A stretch of DNA of 64,000 nucleotides from a virus. The DNA is taken from positions 1-64,000 of the IMG/VR virus record IMGVR_UViG_3300046477_000628. One strand, given 5' to 3'. A program made the position numbers and the translations under genes. Under the pieces are notes generated by a model, which had not been told where the DNA came from, made no database searches, and worked only from the letters and a program-made list of their open reading frames with translations. Shown one piece after another: positions 1 through 64,000 of the stretch (position 1 is its first letter; each line of letters starts with the position of its first letter).

Positions 1-578
1 TGCCCAGCAAGATCCTAGCAATAACAACGATCTAATCAGGCTGGCATCGGCAACACACCGTTCGGCTTGTGTACGTTTACGTTAAACTCGACTTATAATG
101 CCTATCCTGCCTAGACTGGAAGTCATCCAAGCCTATCTATCTTGCTTAGCATCATCAGGTTACCATGGCTAGCAAGACTTCCAAGCATTTCTATCCATAT
201 TCAGATAGCCCAGACTACCAATCCTCTGCCTTGCCTGGAATTCCTATCTTGCCAATTGCCCTGCTTACCCATCTACCCCTCCCCCACATCCACTCCCCGA
301 CATATGAGCACGTACGCCTGGGATACTGCCCCCGCGATCCACCCACTGATCCTATCCTGGTATTTGCTGACACTGGCCTGGATCACCGACTGGTAGTTGT
401 GCTAACCGTCGTGGACGAGGAGTTGCTGTGCTGCCTGTCTGCCTGTGTGGCTGTGGCGTGGGTTTGCCAGGGAAGGCGGTGTGATGTGGCTCTGCGTTGG
501 GCTGGGTGGAGAGGGGGCTGGGTGGTCCGCTGGTGGGTGGTGGGTGCGGGCCACTGCCTAGATGGGGTTGATCTAGGG
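1..578. other. Non-coding region with a skew switch
   Basis: I find no credible gene here. Long open frames exist only because stops are scarce, and the longest one runs into the antisense of the next gene. The plus strand is C/T-rich to about 390 and abruptly G/T-rich from about 400 to 560. Short CTATC-type words recur near 101, 133, 190, 243 and 351. A TATAAT lies at 94-99 without a convincing -35 box. It lies beyond the terminator of the leftward operon. It could hold a replication origin or a packaging site; this is inference from composition only. Confidence 0.45.
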
Positions 579-806
579 TCACTGATGTCCCAGCGCGAAG
601 AAGCAGACGAGTTCTACGGAGCCCATCGCTATTACGGCGTCGAGGAAGACGCGATTTCGTCTAACGAGCCAGACTCCGAAGAGTGATCCGACCCACAGGT
701 GAGCGACCGCCTGAAAGGGGACAGATGTATGGCCGAGGATGCGAGTCGCTGCCAATGTTAGTGACACCCCGTATACCGTGGTGTACTTGACGAACGCATT
801 GAGCAT
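579..806 (-). CDS. Small membrane protein, paralogue of 28180-28419
   Basis: Predicted 75-residue integral membrane protein of unknown function with two or three hydrophobic stretches. The start is the ATG at 806, preceded by GAGGTG at good spacing; upstream TTG (842) and ATG (824) starts are possible. The core FQAVAHLWVGSLF and the following VRRNR segment align with FQAMAHLWVGGLI and VRRQR in the gene at 28180-28419, so the two are paralogues at opposite ends of the accessory region. It lies downstream of the leftward operon terminator and so probably needs its own promoter. A holin-like role is possible, but nothing in the sequence proves it. Confidence 0.7.
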   Translation of the reverse strand: MLNAFVKYTTVYGVSLTLAATRILGHTSVPFQAVAHLWVGSLFGVWLVRRNRVFLDAVIAMGSVELVCFFALGHQ

Positions 807-994
807 GTCGCACCTCGTTAGCATGATCGCGACGGAAAGCAACGTCTACTTGCAAGGGTGGTATTGGAATCCGCTGCGCCATGGGATGGGGTGGATTCTA
901 CCTGGTTCGTCAACCCCCGTACGGCGCCCCTCCTCCCCCTCCCCTACCCCGGTTTTGGATTCAGGAGTGGAATTCAGAAAAGGCTAAAACCAGA

Positions 995-1029
995 AAAATA
1001 AAAAAAGCCATCCTGGTACGGGGATGGCT
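995..1029 (-). terminator. Intrinsic terminator of the leftward operon
   Basis: On the minus strand, AGCCATCC and GGATGGCT form a perfect 8-bp stem around an 8-nt loop (1006-1029), followed by a T-rich run (995-1005). It sits about 25 nt after the stop of the 1055-1450 gene. This is a textbook rho-independent terminator that closes the long leftward gene array. Confidence 0.9.
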
Positions 1030-1054
1030 GCTTGCAACGAATTTTCATCGGATG

Positions 1055-1450
1055 TCAGTAGTCCATCTTCTTGATTGACTGAACCACGTGGAGTGCGAGT
1101 GTCCAGTAGTCGGTGGCTTGCTGGGGGGTGGGTGTTTCGCACCCGTGGCCGCGGATTGCTTCCAGGGTGTCGCACCCTGAGCACGATCCGTAACAGACCC
1201 GGCAGTACCAGTAGTCTGAGGGCTGGTAGCCTTTGGCGCCGATCACGAACACGAGTGTGCCCTGGTACTCTCCGTCATCGATGGCGTGGATGCGAGTCGG
1301 GTCGAGGTTGTTCGGACCGTAGTCATACTCGGTGACGGCTTCCACGACGAGCTTGACGATCTCCCTGTAGTCAGAGGGAGGATTGGCTGCGAGTTTGGTT
1401 TTCATGGTCTCTTCGTTGGCCATGAATCTGTCAACGAGTTCCTGGATCAT
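1055..1450 (-). CDS. Conserved phage protein, Cys-containing
   Basis: 131-residue soluble protein and the last gene of the leftward operon. The ATG start overlaps the stop of the upstream gene (ATGA) and has GAGGAG upstream. The middle carries a YQGTLVFVIG strand followed by YWYCRVCYGSCSGCDTL, a Cys-rich segment I recognise from small proteins in many unrelated tailed phages. The function of that family is unknown to me. The cysteines could bind metal. Confidence 0.75.
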   Translation of the reverse strand: MIQELVDRFMANEETMKTKLAANPPSDYREIVKLVVEAVTEYDYGPNNLDPTRIHAIDDGEYQGTLVFVIGAKGYQPSDYWYCRVCYGSCSGCDTLEAIRGHGCETPTPQQATDYWTLALHVVQSIKKMDY

Positions 1451-1773
1451 TTGGTCTCCTCTTGGTCGTAAAACGGCTTGATCGCGTCAATGGATTCTGC
1501 GAGTTCAGTCCACTCTCGTGTGTCTTCGGTCCAGGCGTCCAATGCCTCTCTGGCTGCATTGATCAGCCTCTTCGTCGTCTCCGGCACCGCTCGCCGATTC
1601 CACCGTCGGATTGCTTCTTCCGCCGTGTTGCTCGGCAAGCCATTAATCATGCAGTCGTCGCCGGTGCATTCGACCCAGAACTGCCCTGCGCGATCAGGCT
1701 CATCAAAATCACCGTCGTGCGACAGGACTGATTCTGAATCGCACATTGGGCAGGAAAGAATCGTCTCACTCAT
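1447..1773 (-). CDS. Lar-like zinc-ribbon protein
   Basis: 108-residue protein starting at the ATG at 1773. A CPMC pair near residue 8 and a second Cys pair flanking the WVECTGDDC segment form a zinc ribbon. It is followed by the A-x-x-A-I-x-x-W-N-R-R signature of the Lar (restriction alleviation) type family. Lar in the Rac prophage modulates type I restriction, but most small phage members are untested, so a counter-restriction role is only suggested. The C-terminal half is helical and acidic. The start overlaps the ancestral end of the preceding gene (ATGA). Confidence 0.75.
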   Translation of the reverse strand: MSETILSCPMCDSESVLSHDGDFDEPDRAGQFWVECTGDDCMINGLPSNTAEEAIRRWNRRAVPETTKRLINAAREALDAWTEDTREWTELAESIDAIKPFYDQEETK

Positions 1774-2078
1774 GGATTCACCTTGGGTCGTTTGAAGTAG
1801 GCGAGCATGTGGTCGAGGTCGAGCCAGCACAACTCCCATCCTTGGTCCCCGTACTCGTTCAGCGTATACTACACGCTTGCGTCTTCGGGCAGGAACACCT
1901 GTTTGTGCTCCCATGGCTTCGGTGCCGTCATAAACTCGTAGGTTTTGATGGCTTCATCTATCTCGTGAATGACAGGTGCATGGCTGCCAAACGTCCATGA
2001 GCCAGAGTCTAGTCTGGCATAGATGTCGTCGAGTTTGGCTTTGGCAGACCGAAGTTCTTGCTGGCTTTTGATGATCAT
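1770..2078 (-). pseudogene. DUF4177-like gene with an in-frame TAG
   Basis: The first 69 codons (2078 down to a TAG at 1871-1869) encode a coiled N-terminus ending in WEHKQVFLPEDASV. The same frame continues after TAG for 32 codons (YTLNEYGDQGWELCWLD, then YFKRPK) to a TGA at 1772-1770. That TGA overlaps the ATG of the next gene. WEYKV, LNxxGxxGWELV and FKRP are hallmarks of small DUF4177-type proteins, so the amber codon splits one domain. A single nonsense mutation, readthrough or suppression would all explain this. TAG is an ordinary stop elsewhere in the window, which argues against global recoding. The start has GAGG upstream. Confidence 0.75.
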
Positions 2079-2085
2079 GGCATCC

Positions 2086-2283
2086 TCACAGGATGTTCTC
2101 CGCGACAGTCTGTGCTTTGTCCACGCTGACATCGATCAACTCGAATTCGTCCTCGGACGAGTGCTTACAGATGGCGTCGTGGACGGTGTTCTCGGCGGCG
2201 TGAATCGCCATCCCATTGGTATGGGTGGCGATACTCATTCGGTCGTTCTTGACATCGACCTTGACGACCAGCACGACGATCAT
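2086..2283 (-). CDS. Small hypothetical protein
   Basis: 65 residues with an ATG start and GGAG upstream. The start overlaps the stop of the exported protein upstream (ATGA). The sequence reads as one compact alpha/beta fold: a hydrophobic first strand (MIVVLVVKVDV), a His- and Asn-containing middle and an acidic end. I do not recognise the family. Confidence 0.65.
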   Translation of the reverse strand: MIVVLVVKVDVKNDRMSIATHTNGMAIHAAENTVHDAICKHSSEDEFELIDVSVDKAQTVAENIL

Positions 2284-2615
2284 GCCGTTCTCCTGTTTGC
2301 CACAAGTGTGCAATTTCTGATCAGCATGGTGCCGCCCCGGGGAACCGTTTTCCCAGACACCGGCGCGGTGAAACTGCATCCTGTTATCTCGACGTGCTTC
2401 TGTGTCAGCCGAAGACACTCTGGCAGCGACACGTTGCAATCGCGGAGTATCAATGTGTCGGCGGCGTTTATCGCCGGGGCGTGCTCGGGGCCGATGTTTT
2501 GCCCGATCGCCTTGAAGCACCCAGGGTAGACCGCGGGTGAGGTCTTGACTCCCAGGGTTATTGCCCCGGCCGCCACGATACCGGAAATCCTGCCAACAAA
2601 ACGACGTCGATTCAT
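2280..2615 (-). CDS. Predicted Tat-exported protein
   Basis: 111 residues. The N-terminus MNRRRFVGRISG followed by a hydrophobic Ala/Gly/Ile stretch has the twin-arginine layout (RRxFV plus an h-region). The mature part reads like turns of a right-handed beta-helix (short hydrophobic strands with Asn, Cys and Thr turns). The start is set by a strong GAGGAGG at 7-8 nt from the ATG at 2615. Tat export would place a folded protein outside the cytoplasm. It is one of three Tat-type genes in this operon. The function is unknown. Confidence 0.7.
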   Translation of the reverse strand: MNRRRFVGRISGIVAAGAITLGVKTSPAVYPGCFKAIGQNIGPEHAPAINAADTLILRDCNVSLPECLRLTQKHVEITGCSFTAPVSGKTVPRGGTMLIRNCTLVANRRTA

Positions 2616-2631
2616 CGCGTTCCTCCTCGGT

Positions 2632-2874
2632 TTAGATTCCATCGCCTTGATCATGGGTGCGTTCGCGGGAAACCCACAATGTGTCCTTAGGCTCGTGGTC
2701 GGTGTCCACCTTCCACTCGGTGATGTTGAAGTCACCTGGGTTGGCTCGGATCAACGCGTCCACGGCGTCCGACTGTGTTTTCCCGATTCCTTTGCGGCCG
2801 ACGCCGTGGGCCGAGACGGTCCATTCGTCTCTGCATCCTCGTCGGGCTTGGTTCTGGACAAAGGTTAGTCTCAT
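2632..2874 (-). CDS. Small hypothetical protein
   Basis: 80 residues with an ATG start and GAGG upstream. The basic N-terminus contains KGIGKTQSDAVDALIRANPG, a helix that looks like a conserved phage mini-protein. Next comes an ITEWKVDTDHEP strand. No family could be named. It sits between the Tat-type protein gene and the coiled-coil protein gene. Confidence 0.6.
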   Translation of the reverse strand: MRLTFVQNQARRGCRDEWTVSAHGVGRKGIGKTQSDAVDALIRANPGDFNITEWKVDTDHEPKDTLWVSRERTHDQGDGI

Positions 2875-2882
2875 TGGTGGCC

Positions 2883-3242
2883 TCAGAAAGGCATGTCTTC
2901 GGCATAACTAAAGTCGGCGTGGACCCCGTGCTTGGCCAGGAACTCCTTGGCTCGCTCGAACCTCGCCTTGGCGGCGTCCAATTTCTCGTTGATCTCGCCA
3001 AGGTCGCTGCGGGCGTCCCGGATCTGAGACCAAAGTTCGCTGCGTTCCTCGCGGCTATCTACGGCCAGCTCCAGTTTTTCGTTGACCCAGGCCTTGAGGT
3101 GCTCAAGTGTCGCTTCCGGTCCGTCTGCCCCGACAACCGCTGTCGCCCCGAGTGCCTCGTTCTCGTAGGAGCCGAATGAGCGGAGCCTCCGGTACTCAAT
3201 GGTGGTGATTGACGGCGTGCCGTAGCTTACATCATCGCTCAC
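2883..3242 (-). CDS. Coiled-coil phage protein
   Basis: 119 residues. The GTG start at 3242 overlaps the upstream stop (GTGA) and has GGAG upstream. The N-terminal YRRLRSFGSYENEALGATA block followed by a long charged helix (about residues 40-105) resembles conserved phage proteins in which a small beta-domain binding YENE motif precedes a coiled coil. The role is unknown. Translational coupling ties its expression to the Tat-type pair upstream. Confidence 0.7.
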   Translation of the reverse strand: MSDDVSYGTPSITTIEYRRLRSFGSYENEALGATAVVGADGPEATLEHLKAWVNEKLELAVDSREERSELWSQIRDARSDLGEINEKLDAAKARFERAKEFLAKHGVHADFSYAEDMPF

Positions 3243-3532
3243 GGTGTCTCCTTCACAATCTTGGTGATCTCGACCTCGACCAATCGGACGTCGCAGTGCA
3301 ACTCGAACATCTGGGTTACCATGGCGTAGCCGATCTCGGCCTTCCTTTGGCTGTCGTAGATCTTCGGCGACGACGTCCACTCGCCTCCAGCGGCCCGGTT
3401 GCGGTACTGGATCGCGTAGAACGGTTCCTTGGTTGTTGTCTTTGGGGACAGCTTCGCCCCCGATGCTCCCGCAACGAGTGCAACCGAGATGACCGCGGCA
3501 TCGCGGATCACCTCGCGGCGGCCTATGTTCAT
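3239..3532 (-). CDS. Predicted Tat-exported protein, tandem copy 1
   Basis: 97 residues. The signal MNIGRREVIRDAAVIS runs into an Ala/Val-rich segment with a twin-arginine RRxVI core. The mature domain begins with PFYAIQYRNR and has WTSSPKIYDSQRKAEI. The adjacent gene (3529-3819) aligns across signal and body (PLYAIQFRAR, EWRTGIVIHKS), so the two arose by tandem duplication. The start and the upstream stop overlap. The function is unknown; export or membrane attachment is inferred from the signal. Confidence 0.7.
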   Translation of the reverse strand: MNIGRREVIRDAAVISVALVAGASGAKLSPKTTTKEPFYAIQYRNRAAGGEWTSSPKIYDSQRKAEIGYAMVTQMFELHCDVRLVEVEITKIVKETP

Positions 3533-3819
3533 GCGTACTCCTTGGCTACCCCCGCGATTTGGAGCTTGACGATCCTGGGCTCAAGCAAGATCCATGACGT
3601 GGGTGAGAGCCAATTCTCTGCATCTGCCAGGCTCTTATGGATGACGATTCCAGTGCGCCACTCGTCGTTGCTGCCGCGGGCTCTGAATTGGATCGCATAC
3701 AGTGGCGCACTGGCAGGGCCAGCCGCCTTCACTCCCCTCGGAAGCAGTGTCGCCAGTCCGCCAAGGATCACTGACACGATGCCGGCGTCACGGATCAAGT
3801 CTCGTCGAGTCTTGTTCAT
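3529..3819 (-). CDS. Predicted Tat-exported protein, tandem copy 2
   Basis: 96 residues with an ATG at 3819 and AAAGGA upstream. The signal is MNKTRRDLIRDAGIVSVILGG (RRxLI core plus a hydrophobic stretch). The mature domain parallels its neighbour: a YAIQFRAR strand, then the EWRTGIVIHKSLADAENW segment and a beta-rich end. It is the upstream member of the pair. Divergence is substantial while the architecture is kept, suggesting two retained functions rather than a recent copy. Confidence 0.7.
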   Translation of the reverse strand: MNKTRRDLIRDAGIVSVILGGLATLLPRGVKAAGPASAPLYAIQFRARGSNDEWRTGIVIHKSLADAENWLSPTSWILLEPRIVKLQIAGVAKEYA

Positions 3820-3833
3820 CGATGATCCTTTGG

Positions 3834-4094
3834 TTAAGACTTCCGATACGCTACCGAACCTTGGAATCCGGCAGGTATCACCATGGGATTCGTAAAGACA
3901 ACACGCCCGATGTTTGTCTCCATCGACGTGATCTCCAGTGTGTCCAGGCTGGACACGATCGTTGTCCCTGTCCCCAGGTAATCGTTGTGCGACGTGTGGG
4001 GATGGGATGACTGCGATGGATTTTGCTTGCACTTGCACGGGTAGTAGCCGGTGAGCCCTAGATCGAGCGGCTTATTGCACGATGGACAGTTCAT
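3834..4094 (-). CDS. Zinc-ribbon-start small protein
   Basis: 86 residues with an ATG at 4094 and a strong GGAGG upstream. The start overlaps the end of the Lar-like gene (ATGA). The N-terminus has CPSC and a later CKC pair, a likely zinc knuckle, followed by a Ser/His-rich linker. The C-terminal half is a predicted beta-domain (TNIGRVVFTNPMVIPAGF). No family assigned. Confidence 0.65.
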   Translation of the reverse strand: MNCPSCNKPLDLGLTGYYPCKCKQNPSQSSHPHTSHNDYLGTGTTIVSSLDTLEITSMETNIGRVVFTNPMVIPAGFQGSVAYRKS

Positions 4095-4399
4095 TTGATA
4101 TCCTCCTGGGGAACGCATGGCTCGATTGTGCGGCCGAACTCTTCGAGAACGGCGTCTACGATTTTCGGATAAACTCGAACGATTTCATCTGGGATGCCGA
4201 CGTATCGATGCAAGGACCGCGTTTTACGCCATTGCTCTAGAAGCAGATTGGTCGCGGGGCCTGGCGTGCGGCGTTTCCATTGCTTCAGAGACATGAATAT
4301 CTTGCATCGCGAACACTCGACTTGATATTTTTCCTTGAAGGTTGGGTGATACTTCGCCTCTTCGCCGCAGAACGGGCATGACGGCAAGTCTTCGCTCAT
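4091..4399 (-). CDS. Lar-like zinc protein
   Basis: 102 residues. CPFCGEEA near the start and a second CSRC pair around residue 31 make a Lar-type zinc ribbon. This is the second such protein in the operon (the other is at 1447-1773) and the rest of the sequence is different. The C-terminus is helical with a DEIVRVYPKIVDAVLEEF segment. The start is supported by GGAAGG. Counter-restriction is a family-based suggestion only. Confidence 0.7.
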   Translation of the reverse strand: MSEDLPSCPFCGEEAKYHPTFKEKYQVECSRCKIFMSLKQWKRRTPGPATNLLLEQWRKTRSLHRYVGIPDEIVRVYPKIVDAVLEEFGRTIEPCVPQEDIK

Positions 4400-4455
4400 G
4401 TCTGTGCCTTCCTGATGGTGGTCTGATCCTTGCTGAACACGAGCCCCCAATGGTG

Positions 4456-5142
4456 TTATCGCCGACATTGTGGCTCAACCGAGGTAGAATCTTGGGAATT
4501 TTCTGGATTCCCTTTGTCGATGCGGCGAAACGAGATCACCCACACCCATGGTGAATCGTCCCATGAGCAGCCGTCTTTTTTTCCGTTGGTGGTTTCCCAA
4601 AGAAGCGCGAACGCTCCTGTTGCGGTGTCGCTCACCATCGGTCCTGGTGTGCCGCGAGGGTCATAGCCGAATCCGAAACTCTTGCCGTCTGCCTTGAATT
4701 CGTGCATTCCTTCCGCGATCGCATCCGCTTCGGCGATGTCCTGCAACCGCTCTACCCGCACGTCGGTGATTTCGAGTATAATGCGGGACGCCCAGCGAGG
4801 CATGTGAGTGGAAGGATGCCATTTCATGGGATTCGCTGGGCCGTCGCCCTTGGGATCGAAATGATCGGCGCGATACGACAATCCAGATTGAGACTCGCAC
4901 CCAGGAATGTCCTTTGCCCATGTCTCACGCACCCAGAGACGATCTCCGGGCTGGCCGAACAGACAAGACTTGATGAAATCAAATCCGTCGCTCCATCGGT
5001 GGCGATCGGCGTGTTCAAGCAGAAATGGGTCATACTCAGGTTGCGGGCTAACAATCCGCCGCGCCTGCGTCTTACGCCCCTTCAAGACGGCTCTCACTTC
5101 GTGGGCCGCGAACACAATCGGACGTTCACGACGATCTTTCAC
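4456..5142 (-). CDS. ASCH-like phage protein
   Basis: 228 residues from the GTG at 5142, preceded by GAGGAG. The landmarks match a widespread phage/prophage family related to ASCH (PUA-like) domains. They are RERPIVFAAHEVRAVLKG with KTQARR at the N-terminus, GQPGDRLWVRETW mid-protein, RWASRIILEITDVRVERLQ, DIAEADAIAEG, and a terminal WVWVISFRR. ASCH folds bind RNA or modified nucleotides; a role with modified bases or RNA is plausible but unproven here. It is usually found in early or accessory modules, as here. Confidence 0.8.
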   Translation of the reverse strand: MKDRRERPIVFAAHEVRAVLKGRKTQARRIVSPQPEYDPFLLEHADRHRWSDGFDFIKSCLFGQPGDRLWVRETWAKDIPGCESQSGLSYRADHFDPKGDGPANPMKWHPSTHMPRWASRIILEITDVRVERLQDIAEADAIAEGMHEFKADGKSFGFGYDPRGTPGPMVSDTATGAFALLWETTNGKKDGCSWDDSPWVWVISFRRIDKGNPENSQDSTSVEPQCRR

Positions 5143-5188
5143 GGTTTCTCCTCGATTCCTTAATCGGACTCGTGGTGGAGGCACAGTC

Positions 5189-5410
5189 ATGTACTACTCG
5201 TCACCAGAGTTCGCGAACCTACTTGAATCAGCCAACCGCAAGATGGAGCAAGCGTCTGCGTCAGACGTTCCATCGGACGCCGAGGCGATGGCTCAGGCAC
5301 TCGGGGAGTGCATGGTCAACCGCTGGCGACCCAAGCCTCGACGTTTCAGGAACCGGGGACACGTGGTCCCTCCTGAAACGTGTTTCGACATGGACCTGGA
5401 TGGCCGCTGA
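5189..5410 (+). CDS. Possible small rightward gene
   Basis: 73 residues with an ATG at 5189 and GGAGG eight bases upstream, diverging from the ASCH-like gene. The N-terminal half (SSPEFANLLESANRKMEQ) is helical and acidic, the C-terminal half is Arg-rich. Its last 65 bases overlap the antisense gene 5346-5579 across a long hairpin. It is supported by its start signal and its position in an otherwise empty gap, but no homologue is recognised. Confidence 0.4.
   Translation: MYYSSPEFANLLESANRKMEQASASDVPSDAEAMAQALGECMVNRWRPKPRRFRNRGHVVPPETCFDMDLDGR
5341..5381. other. Large inverted repeat where transcripts converge
   Basis: ACGTTTCAGGA (5341-5351) pairs with TCCTGAAACGT (5371-5381), with a further GGAC/GTCC pairing inside. 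The structure spans the end of the leftward gene 5346-5579 and the tail of the rightward frame 5189-5410. A hairpin would form in either transcript and could terminate or stabilise convergent RNAs. No T-run follows on either strand. Confidence 0.55.
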
Positions 5411-5579
5411 CCAGGTTGCAGCAGGCCTCGGACCACCCCGCCTTCCAAACCCCATGGCCGCATAGTTCTGCCCCGCACCCGCAGAGCCACGCGGCGTCCA
5501 AGTTGTTCCCCACACTCTTGCTGCGCATGTGGTGATGGACGGTATGAACTTGACGCTGATCAATCGGAGTCACTGGCAT
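5346..5579 (-). CDS. Cys-rich mini-protein, tandem copy A
   Basis: 77 residues. The ATG at 5579 has GGAGGAAG upstream and overlaps the upstream gene by 20 nt. The sequence carries HHH, then exactly 15 residues later CGCGAELCG, then WSEACCNLVSGHPGPCRNTF. The neighbouring gene has the same spacing and motifs (CYCGTQLCG, CTLVFGHFGLCRNTF), so the pair is a tandem duplication. Cys and His placement suggests a zinc fold. Unknown function. Confidence 0.65.
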   Translation of the reverse strand: MPVTPIDQRQVHTVHHHMRSKSVGNNLDAAWLCGCGAELCGHGVWKAGWSEACCNLVSGHPGPCRNTFQEGPRVPGS

Positions 5580-5778
5580 CAACTTCCTCCATCGCATCGC
5601 GAAACGTATTTCGACACAGTCCAAAGTGGCCGAAGACGAGGGTGCACGAGGCAGGGGAAGCCCATCCATCGTTTACAGTTGGCTTACCGCACAGTTGTGT
5701 TCCGCAGTAGCAGAACTTGGTTATCTGATCTCCTTCTCTGGCCGTTCGGGTTACCGCGTGGTGATGCGCAATTGGCAT
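5560..5778 (-). CDS. Cys-rich mini-protein, tandem copy B
   Basis: 72 residues, start ATG at 5778 with GGAGAT upstream. It has an N-terminal HHH triplet and two Cys clusters, CYCGTQLCG and a C...C...HFGLC arrangement ending in RNTF. It aligns end to end with the downstream copy A. Four Cys and several His make metal binding likely. No known family recognised. Confidence 0.65.
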   Translation of the reverse strand: MPIAHHHAVTRTAREGDQITKFCYCGTQLCGKPTVNDGWASPASCTLVFGHFGLCRNTFRDAMEEVDASDSD

Positions 5779-5782
5779 TCGT

Positions 5783-6073
5783 TCATCTCCAGAGCCACGG
5801 GTGAGTTTGCATGAAATACACGGCCTCAGAAGGCGAGAGTCTCAGTTTGTAGTATTCGCGGGTCGGCCTGATTTTCGCTATCATTGGCCTCCTTCGGGGA
5901 TCGATCGGTCTCATCTTCCCGCGGTGCGCCATCCCGAACCCCTGCCTGAGTCTGGCATCGCGTTCCTTCTCTCGTTGTGTCTGGGTCTGGTGAGGCTTCG
6001 GGGTGACCCGGGTGCGAATCCTGTCCGAGGGTGTCTGGGTGGTCAGGGCCACGGCTAGAATCAAAGACAGCAT
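5783..6073 (-). CDS. Predicted exported basic protein
   Basis: 96 residues. The start MLSLILAVALTTQ looks like a short signal peptide and closely resembles the start of the exported protein at 26649 (MLSLILAVVVAQ). The rest is very basic (Arg, Lys, Gln rich) and ends in VYFMQTHPWLW. AAGGAGAACGAAATG is a strong start signal. The gene is overlapped for 248 nt by the tail of the 5826-6335 frame. Confidence 0.6.
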   Translation of the reverse strand: MLSLILAVALTTQTPSDRIRTRVTPKPHQTQTQREKERDARLRQGFGMAHRGKMRPIDPRRRPMIAKIRPTREYYKLRLSPSEAVYFMQTHPWLWR

Positions 6074-6335
6074 TTCGTTCTCCTTTTAGCAGTCCGTACT
6101 GCCATTCGAGTCTCTGGGCCATTTCTTCGCGTTCCTTGATGATCCGCTTATACTCAATATCGCGTCCGACGGCGAAAAACGCAAGCCGTTCGATCTCTGG
6201 CCACGTGTCGTACGCTGTTCCTCCGTCCGCTATCGATCCAAATATCAACTCGCACACCCGGAGCGCCGCTCTGTGGCGATCGTTCACCAGATTTGCTTCG
6301 CTCGTCCTCAGAAAGGTCTCGAAATTCTTGATCAA
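5826..6335 (-). CDS. Hypothetical protein with overprinted tail
   Basis: 169 residues from a TTG at 6335 (GAGG upstream; the codon overlaps the previous stop). Residues 1-85 form a convincing helical domain (VNDRHRAALRVCELIFGSI, then EYKRIIKEREEMAQRLEW). The remainder is a charged, low-complexity tail rich in Asp, Pro and Glu. It lies wholly inside the next gene in another frame. The tail may be a by-product of a lost stop codon near 6080. Confidence 0.55.
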   Translation of the reverse strand: MIKNFETFLRTSEANLVNDRHRAALRVCELIFGSIADGGTAYDTWPEIERLAFFAVGRDIEYKRIIKEREEMAQRLEWQYGLLKGERNAVFDSSRGPDHPDTLGQDSHPGHPEASPDPDTTREGTRCQTQAGVRDGAPREDETDRSPKEANDSENQADPRILQTETLAF

Positions 6336-6547
6336 GTGATCCTCAGTGGTCCAGGGTGAACGATCTCTGACCGAATAGTCGGTCTCCAGTGCCGGTTCAG
6401 GAACTCGATGATCGCGTTTCCGTCATTGTTTGGAACCACGCCTGTGCCGTGGCAGTTCTCGCAGTCCACGACGCTTGTTGATCCAGGGAGATGGATTCTG
6501 CCCATCCCATTGCATGTCGGGCATATCGTCTCAAGATTCAGCAGCAC
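6332..6547 (-). CDS. DnaJ-type zinc-knuckle mini-protein
   Basis: 71 residues from a GTG at 6547 with GGAGG upstream. CPTCNGMG and CENCHGTG are two CxxCxGxG knuckles of the DnaJ cysteine-rich type, followed by a helical tail. Such mini-proteins occur in many phages and bind a single zinc ion. A partner or function cannot be read. Confidence 0.7.
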   Translation of the reverse strand: MLLNLETICPTCNGMGRIHLPGSTSVVDCENCHGTGVVPNNDGNAIIEFLNRHWRPTIRSEIVHPGPLRIT

Positions 6548-6779
6548 CGGTTCCTCCGTTTTTTGTCTTGGGTTTTTTCTTGGCTGTGGACTCGAATAGT
6601 TTCTTTAGCAGAATGCCCATGCAATTGTCGCAGACACGCATTGACACGTGTCTCAAACTGATCACAGTCACGATGTGTTCGTCGATACCGTCTGGTGTCG
6701 TGAACCTCGTGCATCCATTGCAACTGCCCTCGTCGCGAGAACTAGCCAGCGACACGTTGATTTCCCTGCTAAACCCCAC
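6531..6779 (-). CDS. Cys-pair phage protein
   Basis: 82 residues from a GTG at 6779 with GGAGGA upstream. Its start overlaps the end of the macro-domain gene by 11 nt. CNGC near residue 20 and CDNC near residue 50 flank the VISLRHVSMRVCDNC stretch. This arrangement recurs in conserved phage hypothetical proteins. The Lys-rich C-terminus (KKKPKTKNGG) is probably disordered. Metal binding is likely. Confidence 0.65.
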   Translation of the reverse strand: MGFSREINVSLASSRDEGSCNGCTRFTTPDGIDEHIVTVISLRHVSMRVCDNCMGILLKKLFESTAKKKPKTKNGGTGAAES

Positions 6780-7245
6780 CGATTCCTCCCGTCAGCTCAA
6801 ACAGATGAATGTCTACCTTGCGTTTCTCTAGTTTGGTTACCACGAGTGGCCGAACCTGCCCATGCCAGTCAAGCCCACCGAGCCCGCATCCCAGCCTGGG
6901 GATCGCGATCTCGCGAAGGTCCAGTATCTCGATCACCTCGACCAGGTGGTCAAGGCCGTCGCTGATGTCCTTGAGCAGCGACTTGTCTCTCCAGTGCCGT
7001 TTGGTCGGGAAGTTGATGATCCACGCCGGGTAACCAGATCCGATCCCTGGCACGTTGGTGACAAAGACTCGGCCGGGGATCATCCGTTTTGCCTCGCACT
7101 CCTTTCGGTACAGGTCGAAGTTCTGCGGGAACTTGGCCTTGAACTGAGCCGCCAACCCAGCTCCGCAGACCCCGACGCAGTTGACGGGGTTCACGAGGGC
7201 CTCGAACTTGCGATCCAGAATGCTTCCGCTCCAACTCGTGATCAT
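6769..7245 (-). CDS. Macro-domain protein (ADP-ribose binding or hydrolysing)
   Basis: 158 residues from the ATG at 7245, which matches the usual N-terminus of the family; an ATG at 7293 would add 16 residues. Signatures are ALVNPVNCVGVCGAGLAAQF (residues 16-35), INFPTKRHWR, and PRLGCGLGGLDW near the C-terminus. They are typical of DarG/Poa1-like macro domains. These bind ADP-ribose, and many remove it from protein or DNA. In phages such domains can reverse host ADP-ribosylating defences such as DarT. Catalysis here is inferred, not shown. Confidence 0.88.
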   Translation of the reverse strand: MITSWSGSILDRKFEALVNPVNCVGVCGAGLAAQFKAKFPQNFDLYRKECEAKRMIPGRVFVTNVPGIGSGYPAWIINFPTKRHWRDKSLLKDISDGLDHLVEVIEILDLREIAIPRLGCGLGGLDWHGQVRPLVVTKLEKRKVDIHLFELTGGIGGV

Positions 7246-7295
7246 GAAAGTGTGTTCCGTTTTTGCTCTCAGGGTGACAGACCTGGGAGCCATTG

Positions 7296-7700
7296 ATGAA
7301 TCCGAACCAAATTCAATGGGTTACGGTTGGGTTCATGACCATGACGGCCATGTCTATCATCGGGTACGACCTGATGATATGGCGAGTGTTCGGCGTCGAG
7401 GCCACGGTTTCTCGCGTGTGGCTCCGTGCACACCAGGCGTACCCGGTGATCAGTTTGGTCATGGTTTTCGCCCTGGGCGTTCTCGTGGGTCACTTCTTCC
7501 TGCCACAGGATCAACTGAGGGTTAATACCCCGACCCCGACCCCGCCACCGACCACGACCTCGACCACGACCACGACCACGACCTCGACATCGACCCCGAC
7601 ATCGACCACGCCTTCCCGCCAGACCACGACCACGACCTCGACATCGACCTCGACATCGACCTCGCCTTCCAGCCAGACCACGACCTTGTTCTTTTCTTGA
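7296..7700 (+). CDS. Membrane protein with Thr/Ser/Pro-repeat tail
   Basis: 134 residues from the ATG at 7296 (GGGAG upstream), divergent from the macro-domain gene. Two transmembrane segments (about residues 8-29 and 47-67) flank an EATVSRVWLRAHQAYPVI segment. The second segment ends VGHFFLPQ, a pattern I associate with small phage membrane proteins. The last 60 residues are almost all Thr, Ser and Pro, encoded by a simple DNA repeat. A holin-like or envelope-modifying role is possible. Confidence 0.7.
   Translation: MNPNQIQWVTVGFMTMTAMSIIGYDLMIWRVFGVEATVSRVWLRAHQAYPVISLVMVFALGVLVGHFFLPQDQLRVNTPTPTPPPTTTSTTTTTTTSTSTPTSTTPSRQTTTTTSTSTSTSTSPSSQTTTLFFS
7540..7683 (+). repeat. ACC/ACG/TCG simple repeat
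   Basis: Imperfect tandem trinucleotide and hexanucleotide units (ACCACG, TCGACA, TCGACC) encode the Thr/Ser-rich tail of the membrane protein. Near-perfect repetition suggests expansion by slippage, and length variation between relatives would be expected. Confidence 0.85.
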
Positions 7701-7737
7701 CTGCTAACACTGCTTCATCCTCCTGTACTTGTGTGTG

Positions 7738-8001
7738 TTACTTGGCAACGGCCGCGAAACTTTCCACCATTCCGAGTTGCACAAACCATTCTTTGGAAGG
7801 AAGCGGCTGAGCGTCTTTCCACGTCTTGTCCGAGAATGCCCCGGTCTCGTAGACGATCTTCGCGTCCTGGAGAGCAACACAGGTGTTGTTGACGCCGATC
7901 AATTTCCCGGCGTAAATGTAGACGGCGCAGAACAGCACGACTTCTTCGCCGATGAGTTTGTCGAGCCCATCGCGTTCCACTTCTGTAACTAATCGCTTCA
8001 T
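7738..8001 (-). CDS. Conserved phage protein (VLFCAVYIYAGKL family)
   Basis: 87 residues, ATG at 8001 with AAGGAGA. VLFCAVYIYAGKLIGVN followed by ALQDAKIVYETGAF and KTWKDAQPLP is a strongly conserved pattern in small proteins of many phages and some bacteria. The family function is unknown to me. The fold looks like a small all-beta domain. Confidence 0.75.
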   Translation of the reverse strand: MKRLVTEVERDGLDKLIGEEVVLFCAVYIYAGKLIGVNNTCVALQDAKIVYETGAFSDKTWKDAQPLPSKEWFVQLGMVESFAAVAK

Positions 8002-8044
8002 CTTGAGAATCTCCTTGAAAAAACGGTTGAGTGTTGCATGCTTC

Positions 8045-8332
8045 TTAGGAACCAACAACAACAGGCATCTCGCCAACTTTGCCCGCGTACCCGATGAACC
8101 GCAGCCTGTTGCCAGGTACGGTCTCGTACACGTAGTACCTGGTTCCGCTGTCCGAAATAACCCAACTGTGTCGCGTCAGTTTGCACAGGGGAACCATGGA
8201 GTGCCCATCGTCGGGGCCACCCACGTATACGAAGTCCTTGGATAGGTCTTGGGGAACGTCGTTGGTCAGATCCTGGGGCACGTTGTTTGGCTTCGATCGC
8301 TTCAGGAAGTCGAAGATCTTCGTGACGCGCAC
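8045..8332 (-). CDS. Hypothetical protein
   Basis: 95 residues from a GTG at 8332; GGAGGA lies almost directly against the start, so initiation may be coupled to the upstream gene, which it overlaps by 31 nt. The C-terminal half (VYVGGPDDGHSM, then YYVYETVPGNRLRFIGYAG) reads as a small beta-domain with a GGPDDG motif common in phage mini-proteins. Confidence 0.65.
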   Translation of the reverse strand: MRVTKIFDFLKRSKPNNVPQDLTNDVPQDLSKDFVYVGGPDDGHSMVPLCKLTRHSWVISDSGTRYYVYETVPGNRLRFIGYAGKVGEMPVVVGS

Positions 8333-8598
8333 TCCTCCGGAAGTAGGGTGTCTATCTCTGCGGCACCCGCCTCGGTCACATGCACATAGTAGTCGCGACC
8401 TCCGTTAATCGTGTGGCCTCGCTTCATGAGGCCGAGTTCGATCAGTTTGGCGATGTCGGATTCGTGTTCACCGCCAACAGTTTCGCAGAAATAGTTGCGA
8501 AACGGCTTCTTGGCCCGACTCGATCCGAACAGCGAGTGGCGAAGGATCTCGCGTTGCGCTTTGGTTGTGGCGACATGGCCAGTCGATTTCTCGCTCAT
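8302..8598 (-). CDS. Conserved phage protein, winged-helix-like
   Basis: 98 residues whose ATG overlaps the thymidylate synthase stop (ATGA). AQREILRHSLFGSSRAKKPFRNYFC, then LIELGLMKRG and YYVHVTEAGAAEID, resembles a winged-helix architecture seen in conserved phage proteins. A regulatory or nucleic-acid-binding role is inferred. Coupling to the thymidylate synthase gene suggests co-expression. Confidence 0.65.
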   Translation of the reverse strand: MSEKSTGHVATTKAQREILRHSLFGSSRAKKPFRNYFCETVGGEHESDIAKLIELGLMKRGHTINGGRDYYVHVTEAGAAEIDTLLPEECASRRSSTS

Positions 8599-9485
8599 AC
8601 GGCGATCTCCGGTGCTGATTTCAGCGGCCCGTAGTGCTGGTAGTCATTCAACGCGAACATCTCTGGCACAAGGAGACGGCACTGGTCCACCGACAGGTCC
8701 GGAGCCAGGCTCTTGACTGCCCCGTAGACGGTCAGGTTAGGCCACGGCAGAGGCTCGCGGTCGATCTGCTCTAGGACCGCCTCGACCTGGTTGTCGTAGA
8801 TGTGGCAGTCGGCGATGTGCATGTAGATCACTCCTGGAGTCAATCCTGTGACCTCGCACAGGATGTGGTTCAAGAGAGCGTAGCTCGCGAGATTAAAAGG
8901 GAATCCGAAAAACATGTCTATGGATCGCCAGTGGCAGATCATGTCAAGGCGGCCGTTTACGGGTAGCACCTGCCAAAGTGTGTGGCACGGGGCTAGCCCC
9001 ATCTTGGGCACATCGGGTGCGTTCCAGGCCGAGACAACCAGCCGGCGTCGAGAACGATCGAATGGGTTCTCGTGGACTCTCTTGAGGTCATCAACCAGGC
9101 GTCCGATCTGGTCCCAGTCCTTGTAGTCGTGCGGTCCGTCCTCGTACTCCCATCTACGCCACTGGTATCCGTACACGGGTCCGACGTTTCCACGCTTGTC
9201 GGCCCACTGGTTCCAGATGCCGCATCCGAGGGTTCCGATGTTGGTGTCCCCGCGAAGGAACCACAGAAGTTCCTTGACCACCGAGACCCACTGGAGTTTC
9301 TTGGTCGTGATCGCCGGGAACCCAGTGCGCAGGTCGTGGATAAACTGGACGCCGACCAACGAGATCGCATGCGGTTGCCTCTGCTCTTTCTCCAGGAATG
9401 TGCCGGTTGGCACCTTCTCGCCGTAATCCAAGATGGATCGGAGCACGTGTTCGTAACTTGTGTTTTCTCGAGGAATCTCGATCAT
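8595..9485 (-). CDS. thyA: Thymidylate synthase
   Basis: 296 residues, close to the usual length. It makes dTMP from dUMP with methylene-tetrahydrofolate. The active-site Cys167 lies in LAPCHTLWQ (usual form PPCH); RSID (187-190) binds phosphate. GFPFNLASYALL carries the Asn that favours dUMP over dCMP. HIADCHIY replaces the common HxxGDxHLY. GGAGG precedes the ATG. Phage copies raise thymidine supply after infection. I see no other nucleotide-modifying enzyme beside it, so an unusual base is not implied. Confidence 0.95.
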   Translation of the reverse strand: MIEIPRENTSYEHVLRSILDYGEKVPTGTFLEKEQRQPHAISLVGVQFIHDLRTGFPAITTKKLQWVSVVKELLWFLRGDTNIGTLGCGIWNQWADKRGNVGPVYGYQWRRWEYEDGPHDYKDWDQIGRLVDDLKRVHENPFDRSRRRLVVSAWNAPDVPKMGLAPCHTLWQVLPVNGRLDMICHWRSIDMFFGFPFNLASYALLNHILCEVTGLTPGVIYMHIADCHIYDNQVEAVLEQIDREPLPWPNLTVYGAVKSLAPDLSVDQCRLLVPEMFALNDYQHYGPLKSAPEIAV

Positions 9486-9619
9486 CCTAGCATCCTCCTG
9501 GCGAATCTCGCCTGTCGATATTGAGCGTACCAGAGCCGTTTTGATTGCAGAGAAGAATGGCGACGCCGCCGGGTTCCACCGATCAGCACAGCGATCGATC
9601 GTAGGTCGTTCACAAGCAT
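9482..9619 (-). CDS. 45-residue Arg-rich protein
   Basis: A tiny frame fits between two genes. The ATG at 9619 has GGGAGGG upstream and lies inside the end of the preceding gene. The TGA overlaps the thymidylate synthase ATG (ATGA). The product has 12 Arg among 45 residues, including RRRR, and no acidic cluster. The tight coupling at both ends makes it a likely real gene. A nucleic-acid-binding role is speculative. Confidence 0.6.
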   Translation of the reverse strand: MLVNDLRSIAVLIGGTRRRRHSSLQSKRLWYAQYRQARFARRMLG

Positions 9620-9840
9620 GTTCCCTCCCACATCATTGCCCCGAGATCGGTCATGTCAACAACGGCCTCTGCGACCGTCGGCACCTCGGCAGGCCCTGGC
9701 TTGTAGGCGTTGAGGGCTTCGTGCATCGCCTGCGCCATCGACTCCCACAGATCGGCGTCCTGGATGTCCTGTGCGGCGTCCATGACCCCCAGGATTTTGA
9801 ATCGAGATTCGCACATCCTACGCGTGTAATCCTTCCCCAT
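9610..9840 (-). CDS. Small hypothetical protein
   Basis: 76 residues, ATG at 9840 with GGAGG upstream, overlapping the end of the winged-helix gene by 23 nt. It is mostly helical (CESRFKILGVMDAAQDIQ, then LWESMAQAMHEALNAY). The acidic C-terminus contains a VVDMTDLGAMMWEG stretch. No family recognised. Confidence 0.6.
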   Translation of the reverse strand: MGKDYTRRMCESRFKILGVMDAAQDIQDADLWESMAQAMHEALNAYKPGPAEVPTVAEAVVDMTDLGAMMWEGTCL

Positions 9841-10405
9841 CGGCGAGCCTCCATCGGACTCTCCCTTTGACGCCTGCTCTGGACACGAGTCCGTCTGCCC
9901 TGAGCTTCCCGAGAACTTTGCGAGCCGCCATCGCTTTGCTGACCGTGCCCCACAGTGCAAGAGATACTTGCCTTGCAGACATAGGCTTTTGGCCGCGGAG
10001 GACCTCTATGGCCTTGGCGCTGATCGGAACCATGGAGGCTGACGGATCGACGATCTTTGACAATGTATCCGCGAGCGCGGGTGGTCCTTGTGGGACCACT
10101 GGAGGCGTCTCGTCTCTCATCCAGGCATCGTTGATCCACGCGAGCGCCTTGGACCACGCCTTGGCTTCCGTGCGAGCCCTGGACGCAACTTGGCAGTCTA
10201 TCCATATCTCAGCGTAGTATTTCGAGAAGTAGCTGGCGTATCGGCATTCGGCCCCAGGGTGCCGATCGAGAACCCGTGTTTCGTCATCGGTCGGGACGAA
10301 CGGTGGACGACTGCGGAGCCAGAGTTCCGCCACAACAAGTCCAGCGAGCCCGACCCCGATCCCTCGGGACTCCGCGAAATCCTCTATGGATTCAGTTGCC
10401 TGCAC
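9818..10405 (-). CDS. C-terminal winged-helix protein
   Basis: 195 residues from a GTG at 10405 with GGGAGG upstream. The C-terminal 60 residues (MSARQVSLALWG, AARKVLGKLRADGLV, RVRWRLAD) fit a winged-helix DNA-binding domain. The N-terminal part has a conserved-looking YFSKYYAEIWIDC block. It could be a regulator or replication accessory protein. Confidence 0.6.
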   Translation of the reverse strand: MQATESIEDFAESRGIGVGLAGLVVAELWLRSRPPFVPTDDETRVLDRHPGAECRYASYFSKYYAEIWIDCQVASRARTEAKAWSKALAWINDAWMRDETPPVVPQGPPALADTLSKIVDPSASMVPISAKAIEVLRGQKPMSARQVSLALWGTVSKAMAARKVLGKLRADGLVSRAGVKGRVRWRLADGEGLHA

Positions 10406-10611
10406 TCTTTGGCCTCCCTGGCGGCGATTGCGGCGTTCATGTCGGCCAGACACTGTTTCAGCGACACAGGGTAGCACCCGCCGGCCAATGTTTTGTAGGC
10501 GTCGCGAATCCTCTTTTGGTGCAATAGCGACCCCTCTTGGCAGCCGGTGCTCAAGGCGAGCCTGCGGGCATTCTCTAGAGTCAATACGTCAGGGTGATGG
10601 TCGCAGGTCAT
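10384..10611 (-). CDS. Small hypothetical protein, helical
   Basis: 75 residues. The ATG at 10611 sits in a TGATG overlap with the previous stop and has GGGAG upstream. It starts MTCDHHPDVLTLENARRL and ends in a helix with EAKECRQ. Two Cys and a His pair at the N-terminus could bind metal. Unknown function. Confidence 0.6.
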   Translation of the reverse strand: MTCDHHPDVLTLENARRLALSTGCQEGSLLHQKRIRDAYKTLAGGCYPVSLKQCLADMNAAIAAREAKECRQLNP

Positions 10612-10862
10612 CAGAATATCTCCCATGGGTTCTTCGTGTACTCCTCGATCACGCCCTTCTTGCAGTCTTCCAGCGACTGGTAACTGCCGCCATTGGAGAG
10701 CGAGTTGTACCCGCCGCCGTACCAGTACCATTGATCTGGGCTCTCGCCCTGCTGGACAGTGGCAATCTTCCTGCGGTCCAATCGGCACTCGAACGACGGA
10801 ACAAGCCGCATGCGGCCTTCGTACCCCCATCCTTTGCGCCAGTAGAAACGTGGCTTAGGCAT
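10611..10862 (-). CDS. Small hypothetical protein
   Basis: 83 residues with an ATG at 10862, AAGGAG upstream and an 8-nt overlap with the upstream gene. The Arg-rich N-terminus (RFYWRKGWGYEGRMR) precedes a Tyr/Gly-rich middle (WYWYGGGYNS) and an acidic helix. No family recognised. Confidence 0.6.
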   Translation of the reverse strand: MPKPRFYWRKGWGYEGRMRLVPSFECRLDRRKIATVQQGESPDQWYWYGGGYNSLSNGGSYQSLEDCKKGVIEEYTKNPWEIF

Positions 10863-11349
10863 CTTTGTCAGTCTCCTTGTTGACTTCCTGAGTCGAGAGA
10901 GTCATGGTGATCGGTTGCCCGTCAAACATGAGACGTGAGGCTCCTACGTTTGGCTGGATCGGCTGATTCCAGAACTCGCTGACCGTTTTCTTGACCACTG
11001 TGTCAATGATGGCCTCGATGTCGGCGCGCGAATATCGGTCAGACTCCTCTGCAAATGCCCTGAAGAACTTCGGATTCGCGTCTTCCGGAAGGTCGCCGAC
11101 ATCCTTCAGGAACGCCACGATGTCTTCCTTGAGTTTCTCGCCGACGATATCGACGTGCTGAAGAATATAGAGCGACTCTCCAAGGAGTTTGACGGCCCTC
11201 GGGTAGTTGTTGGCTGCGTGAACCGCGTAGTCGCGAAGTTCGCTGTTTCGCATCGCATCGCAGTAGGCGACGATGTATCCTGGTGAATCATGGATTCCTT
11301 GCGCGTCGTACGGCTTCCACGGCAAGGGGAACTCTTTCGGTGCTTTCAC
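10855..11349 (-). CDS. Hypothetical helical protein
   Basis: 164 residues from a GTG at 11349, which overlaps the upstream stop and has AGGAG. The YIVAYCDAM segment, the AANNYPRAVKLLGE helix and a long central helix around residues 60-120 look like a soluble alpha-helical protein. It is one of the longer unknowns in the operon. No catalytic motif was seen. Confidence 0.65.
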   Translation of the reverse strand: MKAPKEFPLPWKPYDAQGIHDSPGYIVAYCDAMRNSELRDYAVHAANNYPRAVKLLGESLYILQHVDIVGEKLKEDIVAFLKDVGDLPEDANPKFFRAFAEESDRYSRADIEAIIDTVVKKTVSEFWNQPIQPNVGASRLMFDGQPITMTLSTQEVNKETDKDA

Positions 11350-11570
11350 TAGCTTTTCTCCTGTGGTTTCCGACGGAAACTTTTCTCAAACTCAGCGATC
11401 CGGCGATCCGTGAGTTCGTCCAGTTCTTCTTGGGTCGGCGGTGGCGCATCGCTGGTCCGCACGCACCGCCCGCACACCCATCCGTGTTCTACGTATGACC
11501 AGTCCATAGGTTCTTGCTCAAGTACCTCGCCGCAGCGTCGGCACCACGGGGCTTCAGGCGCGTATATCAT
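11349..11570 (-). CDS. Zinc-finger mini-protein
   Basis: 73 residues. The ATG at 11570 overlaps the previous stop (ATGA). CRRCGEVL and CGRC, about 20 residues apart, make a treble-clef or zinc-ribbon fold. They are followed by the TQEELDELTDRRIAEFEKSF helix. The palindrome at 11366-11380 lies in its last codons. It may be an adaptor or nucleic-acid-binding protein. Confidence 0.65.
   Translation of the reverse strand: MIYAPEAPWCRRCGEVLEQEPMDWSYVEHGWVCGRCVRTSDAPPPTQEELDELTDRRIAEFEKSFRRKPQEKS
11366..11380. repeat. 15-bp palindrome, copy 1
   Basis: GTTTCCGACGGAAAC, two 7-bp arms around one central base, inside the end of the 11349-11570 gene. Other copies are at 22643, 27540 and 41931. A shared binding site for a protein is one explanation. 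Confidence 0.75.
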
Positions 11571-11821
11571 GGGTTCACTGGAACCCGTCCGAGCATCGAC
11601 GAGTGACGAAACAGGCACGACATCACCTTGACTCCGGTGGGCAGGGGATGGTCAAGCGTGTACGTCTCGTACATGGTTTGCTGCAAATCATCTGCATCAA
11701 ACTGAATCGTCTCTTGCAGGCGAGGAACACGGAACTCCGTGTGCTTCCCATGTCCCATGTTTAGCAGCAAGTTGTTCCATGGGCCACCGACGAAAAGGTA
11801 CCATTTGTCGCTGAGAGCCAT
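11567..11821 (-). CDS. Small hypothetical protein
   Basis: 84 residues from an ATG at 11821 with GGAG upstream, 18 nt after the recombinase stop and in the same frame. KWYLFVGGPWNNLLLNMG at the N-terminus and PRLQETIQFDADDLQQTMYETYTL in the middle resemble a small phage beta-domain protein with a GGPWNN motif. It stands directly below the recombinase. Confidence 0.65.
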   Translation of the reverse strand: MALSDKWYLFVGGPWNNLLLNMGHGKHTEFRVPRLQETIQFDADDLQQTMYETYTLDHPLPTGVKVMSCLFRHSSMLGRVPVNP

Positions 11822-11839
11822 TCGTGGGTCTCCGGGTGC

Positions 11840-12562
11840 CTAGAGGATGTTCGCTTTCAGAATCCGCTGGACCGACATCTTGTGCCATCGGCCAACGATG
11901 ACACGTCCATCCTTGCGTACGACACCCTTGTTCTTGGTCGAGATCCCGTCTTCGTTTAGTCGGTCGGCGATCTCTTTGAGAGACAAGCCTTCTCGACGCA
12001 GCCGCCGTGCGATGCGTGCGATTTCCATTTCACCAGGATTGTCGAGCAAGGTTTTGCCGTTCTCGGCAAGTTTTTTACCAAACGGGACAGAACCAGTTCG
12101 CTCGCCGCGAATCTTCTTGGCCTTAAGGGCTGAAATGGTTCTGACTTTGATGATGAGCCGCTCGTACTCGCCGAAAGCATCGACGATTCGGCGCATCAGC
12201 ACGTCGGTTGGGCTGTCGCTTTCGGTGCCTTCGCCGGCCGCAGAGATAATTCGGGCACCTTTTCGCCGAACTGCGGCTTCGATCATTGCGACGATGATCG
12301 GGTCTCTGCCGAGCCGGTCTCGCTTGGCGACGATCAGGATGTCGCCTTTTTCGAGGCAGGAGATCGCCTCGAATAACTCTGGCCGATCTTCGAGCGGTGA
12401 CACCGAACTCACTCCGGCGTCTTCGGTGGCGAAAATCCTCACCAGCTCAACGCCGAGGCGATCGGCGCACGCCTTGATGACGTCGTCCTGGGCGTTCATG
12501 CCAGCGCCAGATTCAGCCTGACTGTCTTTGCTGACCCTCTTGTATCCGATTGCTTTGCACAT
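11840..12562 (-). CDS. Serine recombinase (resolvase/invertase family)
   Basis: 240 residues starting at the ATG at 12562 (GGAG upstream). The N-terminal resolvase domain has the nucleophile Ser11 in YKRVSKDSQ. It also has Arg-rich catalytic-pocket segments (AKRDRLGRDP near residue 80, EYERLIIKVRT near residue 130). The C-terminal part (about 165-240) has the ARRLRREGLSLKEIADRLN helix-turn-helix and a terminal SVQRILKAN motif. It is far shorter than large serine integrases, so it may resolve, invert or integrate. The catalytic pattern looks complete. Confidence 0.9.
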   Translation of the reverse strand: MCKAIGYKRVSKDSQAESGAGMNAQDDVIKACADRLGVELVRIFATEDAGVSSVSPLEDRPELFEAISCLEKGDILIVAKRDRLGRDPIIVAMIEAAVRRKGARIISAAGEGTESDSPTDVLMRRIVDAFGEYERLIIKVRTISALKAKKIRGERTGSVPFGKKLAENGKTLLDNPGEMEIARIARRLRREGLSLKEIADRLNEDGISTKNKGVVRKDGRVIVGRWHKMSVQRILKANIL

Positions 12563-12705
12563 CGCTTGACTCCTGCCTAGCGTTCGTGATCCATATCCTG
12601 AATTTAACCTGGATTCGTAATTCCGCAAGAGCAATCTTCAAAAAATACCCAAAGTTTCCGAAATCGGCCAATCAACGGGGAGAAACTGTTCACCGGAGGA
12701 CGGTC
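12563..12705. promoter_or_regulatory. Divergent promoter region
   Basis: 143 bp separating the two main transcription units, recombinase leftward and terminase rightward. It is AT-richer than its surroundings and holds TTTAACC, TTGCGG and AAAAAATA elements, but I cannot fix a confident -35/-10 pair. Recombination sites for the serine recombinase might also lie here. GGAGG before the GTG at 12706 defines the terminase ribosome binding site. Confidence 0.5.
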
Positions 12706-13383
12706 GTGAAAGAGCCTTGGCAGCCGATTAAAGGCGAAACATCAAGAAGTTACGCTGCGTTTATTTTTTACAGAGACTCAGGACCTGGGCGCAATATCGA
12801 GGATCTCCGGGTCCAGTTTGACGAGCAATTCAACTGCGTCTCGAATGTCGCCGGTTTGCGAAAATGGAGTCGCAAATTCAAGTGGGACGATCGATGTCTC
12901 GCTTGGGAAGCCCGGCTGGCTGAGAAAAAAGCCAGCACTGAATTGCGGACCCAGGAGAGGTCGGCGATCCGGCGTGCTGCCGACCGAGAGCGACGTATTG
13001 ACGCCAATCTGCATGTGGCAGACTTGCTCCGTGACAAGGTGCACGAGATGCTCCGCACCCCCACGACGCGCGTCATCGAGGACTCCAAGACCACCAACGA
13101 GGACGGGACCATCACCTACCACTCGGTGGTGATGGAGCCAGCGAAGTGGCAGTTGCGAGACATCGCGGTGCTGGCCAAGACAGCCTGCGAACTGGAGTGC
13201 GTCGATCTGCTCAACGAGGGCAACAAGGCCCAGTTCGACCCATCGGAAGAGACGATCGAGGAAGCACAGCGGAAACTTGCCCAGTTCCGCCAGGAGCAGT
13301 TGAAGTCCCTGGAGAGCATCGAACTGAATCCGCCCGGCACCTCAGTCAACCCGATCGAAGTGCCAGTGAGGGAATCAGTGTGA
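12706..13383 (+). CDS. terS: Terminase small subunit (probable)
   Basis: 225 residues from a GTG at 12706 preceded by GGAGG. The N-terminus (WQPIKGETSRSYAAFIFYRDSG) and the W-S-x-K-F-x-W block followed by RCLAWEARLAEKK resemble small terminase and DNA-recognition proteins with a helix-turn-helix. A long charged helix follows. The GTGA overlap with the large subunit gene confirms pairing. It would recognise the packaging site and present DNA to the motor. Confidence 0.75.
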   Translation: MKEPWQPIKGETSRSYAAFIFYRDSGPGRNIEDLRVQFDEQFNCVSNVAGLRKWSRKFKWDDRCLAWEARLAEKKASTELRTQERSAIRRAADRERRIDANLHVADLLRDKVHEMLRTPTTRVIEDSKTTNEDGTITYHSVVMEPAKWQLRDIAVLAKTACELECVDLLNEGNKAQFDPSEETIEEAQRKLAQFRQEQLKSLESIELNPPGTSVNPIEVPVRESV

Positions 13384-14906
13384 GCGATGACAACCTGAAG
13401 GATGGCGTTGCCGATCCGTCCTCCGAATACCTGGCGTGTGCCGCCGACGCCTCTTATTTTTGCCACAATTACTGCATCATCGACGACACCCAGGGCGTCG
13501 CGGGGGAATGCGCGGGAACCACGCCATTCAAACTGTGGCCCGCGCAGGTCCAGGTGTTCTGGCGGTTGATGCGTGAGAAGCGACTGGTGATGCTCAAGGC
13601 TCGCCAGCTCGGGATCTCGTGGGTGGTATGCTCGTTCGTGCTCTGGGCGGCGTTATTCAAGGGCAACCAGGACATCTTCCTGTTCTCGAAGGGCCAGAGC
13701 GAGGCCAACGAGTTGCTTCGCCGCATCAAGGCGATGTACGAACGGCTGCCCGATTGGTTGCGCGAGATTCTCCCGCGGCCCGAGGGTGAGACCAAGCGGG
13801 ACTTCAGGCTCACCAATGGGTCCAAAATAAGGTCGATGCCGGCGACCAAGTCGTCCGGCGTATCCTATACGGCATCGATCCTGGTGATCGACGAGGCTGC
13901 CCATATTTTGCAGGCGACGGAGTTAATGAACTCCGTGAAGCCGACGATCGACGCCGGTGGCCAGATGATCGTGTTCAGCACCGCCAACGGCGTCGGCGGA
14001 ATGTTCCATAGCCTGTGGTCTAAGGCTCGCGACAACAAAAATGGATTTTCGACTGTCTTCTTGCCTTGGTGGGCGAGGCCAACGCGAACCGCCGAATGGT
14101 TCGAGAAGGTCAGGGCGGAATCCCCCGATCCAAAGAAGATCCCCCAGAACTACCCGGCGACGGCGTTTGAAGCGTTCGTGTCGAGTGGACGCGCGAGATT
14201 CGAGTACGAGTGGATCGAATATCAGACCAAGTTGGTCCGCAGTCCTACTCCTCGCGGCGAACTCCCTCTCAACATCCAGGCCATCCCGGGGGTAAGCCTC
14301 TACAATGCTCCAGTTGGGGGCCGTAAGTATTTGATCTGCGCGGACGTCGCCGAGGGACTCGAAGATGGCGAGGGCGACCCAGATTACTCAGCCGGATTCG
14401 TGATCAGCCTGGACAAACTCGCCGTCCAGTGCGTGCTCCACGGGCGATGGGAGCCAGACGTGTTCGCTATGTACATGATGAAGCTGGCTCACTGGTACTC
14501 GGACGCGAGAGATCCTCGGACGCTCCCGGAGATTGTCGTGGAACGCAACAATCACGGGCATGCCGTACTAACGGCTCTGAAACTCTCCAAGTACCGAAGG
14601 ATCGGCGTCGGCCACGACGGCAAGCCGGGGTGGCTCACCAACGAGGTCACGAGAGAGCCTGCTGTCTCGTCTCTAGCCGGCCATCTCAGGGACAGATCGA
14701 TCATCATCCACGACGAAGCCACGATCGCGGAACTCCAGTCCCTGCACGTGAACAAACGAGGCATAAGTTGCGCAGTCGCTGGTTCCCACGACGACCGCGC
14801 TCTCGCTCTCAGTATTGGATGCGGATTTCTGACTAACGCGCTCGCCAAGAAGCACGCCCAGAGAGCGGAAATAGCGGACAACCCATTCCAAGCATGGAGA
14901 GGATGA
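13380..14906 (+). CDS. terL: Terminase large subunit
   Basis: 508 residues, GTG at 13380 overlapping the small-subunit stop. The ATPase domain has a Walker A-like KARQLGIS (73-80), a Walker B ILVIDEAAH (167-175; D171, E172) and STANG coupling motif (200-204). The nuclease domain shows ICADVAEG (D322), VVERNNHG (E389) and HDDRALALS (470-478). All expected RNase-H-type acidic residues are present. It cuts and pumps genome DNA into the prohead. The start at GTG is favoured over upstream in-frame options, which overlap the small subunit. Confidence 0.93.
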   Translation: MSDDNLKDGVADPSSEYLACAADASYFCHNYCIIDDTQGVAGECAGTTPFKLWPAQVQVFWRLMREKRLVMLKARQLGISWVVCSFVLWAALFKGNQDIFLFSKGQSEANELLRRIKAMYERLPDWLREILPRPEGETKRDFRLTNGSKIRSMPATKSSGVSYTASILVIDEAAHILQATELMNSVKPTIDAGGQMIVFSTANGVGGMFHSLWSKARDNKNGFSTVFLPWWARPTRTAEWFEKVRAESPDPKKIPQNYPATAFEAFVSSGRARFEYEWIEYQTKLVRSPTPRGELPLNIQAIPGVSLYNAPVGGRKYLICADVAEGLEDGEGDPDYSAGFVISLDKLAVQCVLHGRWEPDVFAMYMMKLAHWYSDARDPRTLPEIVVERNNHGHAVLTALKLSKYRRIGVGHDGKPGWLTNEVTREPAVSSLAGHLRDRSIIIHDEATIAELQSLHVNKRGISCAVAGSHDDRALALSIGCGFLTNALAKKHAQRAEIADNPFQAWRG

Positions 14907-14936
14907 TGTTTCCGGTGAAAATCTTTCGGATTGGGC

Positions 14937-14964
14937 TTGCATTCCTGTGATTCGGGATTAGAAT
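14937..14964 (+). promoter_or_regulatory. Promoter-like element before the moron
   Basis: TTGCAT (14937-14942), a 16-bp spacer, then TAGAAT (14959-14964), resembling a sigma-70 type promoter. It lies about 75 bp upstream of the exported protein gene at 15039, in a gap that otherwise holds no gene. Confidence 0.35.
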
Positions 14965-15038
14965 CGTTCTCGGATTGCGAATCGATCTTGGCCTGGTGTC
15001 CAGGGAAGTTTTTCTCCCTTTCAGGAGTGATTTGACAG

Positions 15039-15569
15039 ATGAAAGATTGGACGATCATGATGAGAAGGCTTGGTTTGGCTGTCGTTGCGCTATTGTCCAT
15101 GACGGCGAGCGCGACGGCAACGTACTGCTCGTCGGCCGGTGTGTGCCCGTATTATCCGACCCCCGGTGGCCCGACTTACCCCACGGGATGCAGTTGTGCG
15201 TCTGGAACATACGACGTGAAGGGGACTTGCTATGCAAGGATGTACGGCGGCGGCGGCATGGCAATGCGTACGACTGCAAAGTACGCATTCCGGGTGCAAA
15301 TCATCATAGCCAACGGCTTCGGGACGGTCCTCAGCGATTCCGGACTCAACCCAGGGACATTCAGTTGTGACTTCTGGGGATGCAGCAATTACTACGACAA
15401 CACGCTGTTCTACGGCACGTGCGGAGCGTGCGAGGCCCGTGCAAACACCAGTTATCAGACGACCGCCACAGTCTACACGGGGTACAACTACTCGGGGTCT
15501 GACACGGACACGATGAGTTACTCAGGCTGGGACCAGGACACCACGGTTGTGGCCACAACGCCTCCGTGA
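15039..15569 (+). CDS. Secreted Cys-rich protein (moron gene)
   Basis: 176 residues. A signal peptide (basic start, hydrophobic LGLAVVALLSMTASATA) precedes a Cys-, Tyr-, Gly- and Thr-rich mature domain with CSSAGVCPYYP, CSCASG and CGACEAR. The many Cys suggest disulphides outside the cytoplasm. The gene lies between terminase and portal, a site not needed for packaging. With the following exported gene it has its own likely promoter and terminator. The function is unknown: surface alteration or superinfection control are candidates. Confidence 0.7.
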   Translation: MKDWTIMMRRLGLAVVALLSMTASATATYCSSAGVCPYYPTPGGPTYPTGCSCASGTYDVKGTCYARMYGGGGMAMRTTAKYAFRVQIIIANGFGTVLSDSGLNPGTFSCDFWGCSNYYDNTLFYGTCGACEARANTSYQTTATVYTGYNYSGSDTDTMSYSGWDQDTTVVATTPP

Positions 15570-15625
15570 TAACCTGGAGGAGCACGCGAGTTTTACCATC
15601 AACGACAAATTTCGGAGGAATGATC

Positions 15626-16138
15626 ATGAGTAAAGCGATCAAGATTCTGGCCGTCGTCGTAATCAGCGCGTTCGTCGGCTGGATTGGAGCGACCGCGATT
15701 TGCGCCCAGGTGTTCCAGGACGGGAAGCGCGTCGAGTTAGTCAGGGGCCAACATGGACCTGACAACACGCACATGCGCATCGTGTACGACCATCAGAACT
15801 ATGGGGCACCGGGAGTCCTCGAAGTTCGCGCCAAGATAGAGGTGGTGCTGCCCGAGACGAGCCCTCACGTGCCGGACGCCCGAGAATATGACGTCTGGAT
15901 TCGCGTGGGCGAGTCTGACGGGACTCTGCTGATTCCCCTTATCAAGATCGATCACGTCACCGACCGCAAGGGCGTTGGCCACTGGTCCAAGGACGTCTCC
16001 TGGGTCATACCCGACATGGAACCTGGGGAATACTCGGTCGGCATCTACGTGGCAACCGAACAGATGGTGAACACCAGCGAAGATGGCGTCTTTCCTAACT
16101 GCGAGGTCGGATCGCGTCACCTGATGACCGTCGAATAG
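15626..16138 (+). CDS. Membrane-anchored exported protein (moron gene)
   Basis: 170 residues from the ATG at 15626 (GGAGGA at good spacing). The N-terminal KAIKILAVVVISAFVGWIGATAI is a signal or anchor segment. The rest is one beta-sandwich-like domain (VLEVRAKIEVVLPE, EYDVWIRVGES, PGEYSVGIYVAT), similar in layout to extracellular beta-domains. It is followed by a strong terminator. Its association with the previous gene suggests co-expression from the lysogen. Confidence 0.7.
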   Translation: MSKAIKILAVVVISAFVGWIGATAICAQVFQDGKRVELVRGQHGPDNTHMRIVYDHQNYGAPGVLEVRAKIEVVLPETSPHVPDAREYDVWIRVGESDGTLLIPLIKIDHVTDRKGVGHWSKDVSWVIPDMEPGEYSVGIYVATEQMVNTSEDGVFPNCEVGSRHLMTVE

Positions 16139-16165
16139 AAAACGAATCCTCTTCGCTCTCCCAAT

Positions 16166-16196
16166 GCCCATCGGATCTCCGGTGGGCCTTTTTTAT
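16166..16196 (+). terminator. Intrinsic terminator after the moron
   Basis: GCCCATCGG and CCGGTGGGC form a 9-bp stem (one G-T pair) around ATCT, followed by CTTTTTTAT. It ends the two-gene moron unit before the portal gene and would insulate the two transcripts. Confidence 0.9.
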
Positions 16197-16260
16197 GCGC
16201 CTCGTTGCCGAGACAGCCCTCAAAGTGGGACAGCGAACGGCTTTCTTGCGCGAGGACTAG

Positions 16261-17925
16261 ATGGCACAGAGATACACCGCCAGTTCGGTGCCGATGGGCG
16301 ATCTCAACGGTCTGAGTAACCTGGCCGCGTCGATCTCCGGACGAATTACCATCCGTTGGGACGAGCGAGCGTTCGTCACGCAGAACGTCTTCGGCGATGC
16401 CCGCGACTGGCAGTTGTACACGAACCGCAGGAACAGGTACGCGAACTACTGGTCGCACTACGAGGCCACGATCTACCGGCGGATCAACGAGTGGGCCGAG
16501 GAACTGAAGGAAGAGAACGCCCTTTACGAGCACATCCGCACCATCTACTCGCCAGCTCATCGTCTTGGCGAGTTCTGGGCCACGCATCTCTGCGGGGGCA
16601 GCCTTGACCCCGATGCCGGCGACGGCGACGTCAAGCCCACCGCGATACCTATCGTCACCAAAAACGACAATATTCGGCCAGCACTCTCCAAGCTCTGGCT
16701 CGACTCGCACTGGCAGTCAGAGAAGGAGATCTATGGCCGCTTCGGTGCCGTCATGGGCGACGTCATGCTCACCGTCGAGGACGACCCCGACGACAAACTT
16801 GTTCGGATCAGGGTGATCGATCCCAGAACGGTGTTCGACGTCGATGAAGACTCGCACGGGAACGTGCGCGGCTACGTTCGCATGTACATGCGTCCCGACC
16901 CCAGGCTAGAACTCTATATGCAGTCTGGTACGATCCCCGTGCCCCACGTCCTGTACAAGGAGGTGTGCCATCGCAGGGGCGACGAGATCATCTACGAGAC
17001 CTTCCTGGACAATGAGCCATTCGACTGGGCACACCAGGATCGATGGGGGACGATGCCGCGCGGCACCCAGTGGATGGAAGACTACGGGTTCGTGCCGTTC
17101 GTTCGTGTCCAGCACAAAAACATCGGGCTCAAGTGGGGCGTGGGCGAATACTTCGGCCTCGTGAGCAAGCTCTTTGAGGTCGATGACCAGGCGTCGAAGC
17201 TCGGCGACCACGTGCGCAGGACCGTGGAGTGCCCGTGGCTGTTCGCGGGTCTGGTCCCCGAGAACATGTCGATCACCACCAATCAGCCCGACGACAAGGA
17301 AGGTCAGGGCCGGCAGCGTGTCCCGATCATCTACTCGTCGGATTCCAACGCCAAGGCCCAGGCGCTAGTAGCGACGCTGAACATCGCGGACGTCCTGAGC
17401 AACATCCAGGCGATCCAGAAGACAATCGAGGCCGAACACCCAGAGTTGACCGCGGACCTCGCTGTGGCCACGGGAGACGCTTCAGGAAGGGCTCTGCGTG
17501 TCGCCCGAGAGAAGGCTGAGGCACTGGTAACCCAGCGTCGCGCCGTCTACGACGAAGCGCTGGTCAAGATCCACCAGATGGCGATCGCGATCGGGGCTCA
17601 AAAGGGATACCCGGGGTACGAGGGGTTTGGAAAGAATTCGTTCTATAGCGGGGAACTCGCGCACACGATCGGCCCCAGGGCTGTTTTCGCCCTCAACGAA
17701 TTTGACAAACTTGAAGAAGAATTGCATCGAGCGAATGTGGTGAAAACCCTTAGAGAGTCAGGGGTTCCGCTGGAACTCTCGATGATCAGAGCTGGTTACG
17801 ACGAAAAAACTCTCGAATCCATGAAAAAAATGAGGGATGAAGAGATTGAGTACCAATTGCGTGCCGTGCAGACGAGGCAGCGTCAGGCGATGTCTGACGG
17901 AGCCAACTACGGGATCACTCAATAG
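16261..17925 (+). CDS. Portal protein
   Basis: 554 residues, ATG with GAGGA upstream. The size, position directly after terminase and moron, and motifs fit a phage portal: an Arg-Asn-rich YTNRRNRYANYW segment near the N-terminus, VRIRVIDPRTVFDVD (wing domain), and helices with VDDQASKLGDHVRRTVE followed by SNIQAIQKTIEAEHPEL. It forms the dodecameric ring at one capsid vertex through which DNA enters and leaves. No signature database search was possible. Confidence 0.85.
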   Translation: MAQRYTASSVPMGDLNGLSNLAASISGRITIRWDERAFVTQNVFGDARDWQLYTNRRNRYANYWSHYEATIYRRINEWAEELKEENALYEHIRTIYSPAHRLGEFWATHLCGGSLDPDAGDGDVKPTAIPIVTKNDNIRPALSKLWLDSHWQSEKEIYGRFGAVMGDVMLTVEDDPDDKLVRIRVIDPRTVFDVDEDSHGNVRGYVRMYMRPDPRLELYMQSGTIPVPHVLYKEVCHRRGDEIIYETFLDNEPFDWAHQDRWGTMPRGTQWMEDYGFVPFVRVQHKNIGLKWGVGEYFGLVSKLFEVDDQASKLGDHVRRTVECPWLFAGLVPENMSITTNQPDDKEGQGRQRVPIIYSSDSNAKAQALVATLNIADVLSNIQAIQKTIEAEHPELTADLAVATGDASGRALRVAREKAEALVTQRRAVYDEALVKIHQMAIAIGAQKGYPGYEGFGKNSFYSGELAHTIGPRAVFALNEFDKLEEELHRANVVKTLRESGVPLELSMIRAGYDEKTLESMKKMRDEEIEYQLRAVQTRQRQAMSDGANYGITQ

Positions 17926-17939
17926 AAAAGGATAATTCG

Positions 17940-18152
17940 ATGACTTGGATCGACAAGGAAACTCTTGGCAAGTACGAAACTGAATGCGGGACCACGTTTG
18001 TGTCGGCTGATGGAAGTGTGGAGATCACGCGCTCGGATCAGCCGGTGTGCGTGGTGCCGTTCGCCGACATTGAGGAATTCTTTCACGAGCGACTCGATCG
18101 CATCGACAGGCAGTCGGAAATCGTCCGAGACGGACTTCGCCGGTCCATGTGA
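17940..18152 (+). CDS. Small hypothetical protein
   Basis: 70 residues, ATG with AAAGGA upstream, 14 nt after the portal stop. An N-terminal beta-strand-rich part (TTFVSADGSVEITRSDQPVCVV) is followed by a charged helix (EEFFHERLDRIDRQSEIV). First gene of the accessory block and directly upstream of the Acb2/Tad1-like gene. Unknown function. Confidence 0.6.
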   Translation: MTWIDKETLGKYETECGTTFVSADGSVEITRSDQPVCVVPFADIEEFFHERLDRIDRQSEIVRDGLRRSM

Positions 18153-18171
18153 CAGAAGCAGGAGCACGCCA

Positions 18172-18396
18172 TTGATCACTGCCGCCGATCTCGAAAACAG
18201 GTTCACGTATCACGCCCCAAAGCCGAGCCAGCCCGACAAGTACGAGGGGATTCGCCACTGGGCCAAGGAGTTTGCTCGGCACATCGTCGCCAACACGCCG
18301 GACTCGCGCGAGCAATCGTTGGCGATCACGCATCTCGAAGAAGTGGTCTACTGGGCCAATGCGTCGATCGCTCGCCATGACGGAGAACATCAGTGA
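18172..18396 (+). CDS. Acb2/Tad1-like nucleotide-sponge protein
   Basis: 74 residues from a TTG at 18172, chosen because AGGAG sits 6-7 nt upstream and no ATG or GTG is in frame. ADLENRFTYHAPK near the start, QPDKYEGIR, then PDSREQSLAITHLEEVVYWANASIAR match the short helical-hairpin family that includes anti-CBASS Acb2 and anti-Thoeris Tad1 domains. Those proteins bind cyclic nucleotide signals so that host effectors are not activated. The next gene overlaps by GTGA. Direct ligand binding is inferred. Confidence 0.82.
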   Translation: MITAADLENRFTYHAPKPSQPDKYEGIRHWAKEFARHIVANTPDSREQSLAITHLEEVVYWANASIARHDGEHQ

Positions 18397-18602
18397 ACCA
18401 ACCATGGATCTGCCCCAAGTGTGGTCGAGGAGTCGCGCCGCACCAGAACGCGTGTGACCACGGCTGGCCGTACGTGTCCACGCCTGCGCCATGGGTGCCA
18501 ACCTATATCAACGTGCCCCCTTCCTCTCCATGTCCGCCGACCCAGCAGACGACAAGGTCTGCCCCGTGGGAAGTTTTCCCGTGGAGTAAAATTCCGCGAT
18601 GA
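18393..18602 (+). CDS. Zinc-ribbon mini-protein
   Basis: 69 residues from a GTG overlapping the preceding stop. WICPKCGRGVAPHQNACDH is a CxxC...C type knuckle of a kind repeated in phage mini-proteins; the rest is Pro-rich and disordered. A similar protein is at 22243-22446. The role is unknown. Confidence 0.65.
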   Translation: MNQPWICPKCGRGVAPHQNACDHGWPYVSTPAPWVPTYINVPPSSPCPPTQQTTRSAPWEVFPWSKIPR

Positions 18603-19084
18603 GAGTCTTTGGAAGTTTCTGTATCGTTGTCTTCGCATGCTCCAGCAGCACGGCGAGCCCTGTGAAGGTTGTCGATCTGCTCAAGAAACAAGAGTTGGTC
18701 GCCAGCACCGATGAAGCGCGAAGGGCGATCTGGATTGGGATCGTGTCGATCAACGGGATTGAGATCAAGAGCACCAGCGACGAACACGAACCGCGCGTCG
18801 GAGACGTCTTGCACGTGGGGCGAAAACACCGAGTCTTTGGGCAACCGAAGGTTCCTTCCAGCGATCCTTCCCAAGTGAGATTCGGAGACCTCTCCGTGGG
18901 CGACAGGTTCACCGAGGACATGGAGCCGAGTTGCCGGTTGATGGAGAAGGTGGAGCGTACGGAGATTCAGTTTAGGCGATGGAGCGCCAACGTTAATGCG
19001 ATGGGCGTAGGGTGTCCTGCGGCCGTCGAGTGCTACAAGGACGACGCCATGGTTTACAAGGTTGAACTGCGGGAGAGCAAATGA
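18599..19084 (+). CDS. S4-like RNA-binding plus small beta-domain protein
   Basis: 161 residues. Residues 22-80 match an S4 RNA-binding fold: VKVVDLLKKQELV, DEARRAIWIGIVSING and VGDVLHVGRKHRVF. Residues 90-160 hold FGDLSVGDRFT and a beta-rich stretch that recurs in the proteins at 20535 and 20817. The ATG start (overlapping the upstream stop) gives a hydrophobic, signal-like N-terminus; a GTG at 18662 would begin directly at the S4 domain. S4 domains bind structured RNA. Confidence 0.65.
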   Translation: MRVFGSFCIVVFACSSSTASPVKVVDLLKKQELVASTDEARRAIWIGIVSINGIEIKSTSDEHEPRVGDVLHVGRKHRVFGQPKVPSSDPSQVRFGDLSVGDRFTEDMEPSCRLMEKVERTEIQFRRWSANVNAMGVGCPAAVECYKDDAMVYKVELRESK

Positions 19085-20379
19085 TCCTGGTTGGTGATGC
19101 ACTTGAGAAACTGAGGACGCTGCCCGACAGGTCAGTCCAGATGTGTTGCACATCGCCTCCCTATTTCAATCTCCGCGACTACGGGACAGGACGCTGGGAA
19201 GGTGGAGATCCCGCGTGCGAGCACGGCGTCGGCGTGGCCCTTGGTCCCAAAGGAAGCGTGGCCGTTCTGACCGGCCACGCTTCCAAGGCTGACAGGCTGA
19301 ATCGCAAGGAATGCCGTTGCGGCGCGATTCGTATCGATCAGCAGATTGGACTGGAGAATTCGCCGTCCGAATTCATCGAGAAACTAGTCGAGGTGTTCAG
19401 GGAAGTCAGAAGGGTGCTCCGAGACGACGGCACGGTTTGGTTGAATTTGGGAGATGCGTTTTCAAATGACACGAAGTGGGGTGGCAGGTCGGACAGTAAG
19501 AACCAGCATTCGGCCGATGGCGAAATGGTCGGGCAGCGAGGACGCCGAAACACTGGATTCAAACCAAAAGATCTGATGTTGATACCGCATCGCGTGGCTA
19601 TCGCTCTCCATGACGACGGATGGTGGGTTCGGGGCGACAATGTGTGGTCAAAACCCAACGCGCTACCCGAGAGCGTGACCGATAGGCCGTCTCGGGCCCA
19701 CGAGTACGTTTTCCTGCTCGCGAAGTCGCAGAGATATTTCTACGACGCGGAGGCTGTCAAGGAACCTGTCGGGGAGTGGATGAGCAAAGACAAGAGATAC
19801 GGGAAGAATGGAACTGGAAGAGACGGGGAAGTCAAGGACTGGATAAATACAGCGTCCATTAGCGGGCCCCACAAAGGCTTCAAGAACGTTGATTTCACAG
19901 ATGGTAGAAACCTGCGTTCCGTGTGGGACATCACAACGAAGCCCTCGGGCGTGAAGCACTACGCCACGATGCCTGTCGATCTCGCTGAGCGGTGCATCAA
20001 GGCTGGATCTTCAGAGACTGGAGAATGTCCTTCTTGTGGTTCTACGTGGCGTCGGGTTGTGCATCGCACCCCGATCGGTTCTCCGGATTACCATCGGGGT
20101 GCGATGGCAGGAGAGATCGGTCGCACGTCTCCATCGGGCACCATGCTTGAACCTCCCAAGTCCGAGACGATCGGCTGGAAACCGTCCTGCAAGTGCCCCG
20201 AGCATGAACCAGTCCCACAGACCATACTCGATATGTTTTTTGGAGTCGGCACCACAGGTATCGCATCGCAGCGGCTGGGGCGTCGCTACATCGGGATCGA
20301 GTTGAACCCCAAGTACGCGGCGATTGCCGAGAATCGCATCAAATCAGACAAGTCCAACATGAGTCTATTTCCGTTGTAG
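19081..20379 (+). CDS. DNA methyltransferase (beta-class, N4-cytosine or N6-adenine)
   Basis: 432 residues, ATG overlapping the previous stop. The catalytic TSPPYF (24-29) comes first and the AdoMet-binding FxGxGT block (MFFGVGTTG, 385-393) comes last, the beta-class order. A Cys-rich insert (CPSCGSTWRRVV, later SCKCPEH) looks like a zinc ribbon, and CEHG and CRCG lie near residues 48 and 80. SPPYFNLRDYG favours an N4-cytosine type enzyme, though adenine cannot be excluded. It would protect phage DNA from host restriction. Confidence 0.88.
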   Translation: MILVGDALEKLRTLPDRSVQMCCTSPPYFNLRDYGTGRWEGGDPACEHGVGVALGPKGSVAVLTGHASKADRLNRKECRCGAIRIDQQIGLENSPSEFIEKLVEVFREVRRVLRDDGTVWLNLGDAFSNDTKWGGRSDSKNQHSADGEMVGQRGRRNTGFKPKDLMLIPHRVAIALHDDGWWVRGDNVWSKPNALPESVTDRPSRAHEYVFLLAKSQRYFYDAEAVKEPVGEWMSKDKRYGKNGTGRDGEVKDWINTASISGPHKGFKNVDFTDGRNLRSVWDITTKPSGVKHYATMPVDLAERCIKAGSSETGECPSCGSTWRRVVHRTPIGSPDYHRGAMAGEIGRTSPSGTMLEPPKSETIGWKPSCKCPEHEPVPQTILDMFFGVGTTGIASQRLGRRYIGIELNPKYAAIAENRIKSDKSNMSLFPL

Positions 20380-20389
20380 GAGGTGTATC

Positions 20390-20530
20390 ATTCCCAAAGG
20401 CACACGCGTTGATTCTGTGTTTCAAGCGCTGAAGAAGAAAGGCCTTCCTGTGGGCGAGGCAGCGGCGATCGCCCAGTCCAGAACAGGACTCTCGTTGAAG
20501 ACTGGCCGCAAACCCAAGAAAAAGAAGTGA
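20390..20530 (+). CDS. 46-residue basic protein with ATT start
   Basis: ATT at 20390 is followed by codons for PKGTRVDSVFQALKKKG, then AAAIAQSRTGLSLKTGRKPKKKK. Small phage proteins of this kind normally begin M-P-K-G-T-K-V, so ATT sits exactly where the start Met belongs. GGAGG is 6 nt upstream, right after the methyltransferase stop. No ATG, GTG or TTG is available upstream in frame. The product is highly basic and probably binds nucleic acid. AUU initiation is rare but known. Confidence 0.7.
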   Translation: MPKGTRVDSVFQALKKKGLPVGEAAAIAQSRTGLSLKTGRKPKKKK

Positions 20531-20534
20531 GCCA

Positions 20535-20807
20535 ATGTACCCAGACCACGGCCACAAGTACTGCCACCACGATCGTCCGATCTTCCTCGACGACCTGATC
20601 CCCGGAGATCGGTTCACGGTGTCTCCGGATATGTTCGAGCGGATCGGCTCCCCGATGGAGCAGGTGTTCGTGAAGCTTGAAGATGTTCAGGTCGTTGACA
20701 CCGACGGATCAACCAAGACTGCCAACTGCCGCGATCACTACGAGAATTCTTTTTACCTTCTCTCTGGAGACATTCGTGTCTTCAAGGTCGATGAGTCAAC
20801 TCTCTAG
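20535..20807 (+). CDS. Small beta-domain protein, GD-motif family
   Basis: 90 residues. IFLDDLIPGDRFTVS aligns with FGDLSVGDRFT in the 18599 protein and FRDLKPGDMFEIN in the next gene, and the beta-strands and spacing after it are similar. The His-rich start (DHGHKYCHHDRP) could bind metal. The start signal is weak. The family may be a small RNA- or protein-binding module. Confidence 0.65.
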   Translation: MYPDHGHKYCHHDRPIFLDDLIPGDRFTVSPDMFERIGSPMEQVFVKLEDVQVVDTDGSTKTANCRDHYENSFYLLSGDIRVFKVDESTL

Positions 20808-20816
20808 GAGTATCGA

Positions 20817-21104
20817 GTGTACCAGGATCAGCGTCCCCATAAGAACCACGGTCATCCGGAGCACAGCGGTCACCCTGAACACTTCAGAGACCTCAAGCCC
20901 GGCGACATGTTCGAGATCAACGACTCGCAGTTCATGCGTGCGCGAGATCACGGCCTCGGGCTCCGCAGGCTCTACGTTAAACTCGATGTCACTACTGTCG
21001 TTTTGCACGGCGAACACACCAAGACCTGCAACGCCAGGGACCAGCACGGCACCCACTTCCACCTGATTGACGACGATACCCTTGTCACCAAGATTCACTG
21101 CTAA
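20817..21104 (+). CDS. Small beta-domain protein, GD-motif family
   Basis: 95 residues from a GTG at 20817 with GGAG upstream. A His-rich N-terminus (HKNHGHPEHSGHPEHF) precedes FRDLKPGDMFEI, which pairs with the 20535 and 18599 proteins. C-terminal beta-strands follow. The His cluster suggests metal chelation. Tandem with 20535, likely a local duplication. Confidence 0.65.
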   Translation: MYQDQRPHKNHGHPEHSGHPEHFRDLKPGDMFEINDSQFMRARDHGLGLRRLYVKLDVTTVVLHGEHTKTCNARDQHGTHFHLIDDDTLVTKIHC

Positions 21105-21113
21105 GGAGACAGG

Positions 21114-21536
21114 ATGCGATTCCCATCCCGGGGCTACGTGGTGTTTGCGATAGGACTCACTTGCATGGCGGCGGTTCTCCTCACGGTGATCCAGCCAGCA
21201 ACGCCAATTGGTTCGGTGACCGGGATTAGCTCTACTGGCATTCAGGTCACGTCTCCCGCTTCCGGCGCCAAGGTGAAGACCGGAGAACATCAGTCCGTGG
21301 CAGTCACTGTCACAGAGGGGCACTGGAGCGACTTCGCCCTGACGATCGAGGTTTCTGTTCGCGACGACAATGGCACGACGATGTGGAAGGGAAAGGGTGG
21401 CTTGAGCGGCGGCACCGCGACGATCTCATGGCCTGTCTCTGTCAAGCCCGGCAAGTACACTCTGGAAGCAAAGACAGTAGGGATGTTCGGGTTCGTGAAC
21501 AGCGTGTGCTCGCACAGTCTGGAGGTGACTGAGTGA
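21114..21536 (+). CDS. Membrane-anchored Ig-like protein
   Basis: 140 residues, ATG with AAGGAG upstream. A signal or anchor (YVVFAIGLTCMAAVLLTVI) precedes an Ig-like beta-sandwich (ITVTSPASGAKVKTGEHQ-type motifs, then DFALTIEVSVRDDNGTTMW and PVSVKPGKYTLEAKTVG). It overlaps the CAP-domain gene by GTGA, suggesting a functional pair at the cell surface. Confidence 0.65.
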   Translation: MRFPSRGYVVFAIGLTCMAAVLLTVIQPATPIGSVTGISSTGIQVTSPASGAKVKTGEHQSVAVTVTEGHWSDFALTIEVSVRDDNGTTMWKGKGGLSGGTATISWPVSVKPGKYTLEAKTVGMFGFVNSVCSHSLEVTE

Positions 21537-21964
21537 TCAGTCGAGAGACCGCGATGCGGCGGGTGCTGTTCCCGTTCTCAGCGGGCAAGCCGTCCCCGCC
21601 TCGCCCGATGCTCCAGGGATTCGGGGACGAGATCAACCGGGTTCGGGTTGAGAACGGCCAGCACCCGCTGATTCAAGACCCGCTCGTGGACATGCACGCC
21701 CAGGAGTGGTCTACGGTGATGGCTGAGTGCGGGAAACTCTGGCACGGCAACCACGAGATGCGGTTCCACCGGTTCTGGCCCGACAGGCTGGCCGCTGAGA
21801 ACATCGCCATGGGATACCCGAGCGTCGAAGCCGTAGTCGCCGGCTGGATGGCAGACAGGGCTCACAGATACAACTTGTTGCACGATCAGTGGAGCGTGGT
21901 TGGCGTGGGTCTGGCTCGCGCCGAGGATAGCACACCGTACTGGTGTGCGCAATTCGTGGAGTAA
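21533..21964 (+). CDS. CAP-domain (SCP/PR1-like) protein
   Basis: 143 residues from a GTG at 21533 with GGAGG upstream. Signature features of the CAP superfamily are INRVRVENGQHPL, HAQEWSTVMAECG, LWHGN, ENIAMGYPS, VVAGWM, HRYNLL and YWCAQFVE. Bacterial CAP proteins are usually secreted and appear in cell-surface or adhesion processes, often with no enzymatic role shown. No classic signal peptide is visible here. It is an unusual phage cargo gene. Confidence 0.85.
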   Translation: MISRETAMRRVLFPFSAGKPSPPRPMLQGFGDEINRVRVENGQHPLIQDPLVDMHAQEWSTVMAECGKLWHGNHEMRFHRFWPDRLAAENIAMGYPSVEAVVAGWMADRAHRYNLLHDQWSVVGVGLARAEDSTPYWCAQFVE

Positions 21965-21967
21965 CAG

Positions 21968-22246
21968 ATGGCGAACTCAGGAAACTGGACCATTCCCTAC
22001 GATGCCCGCGAAATTAGGGTGCAGTGCGAGACACTGAGGGATTATTTTAAGCAACAGAAAAAGCAGGCGTATTGTCGCTGGGTGGCAAGCAGGTCGGAGA
22101 GTGATGAGATGAAATACAATAGGAGCCAAGAGGCATCAATCCTCTATGGATCATGGGCACGCATGCTCGTGAACGCACCTCCCGGGATGGTCCTTGGCCT
22201 TGACTTCGAGGATCATGGGTTTTTCTTTCCGGAGATCGAGGAATGA
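21968..22246 (+). CDS. Small hypothetical protein
   Basis: 92 residues, ATG with GGAG upstream. Mixed helices (REIRVQCETLRDYFKQQKKQ, then MKYNRSQEASILYGSWARM) with an aromatic-acidic C-terminus (GFFFPEIEE). The stop overlaps the next start. Unknown. Confidence 0.55.
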   Translation: MANSGNWTIPYDAREIRVQCETLRDYFKQQKKQAYCRWVASRSESDEMKYNRSQEASILYGSWARMLVNAPPGMVLGLDFEDHGFFFPEIEE

Positions 22247-22446
22247 GCGACTACAATGTTTGGCCGTACGGTTCTTCTGTCACGGGTGGCCATGTGCCAA
22301 CAACTACGACAACCGTGAAGGTCATTCAAGACACGCCCGCGCCACGCATTGCGCCGATCGGCTGGCAATGCCCACGCTGTGACCGCGTGTGGTCACCGAC
22401 GACCATCGCCTGCGCAGACTGCAACTCCAAGGTGGCCACTCGATGA
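22243..22446 (+). CDS. Zinc-ribbon mini-protein
   Basis: 67 residues. ATGA overlap at both ends. A Thr-rich linker separates a variable N-terminus from a C-terminal ribbon, CPRCDRVW and CADCNSK. Compare the 18393 protein, which has its ribbon at the N-terminus. Unknown role. Confidence 0.6.
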   Translation: MSDYNVWPYGSSVTGGHVPTTTTTVKVIQDTPAPRIAPIGWQCPRCDRVWSPTTIACADCNSKVATR

Positions 22447-22760
22447 ACATCGATCCCCATGATCTGCGTTTGCTCGTTGGGCTCGCCTACGACCAATCGA
22501 TGTACTTCGACAACTACGACGTGTTTCGCAAGATGTGTTGCTCGATGATATCCAAGGAATCCAAGGAGATCGCGGTGGCGCTGATCGGTCGATGGCCAGC
22601 CGAACCCGCAGTCGTGGCCACCAAGATCAAAGAGTGGATCGAGTTTCCGACGGAAACTTACCCGATGGAGGTGGTCAGGGAAGTGGAGTCGCTGGTCGAT
22701 CAGGCCAATCGACTCCTCAAGGATTCGCCGTTCAAAGTCGTACTTTCCACCAAGGAGTGA
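22443..22760 (+). CDS. Helical hypothetical protein
   Basis: 105 residues beginning MNIDPHDLRLLVGLAYDQ and continuing as a series of amphipathic helices (EIAVALIGRWPAEPAVVATKI, EVESLVDQANRLL). ATGA overlap with the zinc-ribbon gene. The palindrome copy at 22643 is within its codons (EFPTETY). Unknown. Confidence 0.55.
   Translation: MNIDPHDLRLLVGLAYDQSMYFDNYDVFRKMCCSMISKESKEIAVALIGRWPAEPAVVATKIKEWIEFPTETYPMEVVREVESLVDQANRLLKDSPFKVVLSTKE
22643..22657. repeat. 15-bp palindrome, copy 2
   Basis: GTTTCCGACGGAAAC, identical to the copy at 11366 and followed by TT. It lies inside codons of the 22443-22760 gene, in a different frame relation than copy 1. Confidence 0.75.
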
Positions 22761-22763
22761 GGC

Positions 22764-23000
22764 ATGGGATTCGTGGAGTCTACAAAAAGAATCGCGGTTA
22801 AGTTTTGGTTCGCGGAAAACTTAAATGAGGCTGTTGCCTTTGTTCCAGGCGACCGAGTTCTCGTTGGCGGCGACATCCCCGCGATGGTTGTAGCGGTCCA
22901 GGTTCAACTGGAGAATCAGATCATCTACAAGGCGCAGTGGTGGGATGATCGCACATATAAATGCGAGTGGTTCCAGGGTGTGGAATTGCATCCGGCGTGA
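22764..23000 (+). CDS. Small beta-barrel-like phage protein
   Basis: 78 residues, ATG with AAGGAG upstream. FVPGDRVLVGGDIPAMVVAVQVQLENQIIYKAQWWDD with a terminal CEWFQGVEL is a pattern of small phage beta-barrels. The W-W-D-D and C-E-W-F sequence is conserved in such proteins. Possible nucleic-acid or protein adaptor. Confidence 0.65.
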   Translation: MGFVESTKRIAVKFWFAENLNEAVAFVPGDRVLVGGDIPAMVVAVQVQLENQIIYKAQWWDDRTYKCEWFQGVELHPA

Positions 23001-23011
23001 AAGGGTCTGTC

Positions 23012-23245
23012 ATGATTCTGAGCGGTGTTCTCGCGTTCTGGCTCTTTCTGGCCACCGAGCACAATCCCGTAGACATCTGCAAGTGCCCGTGCCACGAGTA
23101 CGCCCCTGTCTCCTCGTGGTTGTTCCACGACAACCACTGTTGCCACGAGTGCGGCCTGTGCGGGCTCAGAGTGCGAGTGCCACAGCCGAAGCCAGTGAGG
23201 CCATGGACACTGAAGGACAAACAATCTGTCGCCATGAAGGGCTGA
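23012..23245 (+). CDS. Exported Cys-rich protein
   Basis: 77 residues from the ATG at 23012 (AAAGGG upstream; a GTG at 22997 is an alternative). The start MILSGVLAFWLFLATE is a short hydrophobic segment. It leads into CKCPCHEY and CCHECGLCG, two dense Cys/His clusters that may bind metal or form disulphides. Exported status is inferred. Confidence 0.6.
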   Translation: MILSGVLAFWLFLATEHNPVDICKCPCHEYAPVSSWLFHDNHCCHECGLCGLRVRVPQPKPVRPWTLKDKQSVAMKG

Positions 23246-23251
23246 ACTCAC

Positions 23252-23434
23252 ATGGAACCCGTTAGCGTGGCGAGCGAGATGCCTCGTGTTCGTGGCTACC
23301 TTGAGGACATGAGTCCGGAGGCCCAGGTTAGGTTCATGCTCGACGCTGGTCTGACGACGCAAGCCCAAGCCGACAAGGCGATATCCAGAATTCGCGACGC
23401 AGAGAAAACCAAAAGATTAAAGGGGAAATCTTGA
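23252..23434 (+). CDS. Small helical protein
   Basis: 60 residues, ATG at 23252. The helix (SPEAQVRFMLDAGLTTQAQADKAI) is followed by a basic tail (KTKRLKGK). It overlaps the next TTG start. No family recognised. Confidence 0.5.
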   Translation: MEPVSVASEMPRVRGYLEDMSPEAQVRFMLDAGLTTQAQADKAISRIRDAEKTKRLKGKS

Positions 23435-23865
23435 TCGCTATTCTCGCCCTGTGTCTCGTCGCCTATGATCCGCCGCCAAACATCAGTTTCGCCTGGTTGG
23501 ACTGGGCGTTTCGCGACGCCCAGGAGTCGTCAGTGCTCGGGTTCGCGGAGCCAGGATGGTTTGATGATCGCGAGGTTGATGCTCACATGCCCGAGGAGAT
23601 CGCCGTCTGTATCAGAGCCATGTCCTGCGACGACTGGCAATGCCGCAAGCAAGGTTCAGCGGTGCTTAAGGCGATCGGCGAACCCGCGGTCCCATACCTG
23701 TTCTGGGGTCTGAGATCCAGGGACAAAGAGGTGTGGCTACGCTGCTACAACGTGCTCAAGGTTGTTGCGGACTGCCCTGGATGCCAGGGCGATTTGACGT
23801 GGTGCATGATGTGCAACGGGACAGGAACACTGTGGCCGATGGAGATCAGTAAACCCAATGAGTGA
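23431..23865 (+). CDS. Exported HEAT-like/zinc protein
   Basis: 144 residues from a TTG at 23431 (GGGG upstream) that overlaps the preceding stop. The N-terminus (IAILALCLVAY) is a weak signal. The middle (KQGSAVLKAIGEPAVPYLFWGLRSRD) looks like one or two HEAT-like helical repeats. The end has CPGCQGDLTWCMMCNGTG, a DnaJ-type zinc knuckle. Overlaps the head-protein gene by 8 nt. Confidence 0.55.
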   Translation: MIAILALCLVAYDPPPNISFAWLDWAFRDAQESSVLGFAEPGWFDDREVDAHMPEEIAVCIRAMSCDDWQCRKQGSAVLKAIGEPAVPYLFWGLRSRDKEVWLRCYNVLKVVADCPGCQGDLTWCMMCNGTGTLWPMEISKPNE

Positions 23866-24634
23866 CGCCCCGCAGTTCGGCACCTCCGATGTCACCGTTG
23901 ACTCCCGCAAGACCGTGACCCCCGAAGAGTCCAAGGACCAGAGGGACCGCGGGTGGGAGTTGGTGCTGGCACTGTTGGCCACCCACGGCCTCCACGGCGT
24001 CACCGATCTCAATCTCGTCTCAGAGCCGATGCGGCTCCAGATGCTCGACGAGCTGATCGAGGAGACGTCGGCGGGACTCGTGTCAGCAACGAGCGATCTA
24101 ATCGAGCACCGCACGTCTCTGCGGGCGTGGCTGCTCAGGTTCAGGGACATCCTGATCCCGGCACTTGCAGCCGCGACCATGCTGTTGATCAAGCGAAATT
24201 ATATAGAATCAGAATTACTGGAGGCTTGGGTTTCCGAAACAAACCTACAGAACGGATACTTGTACAGATTCTTCAGCGAGATCCGCGACGGCGATCAGGT
24301 GCTCAACACATCCGCGATCGGCCGCACGGATCTCTATGCTCGCGCGATATGGGCAGTGGCGTGGCGAGTCTACGTCTCTTCCCTGGTCTCGCAGGAGAAC
24401 AAGGGCGATCCCTGGTGTGGACTTTCGGTGCTCGGGGTGGCAGATCATTGCAAGGGCTGCCTGTCTGAGGCCGCGAAGGGGTGGCAGTTACTGAAGGACG
24501 TGAAGCCGATCGGGTCACGGGATTGCGGGTCACGGTGTGCCTGTACCCTGAAGACTATGACGTTTTCTCAGATCGGAGGCCGTCTTGGTACTCGCGGAGA
24601 ACTCGATAGCGGCGGCCAAGGTGATCCTGGGTAG
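23858..24634 (+). CDS. MuF-like minor head protein (probable)
   Basis: 258 residues. The helical body (EMRL-type helices, LIEETSAGLVSATSDLIEHRTSLRAWLLRFRD), a YARAIWAVAWRVY helix and a C-terminal ADHCKGCLSEAA plus CGSRCACTL resemble phage SPP1 gp7/MuF-type minor head proteins. These accompany portals and help internal capsid assembly or ejection. The Cys-rich end could bind zinc. The ATG overlaps the previous gene. The next gene begins inside it. Confidence 0.55.
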   Translation: MSDAPQFGTSDVTVDSRKTVTPEESKDQRDRGWELVLALLATHGLHGVTDLNLVSEPMRLQMLDELIEETSAGLVSATSDLIEHRTSLRAWLLRFRDILIPALAAATMLLIKRNYIESELLEAWVSETNLQNGYLYRFFSEIRDGDQVLNTSAIGRTDLYARAIWAVAWRVYVSSLVSQENKGDPWCGLSVLGVADHCKGCLSEAAKGWQLLKDVKPIGSRDCGSRCACTLKTMTFSQIGGRLGTRGELDSGGQGDPG

Positions 24635-25019
24635 CGCGTACGGGGTCAAGAGCCTCGTCTGGGGTTTCACGATGACTCCCCAGGAGCTGATGGGATGGTC
24701 GGGGGCGGTGGCGGCGTTCGGGATGAGCCTCGCCTCGGTCTATGACAAATGGCTCACGAACAAGAACAAGGCCGAGGCCGACCGGATCAAGTCGCTAGAA
24801 GGCACTTCCGCAAAACTCCTAGAAGAGGAGAGAGCGGCGCGTGCCATCGAGAGAACGATGGCTCAGGCAGACCGTGCTCGACTCTCGGCCGAGATCACGC
24901 AGCTCAGGGCGGAACTCGAAGAGATGCGCGAGGTCGTCACGCATCTGACCAGGTCATTCACGATGGGGCACAGCAATGAAGCCAGCAAAGCCGATGGTCC
25001 CGGGTCCGTCCAAGGTTAA
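24585..25019 (+). CDS. Membrane coiled-coil protein
   Basis: 144 residues from a TTG at 24585 with GGAGG upstream, overlapping the preceding gene by 50 nt. The hydrophobic segment around residues 34-60 (WSGAVAAFGMSLASVYDKW) is followed by an extended coiled coil (about 65-130: EEERAARAIERTMAQADRARL, EITQLRAELEEMREVV). Unknown, perhaps an anchored adaptor. Confidence 0.55.
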   Translation: MVLAENSIAAAKVILGSAYGVKSLVWGFTMTPQELMGWSGAVAAFGMSLASVYDKWLTNKNKAEADRIKSLEGTSAKLLEEERAARAIERTMAQADRARLSAEITQLRAELEEMREVVTHLTRSFTMGHSNEASKADGPGSVQG

Positions 25020-25392
25020 AGACCCTGGCCGCATGATTCCCGGCCCCTGCAAGGTCGATGAGCGGCTCGTCGTTCGCAGCAAGGGCAACGTGTCAACCAG
25101 CACTGGAGTGGTCAAAGAGGCCAGCTTCGGTCGTCCCCGCGGCGACTACAGCGCTGACATGGTCCCTGGTCCCGCGACTCCCAATGGAGCCATCGTGGGC
25201 ACCGAGAGAACCAAGCAGGTCAATGAAATGGTGGAGTCGCTGATCGCATCGGGTCAGAATCGCGAGCGTTCCACCCAGATGGCGCTGGCGAAGATCGGCA
25301 ACGGCGGCGGCAGTCTCGACAAGGCACCCGAGGTGCCCGGTGTCAAGCACGGCGACGACGTTTACGGACCATTCCGACGACCCCTGGCGTGA
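24976..25392 (+). CDS. Hypothetical protein, Pro/Gly-rich
   Basis: 138 residues, start ATG inside the end of the preceding gene (GGGG upstream). It has a Val-Pro-Gly-Pro repeat (MVPGPSKV, MIPGPCKV, MVPGPATP) and a helical middle (KQVNEMVESLIASGQNRER). The repeated PGP motif may act as a linker or assembly element. Unknown. Confidence 0.5.
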   Translation: MKPAKPMVPGPSKVKDPGRMIPGPCKVDERLVVRSKGNVSTSTGVVKEASFGRPRGDYSADMVPGPATPNGAIVGTERTKQVNEMVESLIASGQNRERSTQMALAKIGNGGGSLDKAPEVPGVKHGDDVYGPFRRPLA

Positions 25393-25399
25393 GGCACAG

Positions 25400-25657
25400 A
25401 TGGCTCAATCCAAAGAATTCGATCACGGCTCGACTGTCCCCAGGACCACGGGGCAGAAGAGGTCCGAACTGAAGAACGCCGGCTACTCCGATTCGACAGC
25501 CGCTTACGTGTCGGTGGATCACGATCGGCTCACCGGTATCGCGTCTGGCAGTCCCCCTGACCCCAAGCCTCCTGGTTCCGCGTCTGGTGCGCCTGGCCCG
25601 ATGGCCGAGGATCGAGACGGGATCATGGTGGCTCGAAACCAGAAGTTTCCCAAGTAA
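25400..25657 (+). CDS. Small hypothetical protein
   Basis: 85 residues, ATG at 25400 with GAGG upstream. Mixed polar sequence with a Pro/Gly-rich end. No motif was recognised. It comes between two unknown head-region genes. Confidence 0.45.
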   Translation: MAQSKEFDHGSTVPRTTGQKRSELKNAGYSDSTAAYVSVDHDRLTGIASGSPPDPKPPGSASGAPGPMAEDRDGIMVARNQKFPK

Positions 25658-25700
25658 ACAGAAGGCAGAATTCGTTTAGGATTTACAAGCCCCTGGAGGC

Positions 25701-26267
25701 ATGATGTTCGCTGCGCCATTGGCATTTTTCTTTGCCGTCTTCTTCGTCGCGGCCCCGGAAGACACGGTCACAATCGAGTTGCCACGTCATGCGCGTGCTG
25801 TGATGACTCGCGCGCTTAGCAATCCCCTGGTAAGCGGAGACCACGTCGGCTTTGTGCTGGACGCTGACGAAGCGGAGTCTCTCTTGTCAGTACTCAATCC
25901 TGGATCTCACGCCGCTCCTCCGCAGGCTACCGGAACCACCAAAGCCGTACCCGCCAAGATGTCAGTCTGGGTGACGCGTAAAAAATTCAACGCGATCCGA
26001 CGAGCATTTCGCGGCGGATCTGGGATCAAGGTCAAGCTGGATCGGAGACTGGCCGAGAGCATGACCTACAACGTGGCTTGCGCGTTCGACCAAGCGGATG
26101 CACAGAGATTGCTCTCGGCGCGCAAGCACGATCCCGGCAATCCCAATGAGCCGTGGCGCATCCGGGACGATTGTTTGCCTGGCGGTTATTACACCGGCGA
26201 GCATGACCGTGCCGGCCACAACCTGTGGTTCAATCCAGAAACCAAAACGTTTTACTATTACCAGTGA
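25701..26267 (+). CDS. Exported protein with a basic body
   Basis: 188 residues, GGAGG before ATGATG. The start FAAPLAFFFAVFFVAAPED is a signal peptide. The body has two similar beta/alpha segments (TVTIELPRHARAVMTRALSNPLVSG, later MSVWVTRKKFNAIRRAFRGG) and ends with GHNLWFNPETKTFYYYQ. The internal similarity suggests a duplicated domain. Unknown function. Confidence 0.6.
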   Translation: MMFAAPLAFFFAVFFVAAPEDTVTIELPRHARAVMTRALSNPLVSGDHVGFVLDADEAESLLSVLNPGSHAAPPQATGTTKAVPAKMSVWVTRKKFNAIRRAFRGGSGIKVKLDRRLAESMTYNVACAFDQADAQRLLSARKHDPGNPNEPWRIRDDCLPGGYYTGEHDRAGHNLWFNPETKTFYYYQ

Positions 26268-26300
26268 ATTTTCCTCGGCACGTTTTGCTGGAGAAGCACG

Positions 26301-26639
26301 ATGGCAGACCTTGCTCTGGATGCTCCCGTGACGCTGACTCTCGACGGATTCTCTCCGGTGCAATTCAACTTCGCCTCGCCCGGGGGCAAGTTCGTGTTCA
26401 CCGTTACCGGCGATGCCCGAGCCGTCACCGGCATCTACATGGGTCCGAGGCCCATTGGCTCCGCTGGCAAACTCCGGATCAATCCCGGTGACAAACCTTG
26501 TGTTTGTGCCCTGACCAGCGTCGGCCATCTCGTGGTGGTGAGGCCAGAGAAGGCCGGACAGTACACGCTGAGCGTTCGACGGTGGCAGTTCTCCGACTAC
26601 TTTACGGCCATGACCGGCGGTTTCCGAGGTCACGTCTAA
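26301..26639 (+). CDS. Beta-sandwich protein (possible head or neck accessory)
   Basis: 112 residues, ATG with GGAG upstream. It reads as an all-beta fold (APVTLTLDGFSPVQFNFASPGGKFVFTVTG, then GKLRINPGDKPCVC, then QYTLSVRRWQFSDYF). No signal peptide is visible. It could be a virion decoration protein or a cell-surface binding module; I cannot decide. Confidence 0.5.
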   Translation: MADLALDAPVTLTLDGFSPVQFNFASPGGKFVFTVTGDARAVTGIYMGPRPIGSAGKLRINPGDKPCVCALTSVGHLVVVRPEKAGQYTLSVRRWQFSDYFTAMTGGFRGHV

Positions 26640-26648
26640 GGAGACGAC

Positions 26649-27221
26649 ATGCTTTCATTGATTCTCGCTGTAGTGGTGGCCCAGTCTCCTCCGTTGAAAG
26701 ATGCGCCGAAAGTGGCGTGGTCGTTGTCGATGACACCCATGGAGGCGACGGAGCCAGGGGTCGAGGTGAAGAATGACGCTCAGATGGCCAAGAAAACTGA
26801 AGCCTGCCAGGCTTGTCCCCCATGCCCCTGTGAATGCGGCAAATGCTGCTGCAATTCGAGGTCCAGTGACAAGGGAAAGGCAGTTGTATCGGCTCCAGAA
26901 GCTCGCCCGTTCGCCGGAATCGAGGATCGCGATCCCATCGACGAACCTCTGAGCAAGCGAGTCATCAAGAGTCACCAGGCCAAGAACGAGGCCACTGAGC
27001 AACCGCCGTACGCGGAGATCGAGCGTCTTATTCTGGAAGTCAAACAAACCCTGGCGCCTCGACGAGCACCCGAACCCAGGCGGGAAATCCAGCCCCCGCC
27101 TATCCCAGTTGTGCCCCAGTTTCAGCCTCGCATCTACGTGCGGACGTCGCCGCAGATCCCGATGTCGTGCTCGTTGCCCAGGTTCCAGTACGGGACCGCG
27201 GCTTATACCACCAGTGCTTGA
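26649..27221 (+). CDS. Exported Cys-cluster protein
   Basis: 190 residues, ATG with AAGGAG upstream. The signal MLSLILAVVVAQ resembles that of the 5783 gene. CQACPPCPCECGKCCC near residue 54 packs eight Cys into 16 residues, likely a disulphide knot or metal cluster. A Pro-rich linker follows, ending in IYVRTSPQIPMSCSLPRF. Unknown. Confidence 0.6.
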   Translation: MLSLILAVVVAQSPPLKDAPKVAWSLSMTPMEATEPGVEVKNDAQMAKKTEACQACPPCPCECGKCCCNSRSSDKGKAVVSAPEARPFAGIEDRDPIDEPLSKRVIKSHQAKNEATEQPPYAEIERLILEVKQTLAPRRAPEPRREIQPPPIPVVPQFQPRIYVRTSPQIPMSCSLPRFQYGTAAYTTSA

Positions 27222-27241
27222 AGATGAAAGGACTACCTGCC

Positions 27242-27538
27242 GTGGCAGGCTTAGCAGACGATTTCAAGGGCGTTGTTGACGCGGCCAAGGAGACGGTGGC
27301 CACGCTTACCGAACTCAGGGCCGTCTACGACGAGATCAGGGTCGGAAAGGTTGTCGTCGGCGATATCGCCAAGGCCTTCGCGGACTTCAAGAAGACTGTC
27401 GATGACGACCTGGCCGAGGCCAAGGCGCTGAAGGCAGACCTGGGAAACTTACAGGTGGGCCAGTACGTCCAAACCCTGGAAACCCTGGCCCAGCAAATCC
27501 TCAACCTCCGCACTCCAGCCCCGGCTCCGACCAAGTGA
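27242..27538 (+). CDS. Coiled-coil protein
   Basis: 98 residues from a GTG at 27242 with AAAGGA upstream (an ATG at 27224 is the alternative). Helix-rich with a heptad pattern (DDFKGVVDAAKETVATLTEL, then DDDLAEAKALKADLGNLQV) and a short Pro-rich end. It precedes a tiny membrane protein. Confidence 0.55.
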   Translation: MAGLADDFKGVVDAAKETVATLTELRAVYDEIRVGKVVVGDIAKAFADFKKTVDDDLAEAKALKADLGNLQVGQYVQTLETLAQQILNLRTPAPAPTK

Positions 27539-27618
27539 TGTTTCCGTCGGAAACTTTCATGCTGGCCGCGGTGGTGGCAGTGTCTGGGCTCGCGGCGTTC
27601 GTGGCGTTGACGATTTGA
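27538..27618 (+). CDS. 26-residue membrane peptide
   Basis: The ATG at 27538 forms a TGATG overlap with the previous stop. The product begins MFPSETFMLAAVVAVSG and is one hydrophobic helix. The palindrome copy at 27540-27554 covers its first codons. It resembles small phage membrane effectors, but the short length makes a gene call uncertain. Confidence 0.45.
   Translation: MFPSETFMLAAVVAVSGLAAFVALTI
27540..27554. repeat. 15-bp palindrome, copy 3
   Basis: GTTTCCGTCGGAAAC, differing from copies 1 and 2 only at the central base. It overlaps the start of the 26-residue peptide gene, where a bound protein could block translation or transcription. Confidence 0.75.
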
Positions 27619-27630
27619 CCGGAGTGACAC

Positions 27631-28131
27631 ATGACCCAGGGCGAACTCGAAGTCGTCGCCGGCTACTGGCAGAAGGTGCTTCGTCTCCAGGACTGGGAGA
27701 TCAAGACCGCCAAGAAGCGGCAGCGAGACATCGGCTGCAATGGGTGGGCGACGTGCGACGTCTGCTTGCCGTCGAAGGCCGCCACGATCGAAGTCGTTGA
27801 TCCCATCGACTACGACGACGGGCCGTGGCCGTTCGACATGGAGCACCTGGTGGTCCATGAGTTACTCCATATCCACTTCGCACCGTTCAAGACGACACCA
27901 GGTTCTCACGAGGAAATCTTTGAGGAGCAAGCGGTCGAATCGTTGACACGTGCGCTGCTCTCACTCAATCGAATCACGGGAGAAAAAGATGGCCAAGAAG
28001 AATTGGATTGCGGGAGCAGTTGGATCGGGCAAAAACAAGCTCAGAGACAAACTGAATGTGCCTGCGGGGAAGGACATCTCTGCGAGCAAACTCGCCAAGG
28101 CAGCGAAGTCGAAGAACCCGACCGAGGCTAA
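27631..28131 (+). CDS. Zinc metallopeptidase-like protein
   Basis: 166 residues, ATG at 27631. The HEXXH motif (HELLH, residues 76-80, in HLVVHELLHIHF) and a downstream EEIFEEQAVE acidic helix fit a small phage zinc-metalloprotease family. Residues 1-112 form the conserved core. The last about 48 residues lie in an alternate frame of the next gene and look random, so the natural stop may have been lost. Its target is unknown. Confidence 0.72.
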   Translation: MTQGELEVVAGYWQKVLRLQDWEIKTAKKRQRDIGCNGWATCDVCLPSKAATIEVVDPIDYDDGPWPFDMEHLVVHELLHIHFAPFKTTPGSHEEIFEEQAVESLTRALLSLNRITGEKDGQEELDCGSSWIGQKQAQRQTECACGEGHLCEQTRQGSEVEEPDRG

Positions 28132-28183
28132 GGAAGCGCGGCTCGCCGAGACTCTCGGGAAACTCCGAAAGAAGAAAAAATGA
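27989..28183 (+). CDS. Small basic conserved phage protein
   Basis: 64 residues, ATG at 27989 with GGGAG upstream. KKNWIAGAVGSGKNKLRDKLNV, then KAAKSKNPTEAKEARLAETLG, with a lysine tail, is a well-conserved phage mini-protein pattern that I cannot assign a function. Overlaps the metallopeptidase tail and the next gene. Confidence 0.65.
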   Translation: MAKKNWIAGAVGSGKNKLRDKLNVPAGKDISASKLAKAAKSKNPTEAKEARLAETLGKLRKKKK

Positions 28184-28419
28184 TTCAGCCGGTCGATGGT
28201 TCCAGTCCCAGGCTTGCATCGGTGATCCTTGTCTCTATCGTGTTCGCCTTCCTTCGCATCTACGGCTACACGTCGGAGGCATTCCAGGCCATGGCACACC
28301 TATGGGTTGGTGGCCTGATCGCCCTGTACATGGTGCGGCGTCAGCGGGGCGTGCTGTTCGTGATCGTCGCCCTCTCTATTGTCGAGACCATCTGCTTCAT
28401 CGCGACCCATCGTGGTTAA
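28180..28419 (+). CDS. Small membrane protein, paralogue of 579-806
   Basis: 79 residues with two or three hydrophobic segments. FQAMAHLWVGGLIALYMVRRQ, then a second hydrophobic segment containing VALSIVETICF, parallels the gene at 579-806 across the full length. The ATG overlaps the previous stop. Similar holin-like proportions, but no proof. Confidence 0.65.
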   Translation: MIQPVDGSSPRLASVILVSIVFAFLRIYGYTSEAFQAMAHLWVGGLIALYMVRRQRGVLFVIVALSIVETICFIATHRG

Positions 28420-28473
28420 CTACGTTTTCATCCAAATGTTTTACCACTTCCGAATCCAACCTCTAACTGAATA

Positions 28474-28538
28474 GACCGTTGTTCGGTCAGACAGAACTCA
28501 CAGACGCACCGCTGGCGTGATGCCAGTGACGTGTCTGT
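28474..28538 (+). promoter_or_regulatory. Structured leader before scaffold gene
   Basis: GACCG/CGGTC (28474-28488) forms a hairpin with a 5-nt loop. Downstream, ACAGAC (28500-28505) pairs with GTCTGT (28533-28538) and CTGGC with GCCAG inside, separated by symmetric 6-nt internal loops. It lies in the 192-bp gap before the scaffold gene, and may regulate or stabilise head-gene RNA. Confidence 0.45.
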
Positions 28539-28611
28539 ACCGCTTTGGGGTGATCCCAGGGTGGACACATTGGGCAGCACCGCGTGATGCGAGGCTCCCA
28601 GGAGAAGAACG

Positions 28612-29238
28612 ATGCCCGAAACGACTGTTGAAGATCCGATCGAAACCGAAACCCCGACCGAGACTCCTGCGCCGACGCCCGAGGAACTCCAGTTGGAACT
28701 GGAGAAGACGCGAAAGGCTTTGAAGGCTGCCAACCTCGACGCTGAGAAGAATCGCATCAAAGCGAAGAAGCTCGCCGAGATCGAGGCTGCCGAAGAGGCC
28801 AAGAAGACCGAGAAGCTCGGCGAAGACGAGAAGTTGCGAAAGCGGCTGGCTCAGCTTGAGGCCGAGGCACGCGACGCCAAGGTCCAGCAAGAGGTGGCGG
28901 CCCAAGAACTTCACCGGGTCAAGCTTGGTCAGGCGATCGAGTCAGAGGCGCGGAAGCAGAACTTCGCCCGCCCGGAGTTGGTGGCGAAGCTCGTTGACCG
29001 CGACATGGTTGAGTACGACGAAGAGGCCAAGAAGTTCGCCGGAGTCGTGGACGCCGTGAAAGCGGTGGCCAAAGAGTATCCGGAACTCCTGGGTGAAGGG
29101 ATTCGTCGCGGCGGCGGGACCCCGAGTGGAACCGGTGCACCGCATCCGCGGCAGACGGGTGCCGGCAGTAATACTGATCCGATCCCGGCTCTCCAGCAGA
29201 GCCTACGTGAAAGCAAACAGATTCGTTACGACTGGTGA
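28612..29238 (+). CDS. Scaffolding protein (probable)
   Basis: 208 residues, GGAG upstream. An acidic Thr/Pro/Glu-rich start is followed by a long, highly charged coiled coil (about residues 28-105: ELEKTRKALKAANLDAEKNR, KKLAEIEAAEEAKKTEKL). The Gly-rich C-terminus precedes IPALQQSLRESKQIRYDW. This architecture, immediately upstream of the capsid genes, is typical of scaffolds that organise shells and are removed later. No protease domain visible. Confidence 0.75.
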   Translation: MPETTVEDPIETETPTETPAPTPEELQLELEKTRKALKAANLDAEKNRIKAKKLAEIEAAEEAKKTEKLGEDEKLRKRLAQLEAEARDAKVQQEVAAQELHRVKLGQAIESEARKQNFARPELVAKLVDRDMVEYDEEAKKFAGVVDAVKAVAKEYPELLGEGIRRGGGTPSGTGAPHPRQTGAGSNTDPIPALQQSLRESKQIRYDW

Positions 29239-29302
29239 TGCGAATACCACTCCCCTCCCTGTCGAGGTGATGGTTCGCGTCTTCGACAGGGGACTCATAT
29301 CG

Positions 29303-29707
29303 ATGGCAGCGATTACCAAGAGTACGAACGGGGTTGGTATCGCCACCCCGCTTCCGAACTACAACAGCATGATCGCGGGCCTGGCTGCGGGCGAAGCCCT
29401 GGCCACCGGCGACGTGATCTACATCAAGAGTGACGGCACCGTCTGGCGAGCTGACGGATCGACTGGCACGGCCAAGAATGTCGTTCGCGCGATCGCGATC
29501 CGCGACGTCTTGACCGGTCAGAAGGTCACGCTGGCCAGGAGTGTCCGTGTCACGTACTGCGACGCCAGCGGCCTGACGCCTGGCGCTGAGATCTACCTGA
29601 GCGCCTCGGTGCTGGGCGGCCTGGATACCGCGACCTCGACCAACTGCACAAGTCCGGTTGCGTTCGCGATCTCCGACACCGACATGCATTTCGGCGGCCA
29701 GATGTGA
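29303..29707 (+). CDS. Small capsid decoration-like protein
   Basis: 134 residues from the ATG at 29303 (AGGGGA upstream; in-frame ATG 29270 is an alternative). It is Gly/Ala/Thr-rich and beta-dominated (TGDVIYIKSDGTVWRADG, TGQKVTLARSVRVTYCD). It sits between scaffold and major capsid, as do phage decoration or head-stabilising proteins. Function inferred from place and fold. Confidence 0.6.
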   Translation: MAAITKSTNGVGIATPLPNYNSMIAGLAAGEALATGDVIYIKSDGTVWRADGSTGTAKNVVRAIAIRDVLTGQKVTLARSVRVTYCDASGLTPGAEIYLSASVLGGLDTATSTNCTSPVAFAISDTDMHFGGQM

Positions 29708-29800
29708 TTCGCAGTCTCATTTCTTGATTCATTTCGGCTGTTGTTCAGAAAACACATCGATTGACATTCATCACGGCTCACCACCGTGAAGGGGGATGCT

Positions 29801-30907
29801 TTGGCTTTCGCAGCGGTTGGTGGTCTGCAAACGATTGATACTCTCGCCAGCAACATGCAGACCGTTGCTCAGTACGGCGAGGACCGAGCCTTCGAGGACT
29901 TCCAGAACCTACTCGACGCCCACAACCGCAACTTGATGGATATGCAAGACGACCTCGTCGAGCGTACCACGGAGCGGTTGGCACGCTACGGTAGCGGCGT
30001 CTCGATGTCCATGGAGGAGCACGACGAAAACGGGTTCGCTCGGCCCCAGCGGGTTCGTGCGGGCTCGATGGTCGGGTTCCCGCTCCGTTCCTACCTGGGC
30101 ACGCTCCAGTGGAACCGGAAGTATTTCCTCAGCGCCACCGTGGCTGAGTTCGCGGCCCAGATCACCTCGATGTTCACCGCGGACATCGTGAACGTCGGGG
30201 TCCAGATCAAGACCGCGCTCTTCACCGGCACCAACTACGGGTGGAACGACTACCTCGTTGACAACCTGGGCCGTACCCTCGGCTCCGGCGTCTACCTGCC
30301 CGTCAAGGCACTCGTGAACGCGGACAGCGGAGAGATCCCCGTCGGCCCCAACGGCGAGACCTTCAACCCCGCCACCCACACCCACTACCTGGGCAGCACC
30401 AGCGGCACCGACGCGTCCGCCGCCGACCTCACCAGCCTCGTGACCACAGTCGTGGAGCACTACGCCGGTGGGTCGCCTGTCATCTACTGCAACCGAGCCC
30501 AGGAAGCCCTGCTCCGGACCCTCACCGGGTTCACCGCTTACCTCGACGCTCGCATCGTGGGTGCGACCAGCGCGGCTCAGGCCCCTGGCACGCCCTTGAT
30601 CCCGACCAACATCTACAACCGGGCCATCGGGATCTTCGATGGCGCCGAGGTGTGGGTGAAGCCGTGGATTCCCGCCCAGTACTACTTCTGCTTCGTTCAG
30701 GGCCAGCCCAAGCCCTGCCGTCTGCGAGAGCGCACCGCCGGCTCCGGCATCCTTACCCTCACCGCAGAGGATGAGAAGTATCCTCTGCGGGCGCGCCACT
30801 ATGAGAGGGAGTTCGGGGTCGGGATTTGGCACAGAACGAACGGTGCCGTATTGCAAGGCAGCTCAACGACTTACACCGCGCCGACCATCACAAGCATCAT
30901 TGGATGA
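29801..30907 (+). CDS. Major capsid protein
   Basis: 368 residues from a TTG at 29801, six nt after AAGGGGG; a GTG at 29786 is possible. HK97-type features are a helical start (QTIDTLASNMQTVAQYGEDRAFEDFQ), an acidic-rich helix, and a long beta-rich core ending VWVKPWIPAQYYFCFV and EFGVGIWHRTN. It is preceded by scaffold and decoration genes. It forms the icosahedral shell. Residues for a maturation cross-link cannot be judged. Confidence 0.78.
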   Translation: MAFAAVGGLQTIDTLASNMQTVAQYGEDRAFEDFQNLLDAHNRNLMDMQDDLVERTTERLARYGSGVSMSMEEHDENGFARPQRVRAGSMVGFPLRSYLGTLQWNRKYFLSATVAEFAAQITSMFTADIVNVGVQIKTALFTGTNYGWNDYLVDNLGRTLGSGVYLPVKALVNADSGEIPVGPNGETFNPATHTHYLGSTSGTDASAADLTSLVTTVVEHYAGGSPVIYCNRAQEALLRTLTGFTAYLDARIVGATSAAQAPGTPLIPTNIYNRAIGIFDGAEVWVKPWIPAQYYFCFVQGQPKPCRLRERTAGSGILTLTAEDEKYPLRARHYEREFGVGIWHRTNGAVLQGSSTTYTAPTITSIIG

Positions 30908-31580
30908 CACTTATGTGTCTTGATGCTTTGCCCTCGAACACTTTCATGTGATCAGGGTTCACGCAAATGTTCACCCCGCAGGCCATCATGGCTCTGCGGG
31001 GTTTTTCTATTGGAAGTCCCTTGTAGGCGAACAGAGACATGGTGCGAACTGAGCAGAACATTCTTCGCTTGCGATCTGGATGCGTGTAGGCCATGTGCGG
31101 AGAAAAGTGGCCTTTGTAGATGTGTCCCTGCCAGAGCCAGCATCCGTTGTCATCCTTGACTATGTTGGCCTCGATGCGTTTTTTGACGGACTCGGGTTCT
31201 CCACTTGATTTCCTTCTGTCGGCATGCTGGCATTTCTTGGAACACAGTCTGCCATGCCCCCTTTCCTTGTCTTCGTTTTTGACCAGAAAGTCATTTCCAC
31301 AGTAGACGCATTGCCTCGTGTTTTTTTCCTTGTCTTCAGCGTCATGTAGTGCGATGTGGCAGTTGGCACACAGGAGTTTGAATCGCTCTGGGTGATGATT
31401 GATCTCCTCGTATGACGCGGCGTACTTGTCTTTTCCAGACCACAACTCCTTCTCCGATTTGTCCACATGATGAAACTGAAGCGCTCGAAGGCATGTGTTG
31501 TACCCGCACTCCTGGCACCCCCCTCCAAACACGTCCACGTAGAATTGTTTCCTTTCGACCTGCTTGTCACTGTACGACAT
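30897..31580 (-). CDS. HNH endonuclease (antisense, free-standing)
   Basis: 227 residues on the opposite strand. An HNH core (LQFHHVDKSEKE, then FKLLCANCHIALH) is followed by CVYCGNDF and a CSKKC pair. A second region (CWLWQGHIYKG, then ACGVNICVNPDHM) resembles the HNH_3-type end. It overlaps the last 11 nt of the capsid gene. Free-standing phage HNH genes are typical homing endonucleases that cut relatives lacking the gene. Confidence 0.85.
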   Translation of the reverse strand: MSYSDKQVERKQFYVDVFGGGCQECGYNTCLRALQFHHVDKSEKELWSGKDKYAASYEEINHHPERFKLLCANCHIALHDAEDKEKNTRQCVYCGNDFLVKNEDKERGHGRLCSKKCQHADRRKSSGEPESVKKRIEANIVKDDNGCWLWQGHIYKGHFSPHMAYTHPDRKRRMFCSVRTMSLFAYKGLPIEKPRRAMMACGVNICVNPDHMKVFEGKASRHISVIQ

Positions 31581-31725
31581 TGAACCCTCTCTGCGCCGTT
31601 GATTTCGATTTCAGAATGAACCACACATAGAGGGCATAAAAGGAAACTCCTTTTCCCCGGTTCCAAATCTTCACTTACATTGAGAGCCGTTTGTTTGCGG
31701 CCGTGGTTTTTTCTAGGGGATCGTG

Positions 31726-31992
31726 ATGGCTAAGGACAAGATGGTAGAGAACAGTCCTCCGGACAATCAGATTGGGATGATGGCTGACGTGACTGTGCAG
31801 CCGAAGATCTACGCCACGGAGATTCCGTTGCAGATGCGTGACGACGGACCCAGGTCCGACAAGACGCGTTCTGGTGGCCAGATCGTCAAGAGGCAGGGGA
31901 ATGTGTTCATCGTGGTTGACGCCGAGAACAATCGGATTCCTGGCCTGCGGTACGACCCTATCAAGCGGGTGGTGGTTGAGGTCGTAGAGTAA
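31726..31992 (+). CDS. Small head-region protein
   Basis: 88 residues from the ATG at 31726 with AGGGGA upstream. A polar, beta-rich sequence (DVTVQPKIYATEIPLQMRDD, then VFIVVDAENNRIPGLRYD) that ends just before the hairpin at 31996. Position suggests a head accessory protein. No family seen. Confidence 0.55.
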   Translation: MAKDKMVENSPPDNQIGMMADVTVQPKIYATEIPLQMRDDGPRSDKTRSGGQIVKRQGNVFIVVDAENNRIPGLRYDPIKRVVVEVVE

Positions 31993-31995
31993 TCT

Positions 31996-32023
31996 AACCT
32001 TCCGGAATTCGTTCCGGAAGGTT
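31996..32023 (+). terminator. 12-bp hairpin with UUCG loop
   Basis: AACCTTCCGGAA pairs perfectly with TTCCGGAAGGTT around TTCG, four nt after the 31726-31992 stop. It lacks a T-run, so it may act as a processing or stability hairpin, or as a weak terminator before the next gene, whose ribosome binding site follows. Confidence 0.6.
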
Positions 32024-32041
32024 GTCTAGGGGGAAGACTCG

Positions 32042-32899
32042 ATGGGATTCCCGATCACCATTGTGCAGGGTGTGGCCGCGACCACGGTCCAGCAGGCGTT
32101 GAACCCTGATGGGACGCCTGCGATCGGGGTATTCGCGGGCACGGAGCCCTTGTACGGTGCGGTGTGGCCGGGGAGTGCGTTCGAGTCCCCCAGTTTCACG
32201 TTCTCACCGACGTGGAACAACGGGTCGCAGGGGTTGGTTGCTTTCCCGTTCACCTCGGCGCAGACGCTGGGGTTGTGGCCCGGCCAGTACACTTGTTTGG
32301 CGAGGCTCGCCGATAACTCCGCTAGTTTGTGTTCGGGGTCGGTGGTGGTTTTGGCGGCACCCGTGGGCCAGGTGGTGCCGGCTGCGCAGCCATTCACGAG
32401 GGCGTTGGCCGACCAGGGGTTGCTGAAGAGGGTTGGGGCGGCGGCGGCGCGGGTTTCGATCACGCTTGACGCTGGGAGTCCGATCAGTCAGTTCGACGAC
32501 CCATTCTCGCGTGCGCTGGCCTTCATGGGGTTGGGTCCCATTGACCCGATCTCGCCTTCGGACGCCGACATCAATCTCGTCACGCCGGCCAAGTGGCAGG
32601 AGTTGATGGACATCGCGGAGGCCGAGTTTCTGGTCTGGATGTCTGGGCAGCTCATCTTGATCTTGACGCAGGGGATCGAGGAGCAGACCCCTGACTACCG
32701 GATTCGCCGAGACCCGTTCGCTCTCCAGTGGCTGAGCAAGTACGGCACCGACAAGATGGCCAAGTGCCTCAGAGTCTACGGGTATGGGGCGGGTCGCGTC
32801 GGTGGCGGGACCATTGATCTCGGGTTCCAGGCCAAGGTTTGCGGTGGCCCCACCGTGCTCCCCGCTGACACATCGACTCTGAGTTGGAATTTCCCGTGA
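32042..32899 (+). CDS. Head completion/adaptor protein (inferred)
   Basis: 285 residues. N-terminal beta-domain (VFAGTEPLYGAVWPGSAF, GQYTCLARLADNSASL) of the kind seen in virion proteins, then a helical region (about residues 180-240: EAEFLVWMSGQLILILTQGIEE, RDPFALQWLSKYGTDKMAK). Its position after the capsid gene suits a connector between portal and tail. The assignment is by context. Confidence 0.55.
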   Translation: MGFPITIVQGVAATTVQQALNPDGTPAIGVFAGTEPLYGAVWPGSAFESPSFTFSPTWNNGSQGLVAFPFTSAQTLGLWPGQYTCLARLADNSASLCSGSVVVLAAPVGQVVPAAQPFTRALADQGLLKRVGAAAARVSITLDAGSPISQFDDPFSRALAFMGLGPIDPISPSDADINLVTPAKWQELMDIAEAEFLVWMSGQLILILTQGIEEQTPDYRIRRDPFALQWLSKYGTDKMAKCLRVYGYGAGRVGGGTIDLGFQAKVCGGPTVLPADTSTLSWNFP

Positions 32900-33297
32900 T
32901 CACATCCACCATTCCGGCCGACATCGAGAAGTGGTTCAATTCGGTGGTCGCGGTCGAATACGACTCGAACGCCGATGGCTCTCAGGCTGACTTCGAGGGC
33001 ATGGTGGCACCGATCTGGGTGCCGTTGCCCGGGGACGGCTACACGGCGCTGCGATGTCGGATCTGCGAGCAGGAGTCGCAGCGGGCGCCGGGCCAGGAGT
33101 TCTCCGAGGACCTGACGATCGCGTTGATCCTGTTCCCGATCTCGTCGAAGTTGCCCAATAACAAGGTGCTGAGGTTCAAGTACACGGACCCGTTGATCGG
33201 CGACACCTACTACTACTACGCGAACGGGAAGATCACCAATCCCGGCAAGATGAACAATTATTTGCGTGTCATGACTAGGTTGGGCGCGATCCAGTGA
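32896..33297 (+). CDS. Neck/tail-completion protein (inferred)
   Basis: 133 residues from a GTG at 32896 that overlaps the previous stop. Compact, beta-rich (VPLPGDGYTALRCRICEQE, LTIALILFPISSK, TYYYYANGKITNPGK). It follows the adaptor gene and precedes the fibre proteins, so a head-tail joining role is likely by position only. Confidence 0.5.
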   Translation: MITSTIPADIEKWFNSVVAVEYDSNADGSQADFEGMVAPIWVPLPGDGYTALRCRICEQESQRAPGQEFSEDLTIALILFPISSKLPNNKVLRFKYTDPLIGDTYYYYANGKITNPGKMNNYLRVMTRLGAIQ

Positions 33298-33337
33298 ACG
33301 CGTGACATCGGCTATTGAGCCGAAGCAACGAGATGAT

Positions 33338-36300
33338 ATGCCGCTGCGTTTGTATGTCAATAAACGATGGATTCGGTTTCTATTGTCGTCGGGGACGATC
33401 CCTACTGCGCCATCAGGGCTATCCGCGAGCACTGCATCCACATCGGAGATCGATCTCTCCTGGATCGACAACTCCAGCAATGAGACGGGATTCCAGATCC
33501 AGCGTTCACCGGACGGTTCGACATGGTCGAACCTGACGACAGTTGGGGTAAATGCCACGTCGTTTTCCGACACTGGGCTTGCGAGCGCGACCACTTATTA
33601 CTATCGCGTTAGCGCCTTTAACGGAGCCGGGAGTTCGGCGTTCTCAAGTACGGCTTCGGCCACCACGTCCGGAGGCGTGGTCACCTTGTACACGCTCATC
33701 GGACCTTCCACAGGTCCGATCGGATCGGCCTCATCCAATTTCACCGCTACCCTTGGCGCTGGTACGCTGGCCTCCCCTGTGACGGTGACTCCCAATGATA
33801 GCAGCGGCGGCGGCACATTCAGTCCGACCACCGTTACCCTTACCAACGCATCGCGGTCGGCCACATTCACCTACACGGCTCCGTCGGGTGGATCTTATAC
33901 GATCGGCACCACCAACAGTGGAGGTCTGACAGATCCGGCCACGCTGCCGTACGCGGCCAGTGCTGCGTACATGGAGAATTTCGACTCTGATACGATCGGC
34001 CAGTTACCGTCGGGTTGGGTGGGCAATACATCCACGGGAAGTGGTGGAGGCTGGCTGGTCCAAACCACGAGGGCCTACGACGGCACCAACGGCATCAGCT
34101 TTACGGACCATACCAGCGCGTGGGCCGGTCTCACCACGCTATCGACGGTCAATCAGATGGCCACTGTCAACTGCCACGCCACGGGGGCCTATGCCGGAGT
34201 GTTCGTCCGCGGAACCGGCATCAATACGACAACGCCGACCTTTTATGCGGCCGAAATAGCCTCTGGTTCGCCTGTCATTCGCATCTCCAAGGTGGTCGCC
34301 GGGGTCCGTACTCAGCTTGCAATCTTCGGCTGTGACCAATCCCAAGCCTTTGTCGGCACAGATACGACATGGTTGCGCGTTGAATTCGAGGCAGTCGGTA
34401 CTCATCTCAAAGCCTATTTCTTCTGGTACTCCAACGGCAATCGCTGGATCACACAGAGCAACATGCTGCCCTTGCGGACGGCCGTTCTAGACATCTACGA
34501 CAGCTCGATCACGACAGGAACTGCGTGCGGCATATGTTCCTTCTCCGCCACCCAGACGGCCTATCTGGACACGTTCACGGCCATCGACATCACCGGGACG
34601 GACGTGAGACCTACGATCAGCCTCACGGCTCCGTCGGCAGGGACTGTTTCCGGAACTATAGCGGCTACAGTTTCCGCGACTGGAGGCTCAGGGTCCGCGA
34701 TCACGCAAGTCATGTACGCGCTTGATCCTGTCGTGGCCAACGGGTTCACGATCAATTTCGGCAACATTAGATTCCAGTCTCCGTGGTCCTGCAACATCGA
34801 TACACTGCGGTGGCTTGACGGAACTCACACGCTGGCCGCCCGCGCTTACGACGCCAACGGCAACTGGCAAGATTCGGCTCCTGTGTCTTTGACGGTCAGC
34901 AACGGGGCATCGGCATCAGTAACCGTGCCTTCTCTGCCGGCACGCCACTCGTGGGTCAAACTGGGAGTCACGTCGGAATCGTCGCCGGATTCCAGCATGC
35001 AGGCCGCTGTTCTCAACGACGTTAGCTGGGCCGAATGCACCACTACTGTTGGCAAGGTCACTCCGAGCGTGGTCAATGGCTGGTGCGATGCGGCCAGCGT
35101 CTCCAGGATTGGCACGATCATATACACGAATGTCAATAATCTGTACTCGTTCTTTTTGTGGGATTGGAACCGCTACGCCGACGCCAACAGCGTATCGCGA
35201 GAACTGGGCTTTCTGCACGTCTGCACGCCGTTCGCCCAGACCTACACTTACGCCAGCACGGTTCATCGCGCTAGCTCGTTCTGGGGCTGCTACCTGAAGA
35301 CGGGCGCGGGTCCGTACACGGAACTGCTCCATGACCCCGACTCTCCCGCCGTTGGCAAATATCGGCTGACCAGCACACAGACTTTCGCAGCCAGCGTCAA
35401 TGACTACCTGGCCATCGGCTACACCGAGCGGTTCCGCCAGATCATCCTGACGATGGTGACTCCGGCCTCTGGTGGTTGGACATACGTGATCGAGTATCCC
35501 AACGCCGTTGATGGAAGCAGCGTGCCCACCTCGTGGGGCACGATCACACCGACAACGGATGGAACATCCGGTTTGACGACTTCGGGCACGATCAGCTTTG
35601 AACCTCCCTCGGACTGGGCAGGCAGTTCTCCGGACGGTCGTACAGACTACCTGCAATGGATCAGGATTAGGACGACGCATACGGGCACCACGCCCTCGAC
35701 GTCTGCCGTCTACGCCGAAGACTACCTGGGGACCAAGGCTTCTTCCAATGCTATCGTGCCAGTATTCGACAATCAGGCCGACGCCAACGGAGATGGCTAC
35801 CTGAATGACACCGAGTACGCCAACCGCCGATCCGGCATGGACGCGCGGTTCAACTACTGGTCGCGACTGAACACGGCCTATGGCGACGGCGAGCCCGTGA
35901 CCAATATGTCCGAGTCGGCGTACCGCGACTGGGTGGCCAGCTACATGGGAGCCATCGCCACCAGCAATGGCGCGACCGGACTTTTCATCGACAATGCTAC
36001 GTACAACTACGGTCCAGGAACCATGCAGGGTTGGCGGGGTCGGTTCTCGACCGTCGAGCCGTGGGACTGGATGCTGGCCGATCATGGCTCGGCGTGCATG
36101 CGAGTCTGGCAAGTCTGTGCGGTCTCTGGAGGCTCTCTGTCGTTCTGCGTGGCTAACGTGATGGGCGGTGGAACACTCAATGACATCGGCGTAGCTACTC
36201 GCTGCCCAGCGCTCTGGCGTGAACAGTTGCTGCGACCTCTCTTCGATAACGCGACGGCCATGGGGACAAATCGCACGGTTCTCTTGACCGACACGTCCTA

Positions 36301-37144
36301 TCATGGTGGAGATTGCATCTGCCTGCCGGGCTCGAAGTCAGAGGACTCGCTTTTCGAGGCACCCGGAACTGTGACAGGAAGTCCTACGTCGTCGTCGTTT
36401 GTCGGCTCGTCTGATCTGGATAACGTAAAAACGTACGCTACGGCCTACATGCAGTTCACATCGGGCGTGCTGGCTTCGTCAGGCCCCAACCAGATCACGA
36501 CCTACACGCCGTCCACCAGAACGTTCGGATTCAGCACACCCTGGTCTCAGGCACCCACAGCCGGAGATGCGTTTGTAATTTCAGGAATGGATGCGGCTGG
36601 AATCCTCTACTCCTACCACGTGCATAGTACGCCAACGGCTCTCTGGACCGGTCTGGCGCTGTATCAAGATCGTCGTCTCCAGGTGTCCACAGCGGCCTAT
36701 TACTACTGCGTGGCTACGCCGTCGAGTTATCTGGTGCCGTTCAACGCCACGGCTTCTACACCGGTCCAACCCGTAACAGCGCGTGCGACCGCCTTTAACG
36801 TGGGCGCCCTCACGGAAACGACTGGAGGCACACCCCTGATTGCGGGCGATAACATTGGACCCAAGGTATGGGCGACGGGCATTGATCCCTACGATGGTGT
36901 CAGCACCTACAAGGTGATGATCCGTCATTATGCCAACGCCACAATTCTCTTCCGCCCTTACGCCGCAGCGCAAGCACTCGCCATGGGTGCCCCGATGGGC
37001 AACACGAGTGCCGTCAGCTTGAGCTTGACGGCTGAGCATTCTGCCGGATTCAAGCAAGTTCTTTTCGACGGGTCGCTTGACTCGACGGTTATTACTTCGA
37101 TCTCGCTACGCAACGGCGAGGGCGCGATTCTTGTACCACAGTGA
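33338..37144 (+). CDS. Large multidomain tail fibre, putative depolymerase
   Basis: 1268 residues from the ATG at 33338 (a GTG at 33302 is the alternative). Domains in order: a short N-terminal domain, FN3 (about residues 20-105), Ig-like region, LamG-like jelly roll starting ENFDSDTIGQLPSGW, another Ig-like domain, and a large C-terminal region. That region has an EF-hand-like Asp/Asn calcium loop around residue 815 and a region resembling glycoside hydrolases (YRDWVASYMG, GLFIDNATYNYGP). It probably binds and may cut host polysaccharide; the enzyme assignment is tentative. Confidence 0.65.
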   Translation: MPLRLYVNKRWIRFLLSSGTIPTAPSGLSASTASTSEIDLSWIDNSSNETGFQIQRSPDGSTWSNLTTVGVNATSFSDTGLASATTYYYRVSAFNGAGSSAFSSTASATTSGGVVTLYTLIGPSTGPIGSASSNFTATLGAGTLASPVTVTPNDSSGGGTFSPTTVTLTNASRSATFTYTAPSGGSYTIGTTNSGGLTDPATLPYAASAAYMENFDSDTIGQLPSGWVGNTSTGSGGGWLVQTTRAYDGTNGISFTDHTSAWAGLTTLSTVNQMATVNCHATGAYAGVFVRGTGINTTTPTFYAAEIASGSPVIRISKVVAGVRTQLAIFGCDQSQAFVGTDTTWLRVEFEAVGTHLKAYFFWYSNGNRWITQSNMLPLRTAVLDIYDSSITTGTACGICSFSATQTAYLDTFTAIDITGTDVRPTISLTAPSAGTVSGTIAATVSATGGSGSAITQVMYALDPVVANGFTINFGNIRFQSPWSCNIDTLRWLDGTHTLAARAYDANGNWQDSAPVSLTVSNGASASVTVPSLPARHSWVKLGVTSESSPDSSMQAAVLNDVSWAECTTTVGKVTPSVVNGWCDAASVSRIGTIIYTNVNNLYSFFLWDWNRYADANSVSRELGFLHVCTPFAQTYTYASTVHRASSFWGCYLKTGAGPYTELLHDPDSPAVGKYRLTSTQTFAASVNDYLAIGYTERFRQIILTMVTPASGGWTYVIEYPNAVDGSSVPTSWGTITPTTDGTSGLTTSGTISFEPPSDWAGSSPDGRTDYLQWIRIRTTHTGTTPSTSAVYAEDYLGTKASSNAIVPVFDNQADANGDGYLNDTEYANRRSGMDARFNYWSRLNTAYGDGEPVTNMSESAYRDWVASYMGAIATSNGATGLFIDNATYNYGPGTMQGWRGRFSTVEPWDWMLADHGSACMRVWQVCAVSGGSLSFCVANVMGGGTLNDIGVATRCPALWREQLLRPLFDNATAMGTNRTVLLTDTSYHGGDCICLPGSKSEDSLFEAPGTVTGSPTSSSFVGSSDLDNVKTYATAYMQFTSGVLASSGPNQITTYTPSTRTFGFSTPWSQAPTAGDAFVISGMDAAGILYSYHVHSTPTALWTGLALYQDRRLQVSTAAYYYCVATPSSYLVPFNATASTPVQPVTARATAFNVGALTETTGGTPLIAGDNIGPKVWATGIDPYDGVSTYKVMIRHYANATILFRPYAAAQALAMGAPMGNTSAVSLSLTAEHSAGFKQVLFDGSLDSTVITSISLRNGEGAILVPQ

Positions 37145-37154
37145 GGATTGATTC

Positions 37155-39707
37155 TTGGCTACCTATCTCAATGAAGATTTTGAATCCACATCACTGGGTA
37201 GTTTGCCAACTGGCTGGACTTCGGCCAATGGTACGTGCGCGGTGTCCAACGACACGTCGTTCTCGGGGTCAAATTCGCTCAAGTTGACCGGCAGCAACGT
37301 CTATGTCTGGGGCTGGAACTCGTCCCTGATCGATTCAAACAACGGCCTGGTCTGGGCCGAATGCAAGGCCCATTTCACTACGTCGCGCACCACCTTCTCG
37401 GATGCGGCTGTCTATATAAATGCCCAGAGTGACCCATCGGGTGCGACGCAGCCAAAGAGTTACGAACTCATCGTAGGGTTCTATACGAGTGACGCAGGAA
37501 TCGTGCTGAAAAGGAATAATCCTGACGGGACCACCTCGACGCTGAATACGTTCAAGCCGGCCTCCTACGGGGCGCTCTGGGATACCTCCAACTGGTATCG
37601 CATCATCCTGTATGCACGCGACCTCTACAACGAAGGCGCGCTACTAGGATTCCGAGAACTCACGGTAGCCATCCAGAGGACATCCGACAGCAATTGGCTT
37701 TCGAGCGCCGGCACATGGGTTAACGCGGGAGTCCTCACGCCTTGCTTCTCCTATCGTGACGCACCTGGCACGGCATCATGGTGGGTGGGAGGCGGTTACT
37801 ATGCCGTGTTCGGCGGCTTCGTCTCCACGGGCCAGCCGGTCTATCTAGATGATTGCTTATTCCAGGACACGCCGTCTGTCCCGTCTCTTGGCTCGCTACC
37901 CACGTGGACGCCGGGCAACTCGGCCGAACTCATGGGGACATACACGGGGGTCGATACTGGCACCGCCATTGCCAACATCAGCGACGGAAACTATGACACG
38001 GCCTATGTTTCTACAGCCGCTTACGATGCGTGGGCTCAGCTTGACTTGGGCGCGAGCAGCACGGCTACTCTGACTCGCGTTCTCATCAGTCCGGAAACGG
38101 ATGGCTGGTTCGAGTACACCCTGGCTGCCATTCAGATCGAGGGGGCGAACTCGTCGTCGGGACCGTGGACGTTGCTCGGAACAAGTTACGTCGAGGCCAT
38201 CATGCGTTACAACATGATGCCCATCCCGATCACGGCGGGCTCGGCGTATCGGTATTTTCGCGCCCGCAACATCAGCAACCATTGCCGGATCTCAGAACTT
38301 CGTTTCGAGGGCCAACTTGCCGGCTCCACGACCTGGAAGCCGGTTCGGCCCGCTATCGCGCCGGCCGCAGGCAAGTTCGCCAACGGCTCAACGGTCACGA
38401 TCACGACTCCAACGAGCGGCGCTAGCATCTACTATACGACCGACGGCAGCACTCCCACGACAAGTTCGACGCTCTACAGCGGAGCTATCACCCTACCGAG
38501 CAACGCCGTAACAACGGTGAAGGCAATCAGCTATCACGCCAGCGGAACGACGACTACCAGCGACGTGACGACCGGGGTTTTTACGTGCCCGGTTCAGTCT
38601 ATCCCTGATACTGGAGTGCACGGATACGGCACCTCGAACAACTGGGCGGAAGACCTCTACGATGACCGTGGAATTCTGATCGAGGCCCATTACCCGTACC
38701 TCTACTACGAAGCAGGCACGTACTATATGTACGGGCTGGACTACAACACCGCGAACATCTCGTCCAAGCACGGGATGTACGGCCAGTGGCTCTACTCCAG
38801 CACAGACCTGTTTAACTGGCATTGCCAGGGCCGGGTAACGATTAACTCGCCGATGCATGGCGGTTGGCGCACTGCCAGCAACGCCTGGATTGGCAGGTTT
38901 TACAGGCCGGCAATCTTCAAAAATTCCAGCCCTGTCGATCCCAACAGGACATATGTCGCCTGGTTCGAGTCGGATTTCCAGTCCAACTTCCACTTCCTGG
39001 CATGCGCTACATCGCCGTCGCTACTTGGTCCATGGACGTGGCTCTATCCATCCGTCGTCCCCTCTACTGGCGACCTCACCGAAGACATGACGGGTTTCAC
39101 GGATGTCGATGGTTCCAAATGGGTCGTCTACAACCACAACAAGACCAACATCAAGGCATGCAAGCTGGACTCGACCACGGACTGCACGACGTTCACCGGT
39201 ACGTCGATTACCCTGAACAGCTCTGCAAACAGGGAAGCCCCCGTGCTGTTCAACTACAGCGGATCGTACTTCCTCATTACGAGTGCCTTGGAAGCGTACG
39301 GGGGCACTACCGCGGATCTCAAGTACAGCGCGGCCACCGATGTAAGCCTTTCGGCAGCCGCTTCGGCGCTGAACAGTTTCACCCCGGTACGGATCTACTC
39401 GTCGGTCCCGACTGCGGGGACATCGGCCGCCACCGCGCAGACGTGCGCAATCGTTCCCGTGGCGGGACACAAGGGCTTTGTGCTCTTGTGCGAACAGCTC
39501 GACCCGGCGGAATCTCCGCTCTCGTTTTACCATTTCCGCCATGTCTTCTACCCGGTCCCGTGGACGGCGATTACAACGGGCGGATCACCGGCGCTAGCGA
39601 TCCCGATCGTGACGAGTTGGGATATGTCCAGTCTGCCCGCGAGCGGTGGCGTGTGGCCATTCTTTTCCGACTGTTCGTCGTCGAGCCTTAACGACATGGG
39701 GTTATAA
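37155..39707 (+). CDS. Fibre with discoidin and GH43-like propeller
   Basis: 850 residues from a TTG at 37155 with GAGG upstream. It begins with a LamG-like jelly roll (EDFESTSLGSLPTGW). About residues 255-390 resemble an F5/8 (discoidin) domain (ISDGNYDTAYVSTAAYDAWAQ). A chitobiase C-terminal-like stretch follows (SGASIYYTTDGSTPTTSST). The C-terminal half has propeller-like repeats typical of GH43-type enzymes (HYPYLYYEAGTYYMYGLDYN, FYRPAIFKN, NREAPVLFNYSGSYFLIT). A surface glycan hydrolase or binder is likely. Catalytic carboxylates were not pinned down. Confidence 0.65.
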   Translation: MATYLNEDFESTSLGSLPTGWTSANGTCAVSNDTSFSGSNSLKLTGSNVYVWGWNSSLIDSNNGLVWAECKAHFTTSRTTFSDAAVYINAQSDPSGATQPKSYELIVGFYTSDAGIVLKRNNPDGTTSTLNTFKPASYGALWDTSNWYRIILYARDLYNEGALLGFRELTVAIQRTSDSNWLSSAGTWVNAGVLTPCFSYRDAPGTASWWVGGGYYAVFGGFVSTGQPVYLDDCLFQDTPSVPSLGSLPTWTPGNSAELMGTYTGVDTGTAIANISDGNYDTAYVSTAAYDAWAQLDLGASSTATLTRVLISPETDGWFEYTLAAIQIEGANSSSGPWTLLGTSYVEAIMRYNMMPIPITAGSAYRYFRARNISNHCRISELRFEGQLAGSTTWKPVRPAIAPAAGKFANGSTVTITTPTSGASIYYTTDGSTPTTSSTLYSGAITLPSNAVTTVKAISYHASGTTTTSDVTTGVFTCPVQSIPDTGVHGYGTSNNWAEDLYDDRGILIEAHYPYLYYEAGTYYMYGLDYNTANISSKHGMYGQWLYSSTDLFNWHCQGRVTINSPMHGGWRTASNAWIGRFYRPAIFKNSSPVDPNRTYVAWFESDFQSNFHFLACATSPSLLGPWTWLYPSVVPSTGDLTEDMTGFTDVDGSKWVVYNHNKTNIKACKLDSTTDCTTFTGTSITLNSSANREAPVLFNYSGSYFLITSALEAYGGTTADLKYSAATDVSLSAAASALNSFTPVRIYSSVPTAGTSAATAQTCAIVPVAGHKGFVLLCEQLDPAESPLSFYHFRHVFYPVPWTAITTGGSPALAIPIVTSWDMSSLPASGGVWPFFSDCSSSSLNDMGL

Positions 39708-39709
39708 TT

Positions 39710-41929
39710 ATGCTTTTCGACATCCAGAATGGACAGACGTCCGTCGTGCTCCGTGTCAAACTCCGCAACTCGTCGGTGTCCACTGGGGCAGGCCTCACGG
39801 GGCTCACGAGTTCCAGTTCGGGATTGATCATCTCGACCATCGCCGACAATGAAGCCTCGGCCACGGCATACACGGTGGCAGCCTCCCACGTCCAGACGAT
39901 TACCACGCTCGGCACATACGCGGCACCGTCGGCGTCAAACTGCCGATTCAAGGAAGTGGACGCCACGAATCACCCTGGTCTGTACGAGTTTCAGTTCGCC
40001 GATGCTCGTTTCGCGGTATCTTCGGCAAAGAGTCTGAACGTCACGGTCTCTGGCGCCTTGAATCTCGCCGAGTGTGACTTCGTGATTCCCCTTCGGGCCG
40101 TCAACCCATACGACGTTGTCCGCGGCGGAATGACGGCTTTCCCGAACGTGGTGTCTGGATCTGCCGGTGCGGTCCTGGTTGACGGAACCGGTACGGCGGC
40201 GATCTCGAATTCTGCGGGCAAGGTATTGCTCCAGGCGACCCAGACTGGAGTCACTATCCCCACGGTCACTACCGTAACCAACCAACTCACCGCCGCACAG
40301 GTCGCGACCGGCGTATGGCAGGACACGACATCAGGCGACTTCACGGTTTCGAGTTCCATCGGCAAATCTCTGTACACGTCCGGCAACGCTCCCGGCGCGG
40401 CCAGCGGGCTGTTCATCGCGGGGACCAATGCAGCGACCTCGATCACCACGGGTTTGACCGCCCACATCATCGGGACCGTTGACACCGTCACCACGGTGAC
40501 CAATCAACTCACCGGGGCGGCGATCGCCACTGCGGTGTGGCAGGATGCTACGTCCGGTGACTTCACCGTGGCAAGTTCGATCGGCAAGAGCTTGTACATC
40601 GCCAACGTGGCACCCGGAGCGGCCGGTGGCCACTTCATCGCGGGCAGCAACGCGGCCACCACGGTGAATATCACGGGCAACCTGACTGGTAATGTGACTG
40701 GATCGGTTGGCTCGGTGACTGCTACGGTCGGGGCCAACGTCACCCAGTGGACAGGAAACGCCGTCGCCTCGACCCATGTCAACGGCGTGCCCATCGTGGA
40801 TGTCGGGTACTTTCTCGGTATTGCCGCCGCAGTATCGAACGGCACGGCTCAGGCCGGGGCAAGCGGTTCGATCACCCTGGCTGCCGGCGAGCCCAGCACT
40901 GCCAATTTTTACGTCGGCCGTCAGATCACGATCGTCGCTGGTACGGCGACTGGACAGGCACGGTTCATCACCGCCTACAACGGGTCCACCAAGGTTGCCA
41001 CAGTGCACCGGGCGTGGGACGTGACACCGGACTCTACCTCGCAGTATACGATCGATGCGCTCGTCGAGACCGACGCCTATCAGTTTGCGGGACAGAACGT
41101 AGTCCTCGACGGCAACAATCTGCCGAACGTCAACGCCAAAGACTGGAACGGAACCGCGATCACGACTGTCGTCCCGAATACCAACGCCTGCAATACCACG
41201 CAGATTGGTGGCCAGGCCGCGACTGCGGCGAGCGGAGTCGCGTTCCCAGGTACTGTGATGGCCGCCGGCAACGTGACCATCGGAGCCTATGCGGGTGGCC
41301 AAGATCCCGCGACCCTGGTCCTCGACGCCCCGATCGCTTCGCACCTCAGTTCCGGATCGACCGGTGCCAAGATCAACGCCGCCGGCTCGTCCGCCGACCC
41401 CCTGGCCAATCCGACCAGCACTTATGCGACGCCGGCAACCGTGGGTTACGTTATCGGTCACAGCCTCGGCAACACTGGGGCCAGTCTCGCCGGCAACGTC
41501 ACCGTGGGTGCCTACGCGGGGGGCGAAGATCCAGCGACGCTGCTGCTCGCGAGCCCGGCCAACAAACTGGCCACCGACTCGACGGGCCGCGTGATCCTTC
41601 AGCCGACGCAGACGGGAGTCACGATCCCCACCGTTACGACAGTGACTAACGAGATCACGGCAAGCGCAATCGCCTCCGTGATCCTGTCGAACCCGTCGCA
41701 TCCCCTGGTCACCGACAACTCGGGAAATGCCCAGATCAGCCTGACTCAGGCGATCCCGACAACCAATACGCCTCAGACCACCGGGGACTCCTTGAATGCA
41801 GCCAGGGCACAAGGCTTCGGCAAGTGGCAGTTGGTCGGCACCACGCTCACGCTCTTTGGTCCGGATGGCTCTACTGCTGTCCGCACGTTTACCCTGGATT
41901 CAGCCACTGCTCCGACTCAGAGGGCATAA
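39710..41929 (+). CDS. Repeat-rich tail fibre
   Basis: 739 residues. N-terminal about 140 residues look like a virion-attachment domain (VVLRVKLRNSSVS, FKEVDATNHPGLYEFQFADARF). The rest is low-complexity Gly/Ala/Thr/Val with repeating TTVTNQLT, QDTTSGDFTVSSSIGKSLY and GAYAGGEDPATLLL units. The pattern suits a long trimeric fibre shaft. Confidence 0.65.
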   Translation: MLFDIQNGQTSVVLRVKLRNSSVSTGAGLTGLTSSSSGLIISTIADNEASATAYTVAASHVQTITTLGTYAAPSASNCRFKEVDATNHPGLYEFQFADARFAVSSAKSLNVTVSGALNLAECDFVIPLRAVNPYDVVRGGMTAFPNVVSGSAGAVLVDGTGTAAISNSAGKVLLQATQTGVTIPTVTTVTNQLTAAQVATGVWQDTTSGDFTVSSSIGKSLYTSGNAPGAASGLFIAGTNAATSITTGLTAHIIGTVDTVTTVTNQLTGAAIATAVWQDATSGDFTVASSIGKSLYIANVAPGAAGGHFIAGSNAATTVNITGNLTGNVTGSVGSVTATVGANVTQWTGNAVASTHVNGVPIVDVGYFLGIAAAVSNGTAQAGASGSITLAAGEPSTANFYVGRQITIVAGTATGQARFITAYNGSTKVATVHRAWDVTPDSTSQYTIDALVETDAYQFAGQNVVLDGNNLPNVNAKDWNGTAITTVVPNTNACNTTQIGGQAATAASGVAFPGTVMAAGNVTIGAYAGGQDPATLVLDAPIASHLSSGSTGAKINAAGSSADPLANPTSTYATPATVGYVIGHSLGNTGASLAGNVTVGAYAGGEDPATLLLASPANKLATDSTGRVILQPTQTGVTIPTVTTVTNEITASAIASVILSNPSHPLVTDNSGNAQISLTQAIPTTNTPQTTGDSLNAARAQGFGKWQLVGTTLTLFGPDGSTAVRTFTLDSATAPTQRA

Positions 41930-41930
41930 A

Positions 41931-41945
41931 GTTTCCGGCGGAAAC
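41931..41945. repeat. 15-bp palindrome, copy 4
   Basis: GTTTCCGGCGGAAAC, extended by AAA on the left and TTT on the right to a 10-bp-arm palindrome (41928-41948). It is intergenic, beginning one base after the fibre gene stop. It may be a regulator site or part of a transcript-end hairpin. Confidence 0.75.
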
Positions 41946-42017
41946 TTTATCGCCTCGCCTGCATGGCGGGCGTCACTAACACTATCGCGCGGCCCAGTCA
42001 GACCTGACAGGTAAACC

Positions 42018-43370
42018 ATGGCTCTTAACGCAGCGATCCAATTTGAAGTACGCCAGGGCGGAAGCGATACTAATTCGGGCGGCTTTAAGGCCGGCGCATC
42101 CGGTACTGATTGGTCATTGCAGAATACCGCTCAGTACGCGGTTTCCGATGGCGTCACTGCCGGCACGACCACCATTACGTCGGCAACGGCGGCATTTGGA
42201 ACGGATGTCGTAGGCAACCTTGTCTATGTTTCGGGTGGCACTGGTTCCGTCGCCGCGAACTGGTACGAGATCACGGTACGCAACAGCGCCACCAGCATCA
42301 CCGTTGATCGCTCCACGGGCCTCACGACGGGGACCGGGGTCACGCTCAATATCGGTGGCGCGTTCGCGACTCCGGGAGTGTTCACCACCGTTTCCGGCGG
42401 CATCGGTGGCCAGCTCGTCAGTGGGCAGACAATATGGATCAAATACAATGCAACCGATTATGTGTGCTCGACATCGACAGCCGGCCCAGCGGGTCCGATG
42501 TTGGTCAGCGCACTAAACATTAGAATACGAGGATACGATGCATCTCGTGGTGATGCCACTGGCAACCTTCCTTCCTACAAATGGACAGCATCGGCTCCGG
42601 GTGGAATAACGTACCTGATCTCACAATCCGGCACCGCGCAGGTGTGCTTTGAGAACTTGAAAGCCAATGGCAATTCGGTCAACAACGTTGGCGGTTTTCA
42701 GACATCCACTCGCGGAGGAACAGTAGGCTGTATCGCAACTGGATGCAGTGGAACCGTAGGAGTGGGATTCAATGTCAATGGATCGCCAGGGCATGCTGTC
42801 CAGTGTCTTGCGGATACATGCTTGTCCGGGTTTACTGGTTCCAATTCCGCTGTAGTTCATGGCTGCCGAGCAACTGGGTGCACAACCGGGTTTAGTGGAA
42901 CTATCTCGTGTATCCATTGCGTCGCAACAGGTGGAACTACAGGGTATTCGACTATCAATATGCTCAATTGTATTTCAGACAGTTGTAGCACCAATGCTTT
43001 CATATTGTCGAACGGAACGACGATCAATTGTATCGCCTCAAACTGCACGGGCGGGACCGGTTTTGCGCTGGGTGCATCAATTGCAACCATGTATAACTGT
43101 GCAGCTTACAATAACAACGCAAATGCCAGCGGAACCCCTGTTTCCAACTTGGGTCCGTTCGCCAGCGGCAGCACCTTGACCTCGTTGGGTGCTGATCCCT
43201 ACGTCAATCAAGCTGGCGGCGATTTTCGGCCCAACGCCAACAGCCCTGGTGGCGCCCAACTTCGTGCAGCCGGCATCGGCGTCTACGGCCAGACAGACAG
43301 CGAGGATATCGGCGCCGTGCAGCACACAGACCCGTCCGGCGGAAACCTTATAGTCTGCGTGGAGTGTTGA
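42018..43370 (+). CDS. Beta-helix tail spike
   Basis: 450 residues. An N-terminal attachment-like region is followed by a C-terminal right-handed parallel beta-helix pattern (about residues 210-390: repeated short turns such as CIATGCSGT, CLADTCLSGF, CRATGCTTGF, CIHCVATGG). Cys and Asn ladders are typical. Spikes of this type bind or degrade surface glycans. CAGG upstream supports the ATG. Confidence 0.65.
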   Translation: MALNAAIQFEVRQGGSDTNSGGFKAGASGTDWSLQNTAQYAVSDGVTAGTTTITSATAAFGTDVVGNLVYVSGGTGSVAANWYEITVRNSATSITVDRSTGLTTGTGVTLNIGGAFATPGVFTTVSGGIGGQLVSGQTIWIKYNATDYVCSTSTAGPAGPMLVSALNIRIRGYDASRGDATGNLPSYKWTASAPGGITYLISQSGTAQVCFENLKANGNSVNNVGGFQTSTRGGTVGCIATGCSGTVGVGFNVNGSPGHAVQCLADTCLSGFTGSNSAVVHGCRATGCTTGFSGTISCIHCVATGGTTGYSTINMLNCISDSCSTNAFILSNGTTINCIASNCTGGTGFALGASIATMYNCAAYNNNANASGTPVSNLGPFASGSTLTSLGADPYVNQAGGDFRPNANSPGGAQLRAAGIGVYGQTDSEDIGAVQHTDPSGGNLIVCVEC

Positions 43371-43373
43371 GGC

Positions 43374-44987
43374 ATGCCTGACAATACAACGATCAACGCG
43401 ATGTCCGGAGGCGACTCGATCCGCGACATCCTAAAGAATGGGAACAAGACACAGGTCGTCACCATTGACCTGTCGGGCTCGGGCGATGAATCGCTTATCG
43501 CCGGGGCTATGCCCGTCACCGGCACATTCTGGCAGACGACGCAAGCTGTATCCGTCGCCTCATTGCCGCTCCCGTCCGGGGCTGCAACCTCCGCGAATCA
43601 GCCCGCGATCGGAACCGCGGGTACGGCTGCTTCGGACGTGATTACCGTGCAGGGTATCGCGTCAATGACCGCTCTCAAGGTAGATGGTTCGGCCGCAACG
43701 CAACCTGTCAGTGGGACCTTCTGGCAGGCCACTCAGCCCATCAGTGGTTCCGTGACAGCCAACGCAGGAACGAATCTTAACACAAGCGCGTTGGCCCTCG
43801 ACGCGAGCATCAGTGGCATCCTGGTAACCCAGGGATCGTCAACCTCGGGGGAAAAAGGCCCTCTCGTTCAGGCTGCTGTCACGACATCGTCGCCGAGTTA
43901 CACCACGGCCCAGACAAGCCCGCTGAGTCTGGACACCAATGGGAATCTTCGCGTGCTCGTGACGCCGTCGGGAACCCAGACGGTCGCGGGAACCGTCACG
44001 GCCAACGCTGGCACTGGCACCTTCGCCGTCTCCGCGGTATCGCTCCCATTGCCTTCGGGTGCATCGACGTCGGCCAAGCAGCCCGCGCTCGGCACGGCAG
44101 GGTCGGCATCGGGCGACGTCTTGACGGTTCAGGGCATTGCCTCGATGACCGCCCTGAATGTCGATGGCAGCGGAGTTACCCAGCCTGTCAGCGGTACATT
44201 CTGGCAAGCGACACAGCCTGTCAGCGGGACAGTTACAGCCAACGCAGGAACGAACCTCAACACTTCGGCCCTGGCCCTGGAGACCGGGGGAAACCTGGCC
44301 ACGCTAGCGGGCGCGGTCTCCAGTTCTAAAGTACAAGCCAATGTCGATCAGTTGGCCGGCACCACCACGGACACGAACTCGGGCAACAAGTCTGCGGGCA
44401 CACTCCGCGTGGTACTCGCGACCGATCAGCCGCAACTCACCAATTCCCTGCTCGTCAGCCAAGCCACGGCAGCGAATCTCAACGCGACCGTGGTAGGCAC
44501 TGGGACATTCGCCGTTCAGGCATCTCAGTCTGGCACGTGGAACGTGGGAACCGTCACCACCGTCAGCACGGTCACGGCTGTCACCGCGATCACCAACGCC
44601 CTGCCGGCGGGCACCAACCTACTCGGCCAAGTCTCGGCCAGCCACGAAACCGGTACACTCTACAGCGGCACTACGGCGTTGACGCCGAAGTTCGCAACCA
44701 TCGTCGCGAGCGCGTCAGGAGCGACTACCGTCGTGTCGGCCGTGGGCGGGAAGCGCATACGCGTACTTCGGTGGAGCCTCAGCTCCAACGGATCAGTGAA
44801 TATCAAGTGGCAATCCCATGTCACCCCTACCGACATAACCGGCCTCCACTATCTCACCCAGTACGCGGCGGCCGGCGGTGCCTACTGTCCGGTGGGCATC
44901 TTCCAGACCGTCAGCGGCGAGGCTCTCGACATTAATCTCTCGGCATCAGTCGCTGTCGGCGGCGAGCTAACGTATGTCGAAATTTAG
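43374..44987 (+). CDS. Tail fibre with long tandem repeats
   Basis: 537 residues. Two copies of a unit of about 160 residues (ending TQPVSGTFWQATQPISG or TFWQATQPVSG, then TVTANAGTNLNTSALALE) align in tandem, and shorter fragments recur before and after them. The last about 120 residues (GGKRIRVLRWSLSSNGSVNIKW) look like a compact beta-domain tip. The period in DNA is near 480 bp, so unequal recombination is expected. Confidence 0.6.
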   Translation: MPDNTTINAMSGGDSIRDILKNGNKTQVVTIDLSGSGDESLIAGAMPVTGTFWQTTQAVSVASLPLPSGAATSANQPAIGTAGTAASDVITVQGIASMTALKVDGSAATQPVSGTFWQATQPISGSVTANAGTNLNTSALALDASISGILVTQGSSTSGEKGPLVQAAVTTSSPSYTTAQTSPLSLDTNGNLRVLVTPSGTQTVAGTVTANAGTGTFAVSAVSLPLPSGASTSAKQPALGTAGSASGDVLTVQGIASMTALNVDGSGVTQPVSGTFWQATQPVSGTVTANAGTNLNTSALALETGGNLATLAGAVSSSKVQANVDQLAGTTTDTNSGNKSAGTLRVVLATDQPQLTNSLLVSQATAANLNATVVGTGTFAVQASQSGTWNVGTVTTVSTVTAVTAITNALPAGTNLLGQVSASHETGTLYSGTTALTPKFATIVASASGATTVVSAVGGKRIRVLRWSLSSNGSVNIKWQSHVTPTDITGLHYLTQYAAAGGAYCPVGIFQTVSGEALDINLSASVAVGGELTYVEI

Positions 44988-45078
44988 CGTTATCGCGGCC
45001 GAGATCCGCGAACTCAACGGGGGCAACCGCCGCAAGTCTACGGCGAAGATCGTACCGCCTGACTACGTCGAGGTCTGA
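44974..45078 (+). CDS. 34-residue protein (possible)
   Basis: MSKFSVIAAEIRELNGGNR and a short basic end. The ATG lies 14 nt inside the end of the preceding gene and the stop forms a TGATG overlap with the next start. The coupling at both ends favours a real gene; GCGAG is a modest ribosome site. Confidence 0.4.
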   Translation: MSKFSVIAAEIRELNGGNRRKSTAKIVPPDYVEV

Positions 45079-45944
45079 TGCTTACACTCCTACTCTTACC
45101 ATCCGTCAGCGGCTCCTCCACGATCATTGCCTCTGGTGGGATGGCACAGGGCGGCCGCGCCAATCTTCCCACCCACGGCAACTTCATCACGTTCGGCCTG
45201 GGTTCGACGGTAGTCGATCTGCTGCGGCAGGGATACTTCTCAGGGTCGCAGGCGACGATCAGCGGCAATCTCATCACGTTCGGGTTGGGATCGACGATCC
45301 CCGACCTGCTGCGTCAAGGATACGTCCCTGGCCCATCTCAGATCATTCCGCCCACTTCTCTCGTCGAGAACGTCATCGTCCAGGGCATGGGTGGACCCGT
45401 CCACGACATGCTGCTTCAAGGGTACAAGGGCCTCTCGACGACGATCTTCGCGTCGGCCGGGATGAAGCTCGGCGGCGGCGGCTTCCAGGTCGGCGGCATC
45501 CCCGAGACATTTCTCGCCGCACTCGTGGCCGCAATCCGCGGTAGTTCCGATTTGGCCGTATCAATTGGAAGCCCGGCACGAATCTACACAAATTGGCCCG
45601 GCGCCAAGGTGAAATTGCCGTTCGTGAAGATCGACGACTACACCGAGGAACAGCCAGGCGAGGCCGTCGAACACAACCAGATCAGGCTCACACTCGGGAT
45701 CTACGGTAATAGCCTGACCACGGTTCGCACCTGCGGAGAGGCCGTCCAGAATTTCATCGACAGCCGAAACCAGAACAACACCTCGACTCGGCAACCGCTG
45801 GTGTGGGCCGACGGTATCGAGCAGGGCTGCAACCGTCAACCCACGCTGCCTCCGCAGCGGCTCGCAAAGACCATGTACGGCGTGGATTTCTTCTGCTGGG
45901 AACTCGACTACGAATTCGACTTCGATCCAGAATTTCAGCACTAA
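45078..45944 (+). CDS. Tail terminator-like protein with N-terminal repeat
   Basis: 288 residues from an ATG in a TGATG overlap (GAGG upstream). Residues 33-80 hold two copies of ITFGLGST(V/I)-DLLRQGY. The C-terminal half (about 145-280: PETFLAALVAAIRGSSDLAV, VKLPFVKIDDYTEEQPG) resembles tail-completion proteins of the DUF3168 kind. These cap the tail tube at the head end. Confidence 0.55.
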   Translation: MLTLLLLPSVSGSSTIIASGGMAQGGRANLPTHGNFITFGLGSTVVDLLRQGYFSGSQATISGNLITFGLGSTIPDLLRQGYVPGPSQIIPPTSLVENVIVQGMGGPVHDMLLQGYKGLSTTIFASAGMKLGGGGFQVGGIPETFLAALVAAIRGSSDLAVSIGSPARIYTNWPGAKVKLPFVKIDDYTEEQPGEAVEHNQIRLTLGIYGNSLTTVRTCGEAVQNFIDSRNQNNTSTRQPLVWADGIEQGCNRQPTLPPQRLAKTMYGVDFFCWELDYEFDFDPEFQH

Positions 45945-45962
45945 CTGAAAGGTGATATCGAG

Positions 45963-46418
45963 ATGGCTCTGCTTGTCTGCCACGAAGGGGAACTCCAGTT
46001 GATGAGCGACCTGATGGGCGGGGGCTCGCTGGAGAACTGGCTCCTCTGCCTGTTCAACTCCAACATCACGCCCGCCGAGACGGACGCCGCCGCCACCTAC
46101 ACCGCGCACGAGACGGCGTTCACGAGTTACGCTCGCAAGACGCTGACTCGCTCGATCGGTTCGTCCACGTGGAATACCCCGGTGTCTCAGGCACCGTCCG
46201 GATCTCCCCCGTGGTCGTCGAGGACAGCGGTCGGCCACACCCAGTACGGGTCCGCGCCGCAGTCGTGGACCTGTGGCACCACCGGAGACACCATCTACGG
46301 GTACTTCGTCCTGGGTGCCAGCAGCGGCAAACTCATCATGGCCGAGGCGTTCGCCACCCCGAGAACGCTTGCCAATGGGGATATACTCAGTCTCCAGCCT
46401 GTATTCGAAAATGCTTAA
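45963..46418 (+). CDS. Virion protein, paralogue of 57706-58149
   Basis: 151 residues. SDLMGGGSLENWLLCLF, then SYARKTLTRSIGSSTW aligns with the gene at 57706 (TDLLGGGSLENILLGLF, SYSQKTLTRSIAGGTW type blocks). It has a beta-rich C-terminus. The tail region seems to carry this module twice, once before the antisense HNH and once after the tape measure. Probable structural protein. Confidence 0.65.
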   Translation: MALLVCHEGELQLMSDLMGGGSLENWLLCLFNSNITPAETDAAATYTAHETAFTSYARKTLTRSIGSSTWNTPVSQAPSGSPPWSSRTAVGHTQYGSAPQSWTCGTTGDTIYGYFVLGASSGKLIMAEAFATPRTLANGDILSLQPVFENA

Positions 46419-47080
46419 TTGTTGATGTGACCGATGTTTGAGATGCGACGATGTATGATCAGTGGAGTTGATAGCGCCTTCTCAACGCTCCACCCCCTTC
46501 GGTCGATGCGAAACGTAAGTGCTGCCCTCGTGAGGCCAGTAATCTCGACCCACTCGGCAAGGCACTTGGTCTCTCCCTTGTACGTCAGCATCCGATTGTT
46601 GCTCTTGTTGCGAGCCTGCTCCTCCATGGTGGCCCATCGGACGTTTCCTGGCTCGTAGTGGCCATTTGACTCTTTCCTGTCGATCGTGTGGTCAAGCGAA
46701 GGACATGGACCAATATGGGAGTAGAAGTTCTCGAATCCCTTCTCCCCCAGCCATTCGTCGCAGATTTTTACGCCTTTTCCGCCGTAGTGCTTGTAGTCAC
46801 CGCGAGATTCCTGTGTGCATCTGAGGATCATGGATCTCCAGATATTGTGTTCTCTGGTGCCGCACATGCCGTGGGTGATGTTTCTGGCGGTTGTCACCTC
46901 GTCTCGTCGGCATCCGCAACTTGTTGACGTTCCCTTTTTGAGTGAATAGCAGTCAACGATCTTCTCGGTGCCGCACTGGCAGCGGCACAACGCTTTGGCC
47001 CTTCCACCTGAGTCGCGTGGGGCCAGCGAGATCACAGTGTAACGTCCGAACTCTTTGTCGATCATCTCTTCCGCTTTCAT
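46415..47080 (-). CDS. AP2/HNH-type homing endonuclease (antisense)
   Basis: 221 residues, ATG at 47080 with a strong AAGGAGG. Blocks include CRCQCGTEKIV with CGC (zinc), HNIWRSMILRCTQESR, YGGKGVKICDEW, LDHTIDRKESNGHYEPGNVRW and NKSNNRMLTYKG. This is the phage HNH family with DNA-binding tail, similar to AP2-linked nucleases. It overlaps the last four bases of the upstream gene. It is likely a selfish homing gene. Confidence 0.85.
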   Translation of the reverse strand: MKAEEMIDKEFGRYTVISLAPRDSGGRAKALCRCQCGTEKIVDCYSLKKGTSTSCGCRRDEVTTARNITHGMCGTREHNIWRSMILRCTQESRGDYKHYGGKGVKICDEWLGEKGFENFYSHIGPCPSLDHTIDRKESNGHYEPGNVRWATMEEQARNKSNNRMLTYKGETKCLAEWVEITGLTRAALTFRIDRRGWSVEKALSTPLIIHRRISNIGHINN

Positions 47081-47161
47081 GCAGTGCCTCCTTCCGGCAC
47101 CTATCGCATGAATTCGGAAATCGCTGTTTTCGAGACGGTCAGTATTTGAAGCGAGGACTTG

Positions 47162-48334
47162 ATGTCAGCAAACTGGATACCTCCTTCTGGTGGCGGGACG
47201 CTCCCGGCGATTTTCCAGACCAGCACGCACGCAGACCAGATCGGTTTCAACGATTCGCCGGCCAACAACCAGGGGTTCTTTTCGTCCGGAGTTTGGCACC
47301 TTCCCGGCTCCGCGACGGTTTACGTTGCGACGCCGGCTGACCTCAACATCGGCCTCACCGTCTACACCCATCTGCTGCAAACTGATCGGTTCTATGATGG
47401 CACCGACGTGCGCAGCCACAAGGGTGGGATCGGCTCGCACGTCGATATTGACAATAATGATCCGTCATACAATCCTTCCTCCGGTGTCTCTTACGGAATC
47501 ACGACCTACACTCGCGTCGGCGTGAATGGACCCAGTTACGGCACCTGTCACGGCCTGAGTTCGACCGTGAACGTGCTCAATCAGGGCTCGGCGCTGAATG
47601 AGTACGCGTGCCTGTTCATGGCCATGTTGGGCGGCACTTATGACAATCATCTGATTGCCGGAGGCGACTTCTGGTTTACCGATTGGGGGCTGCACGGGCC
47701 GATCGGGGTGCAGCCGAGATTGCTCAACGGCGTCTCGCTGGTGACAAACAACTACTACAATGGTTCGCCCTCGGGGGGGCTTTCCGCGGGAATGGCGTTG
47801 CAGTCGCTCAGAGCCGCTGGACCTGGATTCGAGACGCATTGCGTGGGAGAAATTGCCAGCAACACGCAGGCGACGATCTACCCGATGGATGTCGGATATT
47901 TCGTCGGCGGCATTGCCACCGGTGGTACGGGAGACGCTTTCACTAACGCTATTCAGGTTGGTAGCAGCGTGGGGGTGTGGGGACCTCCGACCGGGAACCA
48001 AGCATGGGGCGGTGACCAGGGCCAGGTCGGGCGTGGAGTCGTCGTCAAGGCGAAGAATGCGGGCACGTCGTGTGCCAGGCTGGGCTCGTTTGTCTCCGAA
48101 GGCACTGGCGAGGGCGGAGGCCTCGTGTTCGGGCTCGATACCAACGATGCCAACCGGGCAAGTATCTCGCGGCCCGCGGCGGGCGTCATGACACTGCGAG
48201 GCAAGGTCAGCTTCGCGAACGGCGGCTACGCGGCTTCCACCACCGCGACCCCGACGAACGTCGTGGGCAAGATCGCGATTTACAACGACTCGGGCACGCT
48301 ACTCGGCTACCTGCCGCTTTACGGGAGCCTTTGA
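47162..48334 (+). CDS. Tail fibre-like protein
   Basis: 390 residues from the ATG at 47162 (GAGGA upstream). A beta-rich body with Gly-, Asn- and Thr-rich stretches (VSYGITTYTRVGVNG, GGLVFGLDTNDANRAS) and a C-terminus with KIAIYNDSGTLLGYLPLY typical of fibre ends. A structural role is inferred from size and neighbours. Confidence 0.55.
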   Translation: MSANWIPPSGGGTLPAIFQTSTHADQIGFNDSPANNQGFFSSGVWHLPGSATVYVATPADLNIGLTVYTHLLQTDRFYDGTDVRSHKGGIGSHVDIDNNDPSYNPSSGVSYGITTYTRVGVNGPSYGTCHGLSSTVNVLNQGSALNEYACLFMAMLGGTYDNHLIAGGDFWFTDWGLHGPIGVQPRLLNGVSLVTNNYYNGSPSGGLSAGMALQSLRAAGPGFETHCVGEIASNTQATIYPMDVGYFVGGIATGGTGDAFTNAIQVGSSVGVWGPPTGNQAWGGDQGQVGRGVVVKAKNAGTSCARLGSFVSEGTGEGGGLVFGLDTNDANRASISRPAAGVMTLRGKVSFANGGYAASTTATPTNVVGKIAIYNDSGTLLGYLPLYGSL

Positions 48335-48347
48335 ACTGACAAGGTGA

Positions 48348-48448
48348 TCCCGGCGCGCCGGGACTCACTGCGTTCGCTTGACAGGGTGACAAGGTGACCA
48401 AATACAGGCCCCTCACCTTGTCACCCGGTCACCTTGTCACCTTGTCAA
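48348..48448. repeat. Inverted repeats of GTGACAAGG type
   Basis: 48348-48363 is a perfect 16-bp palindrome (TCCCGGCGCGCCGGGA). 48378-48399 and 48427-48448 form a 22-bp inverted repeat with one G-T pair and a 27-base loop, built from GGTGACAAGGTGACC units. It fills the space between two fibre genes and resembles repetitive intergenic elements of bacterial chromosomes. Confidence 0.75.
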
Positions 48449-48469
48449 TTCAGAAGGGAGCCTTTGATC

Positions 48470-50350
48470 ATGTCTTACCCGACCTACCGACAGGATTTCG
48501 AGGGTGGCACAACCCTCGCGACCGCGTGTCCGGAGTTGGTTGACAGCGACTCCATGTTCACGATCGACAGCAGCGGGAGCCATGCCTTCACGGGCACGCA
48601 CTCGCTGTCGCTCACACCGGGCGGAAGCAACCACAACATCGTCAGTAATGCCAATGACACGCTGTCTGGCAACGTCACGCTCACGGCCTATGTGAATTTT
48701 GGCCAGACGCTCGAAGTCACGGACGTCCAGGCTCGTCAGTCTCCACTTAGCATCGCCCCCACCAGTTTCCAGCGGCTTACGTTCTCGGCCTCGAACGGCA
48801 TCGCGATCATTCAGAGCAACGCCGGCACGGTGAGCACCCTGAACACTCCGATTTCGGGCGTTACGCCTCCCGTTGGGGTCTGGCTGTGCTGCGAGCTGCG
48901 TTGCAACGGCACCGCGATCTCGGCGCGCGTCATCAGGCAGGACACGGGCCAGTTCTTCGTCAACACGGGAAGCGGATCATGGTCCTCCAGCCCTCAGACC
49001 CAGACTGGCACCGCGACGATGACTCCGGCGGCTGGCGGATTCGGGATGCGGGTTGGCGATGGCGTCGGGTATTTTATTGACGACATCATCTATGGACCGG
49101 CCGTACCATCTATCGACCTGACCTCTTTCACGATCAACGGCGTCGGAACCGGCCAGCAACTCACGGCCGGCGGATTCACCGACCCGCTCTTTGGCGTCAC
49201 CTGGTCATCGACCAACACGTCCGTAGCGACTGTCAACAGCACAGGGCTGGTGACCTCGGTTTCCGCCGGAACATCGACGATCACCGCGACGGGGAAACGA
49301 GACACGACCCAGACGGCGACTTCGACGGTCACCGTCAACACCACTGTGACCACTTACGCGGTGACACCACCGTCTCCACCGTCTGGGTTCGTTCACAGAT
49401 TGAGCGGCAACTTCGCGGTGGCGCCCAACGGGACATACAGCGGGACCATCACCGGGACACCATCCGGAGGGGGACTCTCGGGTGCCGACGCGATCACGCA
49501 TACGTGGTCGAGTTCTTCTGCTCCGCAGAATTTCAACTGGACCCCAACCGCCGTCGGCACCGTGACGATCACGTGGACCAACAGCGGTGGCCTCACCGAT
49601 CCATCCGTCAACACGTACACATCGTTGGCGCAAACCTTATCTGTGTCGCCGACGAATTTCGTCACCAATACCACCGCGACCGTAACCGCGACCGGAGGAG
49701 GAACCACGTGGAACTCCGGGGCACCTACGTTCTCGTTCCTGGGCGTCGCCGGCACCTTTGAAGGTGCAGTCACGGTCATCAGCGACACGCAGGCGACGTT
49801 CAGTTTCACCACGGGATCTGCAACAGGCGCCGGGACATTTACAGATTCGACAACCTCGGCAACGGCCAGTGTTGCGATTTCGGCCCCACCTACTACGTGG
49901 GGATTCCCGAGCATCGTCTACAATTTCGCATCGGGCCTCGTGGGGACCGTCGGGTACACCGTGTCGCTGATCTCGGATGGGACCGTGATCACCCCGAGGA
50001 CGACCGCCGGAGTTATCGCTGTTGGTCGTATCGGCTACGGCGCGATTGTCCAGATTCCGTTTTCTGGCGGGGTATCGATCGAGTGGGACGATGGAGCTGG
50101 GCATATCGTGGCCGAGGCTATCCAGCCCCGCGGTGTCGAACCTCCAAGTTCCGTGCTCAACAGCGGGATGAATGACATCCAGGCACTGGGGGAGATTCTC
50201 GCGATCATGAGTGGCCTGGCGTCCGGCTTCGTATCCTCGGGCACAAGTTCTCCTGTGTACAAGGCGCCGGACCAGGCAACGGTTCGTGCCTCGGGGACCG
50301 TAGACGAACTTGGGAACCGAACCGGCATAGCACTCTTTCCGATCGCTTAA
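48470..50350 (+). CDS. Fibre with BIG2-like Ig domains
   Basis: 626 residues from the ATG at 48470 (GGGAG upstream). LamG-like N-terminus (RQDFEGGTTLATACPEL), a BIG2-like Ig domain (VTWSSTNTSVATVNSTGLVT), further Ig-like beta-domains with a GLTDPSVNTY pattern shared with the 33338 protein, and a C-terminal compact domain (SIEWDDGAGHIVAEAIQP). It likely makes an adhesive fibre. Confidence 0.65.
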   Translation: MSYPTYRQDFEGGTTLATACPELVDSDSMFTIDSSGSHAFTGTHSLSLTPGGSNHNIVSNANDTLSGNVTLTAYVNFGQTLEVTDVQARQSPLSIAPTSFQRLTFSASNGIAIIQSNAGTVSTLNTPISGVTPPVGVWLCCELRCNGTAISARVIRQDTGQFFVNTGSGSWSSSPQTQTGTATMTPAAGGFGMRVGDGVGYFIDDIIYGPAVPSIDLTSFTINGVGTGQQLTAGGFTDPLFGVTWSSTNTSVATVNSTGLVTSVSAGTSTITATGKRDTTQTATSTVTVNTTVTTYAVTPPSPPSGFVHRLSGNFAVAPNGTYSGTITGTPSGGGLSGADAITHTWSSSSAPQNFNWTPTAVGTVTITWTNSGGLTDPSVNTYTSLAQTLSVSPTNFVTNTTATVTATGGGTTWNSGAPTFSFLGVAGTFEGAVTVISDTQATFSFTTGSATGAGTFTDSTTSATASVAISAPPTTWGFPSIVYNFASGLVGTVGYTVSLISDGTVITPRTTAGVIAVGRIGYGAIVQIPFSGGVSIEWDDGAGHIVAEAIQPRGVEPPSSVLNSGMNDIQALGEILAIMSGLASGFVSSGTSSPVYKAPDQATVRASGTVDELGNRTGIALFPIA

Positions 50351-50359
50351 TCCCAAACC

Positions 50360-51586
50360 ATGCCACGAACTACCTGGACCGGAACATGGTTTGGGCCAGT
50401 CAGCCTAAGTGGTCCTATCGGTCACGGTGGCACAGGGTTCGGCGGTTCCGCGTCGGTCGTTCATTACGCGGCCAATCCGTCTGCGACCGGCGGCATGTCG
50501 TTCGGGGGTCACTCCGCAGCCAATACCGTCGCCCAGTCCGGGGCTGGCGGCATGGGCCTGGGTGGCCACGCCACACCCTCCGATAGTGCTCGTCCTGCCG
50601 AGACTGGAGGATTGAGCCTGGGCGGCTCTACCCAGGGCTCTGTGGGCGTCCGTGTGGCACGCAGTGCCTCCGGGGGCGTATCCTTCGGTGGACGCGTCCA
50701 GACGCTGCTGACGCGTTCCACGGTCGCCTCGGGCGGCATTGGTTTGGGTGGCCAAGCCAAACTCATTGCGGGTGGCGGCGCGACGATCTTCGGGATCGGC
50801 GGAATGGCCCTTGGAGGCCAGCCGTCTCCGCTGACTGCATTTCATCCGGACCACTCCGGGGGAATCCAGTTAGGCGGCAAGTCGGCACGAGCCAGCGGGG
50901 TGTCCAGTAATGCCAGCGGAGGAATCAGGCTTGGCGGACACGCTGCCCCCAATAATTCATGGCGGATCGCCGCGACCGGTGGTATCAGGTACGGTGCTGG
51001 AGACCGCGGCACAAACCTCATCTACAACGTCTACACTAACACGGGCATCGGGGACCACGTCAGTTATCTTGCCCCGGTATTCACGACGAATCTCCTCTTC
51101 TACACGCCGCCGCCCTTGGTTGGTCCGTGCGACTGGTCGTTTCACGTGCGTGCCGAAGACGTAGAGACCGTAGAGGAAGAGAAGAACCTCGACGCCAGGC
51201 TGCGTATCGTCATCGACGCCAACGGCACCGACATCACGGGGCGGCCGAGTTCCCCCACCAAGATCGCGGTATTCCAGGTCAAGGGCGGAGTGATCCGCGT
51301 CCAGTGGATGTTCGTGCCCAGACAGGGTTCGTCTCCTCCTACCAAATTCAACGTCTATGCAGGGACGCCGTTGATCAATTACCTGGCCCCGGTGACCAAC
51401 GTTGGTTACGTCGGGAGCGGGAGTTACTCGGCGACCATCAGCGGCCTGACCGCAGACCTTACGTATCAGTTTGGTGTCCGCGCTTACAACGCCGTGGCCG
51501 AAGATCCGAACACCGAGGTCGTGTCGGCGACGATCGACGGTACCGGCCCCGCGCCACCCGACAACTTCACGATTTCTGCAATCTGA
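50360..51586 (+). CDS. Gly-repeat and FN3 tail protein
   Basis: 408 residues. Residues 20-210 hold about nine Ser-Gly-Gly-(Met/Val/Ile)-x-(Leu/Phe)-Gly-Gly repeats (GGMSFGGHS, GGLSLGGST, GGIGLGGQA). The rest is an FN3-type domain plus beta-sheets (SYSATISGLTADLTYQFGVRAYN). The gene at 59075 shares this layout. Likely a tail fibre or baseplate protein. Confidence 0.6.
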   Translation: MPRTTWTGTWFGPVSLSGPIGHGGTGFGGSASVVHYAANPSATGGMSFGGHSAANTVAQSGAGGMGLGGHATPSDSARPAETGGLSLGGSTQGSVGVRVARSASGGVSFGGRVQTLLTRSTVASGGIGLGGQAKLIAGGGATIFGIGGMALGGQPSPLTAFHPDHSGGIQLGGKSARASGVSSNASGGIRLGGHAAPNNSWRIAATGGIRYGAGDRGTNLIYNVYTNTGIGDHVSYLAPVFTTNLLFYTPPPLVGPCDWSFHVRAEDVETVEEEKNLDARLRIVIDANGTDITGRPSSPTKIAVFQVKGGVIRVQWMFVPRQGSSPPTKFNVYAGTPLINYLAPVTNVGYVGSGSYSATISGLTADLTYQFGVRAYNAVAEDPNTEVVSATIDGTGPAPPDNFTISAI

Positions 51587-51600
51587 CACAGGGGGGCTCA

Positions 51601-52044
51601 ATGCCTACTCCAACCAATTCGTTCATGAACTCGTCGGGTTGGCAGTTCACTCCAAGCGGCAGTTCCGCCATCCCGATCATCAAGGTAAAAGACTGGAACC
51701 TTAACAAGGGGATCAGTCGCGTCCGCGACTCTGCGGACTACGACGTATTCACCACGATCAACGTCTGCGATCACCAAGATCCGGTGATCACGCTCAGCAC
51801 GTTGAACGCATTCTCTCTGGTGCTCGTTGACCCGAGCGTCATCGGCACGTTGTTCGGCGTTGTACGCGATTCGTTCAACGGAGCACTCACCGGAGGCGGT
51901 GCGGTCTCGCTGACATTGACCAACGCCTCGATCATGGAAGACCAGGGGTCCGGTGCTCACCGGCAGCTCGCCCACAAGAGCCTGCACTTTTGCTCGTTCT
52001 CCACCGACGGCGTCACGTCTCCGCTGTCGATTGCCTCGGTCTAA
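51601..52044 (+). CDS. Major tail tube protein
   Basis: 147 residues from the ATG at 51601 with GGGGGG upstream. The size, beta-rich content (PIIKVKDWNLNKGISRVRDSADYDVFTTINV, GGAVSLTLTNASIM) and place between fibre genes and the chaperone/tape measure region suit a tail tube that polymerises along the tape measure. Tail-sheath genes were not seen, favouring a long non-contractile tail. Confidence 0.6.
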   Translation: MPTPTNSFMNSSGWQFTPSGSSAIPIIKVKDWNLNKGISRVRDSADYDVFTTINVCDHQDPVITLSTLNAFSLVLVDPSVIGTLFGVVRDSFNGALTGGGAVSLTLTNASIMEDQGSGAHRQLAHKSLHFCSFSTDGVTSPLSIASV

Positions 52045-52060
52045 TCTGAAGGAGATTCTG

Positions 52061-52420
52061 ATGGATGCACCAGCCGGACGACCGGACGCCGTGCTTGTCG
52101 ATCGCCATTTCCCCCGCGCCGACGACGGAAACCATTCGGCGCGGAGGGCAATGTTTGTGGAGCTTCTGGGCGGCGACCGCGTGGAATCCCGCGGGGTGAT
52201 CCCGCTTCAGAAGAGTCTGCTCACGTCGAACCTCGATCACACGTTCTTGTTCCCCAAGAACACGCCCCAGGAGGGCCAGCGTCGCCACGACTGGTTCGTG
52301 GCCGAGAAGACCACGGAGACGCCTGGGTGGAAGAAGGGCGCGCAGGCCACCGAGAGTCAGATCGAAGGACACGGGTTCGTGCTCCTCGGCTACCTCAAGC
52401 TGCTGGAGACCGCAGAGTGA
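52061..52420 (+). CDS. Hypothetical tail-region protein
   Basis: 119 residues, ATG with AAGGAG. Mixed charged sequence (DRHFPRADDGNHSARRAMFVE) with Lys/Trp-rich middle (WFVAEKTTETPGWKKGAQ) and a short helical end. No family seen. It overlaps the next GTG. Confidence 0.5.
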   Translation: MDAPAGRPDAVLVDRHFPRADDGNHSARRAMFVELLGGDRVESRGVIPLQKSLLTSNLDHTFLFPKNTPQEGQRRHDWFVAEKTTETPGWKKGAQATESQIEGHGFVLLGYLKLLETAE

Positions 52421-52920
52421 ACAGCCGAAACTCCTGGTTCGCGGTAGCGTGGCTCCAGGCGATTGTGCTCGTAGGGATAGCGGGTGTCAGGTACGGAGAG
52501 CACAGCGTAGGACCGCAACCAGTCACCCCAACGCCTCACGTCGATCCTGTCAAGCCAGAGCCCGACAAGCCCGCGCCGCCCCCGATCGACCCCACGCCTC
52601 CGGCTCCCAATCCGGCCCCCGAGAAGTCGGTGTTCTTCAGGATCGGCCAGTCCTACCAGGGTGTGCTCGCGACGAGCTGCGCTGCCGGCTGGAAGTCAGG
52701 GCAGATCGCGATCATCGCGGGCAAGAATCCGGACGACGCGCTGAATGTGGTATCGAAGTCGTGGGGCAACGCGCTCAAGCCCAAGTATGACAGCATAATC
52801 AAGCCAGAGATCGCCAAGATCGCCGGTGACCCCAAGAACTACGGAGACGCTGAGAAGGCTGCGGTGGCGAAGGCGTTCGGTGATCTCAGCGAAGGCCTCG
52901 CCTCGGGAGCCGCGAAATGA
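52417..52920 (+). CDS. Membrane-anchored Pro-rich protein
   Basis: 167 residues from a GTG overlapping the preceding stop. An N-terminal transmembrane helix (FAVAWLQAIVLVGIAGV) is followed by a Pro-rich stalk (EPDKPAPPPIDPTPPAPNP) and a helical C-terminal domain (DDALNVVSKSWGNALK, AVAKAFGDLSEGLASG). It sits directly before the papain-like peptidase and could act in lysis or membrane contact. Confidence 0.6.
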   Translation: MNSRNSWFAVAWLQAIVLVGIAGVRYGEHSVGPQPVTPTPHVDPVKPEPDKPAPPPIDPTPPAPNPAPEKSVFFRIGQSYQGVLATSCAAGWKSGQIAIIAGKNPDDALNVVSKSWGNALKPKYDSIIKPEIAKIAGDPKNYGDAEKAAVAKAFGDLSEGLASGAAK

Positions 52921-53831
52921 CCGACGAACAGATCCAGAAACTGCTTGGCTGGCGAGGCATCGACGCTGTCCAACAGCATCTCGTCCAGGGCGTCCCCGAC
53001 TTCTCCGACGTCGCCTCTGATCTCTACTACGGGAGCAGGGGAGACGATCAGTTCTACCTCCTCTACAAGGCCATGTACGAGGTGTGGGGCACGCAGGATA
53101 CGCCGTACGTGGCCCAGGAGATCGGCGATTGTGTTTCGCACGGATTCTCGCATGCGAATGACTGTCGTCAGTGCATCGAGATCGCACTCGACGGCTCCGG
53201 AGAGTTCCGCGAGACCGACACCGAGTTCATGTACGGGGCGAGCCGGGAGGTTGCGGGCATCCTCGGTCCCTCCGATGGATCATACGGTGGTGCCGTGGTC
53301 AAGGCCGCGACTCAGATCGGGATGGTGAGCCGCGAGATGCTCGGCACCGACGGCAAGTACAGCGGTGCCAGGGCGAAGCAGTGGGGGATGACTGGTCCAC
53401 CGGCCAAGTACAAGGCGATGGCCGCCGACTACAAGATCGGTTCGTACGCGGCGGTCAAGAACTTCGACGATGCCGTGGCGGCGCTCAAGAACGGATACCC
53501 GATCCTGGAGTGCTGCGGCGTCTGGGGAAAGGGAGAGCGCGACCAGGACGGGTTCATCCAGGGGTTCGGCCGCGGAGGCCACTGTCAGGCCATCCTGGCG
53601 GCTCGCCTGGACAAGCCCGGGCTCCTGGTGTTCAACTCTTGGCCGGAGTCCGCGTACAGCGGACCCAGGCCCATGGACATGCCCCAGCAGGGCTACTGGA
53701 TCACGCAGAAGCAAGCGAACGCGTGGTTCGCCATGGGCGAGGCCTACGCGCTCTCCTCGACACCCTACTTCAAGAAACGCGACATCCCCAAGTCGTGGAA
53801 GCTCGACGGTGGCGCTTTCCCTTCACTCTGA
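52917..53831 (+). CDS. Papain-like cysteine peptidase
   Basis: 304 residues. The papain order of catalytic residues is visible: Gln67-x4-Cys72 (QEIGDCVSHGF), His223 (GRGGHCQAIL) and Asn241 in FNSWPES, matching the NSW motif of the C1 family. No signal peptide. It overlaps the membrane-anchored gene. Phage peptidases of this fold can cleave cell-wall peptides or mature virion proteins; it may be the lysin or an internal tail enzyme. Confidence 0.75.
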   Translation: MTDEQIQKLLGWRGIDAVQQHLVQGVPDFSDVASDLYYGSRGDDQFYLLYKAMYEVWGTQDTPYVAQEIGDCVSHGFSHANDCRQCIEIALDGSGEFRETDTEFMYGASREVAGILGPSDGSYGGAVVKAATQIGMVSREMLGTDGKYSGARAKQWGMTGPPAKYKAMAADYKIGSYAAVKNFDDAVAALKNGYPILECCGVWGKGERDQDGFIQGFGRGGHCQAILAARLDKPGLLVFNSWPESAYSGPRPMDMPQQGYWITQKQANAWFAMGEAYALSSTPYFKKRDIPKSWKLDGGAFPSL

Positions 53832-53839
53832 GGACAACG

Positions 53840-54058
53840 ATGGGCACCATGATGATCCTTGTTCCGCTCGCCCACAAGCTGTTGTGGGCCGCGATCACCC
53901 GTAATCCCGTCAGTGCCCTTGGCGCCGTCGTGACCGCGATCCACGGCGTCATTGGGCTCGTAGAGAAAAGCAAGAAGAAGCCCAGCAAGGCAGAGATGGA
54001 CCAGGCCTATACGTCGCTGTCCAGGGCATTGAACAAGGTCAACGATCTTTCCAGGTGA
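53840..54058 (+). CDS. Small membrane protein (holin candidate)
   Basis: 72 residues, ATG with GAGGA upstream. The N-terminal half is hydrophobic (MMILVPLAHKLLWAAI, then VSALGAVVTAIHGVIGLV) and a Lys-rich helix follows. Its position after a papain-like peptidase is compatible with holin. The topology cannot be proved. Confidence 0.55.
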   Translation: MGTMMILVPLAHKLLWAAITRNPVSALGAVVTAIHGVIGLVEKSKKKPSKAEMDQAYTSLSRALNKVNDLSR

Positions 54059-54074
54059 CAATGAGGAACCAACG

Positions 54075-54554
54075 ATGAGCGAGGAATTCACGGGGACATC
54101 AGAATCGGAATTCAGGAGGTCTGACTTCGTCGGAGGGATTCCGGTCAGGATGATCGATGGGCAGGAATGGTTTCTGGCTGAGCCCAGGGTTCGCCTTGTC
54201 CCAGCGGACAGTGACGTCGGATTCGAGGTCTTTCTATCCCTGGATGACGACGGAACGTTCAACGACCTCGTCATTGAACTCCAGTCGATGCAGTTCATGG
54301 ACAAGGACGAATTCCAGAAGAACTGCACGTACCGCTACGCCGCGACCGAGATCAAACTCGGCCGCATGATGCTAGAGCGCAACTACACGCTCGACATGGA
54401 GCATCTCAGGCGGATCTTCCAGGTCAGCCATGATGCCGAGCGAGATCCCGTGGCCAACGGGATCAGGGAGGCGGTCACCAGGATCGTCGCTGGCGATGCC
54501 CCAAAAACTTCGGCCGATGGCGACGAGCAGTCTCCTACGCTGTCGGCCTCCTGA
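54075..54554 (+). CDS. Tail assembly chaperone, short form
   Basis: 159 residues, GAGGA upstream. A central domain (VFLSLDDDGTFNDLVIELQSMQFMDKDEF, AATEIKLGRMMLERNYTLDMEH) precedes an acidic end. It lies just before the tape measure, the classic place for the chaperone gene with frameshift. The C-terminal 18 residues follow the slip site and are not needed for the fused form. Binds the tape measure during tail assembly. Confidence 0.7.
   Translation: MSEEFTGTSESEFRRSDFVGGIPVRMIDGQEWFLAEPRVRLVPADSDVGFEVFLSLDDDGTFNDLVIELQSMQFMDKDEFQKNCTYRYAATEIKLGRMMLERNYTLDMEHLRRIFQVSHDAERDPVANGIREAVTRIVAGDAPKTSADGDEQSPTLSAS
54500..54548 (+). promoter_or_regulatory. Programmed -1 ribosomal frameshift site
   Basis: CCCAAAA (54500-54506) is read C-CCA-AAA in the chaperone frame, an exact X-XXY-YYZ slippery heptamer. 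Five bases later GGCCGA (54512-54517) pairs with TCGGCC (54543-54548), a likely stimulatory stem. The -1 frame stays open from 54434 to 54709. Confidence 0.78.
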
Positions 54555-54712
54555 GTTTCGGAGACGGCATGCTGATGAGCGACTACTTCACGGCGGTCGC
54601 ATTTGCTGCCACCGGTGTTGTCCCGCTGGTTGACTGGGCCGAGGATGATACCGGAGTCATCGCCGATTACAAGCGAGAACGGCAGCGAGAGAAGATCAGC
54701 ATGATCGGCTGA
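54506..54712 (+). CDS. Frameshift extension of tail chaperone
   Basis: In the -1 frame after CCCAAAA, reading continues through FGRWRRAVSYAVGLLSFGDG to MLMSDYFTAVAFAATGVVPL, ending at 54712 in a basic KRERQREKISMIG. An internal ATG at 54569 with GGAG could also start a 47-residue product. In lambda-like tails the fused longer chaperone (gpGT type) is essential and made by frameshift; the layout here matches. Confidence 0.7.
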   Translation, partial: NFGRWRRAVSYAVGLLSFGDGMLMSDYFTAVAFAATGVVPLVDWAEDDTGVIADYKRERQREKISMIG

Positions 54713-54772
54713 TGAGTCTTCGATATCGGCTGTTGCATGCGCAGTCGAATGAAATATTGAGAAGGCAGCGTA

Positions 54773-56491
54773 ATGGCTAATAGGCGCTACGAAATTTCTT
54801 TGATTGTGAACACTCAGCAATTGACGCAGGCCGCCAACGCAGCCAATCAGGCTCAGGCGAGCGTCAAACTTGGTGCGACTCAAGTCGCCCAAGCTATGCA
54901 GGGCGTTGTCAACACGGTGACCAGCTATTTCGTGGGCATCCAGGGTGTCCGCGAGGCATGGCGACTCGCAACAGCCGCACTTCAGGAGCATATGCGGCTC
55001 CGCAAAGAACTTGCGGATATGAGTCGCACGGATGCTCAAAAAGCAGACGAGTACCGCAAGAGCCTTCGCGAGTACGTTCGTAACGCAGGCGGCTTTACCG
55101 ATCCCTCTAAAGGCATGAAGTTGTTCCAGGAGGCGGGACAATTTCAGAAGGACACAGGACTGGAAGGAAAAGAAGGCGTCGATTTTTTAACTCGCTGGGC
55201 CAGCGACGTGTCCCAGTACATCGGAGACCCCGGCAATAAGAGCAAGGCTGGGCTCATCAATGAGGCCCAAGGGAAATACGTCAGGGATAAGATCGGGAAA
55301 ACAGTCGCGGGCATGGGTATTCCGGGAAAGGCCGGCGTCAAACTTGGTGGCGCGATCATCGGAGCCACCAACTGGAATCAATTCGGGAACAAAGCCGGCG
55401 CGACCGCACATGCTGGATTCGAGAGGTTTCTTCAGATCTCATCGGAAGGCAAAGGAGACGTCGAACGCAACATGGAACTTGGTGCCAGGTTCATCAACGA
55501 AATGGTCCAGGTAGACCGAAGTGAAGGCCGAATCGGAGGAGAGGGCAATACGGCAACAGATCGCGCAGCAGTTCTATTGCGAGAGGTCTCCGAATACAAT
55601 GATCAGGAGGCCGAGGTTTTCGCCAGGAATGCGGTCGAATTCGCCCGCCAAACCGGCAAGAAGTCTGTCGCCAAGACTCTCAAGGAGGCAGGCATAAACA
55701 TGAGCGATAATCCCGTCGAGGACTTCGTAAAACTTCAGAAGTATTTCAAGAAACAAAAGGGAGGGAAAGTAGGAGAGGCCAACGAGACGATGATCGACTT
55801 CATGCGCAACAAGATGAAGGGTAACATTCGGAGTGCGGCCGGCACCTATGCCATAGCTATGGCGGAAGAAAAAGGCTTAGGGCAGGCTGCCATGGAAGCC
55901 GTGAAAGGAATCACTCCGGATACCGTTGCCGGTCTCCAGGCGAAGTGGCTTGAGGCTGACCCTTCGATGGCGATGTCCCAGGCCAGAGAGGCTGCCGCAG
56001 CCGAGGCTCGCAATAAGGGGCTTCTCCAGCTCCACGCTGAGACCGCGAGAACAAGGGCCGAAGAGTTATACACGGCTCGCGGATACGGAGTCCTCGGAGA
56101 TCCGAGATCCAGTATCGAGAAAGGTTCTTTGATGAACCATTTCCCATTCACTATGTTCCAGGCTGGATGGGATGAGAAAAAAGAGGGTCCTGGTTTTGAA
56201 CTTTACAAGGAGTTGATGCTCAGGAATCACCCAGAGCAGTTCCAGGGATATGACAAGCTGACACCGGACATGCAGCGGGCGACCATGAACGCGGCGACCG
56301 TCGGATACTGGAACTCCGACGAAGCCAGCAGAGCCAACAAGTTCAATAAAGAAGTCGGAATCTATGAAGCACGCGAGGGCAAGGACGTGATCGCCTTGCT
56401 CGAAGAATTGGTTCGTGTCGCCAAAGAGCAAGCGCAGGGGCCTAAAGCAGTTCCGATGCCGGCACCCCAGGCGAACATGGTCAAGCCTTGA
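54773..56491 (+). CDS. Tape measure protein
   Basis: 572 residues, ATG at 54773. An N-terminal helical coiled part (LTQAANAANQAQASVKLGATQ), a hydrophobic middle (VKLGGAIIGATNWNQFGNK) and a long Ala-, Lys- and Glu-rich helical body (EEKGLGQAAMEAVKGI, EAAAAEARNKGLLQLHAETARTRAEELY) are typical. It sets tail length; the known 0.15 nm per residue rule implies roughly 85 nm. Shorter than most siphophage tape measures. Confidence 0.82.
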   Translation: MANRRYEISLIVNTQQLTQAANAANQAQASVKLGATQVAQAMQGVVNTVTSYFVGIQGVREAWRLATAALQEHMRLRKELADMSRTDAQKADEYRKSLREYVRNAGGFTDPSKGMKLFQEAGQFQKDTGLEGKEGVDFLTRWASDVSQYIGDPGNKSKAGLINEAQGKYVRDKIGKTVAGMGIPGKAGVKLGGAIIGATNWNQFGNKAGATAHAGFERFLQISSEGKGDVERNMELGARFINEMVQVDRSEGRIGGEGNTATDRAAVLLREVSEYNDQEAEVFARNAVEFARQTGKKSVAKTLKEAGINMSDNPVEDFVKLQKYFKKQKGGKVGEANETMIDFMRNKMKGNIRSAAGTYAIAMAEEKGLGQAAMEAVKGITPDTVAGLQAKWLEADPSMAMSQAREAAAAEARNKGLLQLHAETARTRAEELYTARGYGVLGDPRSSIEKGSLMNHFPFTMFQAGWDEKKEGPGFELYKELMLRNHPEQFQGYDKLTPDMQRATMNAATVGYWNSDEASRANKFNKEVGIYEAREGKDVIALLEELVRVAKEQAQGPKAVPMPAPQANMVKP

Positions 56492-56692
56492 TCATAGTTC
56501 CCGGATCACCGCCAGTGTGGTCACCAGATAGATGACAACGGGAACAAGAAGCATCGCGTGAAAACTCCCCGCGAGGACGCAGGCCGTGAGCGCCAGGATC
56601 GCGTTCTGATACCTGAGTTGGCGTTGAATCATCGATAGTTCCGACGCCTGACTCTTTGTAGAGGCGTCGATGGTTCGGTCTATGGTCGCCAT
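56492..56692 (-). CDS. Small membrane protein (antisense)
   Basis: 66 residues on the minus strand, ATG at 56692 with GAGGAA upstream. A polar N-terminus is followed by a hydrophobic helix pair (NAILALTACVLAGSF, LLVPVVIYLVTTLAVI). Its stop abuts the tape measure stop and the next rightward gene lies 12 bp beyond its start, so it needs a separate promoter. Confidence 0.5.
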   Translation of the reverse strand: MATIDRTIDASTKSQASELSMIQRQLRYQNAILALTACVLAGSFHAMLLVPVVIYLVTTLAVIREL

Positions 56693-56704
56693 TGGGGATT
56701 CCTC

Positions 56705-57205
56705 GTGTCGATCATTGCGTCGTCGTGGCAGTTCAGACATCTGGTGGCCGCCCTCGGCGACTCCTTCAATATGACGGAGACCACCTACAGTGGCCGTCCT
56801 TTAGGGTATGAAGTCGCGGACCTGATTGCAATCGGTATTCTTGTACAGTCACAGGCAGGCAAAGCCCCGAATGGTCAGGCGTGGAAAGCGCTCACCGCCA
56901 AGTACCTGGCGTGGAAGATCAGCAAGGGTTACGACACACGCCGAAACTTCATGACGGGCCGCATGCTTGATTATCTGCAAATCCGCGGCACTGTCATGCT
57001 GATGAAAGACGGGATGACGATGCGGTACGGGCTGACGTCATTCGAGCAGTTGAAGGCCGAGTGGACCAGCGAGGGAACACGCCACAACAAACGCCCCGCG
57101 CGTCCCTTTTACGACCTGAGCAAAGACACCTGCGACAGCCTCGACATATTCCTCGACAAGCATCTCGACTGGTACATCGTAAGCCTAGGAGCCAGGAGAA
57201 TCTAA
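56705..57205 (+). CDS. Virion assembly protein (tail/neck)
   Basis: 166 residues from a GTG at 56705 with GGGA upstream. FRHLVAALGDSF, GYEVADLIAIGILVQSQAG, GRMLDYLQIRG and the C-terminal FYDLSKDTCDSLDIFLDK resemble a conserved phage protein often found near tail assembly genes. The role is inferred from family context. Confidence 0.6.
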   Translation: MSIIASSWQFRHLVAALGDSFNMTETTYSGRPLGYEVADLIAIGILVQSQAGKAPNGQAWKALTAKYLAWKISKGYDTRRNFMTGRMLDYLQIRGTVMLMKDGMTMRYGLTSFEQLKAEWTSEGTRHNKRPARPFYDLSKDTCDSLDIFLDKHLDWYIVSLGARRI

Positions 57206-57206
57206 C

Positions 57207-57617
57207 GTGCCAGCTCTGGATTCCAGTAATGTCTTCGGGATCGCGGTCAAGATGAGCACGTCGGAACTCCCCCGCGAGGCCCAACGTAACACCTACCCTG
57301 GGCTCAACGGCGTCGAGGAACTCGATCAGGGCCACAGGGGACGCATCACCAAATGCACGGGTATGCTCGTGGGTACTTCTCCTGGCGGTCTCGCCGGGGC
57401 CGAGAATGGCCTCCGCAGTTTCAAGGACGGTCTGACGCACGTTCTCACCGACTCCAACGGCACCAACTGGGCGAACGTCAAAGTTGAAGCACTCGAAATC
57501 GAACCCCATGGTCACTTCGCACCGGAACTTGGATTCTGGCGCAGGTACACGGCAGTTTTAAGGCATCTTTACAGCATAGGAATTCCTTTATTCCTGCTGT
57601 CAACCTTCGGGACTTGA
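57207..57617 (+). CDS. Conserved phage tail protein
   Basis: 136 residues. ALDSSNVFGIAVKMSTSE, NGVEELDQGHRGRITKCTG, LAGAENGLRSFKDGLTHVL and a DSNGTNWANVKVEALEI block form a pattern recurring in phage distal-tail modules. The C-terminus is hydrophobic. Unknown exact role. Confidence 0.6.
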   Translation: MPALDSSNVFGIAVKMSTSELPREAQRNTYPGLNGVEELDQGHRGRITKCTGMLVGTSPGGLAGAENGLRSFKDGLTHVLTDSNGTNWANVKVEALEIEPHGHFAPELGFWRRYTAVLRHLYSIGIPLFLLSTFGT

Positions 57618-57705
57618 CTGGCTAGTAGGCTGGTTCACTTCTTTGGTTCCAAATCGATGCTCCCTGTAGAGACGGCGGCGGCATCTACGACGACGGGAGG
57701 CAGCG

Positions 57706-58149
57706 GTGGCAGCAAAGGTTCTCAAGACTGGTCAACAGCAGTGGCTCACAGACCTGCTCGGCGGCGGCTCTCTGGAAAACATCCTGCTCGGGTTGTTCGC
57801 CGCGAGCCATACGCCTGCGGTCACGGACACCCTATCCACTTATACTGCCATCGAAGCGTCATTTTCTGGGTATAGCCAGAAGACGCTGACCAGGTCCATC
57901 GCTGGTGGCACGTGGGGCGCGGTGGCGTTGACTGGTAGCACCATAGACGGAACCAACCACAACGCGATCTCCACCTACGGGACGACCCAGACGTGGAACG
58001 CGACGTCGGCACAGACCGTCTACGGCCACTTCTGGAAGGGCAACACGTCCGCAGTCGGGTTGCTCGCGGAGCAGTGGGCGTCGAGCGTTTCTTTGGTCAA
58101 TCCTTCGAGCGTATCACTGGTTCCGGTGATCGAGTTGGGTAGCAACTAA
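57706..58149 (+). CDS. Virion protein, paralogue of 45963-46418
   Basis: 147 residues from a GTG at 57706 with GGGAGG upstream. LTDLLGGGSLENILLGLF and the following SYSQKTLTRSIAGGTW type segment align with the gene at 45963. Beta-rich second half. The two copies flank the tape measure and tube module by about 11 kb. Likely a structural tail component. Confidence 0.65.
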   Translation: MAAKVLKTGQQQWLTDLLGGGSLENILLGLFAASHTPAVTDTLSTYTAIEASFSGYSQKTLTRSIAGGTWGAVALTGSTIDGTNHNAISTYGTTQTWNATSAQTVYGHFWKGNTSAVGLLAEQWASSVSLVNPSSVSLVPVIELGSN

Positions 58150-58466
58150 TGCATATCTTGATGGTTCGTGACGGCCACTGGTACGCGAGCAAAGAGGCGC
58201 TGGCAAAAGCCAAGAAGTTGCACTTGGTCGGCGATCCTCACGTGACCCCGGATGGTAAGGCGACGATGGTGTTCGACGCTCCGAATCGGTTCGCGATGCA
58301 GGCGGATCACGGTCACGACCTGATGCACTTCGATGGAACTTCGGTGGTTCGCGTCGAGTTCGCCGCAGCGGAACTTGACGACGTGGAGATGCTGGTCGAG
58401 TTCGACCATCTCCCGGAGTCTCGCAAGGAGACGTCGTGGATGCTGCCGGGGTCGAAGTTGGCGTGA
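58149..58466 (+). CDS. Hypothetical tail protein
   Basis: 105 residues, start in a TAATG overlap. Beta-rich with His/Asp motifs (HILMVRDGHWYASKEALA, ATMVFDAPNRFAMQADHGHDL). No family seen. Its position implies tail assembly. Confidence 0.5.
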   Translation: MHILMVRDGHWYASKEALAKAKKLHLVGDPHVTPDGKATMVFDAPNRFAMQADHGHDLMHFDGTSVVRVEFAAAELDDVEMLVEFDHLPESRKETSWMLPGSKLA

Positions 58467-58480
58467 CTTGCGAGGCATGA

Positions 58481-59059
58481 ATGTTACAAAAGAATCAGGT
58501 GTCGCAAGGGACTTACCTTTTTGCCACCGACACGACGGCTTCTCCCCCGATCGGCAAGACAGGCGACCAGACCAACATCACCGGGCACTGGTCGGCGGAT
58601 GGTGGTGCAGACGCATCCTTTACCACCACTCATCCTACAGAGGTTGGGCACGGCGTGTACTGGCAGCCTCTGGCGCAAGCGGAGACCAATGGGAATCGGC
58701 TCGCGTTCTCGTGGTCCAGCACCACCACCGGGATCACCGTGGAGTCCCAGTTCGCCGACACCGTGATCACCCTGACTCCACCCGGGATTCGCAAGAACGT
58801 AGGGATTAACGGATTCGAGTTCCCGATGATCGATTCCGCGAACCGTCCCGATCGCAAGACTGGCGTCACGGTCACGTCTACTCGATCTATCGACGGTGCC
58901 GCGTTCGCGCCGTGCACGAACTCGGCCGCCGAGAATGCCACCACGGGTTTCTACGTTATCAACCTGTCGGCGTCTGATCTCAACGGCACCACGATCGGAC
59001 TGCTATTCACGGCACCAGGCTGCGACGACACCTATGTCGAGATCCTCACGCAACCATAA
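58481..59059 (+). CDS. Beta-sandwich tail protein
   Basis: 192 residues. A repeated beta pattern (GTYLFATDTTASPP, GHGVYWQPLAQAETNG, FPMIDSANRPDRKTG) and the end GLLFTAPGCDDTYVEIL resemble small virion Ig-like domains. It precedes the Gly-repeat and FN3 protein, so it is probably a baseplate or fibre component. Confidence 0.55.
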   Translation: MLQKNQVSQGTYLFATDTTASPPIGKTGDQTNITGHWSADGGADASFTTTHPTEVGHGVYWQPLAQAETNGNRLAFSWSSTTTGITVESQFADTVITLTPPGIRKNVGINGFEFPMIDSANRPDRKTGVTVTSTRSIDGAAFAPCTNSAAENATTGFYVINLSASDLNGTTIGLLFTAPGCDDTYVEILTQP

Positions 59060-59074
59060 AGCGGGAGGATTGCG

Positions 59075-60373
59075 ATGCCGACAGTCCGTGTTGGAGGCAA
59101 CAGCCCGGTATACACGTTCAGGCTGGTCAGTTCGCTCAATGGACTCGGCCAGCCGTTCTCGTTTACTCCCACCTTTACGCCTCCCGGCGTCAGTGTGTCT
59201 TCCGCGGGCGGACCCGTCCTCGGTGGCACGTCCCAGGGATTGCTCTCGTTCTCCGTGACCGGCACCGGCGGCGTAGTCGCGGCGTCCTCGCTTAGCCATC
59301 CTGGCATCGTGTTCACAGTCTCGGCATCGGGTGGACCCGTGCTCGGCGAGACCGTGGCTCAGCCGAAACTCGGATTCACGATCACCGCGTCCGGTGGACC
59401 TGTACTCTCGGAACTGGTGTCCGCTGCCTCGACGACGACCGTGACTGGCAGTGGTGGCCCTGTACTCGGGGAAACGATCGCTCAACCGAGTGCCGGGTTT
59501 ACGGCCACGGCGCACGGTGGCCCTGTGCTCTCCGAGCTGGTGTCGGCGCCGCTCACCGTGACCGTGACTGCACACGGTGGCCCCGTCCTGTCCGGTTTGT
59601 CTCAGGCGCATGGGCGATTCTACCAGCAGACGTGGATCGGCGGCGTCTCCTACGGAGGATCTGCCGAGAACGATGCCAACCTTGTTCTGCACGGATTCAC
59701 GACGTGGGTCATCCTGGACCTGACGGTTCGACGCGTCGGCGATGAAATCTTGCTCCAGTGGGAATCATCGCTGCCCAAGGGTTACTGGTATCAGGTCTAT
59801 ATCAACAATGTCCTGACCAAGTGGACGCAGGAAACCAAGGTCGTCATTCCGTACCCGGTGGGCAACGTCCAGTACAAGGTGGGCGCCGTTCCAACGGGCC
59901 AGCAATCGTTCGATTTCTCCTCTACGTTCCCGGTGACGCCGAAGCGGGAGATCACGCTCAATTGGACCGGTGGCCGCTACCTCGGCGACGACATTGCCGG
60001 GTTCCACGTCTATATGAGCGACGGCCCCAACGTGGCCTCGATCGACTACAACAGCATCGTGGCCACGGTTCCGGCGTTCGACGGCAACAACATCACCGAT
60101 GGATTCGGGCTCGGCGGCTTCGGCGACGGCGGGTTTGGCCGCGCCAGCAACCAGTACACGTGGACCAGCGACCATCTGGCCCGCGGCCTGTGGCGCGTCG
60201 GCGTCAAGTCGTTCGACATGCTCGGCAACGAAGGCAGCCCTGACGAGGGATCGATCCAGGTTGACGGACCACCTGATCCGCCGGCCCGCGACACTCGCGG
60301 GAATCGCGTAGAGTACACCTACAATCAGCCCACGCACACCGCGACCGTGACGTGGCTCCCGAGCCCAGGATAA
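59075..60373 (+). CDS. Gly-repeat and FN3 tail protein, copy 2
   Basis: 432 residues. N-terminal third carries about six Ser-Gly-Gly-Pro-Val-Leu-(Gly/Ser) repeats (SGGPVLGETVAQ, SGGPVLSELVSA) in the same position as the repeats of the 50360 protein. The rest has FN3-like beta-domains (GRYLGDDIAGFHVYMSDG, DGFGLGGFGDGGFG, FGRASNQYTWTSDHLARG). Possible adhesive tip or baseplate protein. Confidence 0.6.
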   Translation: MPTVRVGGNSPVYTFRLVSSLNGLGQPFSFTPTFTPPGVSVSSAGGPVLGGTSQGLLSFSVTGTGGVVAASSLSHPGIVFTVSASGGPVLGETVAQPKLGFTITASGGPVLSELVSAASTTTVTGSGGPVLGETIAQPSAGFTATAHGGPVLSELVSAPLTVTVTAHGGPVLSGLSQAHGRFYQQTWIGGVSYGGSAENDANLVLHGFTTWVILDLTVRRVGDEILLQWESSLPKGYWYQVYINNVLTKWTQETKVVIPYPVGNVQYKVGAVPTGQQSFDFSSTFPVTPKREITLNWTGGRYLGDDIAGFHVYMSDGPNVASIDYNSIVATVPAFDGNNITDGFGLGGFGDGGFGRASNQYTWTSDHLARGLWRVGVKSFDMLGNEGSPDEGSIQVDGPPDPPARDTRGNRVEYTYNQPTHTATVTWLPSPG

Positions 60374-60376
60374 ACG

Positions 60377-60895
60377 ATGTCAAACTCCTACACTTCGCGA
60401 GCCAGAATAGCCAAGCCGGCCCGATCTGACCGCAACTGGGACATCCCGGTCAACGCCAACTCGGATCTGCTCGACGCAATCAACGCGATCGGTGCCGGCT
60501 GCGTGACCCCGACCGAGATTCCATCGGTGTCGCTGAACGTCACGGTTGCGTCGTGTTCCTATCAGAAACTAGACGGCAGCGTGGGGGCGTTCCCTGGTGC
60601 TACGTCTCAGATCGTGACGGCATCATCGACCACAGTTCTGTATCTGGACGCCACGGGAACGCTCACCACCGCCGTTTCATATCCATCCGCCGCCCACACG
60701 AAACTCGGGACCGTCGTGGCCGGCGTGGGCACCATCCTGTCGATCACCGACGACCGCATGCCACTCCCGCTGTCTCTGTCTCCGGCCGGTGGAATTCTGG
60801 TTAATGCGGCCTCAGACGGGGCAGCGGCGAGCGGCGGCGTGCCGATCGGCGGTTTTTACAGAACGGGCAACGCGGTCCAGGTACGTCTCGCGTGA
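60377..60895 (+). CDS. Small tail protein
   Basis: 172 residues. Low-complexity beta-rich sequence with Ala, Ser, Thr (TASSTTVLYLDATGTLTTAVSYPSA, then GVGTILSITDDRMPLPLSLS). It follows the repeat protein and precedes the hub. No family seen. Confidence 0.5.
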   Translation: MSNSYTSRARIAKPARSDRNWDIPVNANSDLLDAINAIGAGCVTPTEIPSVSLNVTVASCSYQKLDGSVGAFPGATSQIVTASSTTVLYLDATGTLTTAVSYPSAAHTKLGTVVAGVGTILSITDDRMPLPLSLSPAGGILVNAASDGAAASGGVPIGGFYRTGNAVQVRLA

Positions 60896-60905
60896 GGAGC
60901 AAGAG

Positions 60906-63293
60906 ATGCCAGGCGATGCAGGCACAGGCGATCTCAATGCGGACGAAATCCCGTTGGGGCGTCCATCGGAGATGCTGGGCGTCTTCCGATGGTCCCAGGC
61001 AGAAGGTGATAATAGCTGGTTCATGCAGCCGCAGCCCAATCTCGTCGTGACCAATATCACGATCCGCGAAGATGCCAACCCCCCAGTGGCGACGTTCCGC
61101 TATCGGTTCGACCCCAATTTTCTGCCCGGCAACTTTCCGACGCGGTTCGACCAGGCATACGGAAATCCTCCAGATCGAGAAGAGGTTCTTCATGTAGATG
61201 ATCGCATCGTCGTAATCCGCGATCTCGGTGACGGAGAATTCCTCTATGTGTTCGATGGCTTCGTGACGCAACCTCAGGCGATCGTGGATGGCAACACGGA
61301 GACAGTGGTGGTCACGGCGATGGGGACTCCGTTTCGCGAGTGGGATTTCGTTCTCCCGGGGGCGCTGTGGCAGGACGAAGATGAAACATCGAAACCCTCG
61401 TGGTATTACACGGATACGGTTGCAAGATTCAACCCTCTGGGGAAAGCGAACGCGCAGCCAGACAATGCACCGGATGACGACAACGAGACGCCTCAGATCA
61501 AAGGCGACTATTACTTCGTCGCGGACGGGGACACCGCGTATCCGTTCACGTCGGTAGACGACCCAGAGGAAGCCTCGAATCCCAGGGCGCAACTCTGGAC
61601 CCTGGCCATGGCCGTCCAGTATTGCGTGCTCGTCGGAATCGAGCATCCTCTCGGGCTCCAGGGTGCTCCCGACCTGCGAGACGTCGCCCACGATTACCCA
61701 TTGCCGTACGTGAAGGTTCCTGACTTCGTCGATCTCACCAAGTTGCTCAAGGCCATCGTCCCCAAGGACGACGGTGGCCCCATCGACCTCCACGATCCTG
61801 AAACCTACGACAAAGTCAACATCATGTGCCCCGATGTCGAGGTGACAGGGATCTCGTGGCCGGAGGCGGTTTCGAGGCTGATCCGCCCGTTCGGGTTCCA
61901 CTATCGGTTCGACATCCAGGTCAACGAGGATAACCAGCTCCCAGAGTGGATCATGACCTTCTACCGGGAGGATGACGACAAGCTCACCACGACATTGCGT
62001 CTCCAGGAACCCAGGAGTGACCTCGATCCAGGCCAGACCAATGTCGGCGCGATTCGCATGGCACGGGATGCCGTTCATGTCGCCAACGAGTTCGAGATTG
62101 ACACCGCGATGGTAGAGTATGAGGCCACGTTCTTGCTGGCACCAGGGTTCCCCATAGACGACGCGGACCTAGAGAATCTTCCGTTGTTCATGGACGGAGG
62201 AGATGGCCCCGACAACCGGCTCAAATATCGAAGGTTCATCTTTGGCGAGAACGGCGCCGAGGTATGGGACGCCCAAGCCAAAAACATGTCTAGTCAAGAT
62301 CTCGACACGAAGTTCTACAAACTATTCACCATCGACGACAGGGACCGTCCTCTATTAAAAGACTTCAAATTCCTGCATCGCAAGAGGAAGCCGATCGGAC
62401 AATTGCATTCCAAATTACCGGATGGACAGGCATATCGATACCAACTTCACGTGTCGGATTACAAAAACTACACAAAAGATGCTGATGGTAGCCCACCGAG
62501 CCGGATTCCAATTATATGGAACGGCGATGGCAAATGGCAACTGGTATCTTCCACCGAGTACAGTCTGCTCGATGACCGCATCGGCATCCAACTCACATGC
62601 TTTGATCCAAACGGGTTTTCGGCTGGGAACCCCCTGAAGCACGACGAGAAGCCTCTCACTGAGGTTTTCGAGAACGAGAATGGCCTTCTTAATGTCGTCC
62701 AGTGGCTCACAAACGGTGGACGTGGGATTATCTTTGCGTTGACATGCGTGATTCAGTTTGATCATGACATTGACCTCGTCCTACCCAGAAGGGATTCGTC
62801 GCTCACTGGATACCGTATCCGCCGAAAACTCGATCAGCGTGATCGATGGAAGAAGCAGATCGCAACCAAGTATTCGATGATTGCCAAGGACGTTTCGCCG
62901 GACAAATTCAAAGATGACAAGGGTAACGCCAAGGATTTTTATTACGCTCGCGACGACACCAAGGTCGCCAAGAACATCATGCAGGGATACCAGAGATCTC
63001 ATGAATCTGGTTCGCACGCAGGCAACTTCACGATCCCGAGATTCTCGACCGCGTACAACGTGGGCATGACCGTGGAGTCGATTGACGGCCGCGACGTCAA
63101 TATGCAGATCAACTCTGGTGCTGGCCAGGGCGAGACACCAAGATACTCTCGAATCCAGTCGATCGCGTGGACCTGCGAGGGCCAGCAAACCACGACGGTG
63201 ACGCTGACCGACGAGCGGGCCGACCCCATGGCTCGCCGTACCGCGTTGCAGGCAAGACTGCACCACGGGAGAGCACACGGCGGAGCACACTGA
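60906..63293 (+). CDS. Tail hub or distal tail protein
   Basis: 795 residues from the ATG at 60906 (GAGGAG upstream). Large beta-rich protein (ATFRYRFDPNFLPGNFPTRF, DDRIVVIRDLGDGEFLYVFDG, SWPEAVSRLIRPFGFHYRFD). The size and position near the end of the tail gene block fit the tail tip hub that docks fibres and initiates ejection. No lysozyme-like domain recognised. Confidence 0.65.
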   Translation: MPGDAGTGDLNADEIPLGRPSEMLGVFRWSQAEGDNSWFMQPQPNLVVTNITIREDANPPVATFRYRFDPNFLPGNFPTRFDQAYGNPPDREEVLHVDDRIVVIRDLGDGEFLYVFDGFVTQPQAIVDGNTETVVVTAMGTPFREWDFVLPGALWQDEDETSKPSWYYTDTVARFNPLGKANAQPDNAPDDDNETPQIKGDYYFVADGDTAYPFTSVDDPEEASNPRAQLWTLAMAVQYCVLVGIEHPLGLQGAPDLRDVAHDYPLPYVKVPDFVDLTKLLKAIVPKDDGGPIDLHDPETYDKVNIMCPDVEVTGISWPEAVSRLIRPFGFHYRFDIQVNEDNQLPEWIMTFYREDDDKLTTTLRLQEPRSDLDPGQTNVGAIRMARDAVHVANEFEIDTAMVEYEATFLLAPGFPIDDADLENLPLFMDGGDGPDNRLKYRRFIFGENGAEVWDAQAKNMSSQDLDTKFYKLFTIDDRDRPLLKDFKFLHRKRKPIGQLHSKLPDGQAYRYQLHVSDYKNYTKDADGSPPSRIPIIWNGDGKWQLVSSTEYSLLDDRIGIQLTCFDPNGFSAGNPLKHDEKPLTEVFENENGLLNVVQWLTNGGRGIIFALTCVIQFDHDIDLVLPRRDSSLTGYRIRRKLDQRDRWKKQIATKYSMIAKDVSPDKFKDDKGNAKDFYYARDDTKVAKNIMQGYQRSHESGSHAGNFTIPRFSTAYNVGMTVESIDGRDVNMQINSGAGQGETPRYSRIQSIAWTCEGQQTTTVTLTDERADPMARRTALQARLHHGRAHGGAH

Positions 63294-63625
63294 TGGACGA
63301 GATAGATCGCCAGCTCAGGATCGACATCCTCGATGCCCGAGATGAGCTGCGCACCATCCAAAGTATGACTCAGAGCATGCCTCCGCGCGAGATCCTGGTC
63401 AAGACGACCACCAAGGATTCGTACCCGACCATTCCCCAGGCCTACTACGCCTGCAACCCTTGCTCGATCAGCGGACCCACTGTCGAGGGCAGCAATGCCG
63501 TGGTTCAGCCCGAGACGCCAACCCGCATCGTCTACGTGTGGAACGCCGGCTCCAAGGTGCCTCCGGTGGGCACGGTGAGGATCGCAACAAGTACGGGTGG
63601 TCGGTGGGTGTTCGCGTACTGCTAA
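63293..63625 (+). CDS. Small tail protein, paralogue of the next gene
   Basis: 110 residues, ATG in a TGATG overlap. The N-terminal helix DEIDRQLRIDILDARDEL and the C-terminal beta part VYVWNAGSKVPPVG with GGRWVF align with the following protein (MSEDLRQFRVDMLDIRQ, VLGPKVPSVGDKL, GGRWV). Tandem duplicates of a short tail component, perhaps a fibre connector. Confidence 0.6.
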   Translation: MDEIDRQLRIDILDARDELRTIQSMTQSMPPREILVKTTTKDSYPTIPQAYYACNPCSISGPTVEGSNAVVQPETPTRIVYVWNAGSKVPPVGTVRIATSTGGRWVFAYC

Positions 63626-63633
63626 GAGGAATC

Positions 63634-64000
63634 ATGTCCGAGGATCTGAGACAGTTTCGGGTTGACATGCTGGATATCCGCCAGGGTATCCAGTTGCTCA
63701 AGGAGCGTACGATTCCCCCGCGGCTCATGGCGGGGATCGTCACGGGCTCTCCTGGTGCGTCGCTGCCGGGGTACGTGAAGGTGAACCCGGTGACATTCGG
63801 CGGCGATCCCCCAGCCGAGGGCGGGTCCGCGACCGTGACCGCCGCGACTCGCGAAATCTACGTGGCCGTTCTCGGCCCCAAGGTGCCGTCTGTCGGCGAC
63901 AAGCTCGTCTGCAAGGCCGTGGGCGGGCGATGGGTCGCTGAGACCTGCTGTAGCGGGACCAGTTGCGGCAAGATCTGTGTCACCGTCGTTGACTACTGCG
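63634..64000 (+). CDS. Small tail protein, partial at window end
   Basis: Starts at the ATG at 63634 (GAGGAATC upstream) and runs past the end of the window, 122 codons visible. Helical N-terminus, then a beta-domain with KVPSVGDKLVCKA and GGRWVAETCCSGTSCG. It is the paralogue of 63293-63625, with an added Cys-rich segment. The stop is outside the window. Confidence 0.6.
   Translation, partial: MSEDLRQFRVDMLDIRQGIQLLKERTIPPRLMAGIVTGSPGASLPGYVKVNPVTFGGDPPAEGGSATVTAATREIYVAVLGPKVPSVGDKLVCKAVGGRWVAETCCSGTSCGKICVTVVDYC

What the first reader, a model, noticed from the sequence alone, without database searches (positions are those of the whole stretch)
20390..20530. Small basic gene apparently starting with ATT
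The reading frame matches a conserved phage mini-protein exactly at the ATT codon, with GGAGG at ideal spacing, while ATG, GTG and TTG are absent upstream in frame. AUU initiation is rare and known mainly for infC. It may be a way to keep this gene at low expression.
Basis: partly seen in the sequence, partly recalled or inferred. Interest (0 to 1): 0.6.

Follow-up and report, generated by a model that had tools for sequence, protein, structure and literature searches.

The report
Phage mini-gene with ATT start codon
A short conserved phage gene that in all the other phages examined begins with the usual start codons ATG or GTG has ATT at exactly that place in this one phage, behind an intact ribosome-binding site, so it is probably a rare, inefficiently translated start, although a recent mutation or a sequencing error cannot be excluded.

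Summary
Frame 20363-20530 (+) encodes a 46-residue basic protein of a phage family (relatives match Pfam DUF7218 and PHROGs 4974/19034/20929). Between the upstream in-frame stop and 20416 there is no ATG, GTG, TTG or CTG. The family's start position falls on ATT at 20390, six bases after GGAGG (20379-20383), also the commonest spacing in relatives (28 of 89). Among 92 distinct loci the homologous codon is ATG in 83 and GTG in 5; three start one codon further upstream, one lies inside a longer frame, and none has ATT, ATC or ATA. A scan of 2.9 million viral contigs for an ATH-start version of the commonest N-terminal motif found no family member. The ATT is therefore a single-lineage exception, not a conserved regulatory device. 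The likeliest reading is a real gene initiated at AUU with fMet, coupled to the methylase stop just upstream and translated at a reduced rate. 'Selected for low expression' is unsupported. Without reads or a close relative, an assembly error or a recent loss-of-start mutation stays open. The record shows no excess of ATT after GGAGG (4 seen, 4.7 expected). AUU starts are known for infC, pcnB and S. aureus cvfC1. A modest, new member of a known kind.

The parts
20390..20530 (+). Small basic protein gene, 46 codons plus stop TGA; the relatives' family matches Pfam DUF7218 (PF23855)
   Evidence: homologous to about 90 distinct viral loci over its whole length; all family-invariant residues other than the initiator are kept
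20390..20392 (+). ATT, inferred start codon
   Evidence: Aligned with ATG (83) or GTG (5) in 92 distinct relatives; 6 bases after GGAGG, the relatives' modal spacing
20387..20389 (+). ATC, alternative non-canonical start one codon upstream (3-base spacing)
   Evidence: a spacing of 3 occurs in 2 of 89 relatives; three relatives start one codon further upstream than usual
20379..20383 (+). Shine-Dalgarno GGAGG, overlapping the last base of the methylase stop codon
19081..20379 (+). Upstream gene: DNA methyltransferase (N6_N4_Mtase), stop TAG at 20377-20379, 10 bases before the ATT
   Evidence: PF01555 6e-43; phrog_67 1.3e-63
20535..20807 (+). Downstream 90-aa gene, ATG 4 bases after the mini-gene's TGA, without a strong SD of its own, so possibly translationally coupled
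   Evidence: coupling is inferred
20417..20530 (+). Longest frame with a usual start (GTG, 37 aa); judged not to be the real gene start
   Evidence: no SD; loses the conserved N-terminus present in all relatives

Best explanation
This is a real phage gene for a 46-residue basic, two-helix protein. Its start codon has changed from the ancestral ATG (or GTG) to ATT in this phage lineage. Ribosomes are placed by GGAGG six bases upstream, helped by arrival of ribosomes that end the methylase at the TAG overlapping that GGAGG. They initiate with ordinary initiator fMet-tRNA on AUU by a first- and second-base match, so the protein still begins with Met and is otherwise unchanged. Output is expected to be a fraction of that from AUG (about 10% at the measured AUU start of S. 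aureus cvfC1) and sensitive to host IF3. Shown here: frame, homology, start position, SD and uniqueness of ATT. Inferred: that the base is correct, that AUU is used, and that output is reduced. Not shown: that low output was selected.
For: Frame, SD and absence of usual upstream starts. Exact alignment of ATT with ATG/GTG in 88 of 92 distinct relatives. The SD spacing equals the relatives' mode. The ORF is undamaged and keeps every family-invariant residue except the initiator (P2, V7, Q29, T32, L36, T38, G39), so the gene has not decayed. AlphaFold gives a confident fold for this very sequence, pLDDT 94. The RBS is not in unusually stable RNA structure (z = 0.81). Many relatives also sit directly behind an upstream stop. 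AUU starts with strong SDs are documented: infC in E. coli (PMC5472188) and the 61-aa cvfC1 of S. aureus (PMC13009471).
Against: No relative uses ATT (0 of 92), and a scan for ATH versions found none in the family. No other gene in the record clearly uses a non-canonical start, and GGAGG-N5-7-ATT is not enriched. No tRNA gene was found in the window that could suggest altered initiation. A single metagenomic consensus cannot separate a true T from an error. No expression data.
Confidence: 0.63

Rival explanations
1. Sequencing or assembly error: the phage really has ATG and the consensus reads ATT.
For: All relatives have ATG or GTG; the change is a single base; the record is a single IMG/VR consensus and no second copy was found.
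Against: The surrounding ORF and its neighbours are intact; consensus base errors in assembled contigs are rare (own knowledge). Lineages that replace AUG by AUU do occur, though rarely: 1 of 61,358 reconstructed AUG starts (PMC5622118).
Confidence: 0.15
2. Recent loss-of-start mutation: the gene is a null or near-null allele in this lineage, tolerated because the protein is dispensable, and AUU use is only leakage.
For: Single-lineage occurrence; the gene is small and of unknown importance.
Against: No decay of the ORF, and the SD and spacing are intact. AUU behind a strong SD still gives measurable product elsewhere.
Confidence: 0.13
3. The start is the ATC at 20387 (one codon upstream), or both ATC and ATT are used.
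For: ATC is also non-canonical (the infC start in Streptomyces); three relatives start one codon further upstream (MSPKG...).
Against: A spacing of only 3 bases, found in 2 of 89 relatives; 88 of 92 relatives start at the ATT position.
Confidence: 0.06
4. Translation begins at the internal GTG 20417 (37 aa), or the frame is entered by +1 frameshifting from the methylase.
For: GTG is the first usual start in frame; the frame is open for 27 bases upstream of ATT and overlaps the methylase end.
Against: No SD at GTG 20417; it would delete conserved P2/G4/V7. Relatives are separate genes with their own ATG behind various upstream genes, and no recognised slippery site is seen at TTG-TAG-G.
Confidence: 0.03

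Closest known systems
infC (IF3) of E. coli, AUU start
   Same: AUU in place of AUG behind a good SD, lowering initiation and making it IF3-sensitive (PMC5472188)
   Different: infC is autoregulated by its own product and its unusual start is conserved; here the protein is unrelated to IF3 and ATT is unique to one lineage
pcnB of E. coli, AUU start (Binns and Masters 2002, seen as a reference in PMC13009471)
   Same: AUU start that limits expression, no autoregulation implied
   Different: Experimentally shown there; only inferred here
cvfC1 of Staphylococcus aureus, AUU start
   Same: Small protein (61 aa), strong SD, AUU start; about 10% of the AUG level (PMC13009471)
   Different: cvfC1 has a conserved AUU among staphylococci and ribosome-profiling support
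sigR of Streptomyces, GTC start
   Same: Non-canonical start repressed by IF3 (PMC5472188)
   Different: Different codon, demonstrated regulatory role, conserved in streptomycetes
DUF7218 (PF23855) / phrog_4974, 19034, 20929 phage mini-proteins
   Same: Same protein family as the relatives, with the motif MPKG[TS]xVxxxY...AARIAQxxTGxSLKTGRKPK
   Different: All family members examined start with ATG or GTG; the window protein itself is below threshold for these models and joins through its relatives

Membership tests
AUU-initiated bacterial/phage gene (infC/pcnB/cvfC1 kind) | Homologous start codon is ATT, with no usual start upstream in frame | tested here: met
AUU-initiated bacterial/phage gene (infC/pcnB/cvfC1 kind) | SD at productive spacing | tested here: met
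   GGAGG, 6 bases; relatives' modal spacing is 6
AUU-initiated bacterial/phage gene (infC/pcnB/cvfC1 kind) | Unusual start conserved in relatives (true of infC and cvfC1; supporting rather than strictly defining) | tested here: not met
   0 of 92; no ATH family member in a pattern scan covering the commonest N-terminal motif
AUU-initiated bacterial/phage gene (infC/pcnB/cvfC1 kind) | Initiation at AUU demonstrated | not testable with these tools
   Needs proteomics, ribosome profiling or a reporter
DUF7218-like phage mini-protein family | Sequence match over the whole length to members | tested here: met
   37-64% identity to the 48 other members of alignment A3; tblastn E down to 4e-15
DUF7218 (PF23855) | Pfam model hit of the window protein itself | tested here: not met
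   No hit at E<=0.1 for the window protein; 39 of 49 alignment members hit, best 1.8e-11; also not found in the record by model
IF3-autoregulated gene | Product is IF3 | tested here: not met
   46-aa two-helix protein, no similarity to IF3 in Pfam

The most novel reading that the evidence does not exclude
This phage lineage adopted AUU to throttle a basic nucleic-acid-binding mini-protein, and through coupling the next gene as well, making both depend on host IF3 level during infection.
Probability: 0.12. Interest if true: 0.5.

Novelty: new member of a known kind. Interest (0 to 1): 0.27.

Why it matters
Gene finders that allow only ATG, GTG and TTG would miss or truncate this gene. The case shows how homology at the exact start codon, rather than an SD alone, can reveal non-canonical starts in phage genomes. 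It gives one clean phage candidate for testing how a gene survives on an AUU start. It does not establish a regulatory principle.

Tried and rejected
A conserved regulatory AUU was rejected: no relative has it. A phage-encoded initiator or other tRNA able to read AUU was not supported: no tRNA genes in the window (the remaining 27.5 kb of the record were not scanned for tRNAs). Record-wide use of ATT starts was rejected: no clear second case and no enrichment after GGAGG. Start at GTG 20417 and frameshifting from the methylase were rejected for lack of an SD, loss of conserved residues, and separate genes in relatives. Regulatory mRNA structure over the RBS is not supported (z = 0.81). Searches for a near relative of the phage by the 554-aa protein at 16261-17925, terminase, methylase and an exact mini-gene pattern gave no close copy, so the base could not be checked against a sister genome. 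tblastn of the mini-protein in the annotated phage collection found nothing; a bacterial genome scan gave no relatives. Foldseek matches of the two-helix model are not significant, and the three PDB sequence hits cover only 16-17 positions with no stretch passing on its own, so no molecular function was taken from them.

Full report
What is there. The window lies in a 91.5-kb virus record. At 19081-20379 (+) is a DNA methyltransferase ending in TAG. The next frame, open from 20363 to the TGA at 20528-20530, reads VYFRCRRCI-I-PKGTRVDSVFQALKKKGLPVGEAAAIAQSRTGLSLKTGRKPKKKK. Before 20417 it holds no ATG, GTG, TTG or CTG; the only candidate codons are ATC (20387) and ATT (20390). GGAGG lies at 20379-20383, overlapping the last base of the methylase stop and 6 bases before the ATT.

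Where the relatives start. Searches of viral contigs brought in two overlapping sets of 80 related loci; after removing duplicates, 92 distinct loci carry the motif. At the codon aligned with the window's ATT, 83 have ATG and 5 have GTG. Three have their ATG or GTG one codon further upstream (MSPKG...), and one lies within a longer frame. None has ATT, ATC or ATA. In 89 loci (the window included) the commonest distance from the Shine-Dalgarno core to the start is 6 bases (28 loci), the same as for the window's ATT; the 3-base distance that ATC would have occurs twice. A separate scan of all viral contigs for ATH followed by the commonest N-terminal motif (PKGTKV and then His, Gln, Asp or Glu) gave 34 stretches, none of them from this family. 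That scan covers only part of the family's sequence variety.

Chance. In the whole record GGAGG followed after 5-7 bases by ATT is seen 4 times where 4.7 are expected, while ATG is seen 17 times against 7.3. So an SD in front of an ATT proves nothing alone. What makes the case is that homology fixes the start at this codon independently, and only about 0.28% of positions have GGAGG at that distance.

Is the gene alive? The ORF is uninterrupted and keeps the invariant residues of a 49-sequence alignment other than the initiator. AlphaFold predicts two helices (residues 6-16 and 21-32) with mean pLDDT 94. The family matches Pfam DUF7218 for 39 of 49 members and PHROGs of unknown function. In a number of relatives it sits beside terminase large subunit and head-tail adaptor genes, and in the window it lies about 5.5 kb downstream of the terminase. 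With a basic tail and a helical hairpin it may bind nucleic acid in head assembly or packaging; this is inference only, since no structural match is significant.

How it most likely works. A start changed from ATG or GTG to ATT in one lineage, with an untouched SD. Ribosomes placed by GGAGG, some of them just released from the methylase stop, start with fMet on AUU. From the measured AUU start of S. aureus cvfC1 (about 10% of AUG, PMC13009471) a several-fold drop is expected, and IF3 should repress it, as for infC (PMC5472188). The gene after it (20535) starts 4 bases beyond the mini-gene's stop with no strong SD, so its output may fall too; this coupling is inferred.

What is not known. There are no reads and no close relative of this phage. 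A consensus error or a recent loss-of-start mutation would look the same. In a published reconstruction AUG changed to AUU once in 61,358 starts (PMC5622118), so true changes are rare too, and the two cannot be ranked firmly. No other gene in this record clearly needs a non-canonical start, and the window has no tRNA gene.

Verdict. Interpretation as AUU initiation is likely but unproven; 'kept at low expression on purpose' is not supported because the feature is not conserved. It is a new, isolated member of a known kind.

Noticed in passing
window 20535-20807 and 20817-21104: Two neighbouring genes of about 90 aa are paralogues (34% identity, E 4e-13), His-rich at the N-terminus, with no significant Pfam or PHROG family.
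   Followed up: partly
window 18599-19084: 161-aa protein with a weak match to the C-terminal (S4-like) domain of tyrosyl-tRNA synthetase (PF22421, E 0.0015, below cut-off).
   Followed up: no
window 21533-21964: A phage-borne CAP/SCP-domain protein (PF00188, E 3.8e-10) with GTG start behind a full GGAGGTGA.
   Followed up: no
window 11840-12550 and 8595-9485 (-): Integrase/invertase (phrog_95, phrog_125) and thymidylate synthase (phrog_160).
   Followed up: no
L184:2998: One family relative carries the mini-protein motif without a start codon at the usual place (AAG), apparently inside or at the end of a longer frame: a possible fusion.
   Followed up: no
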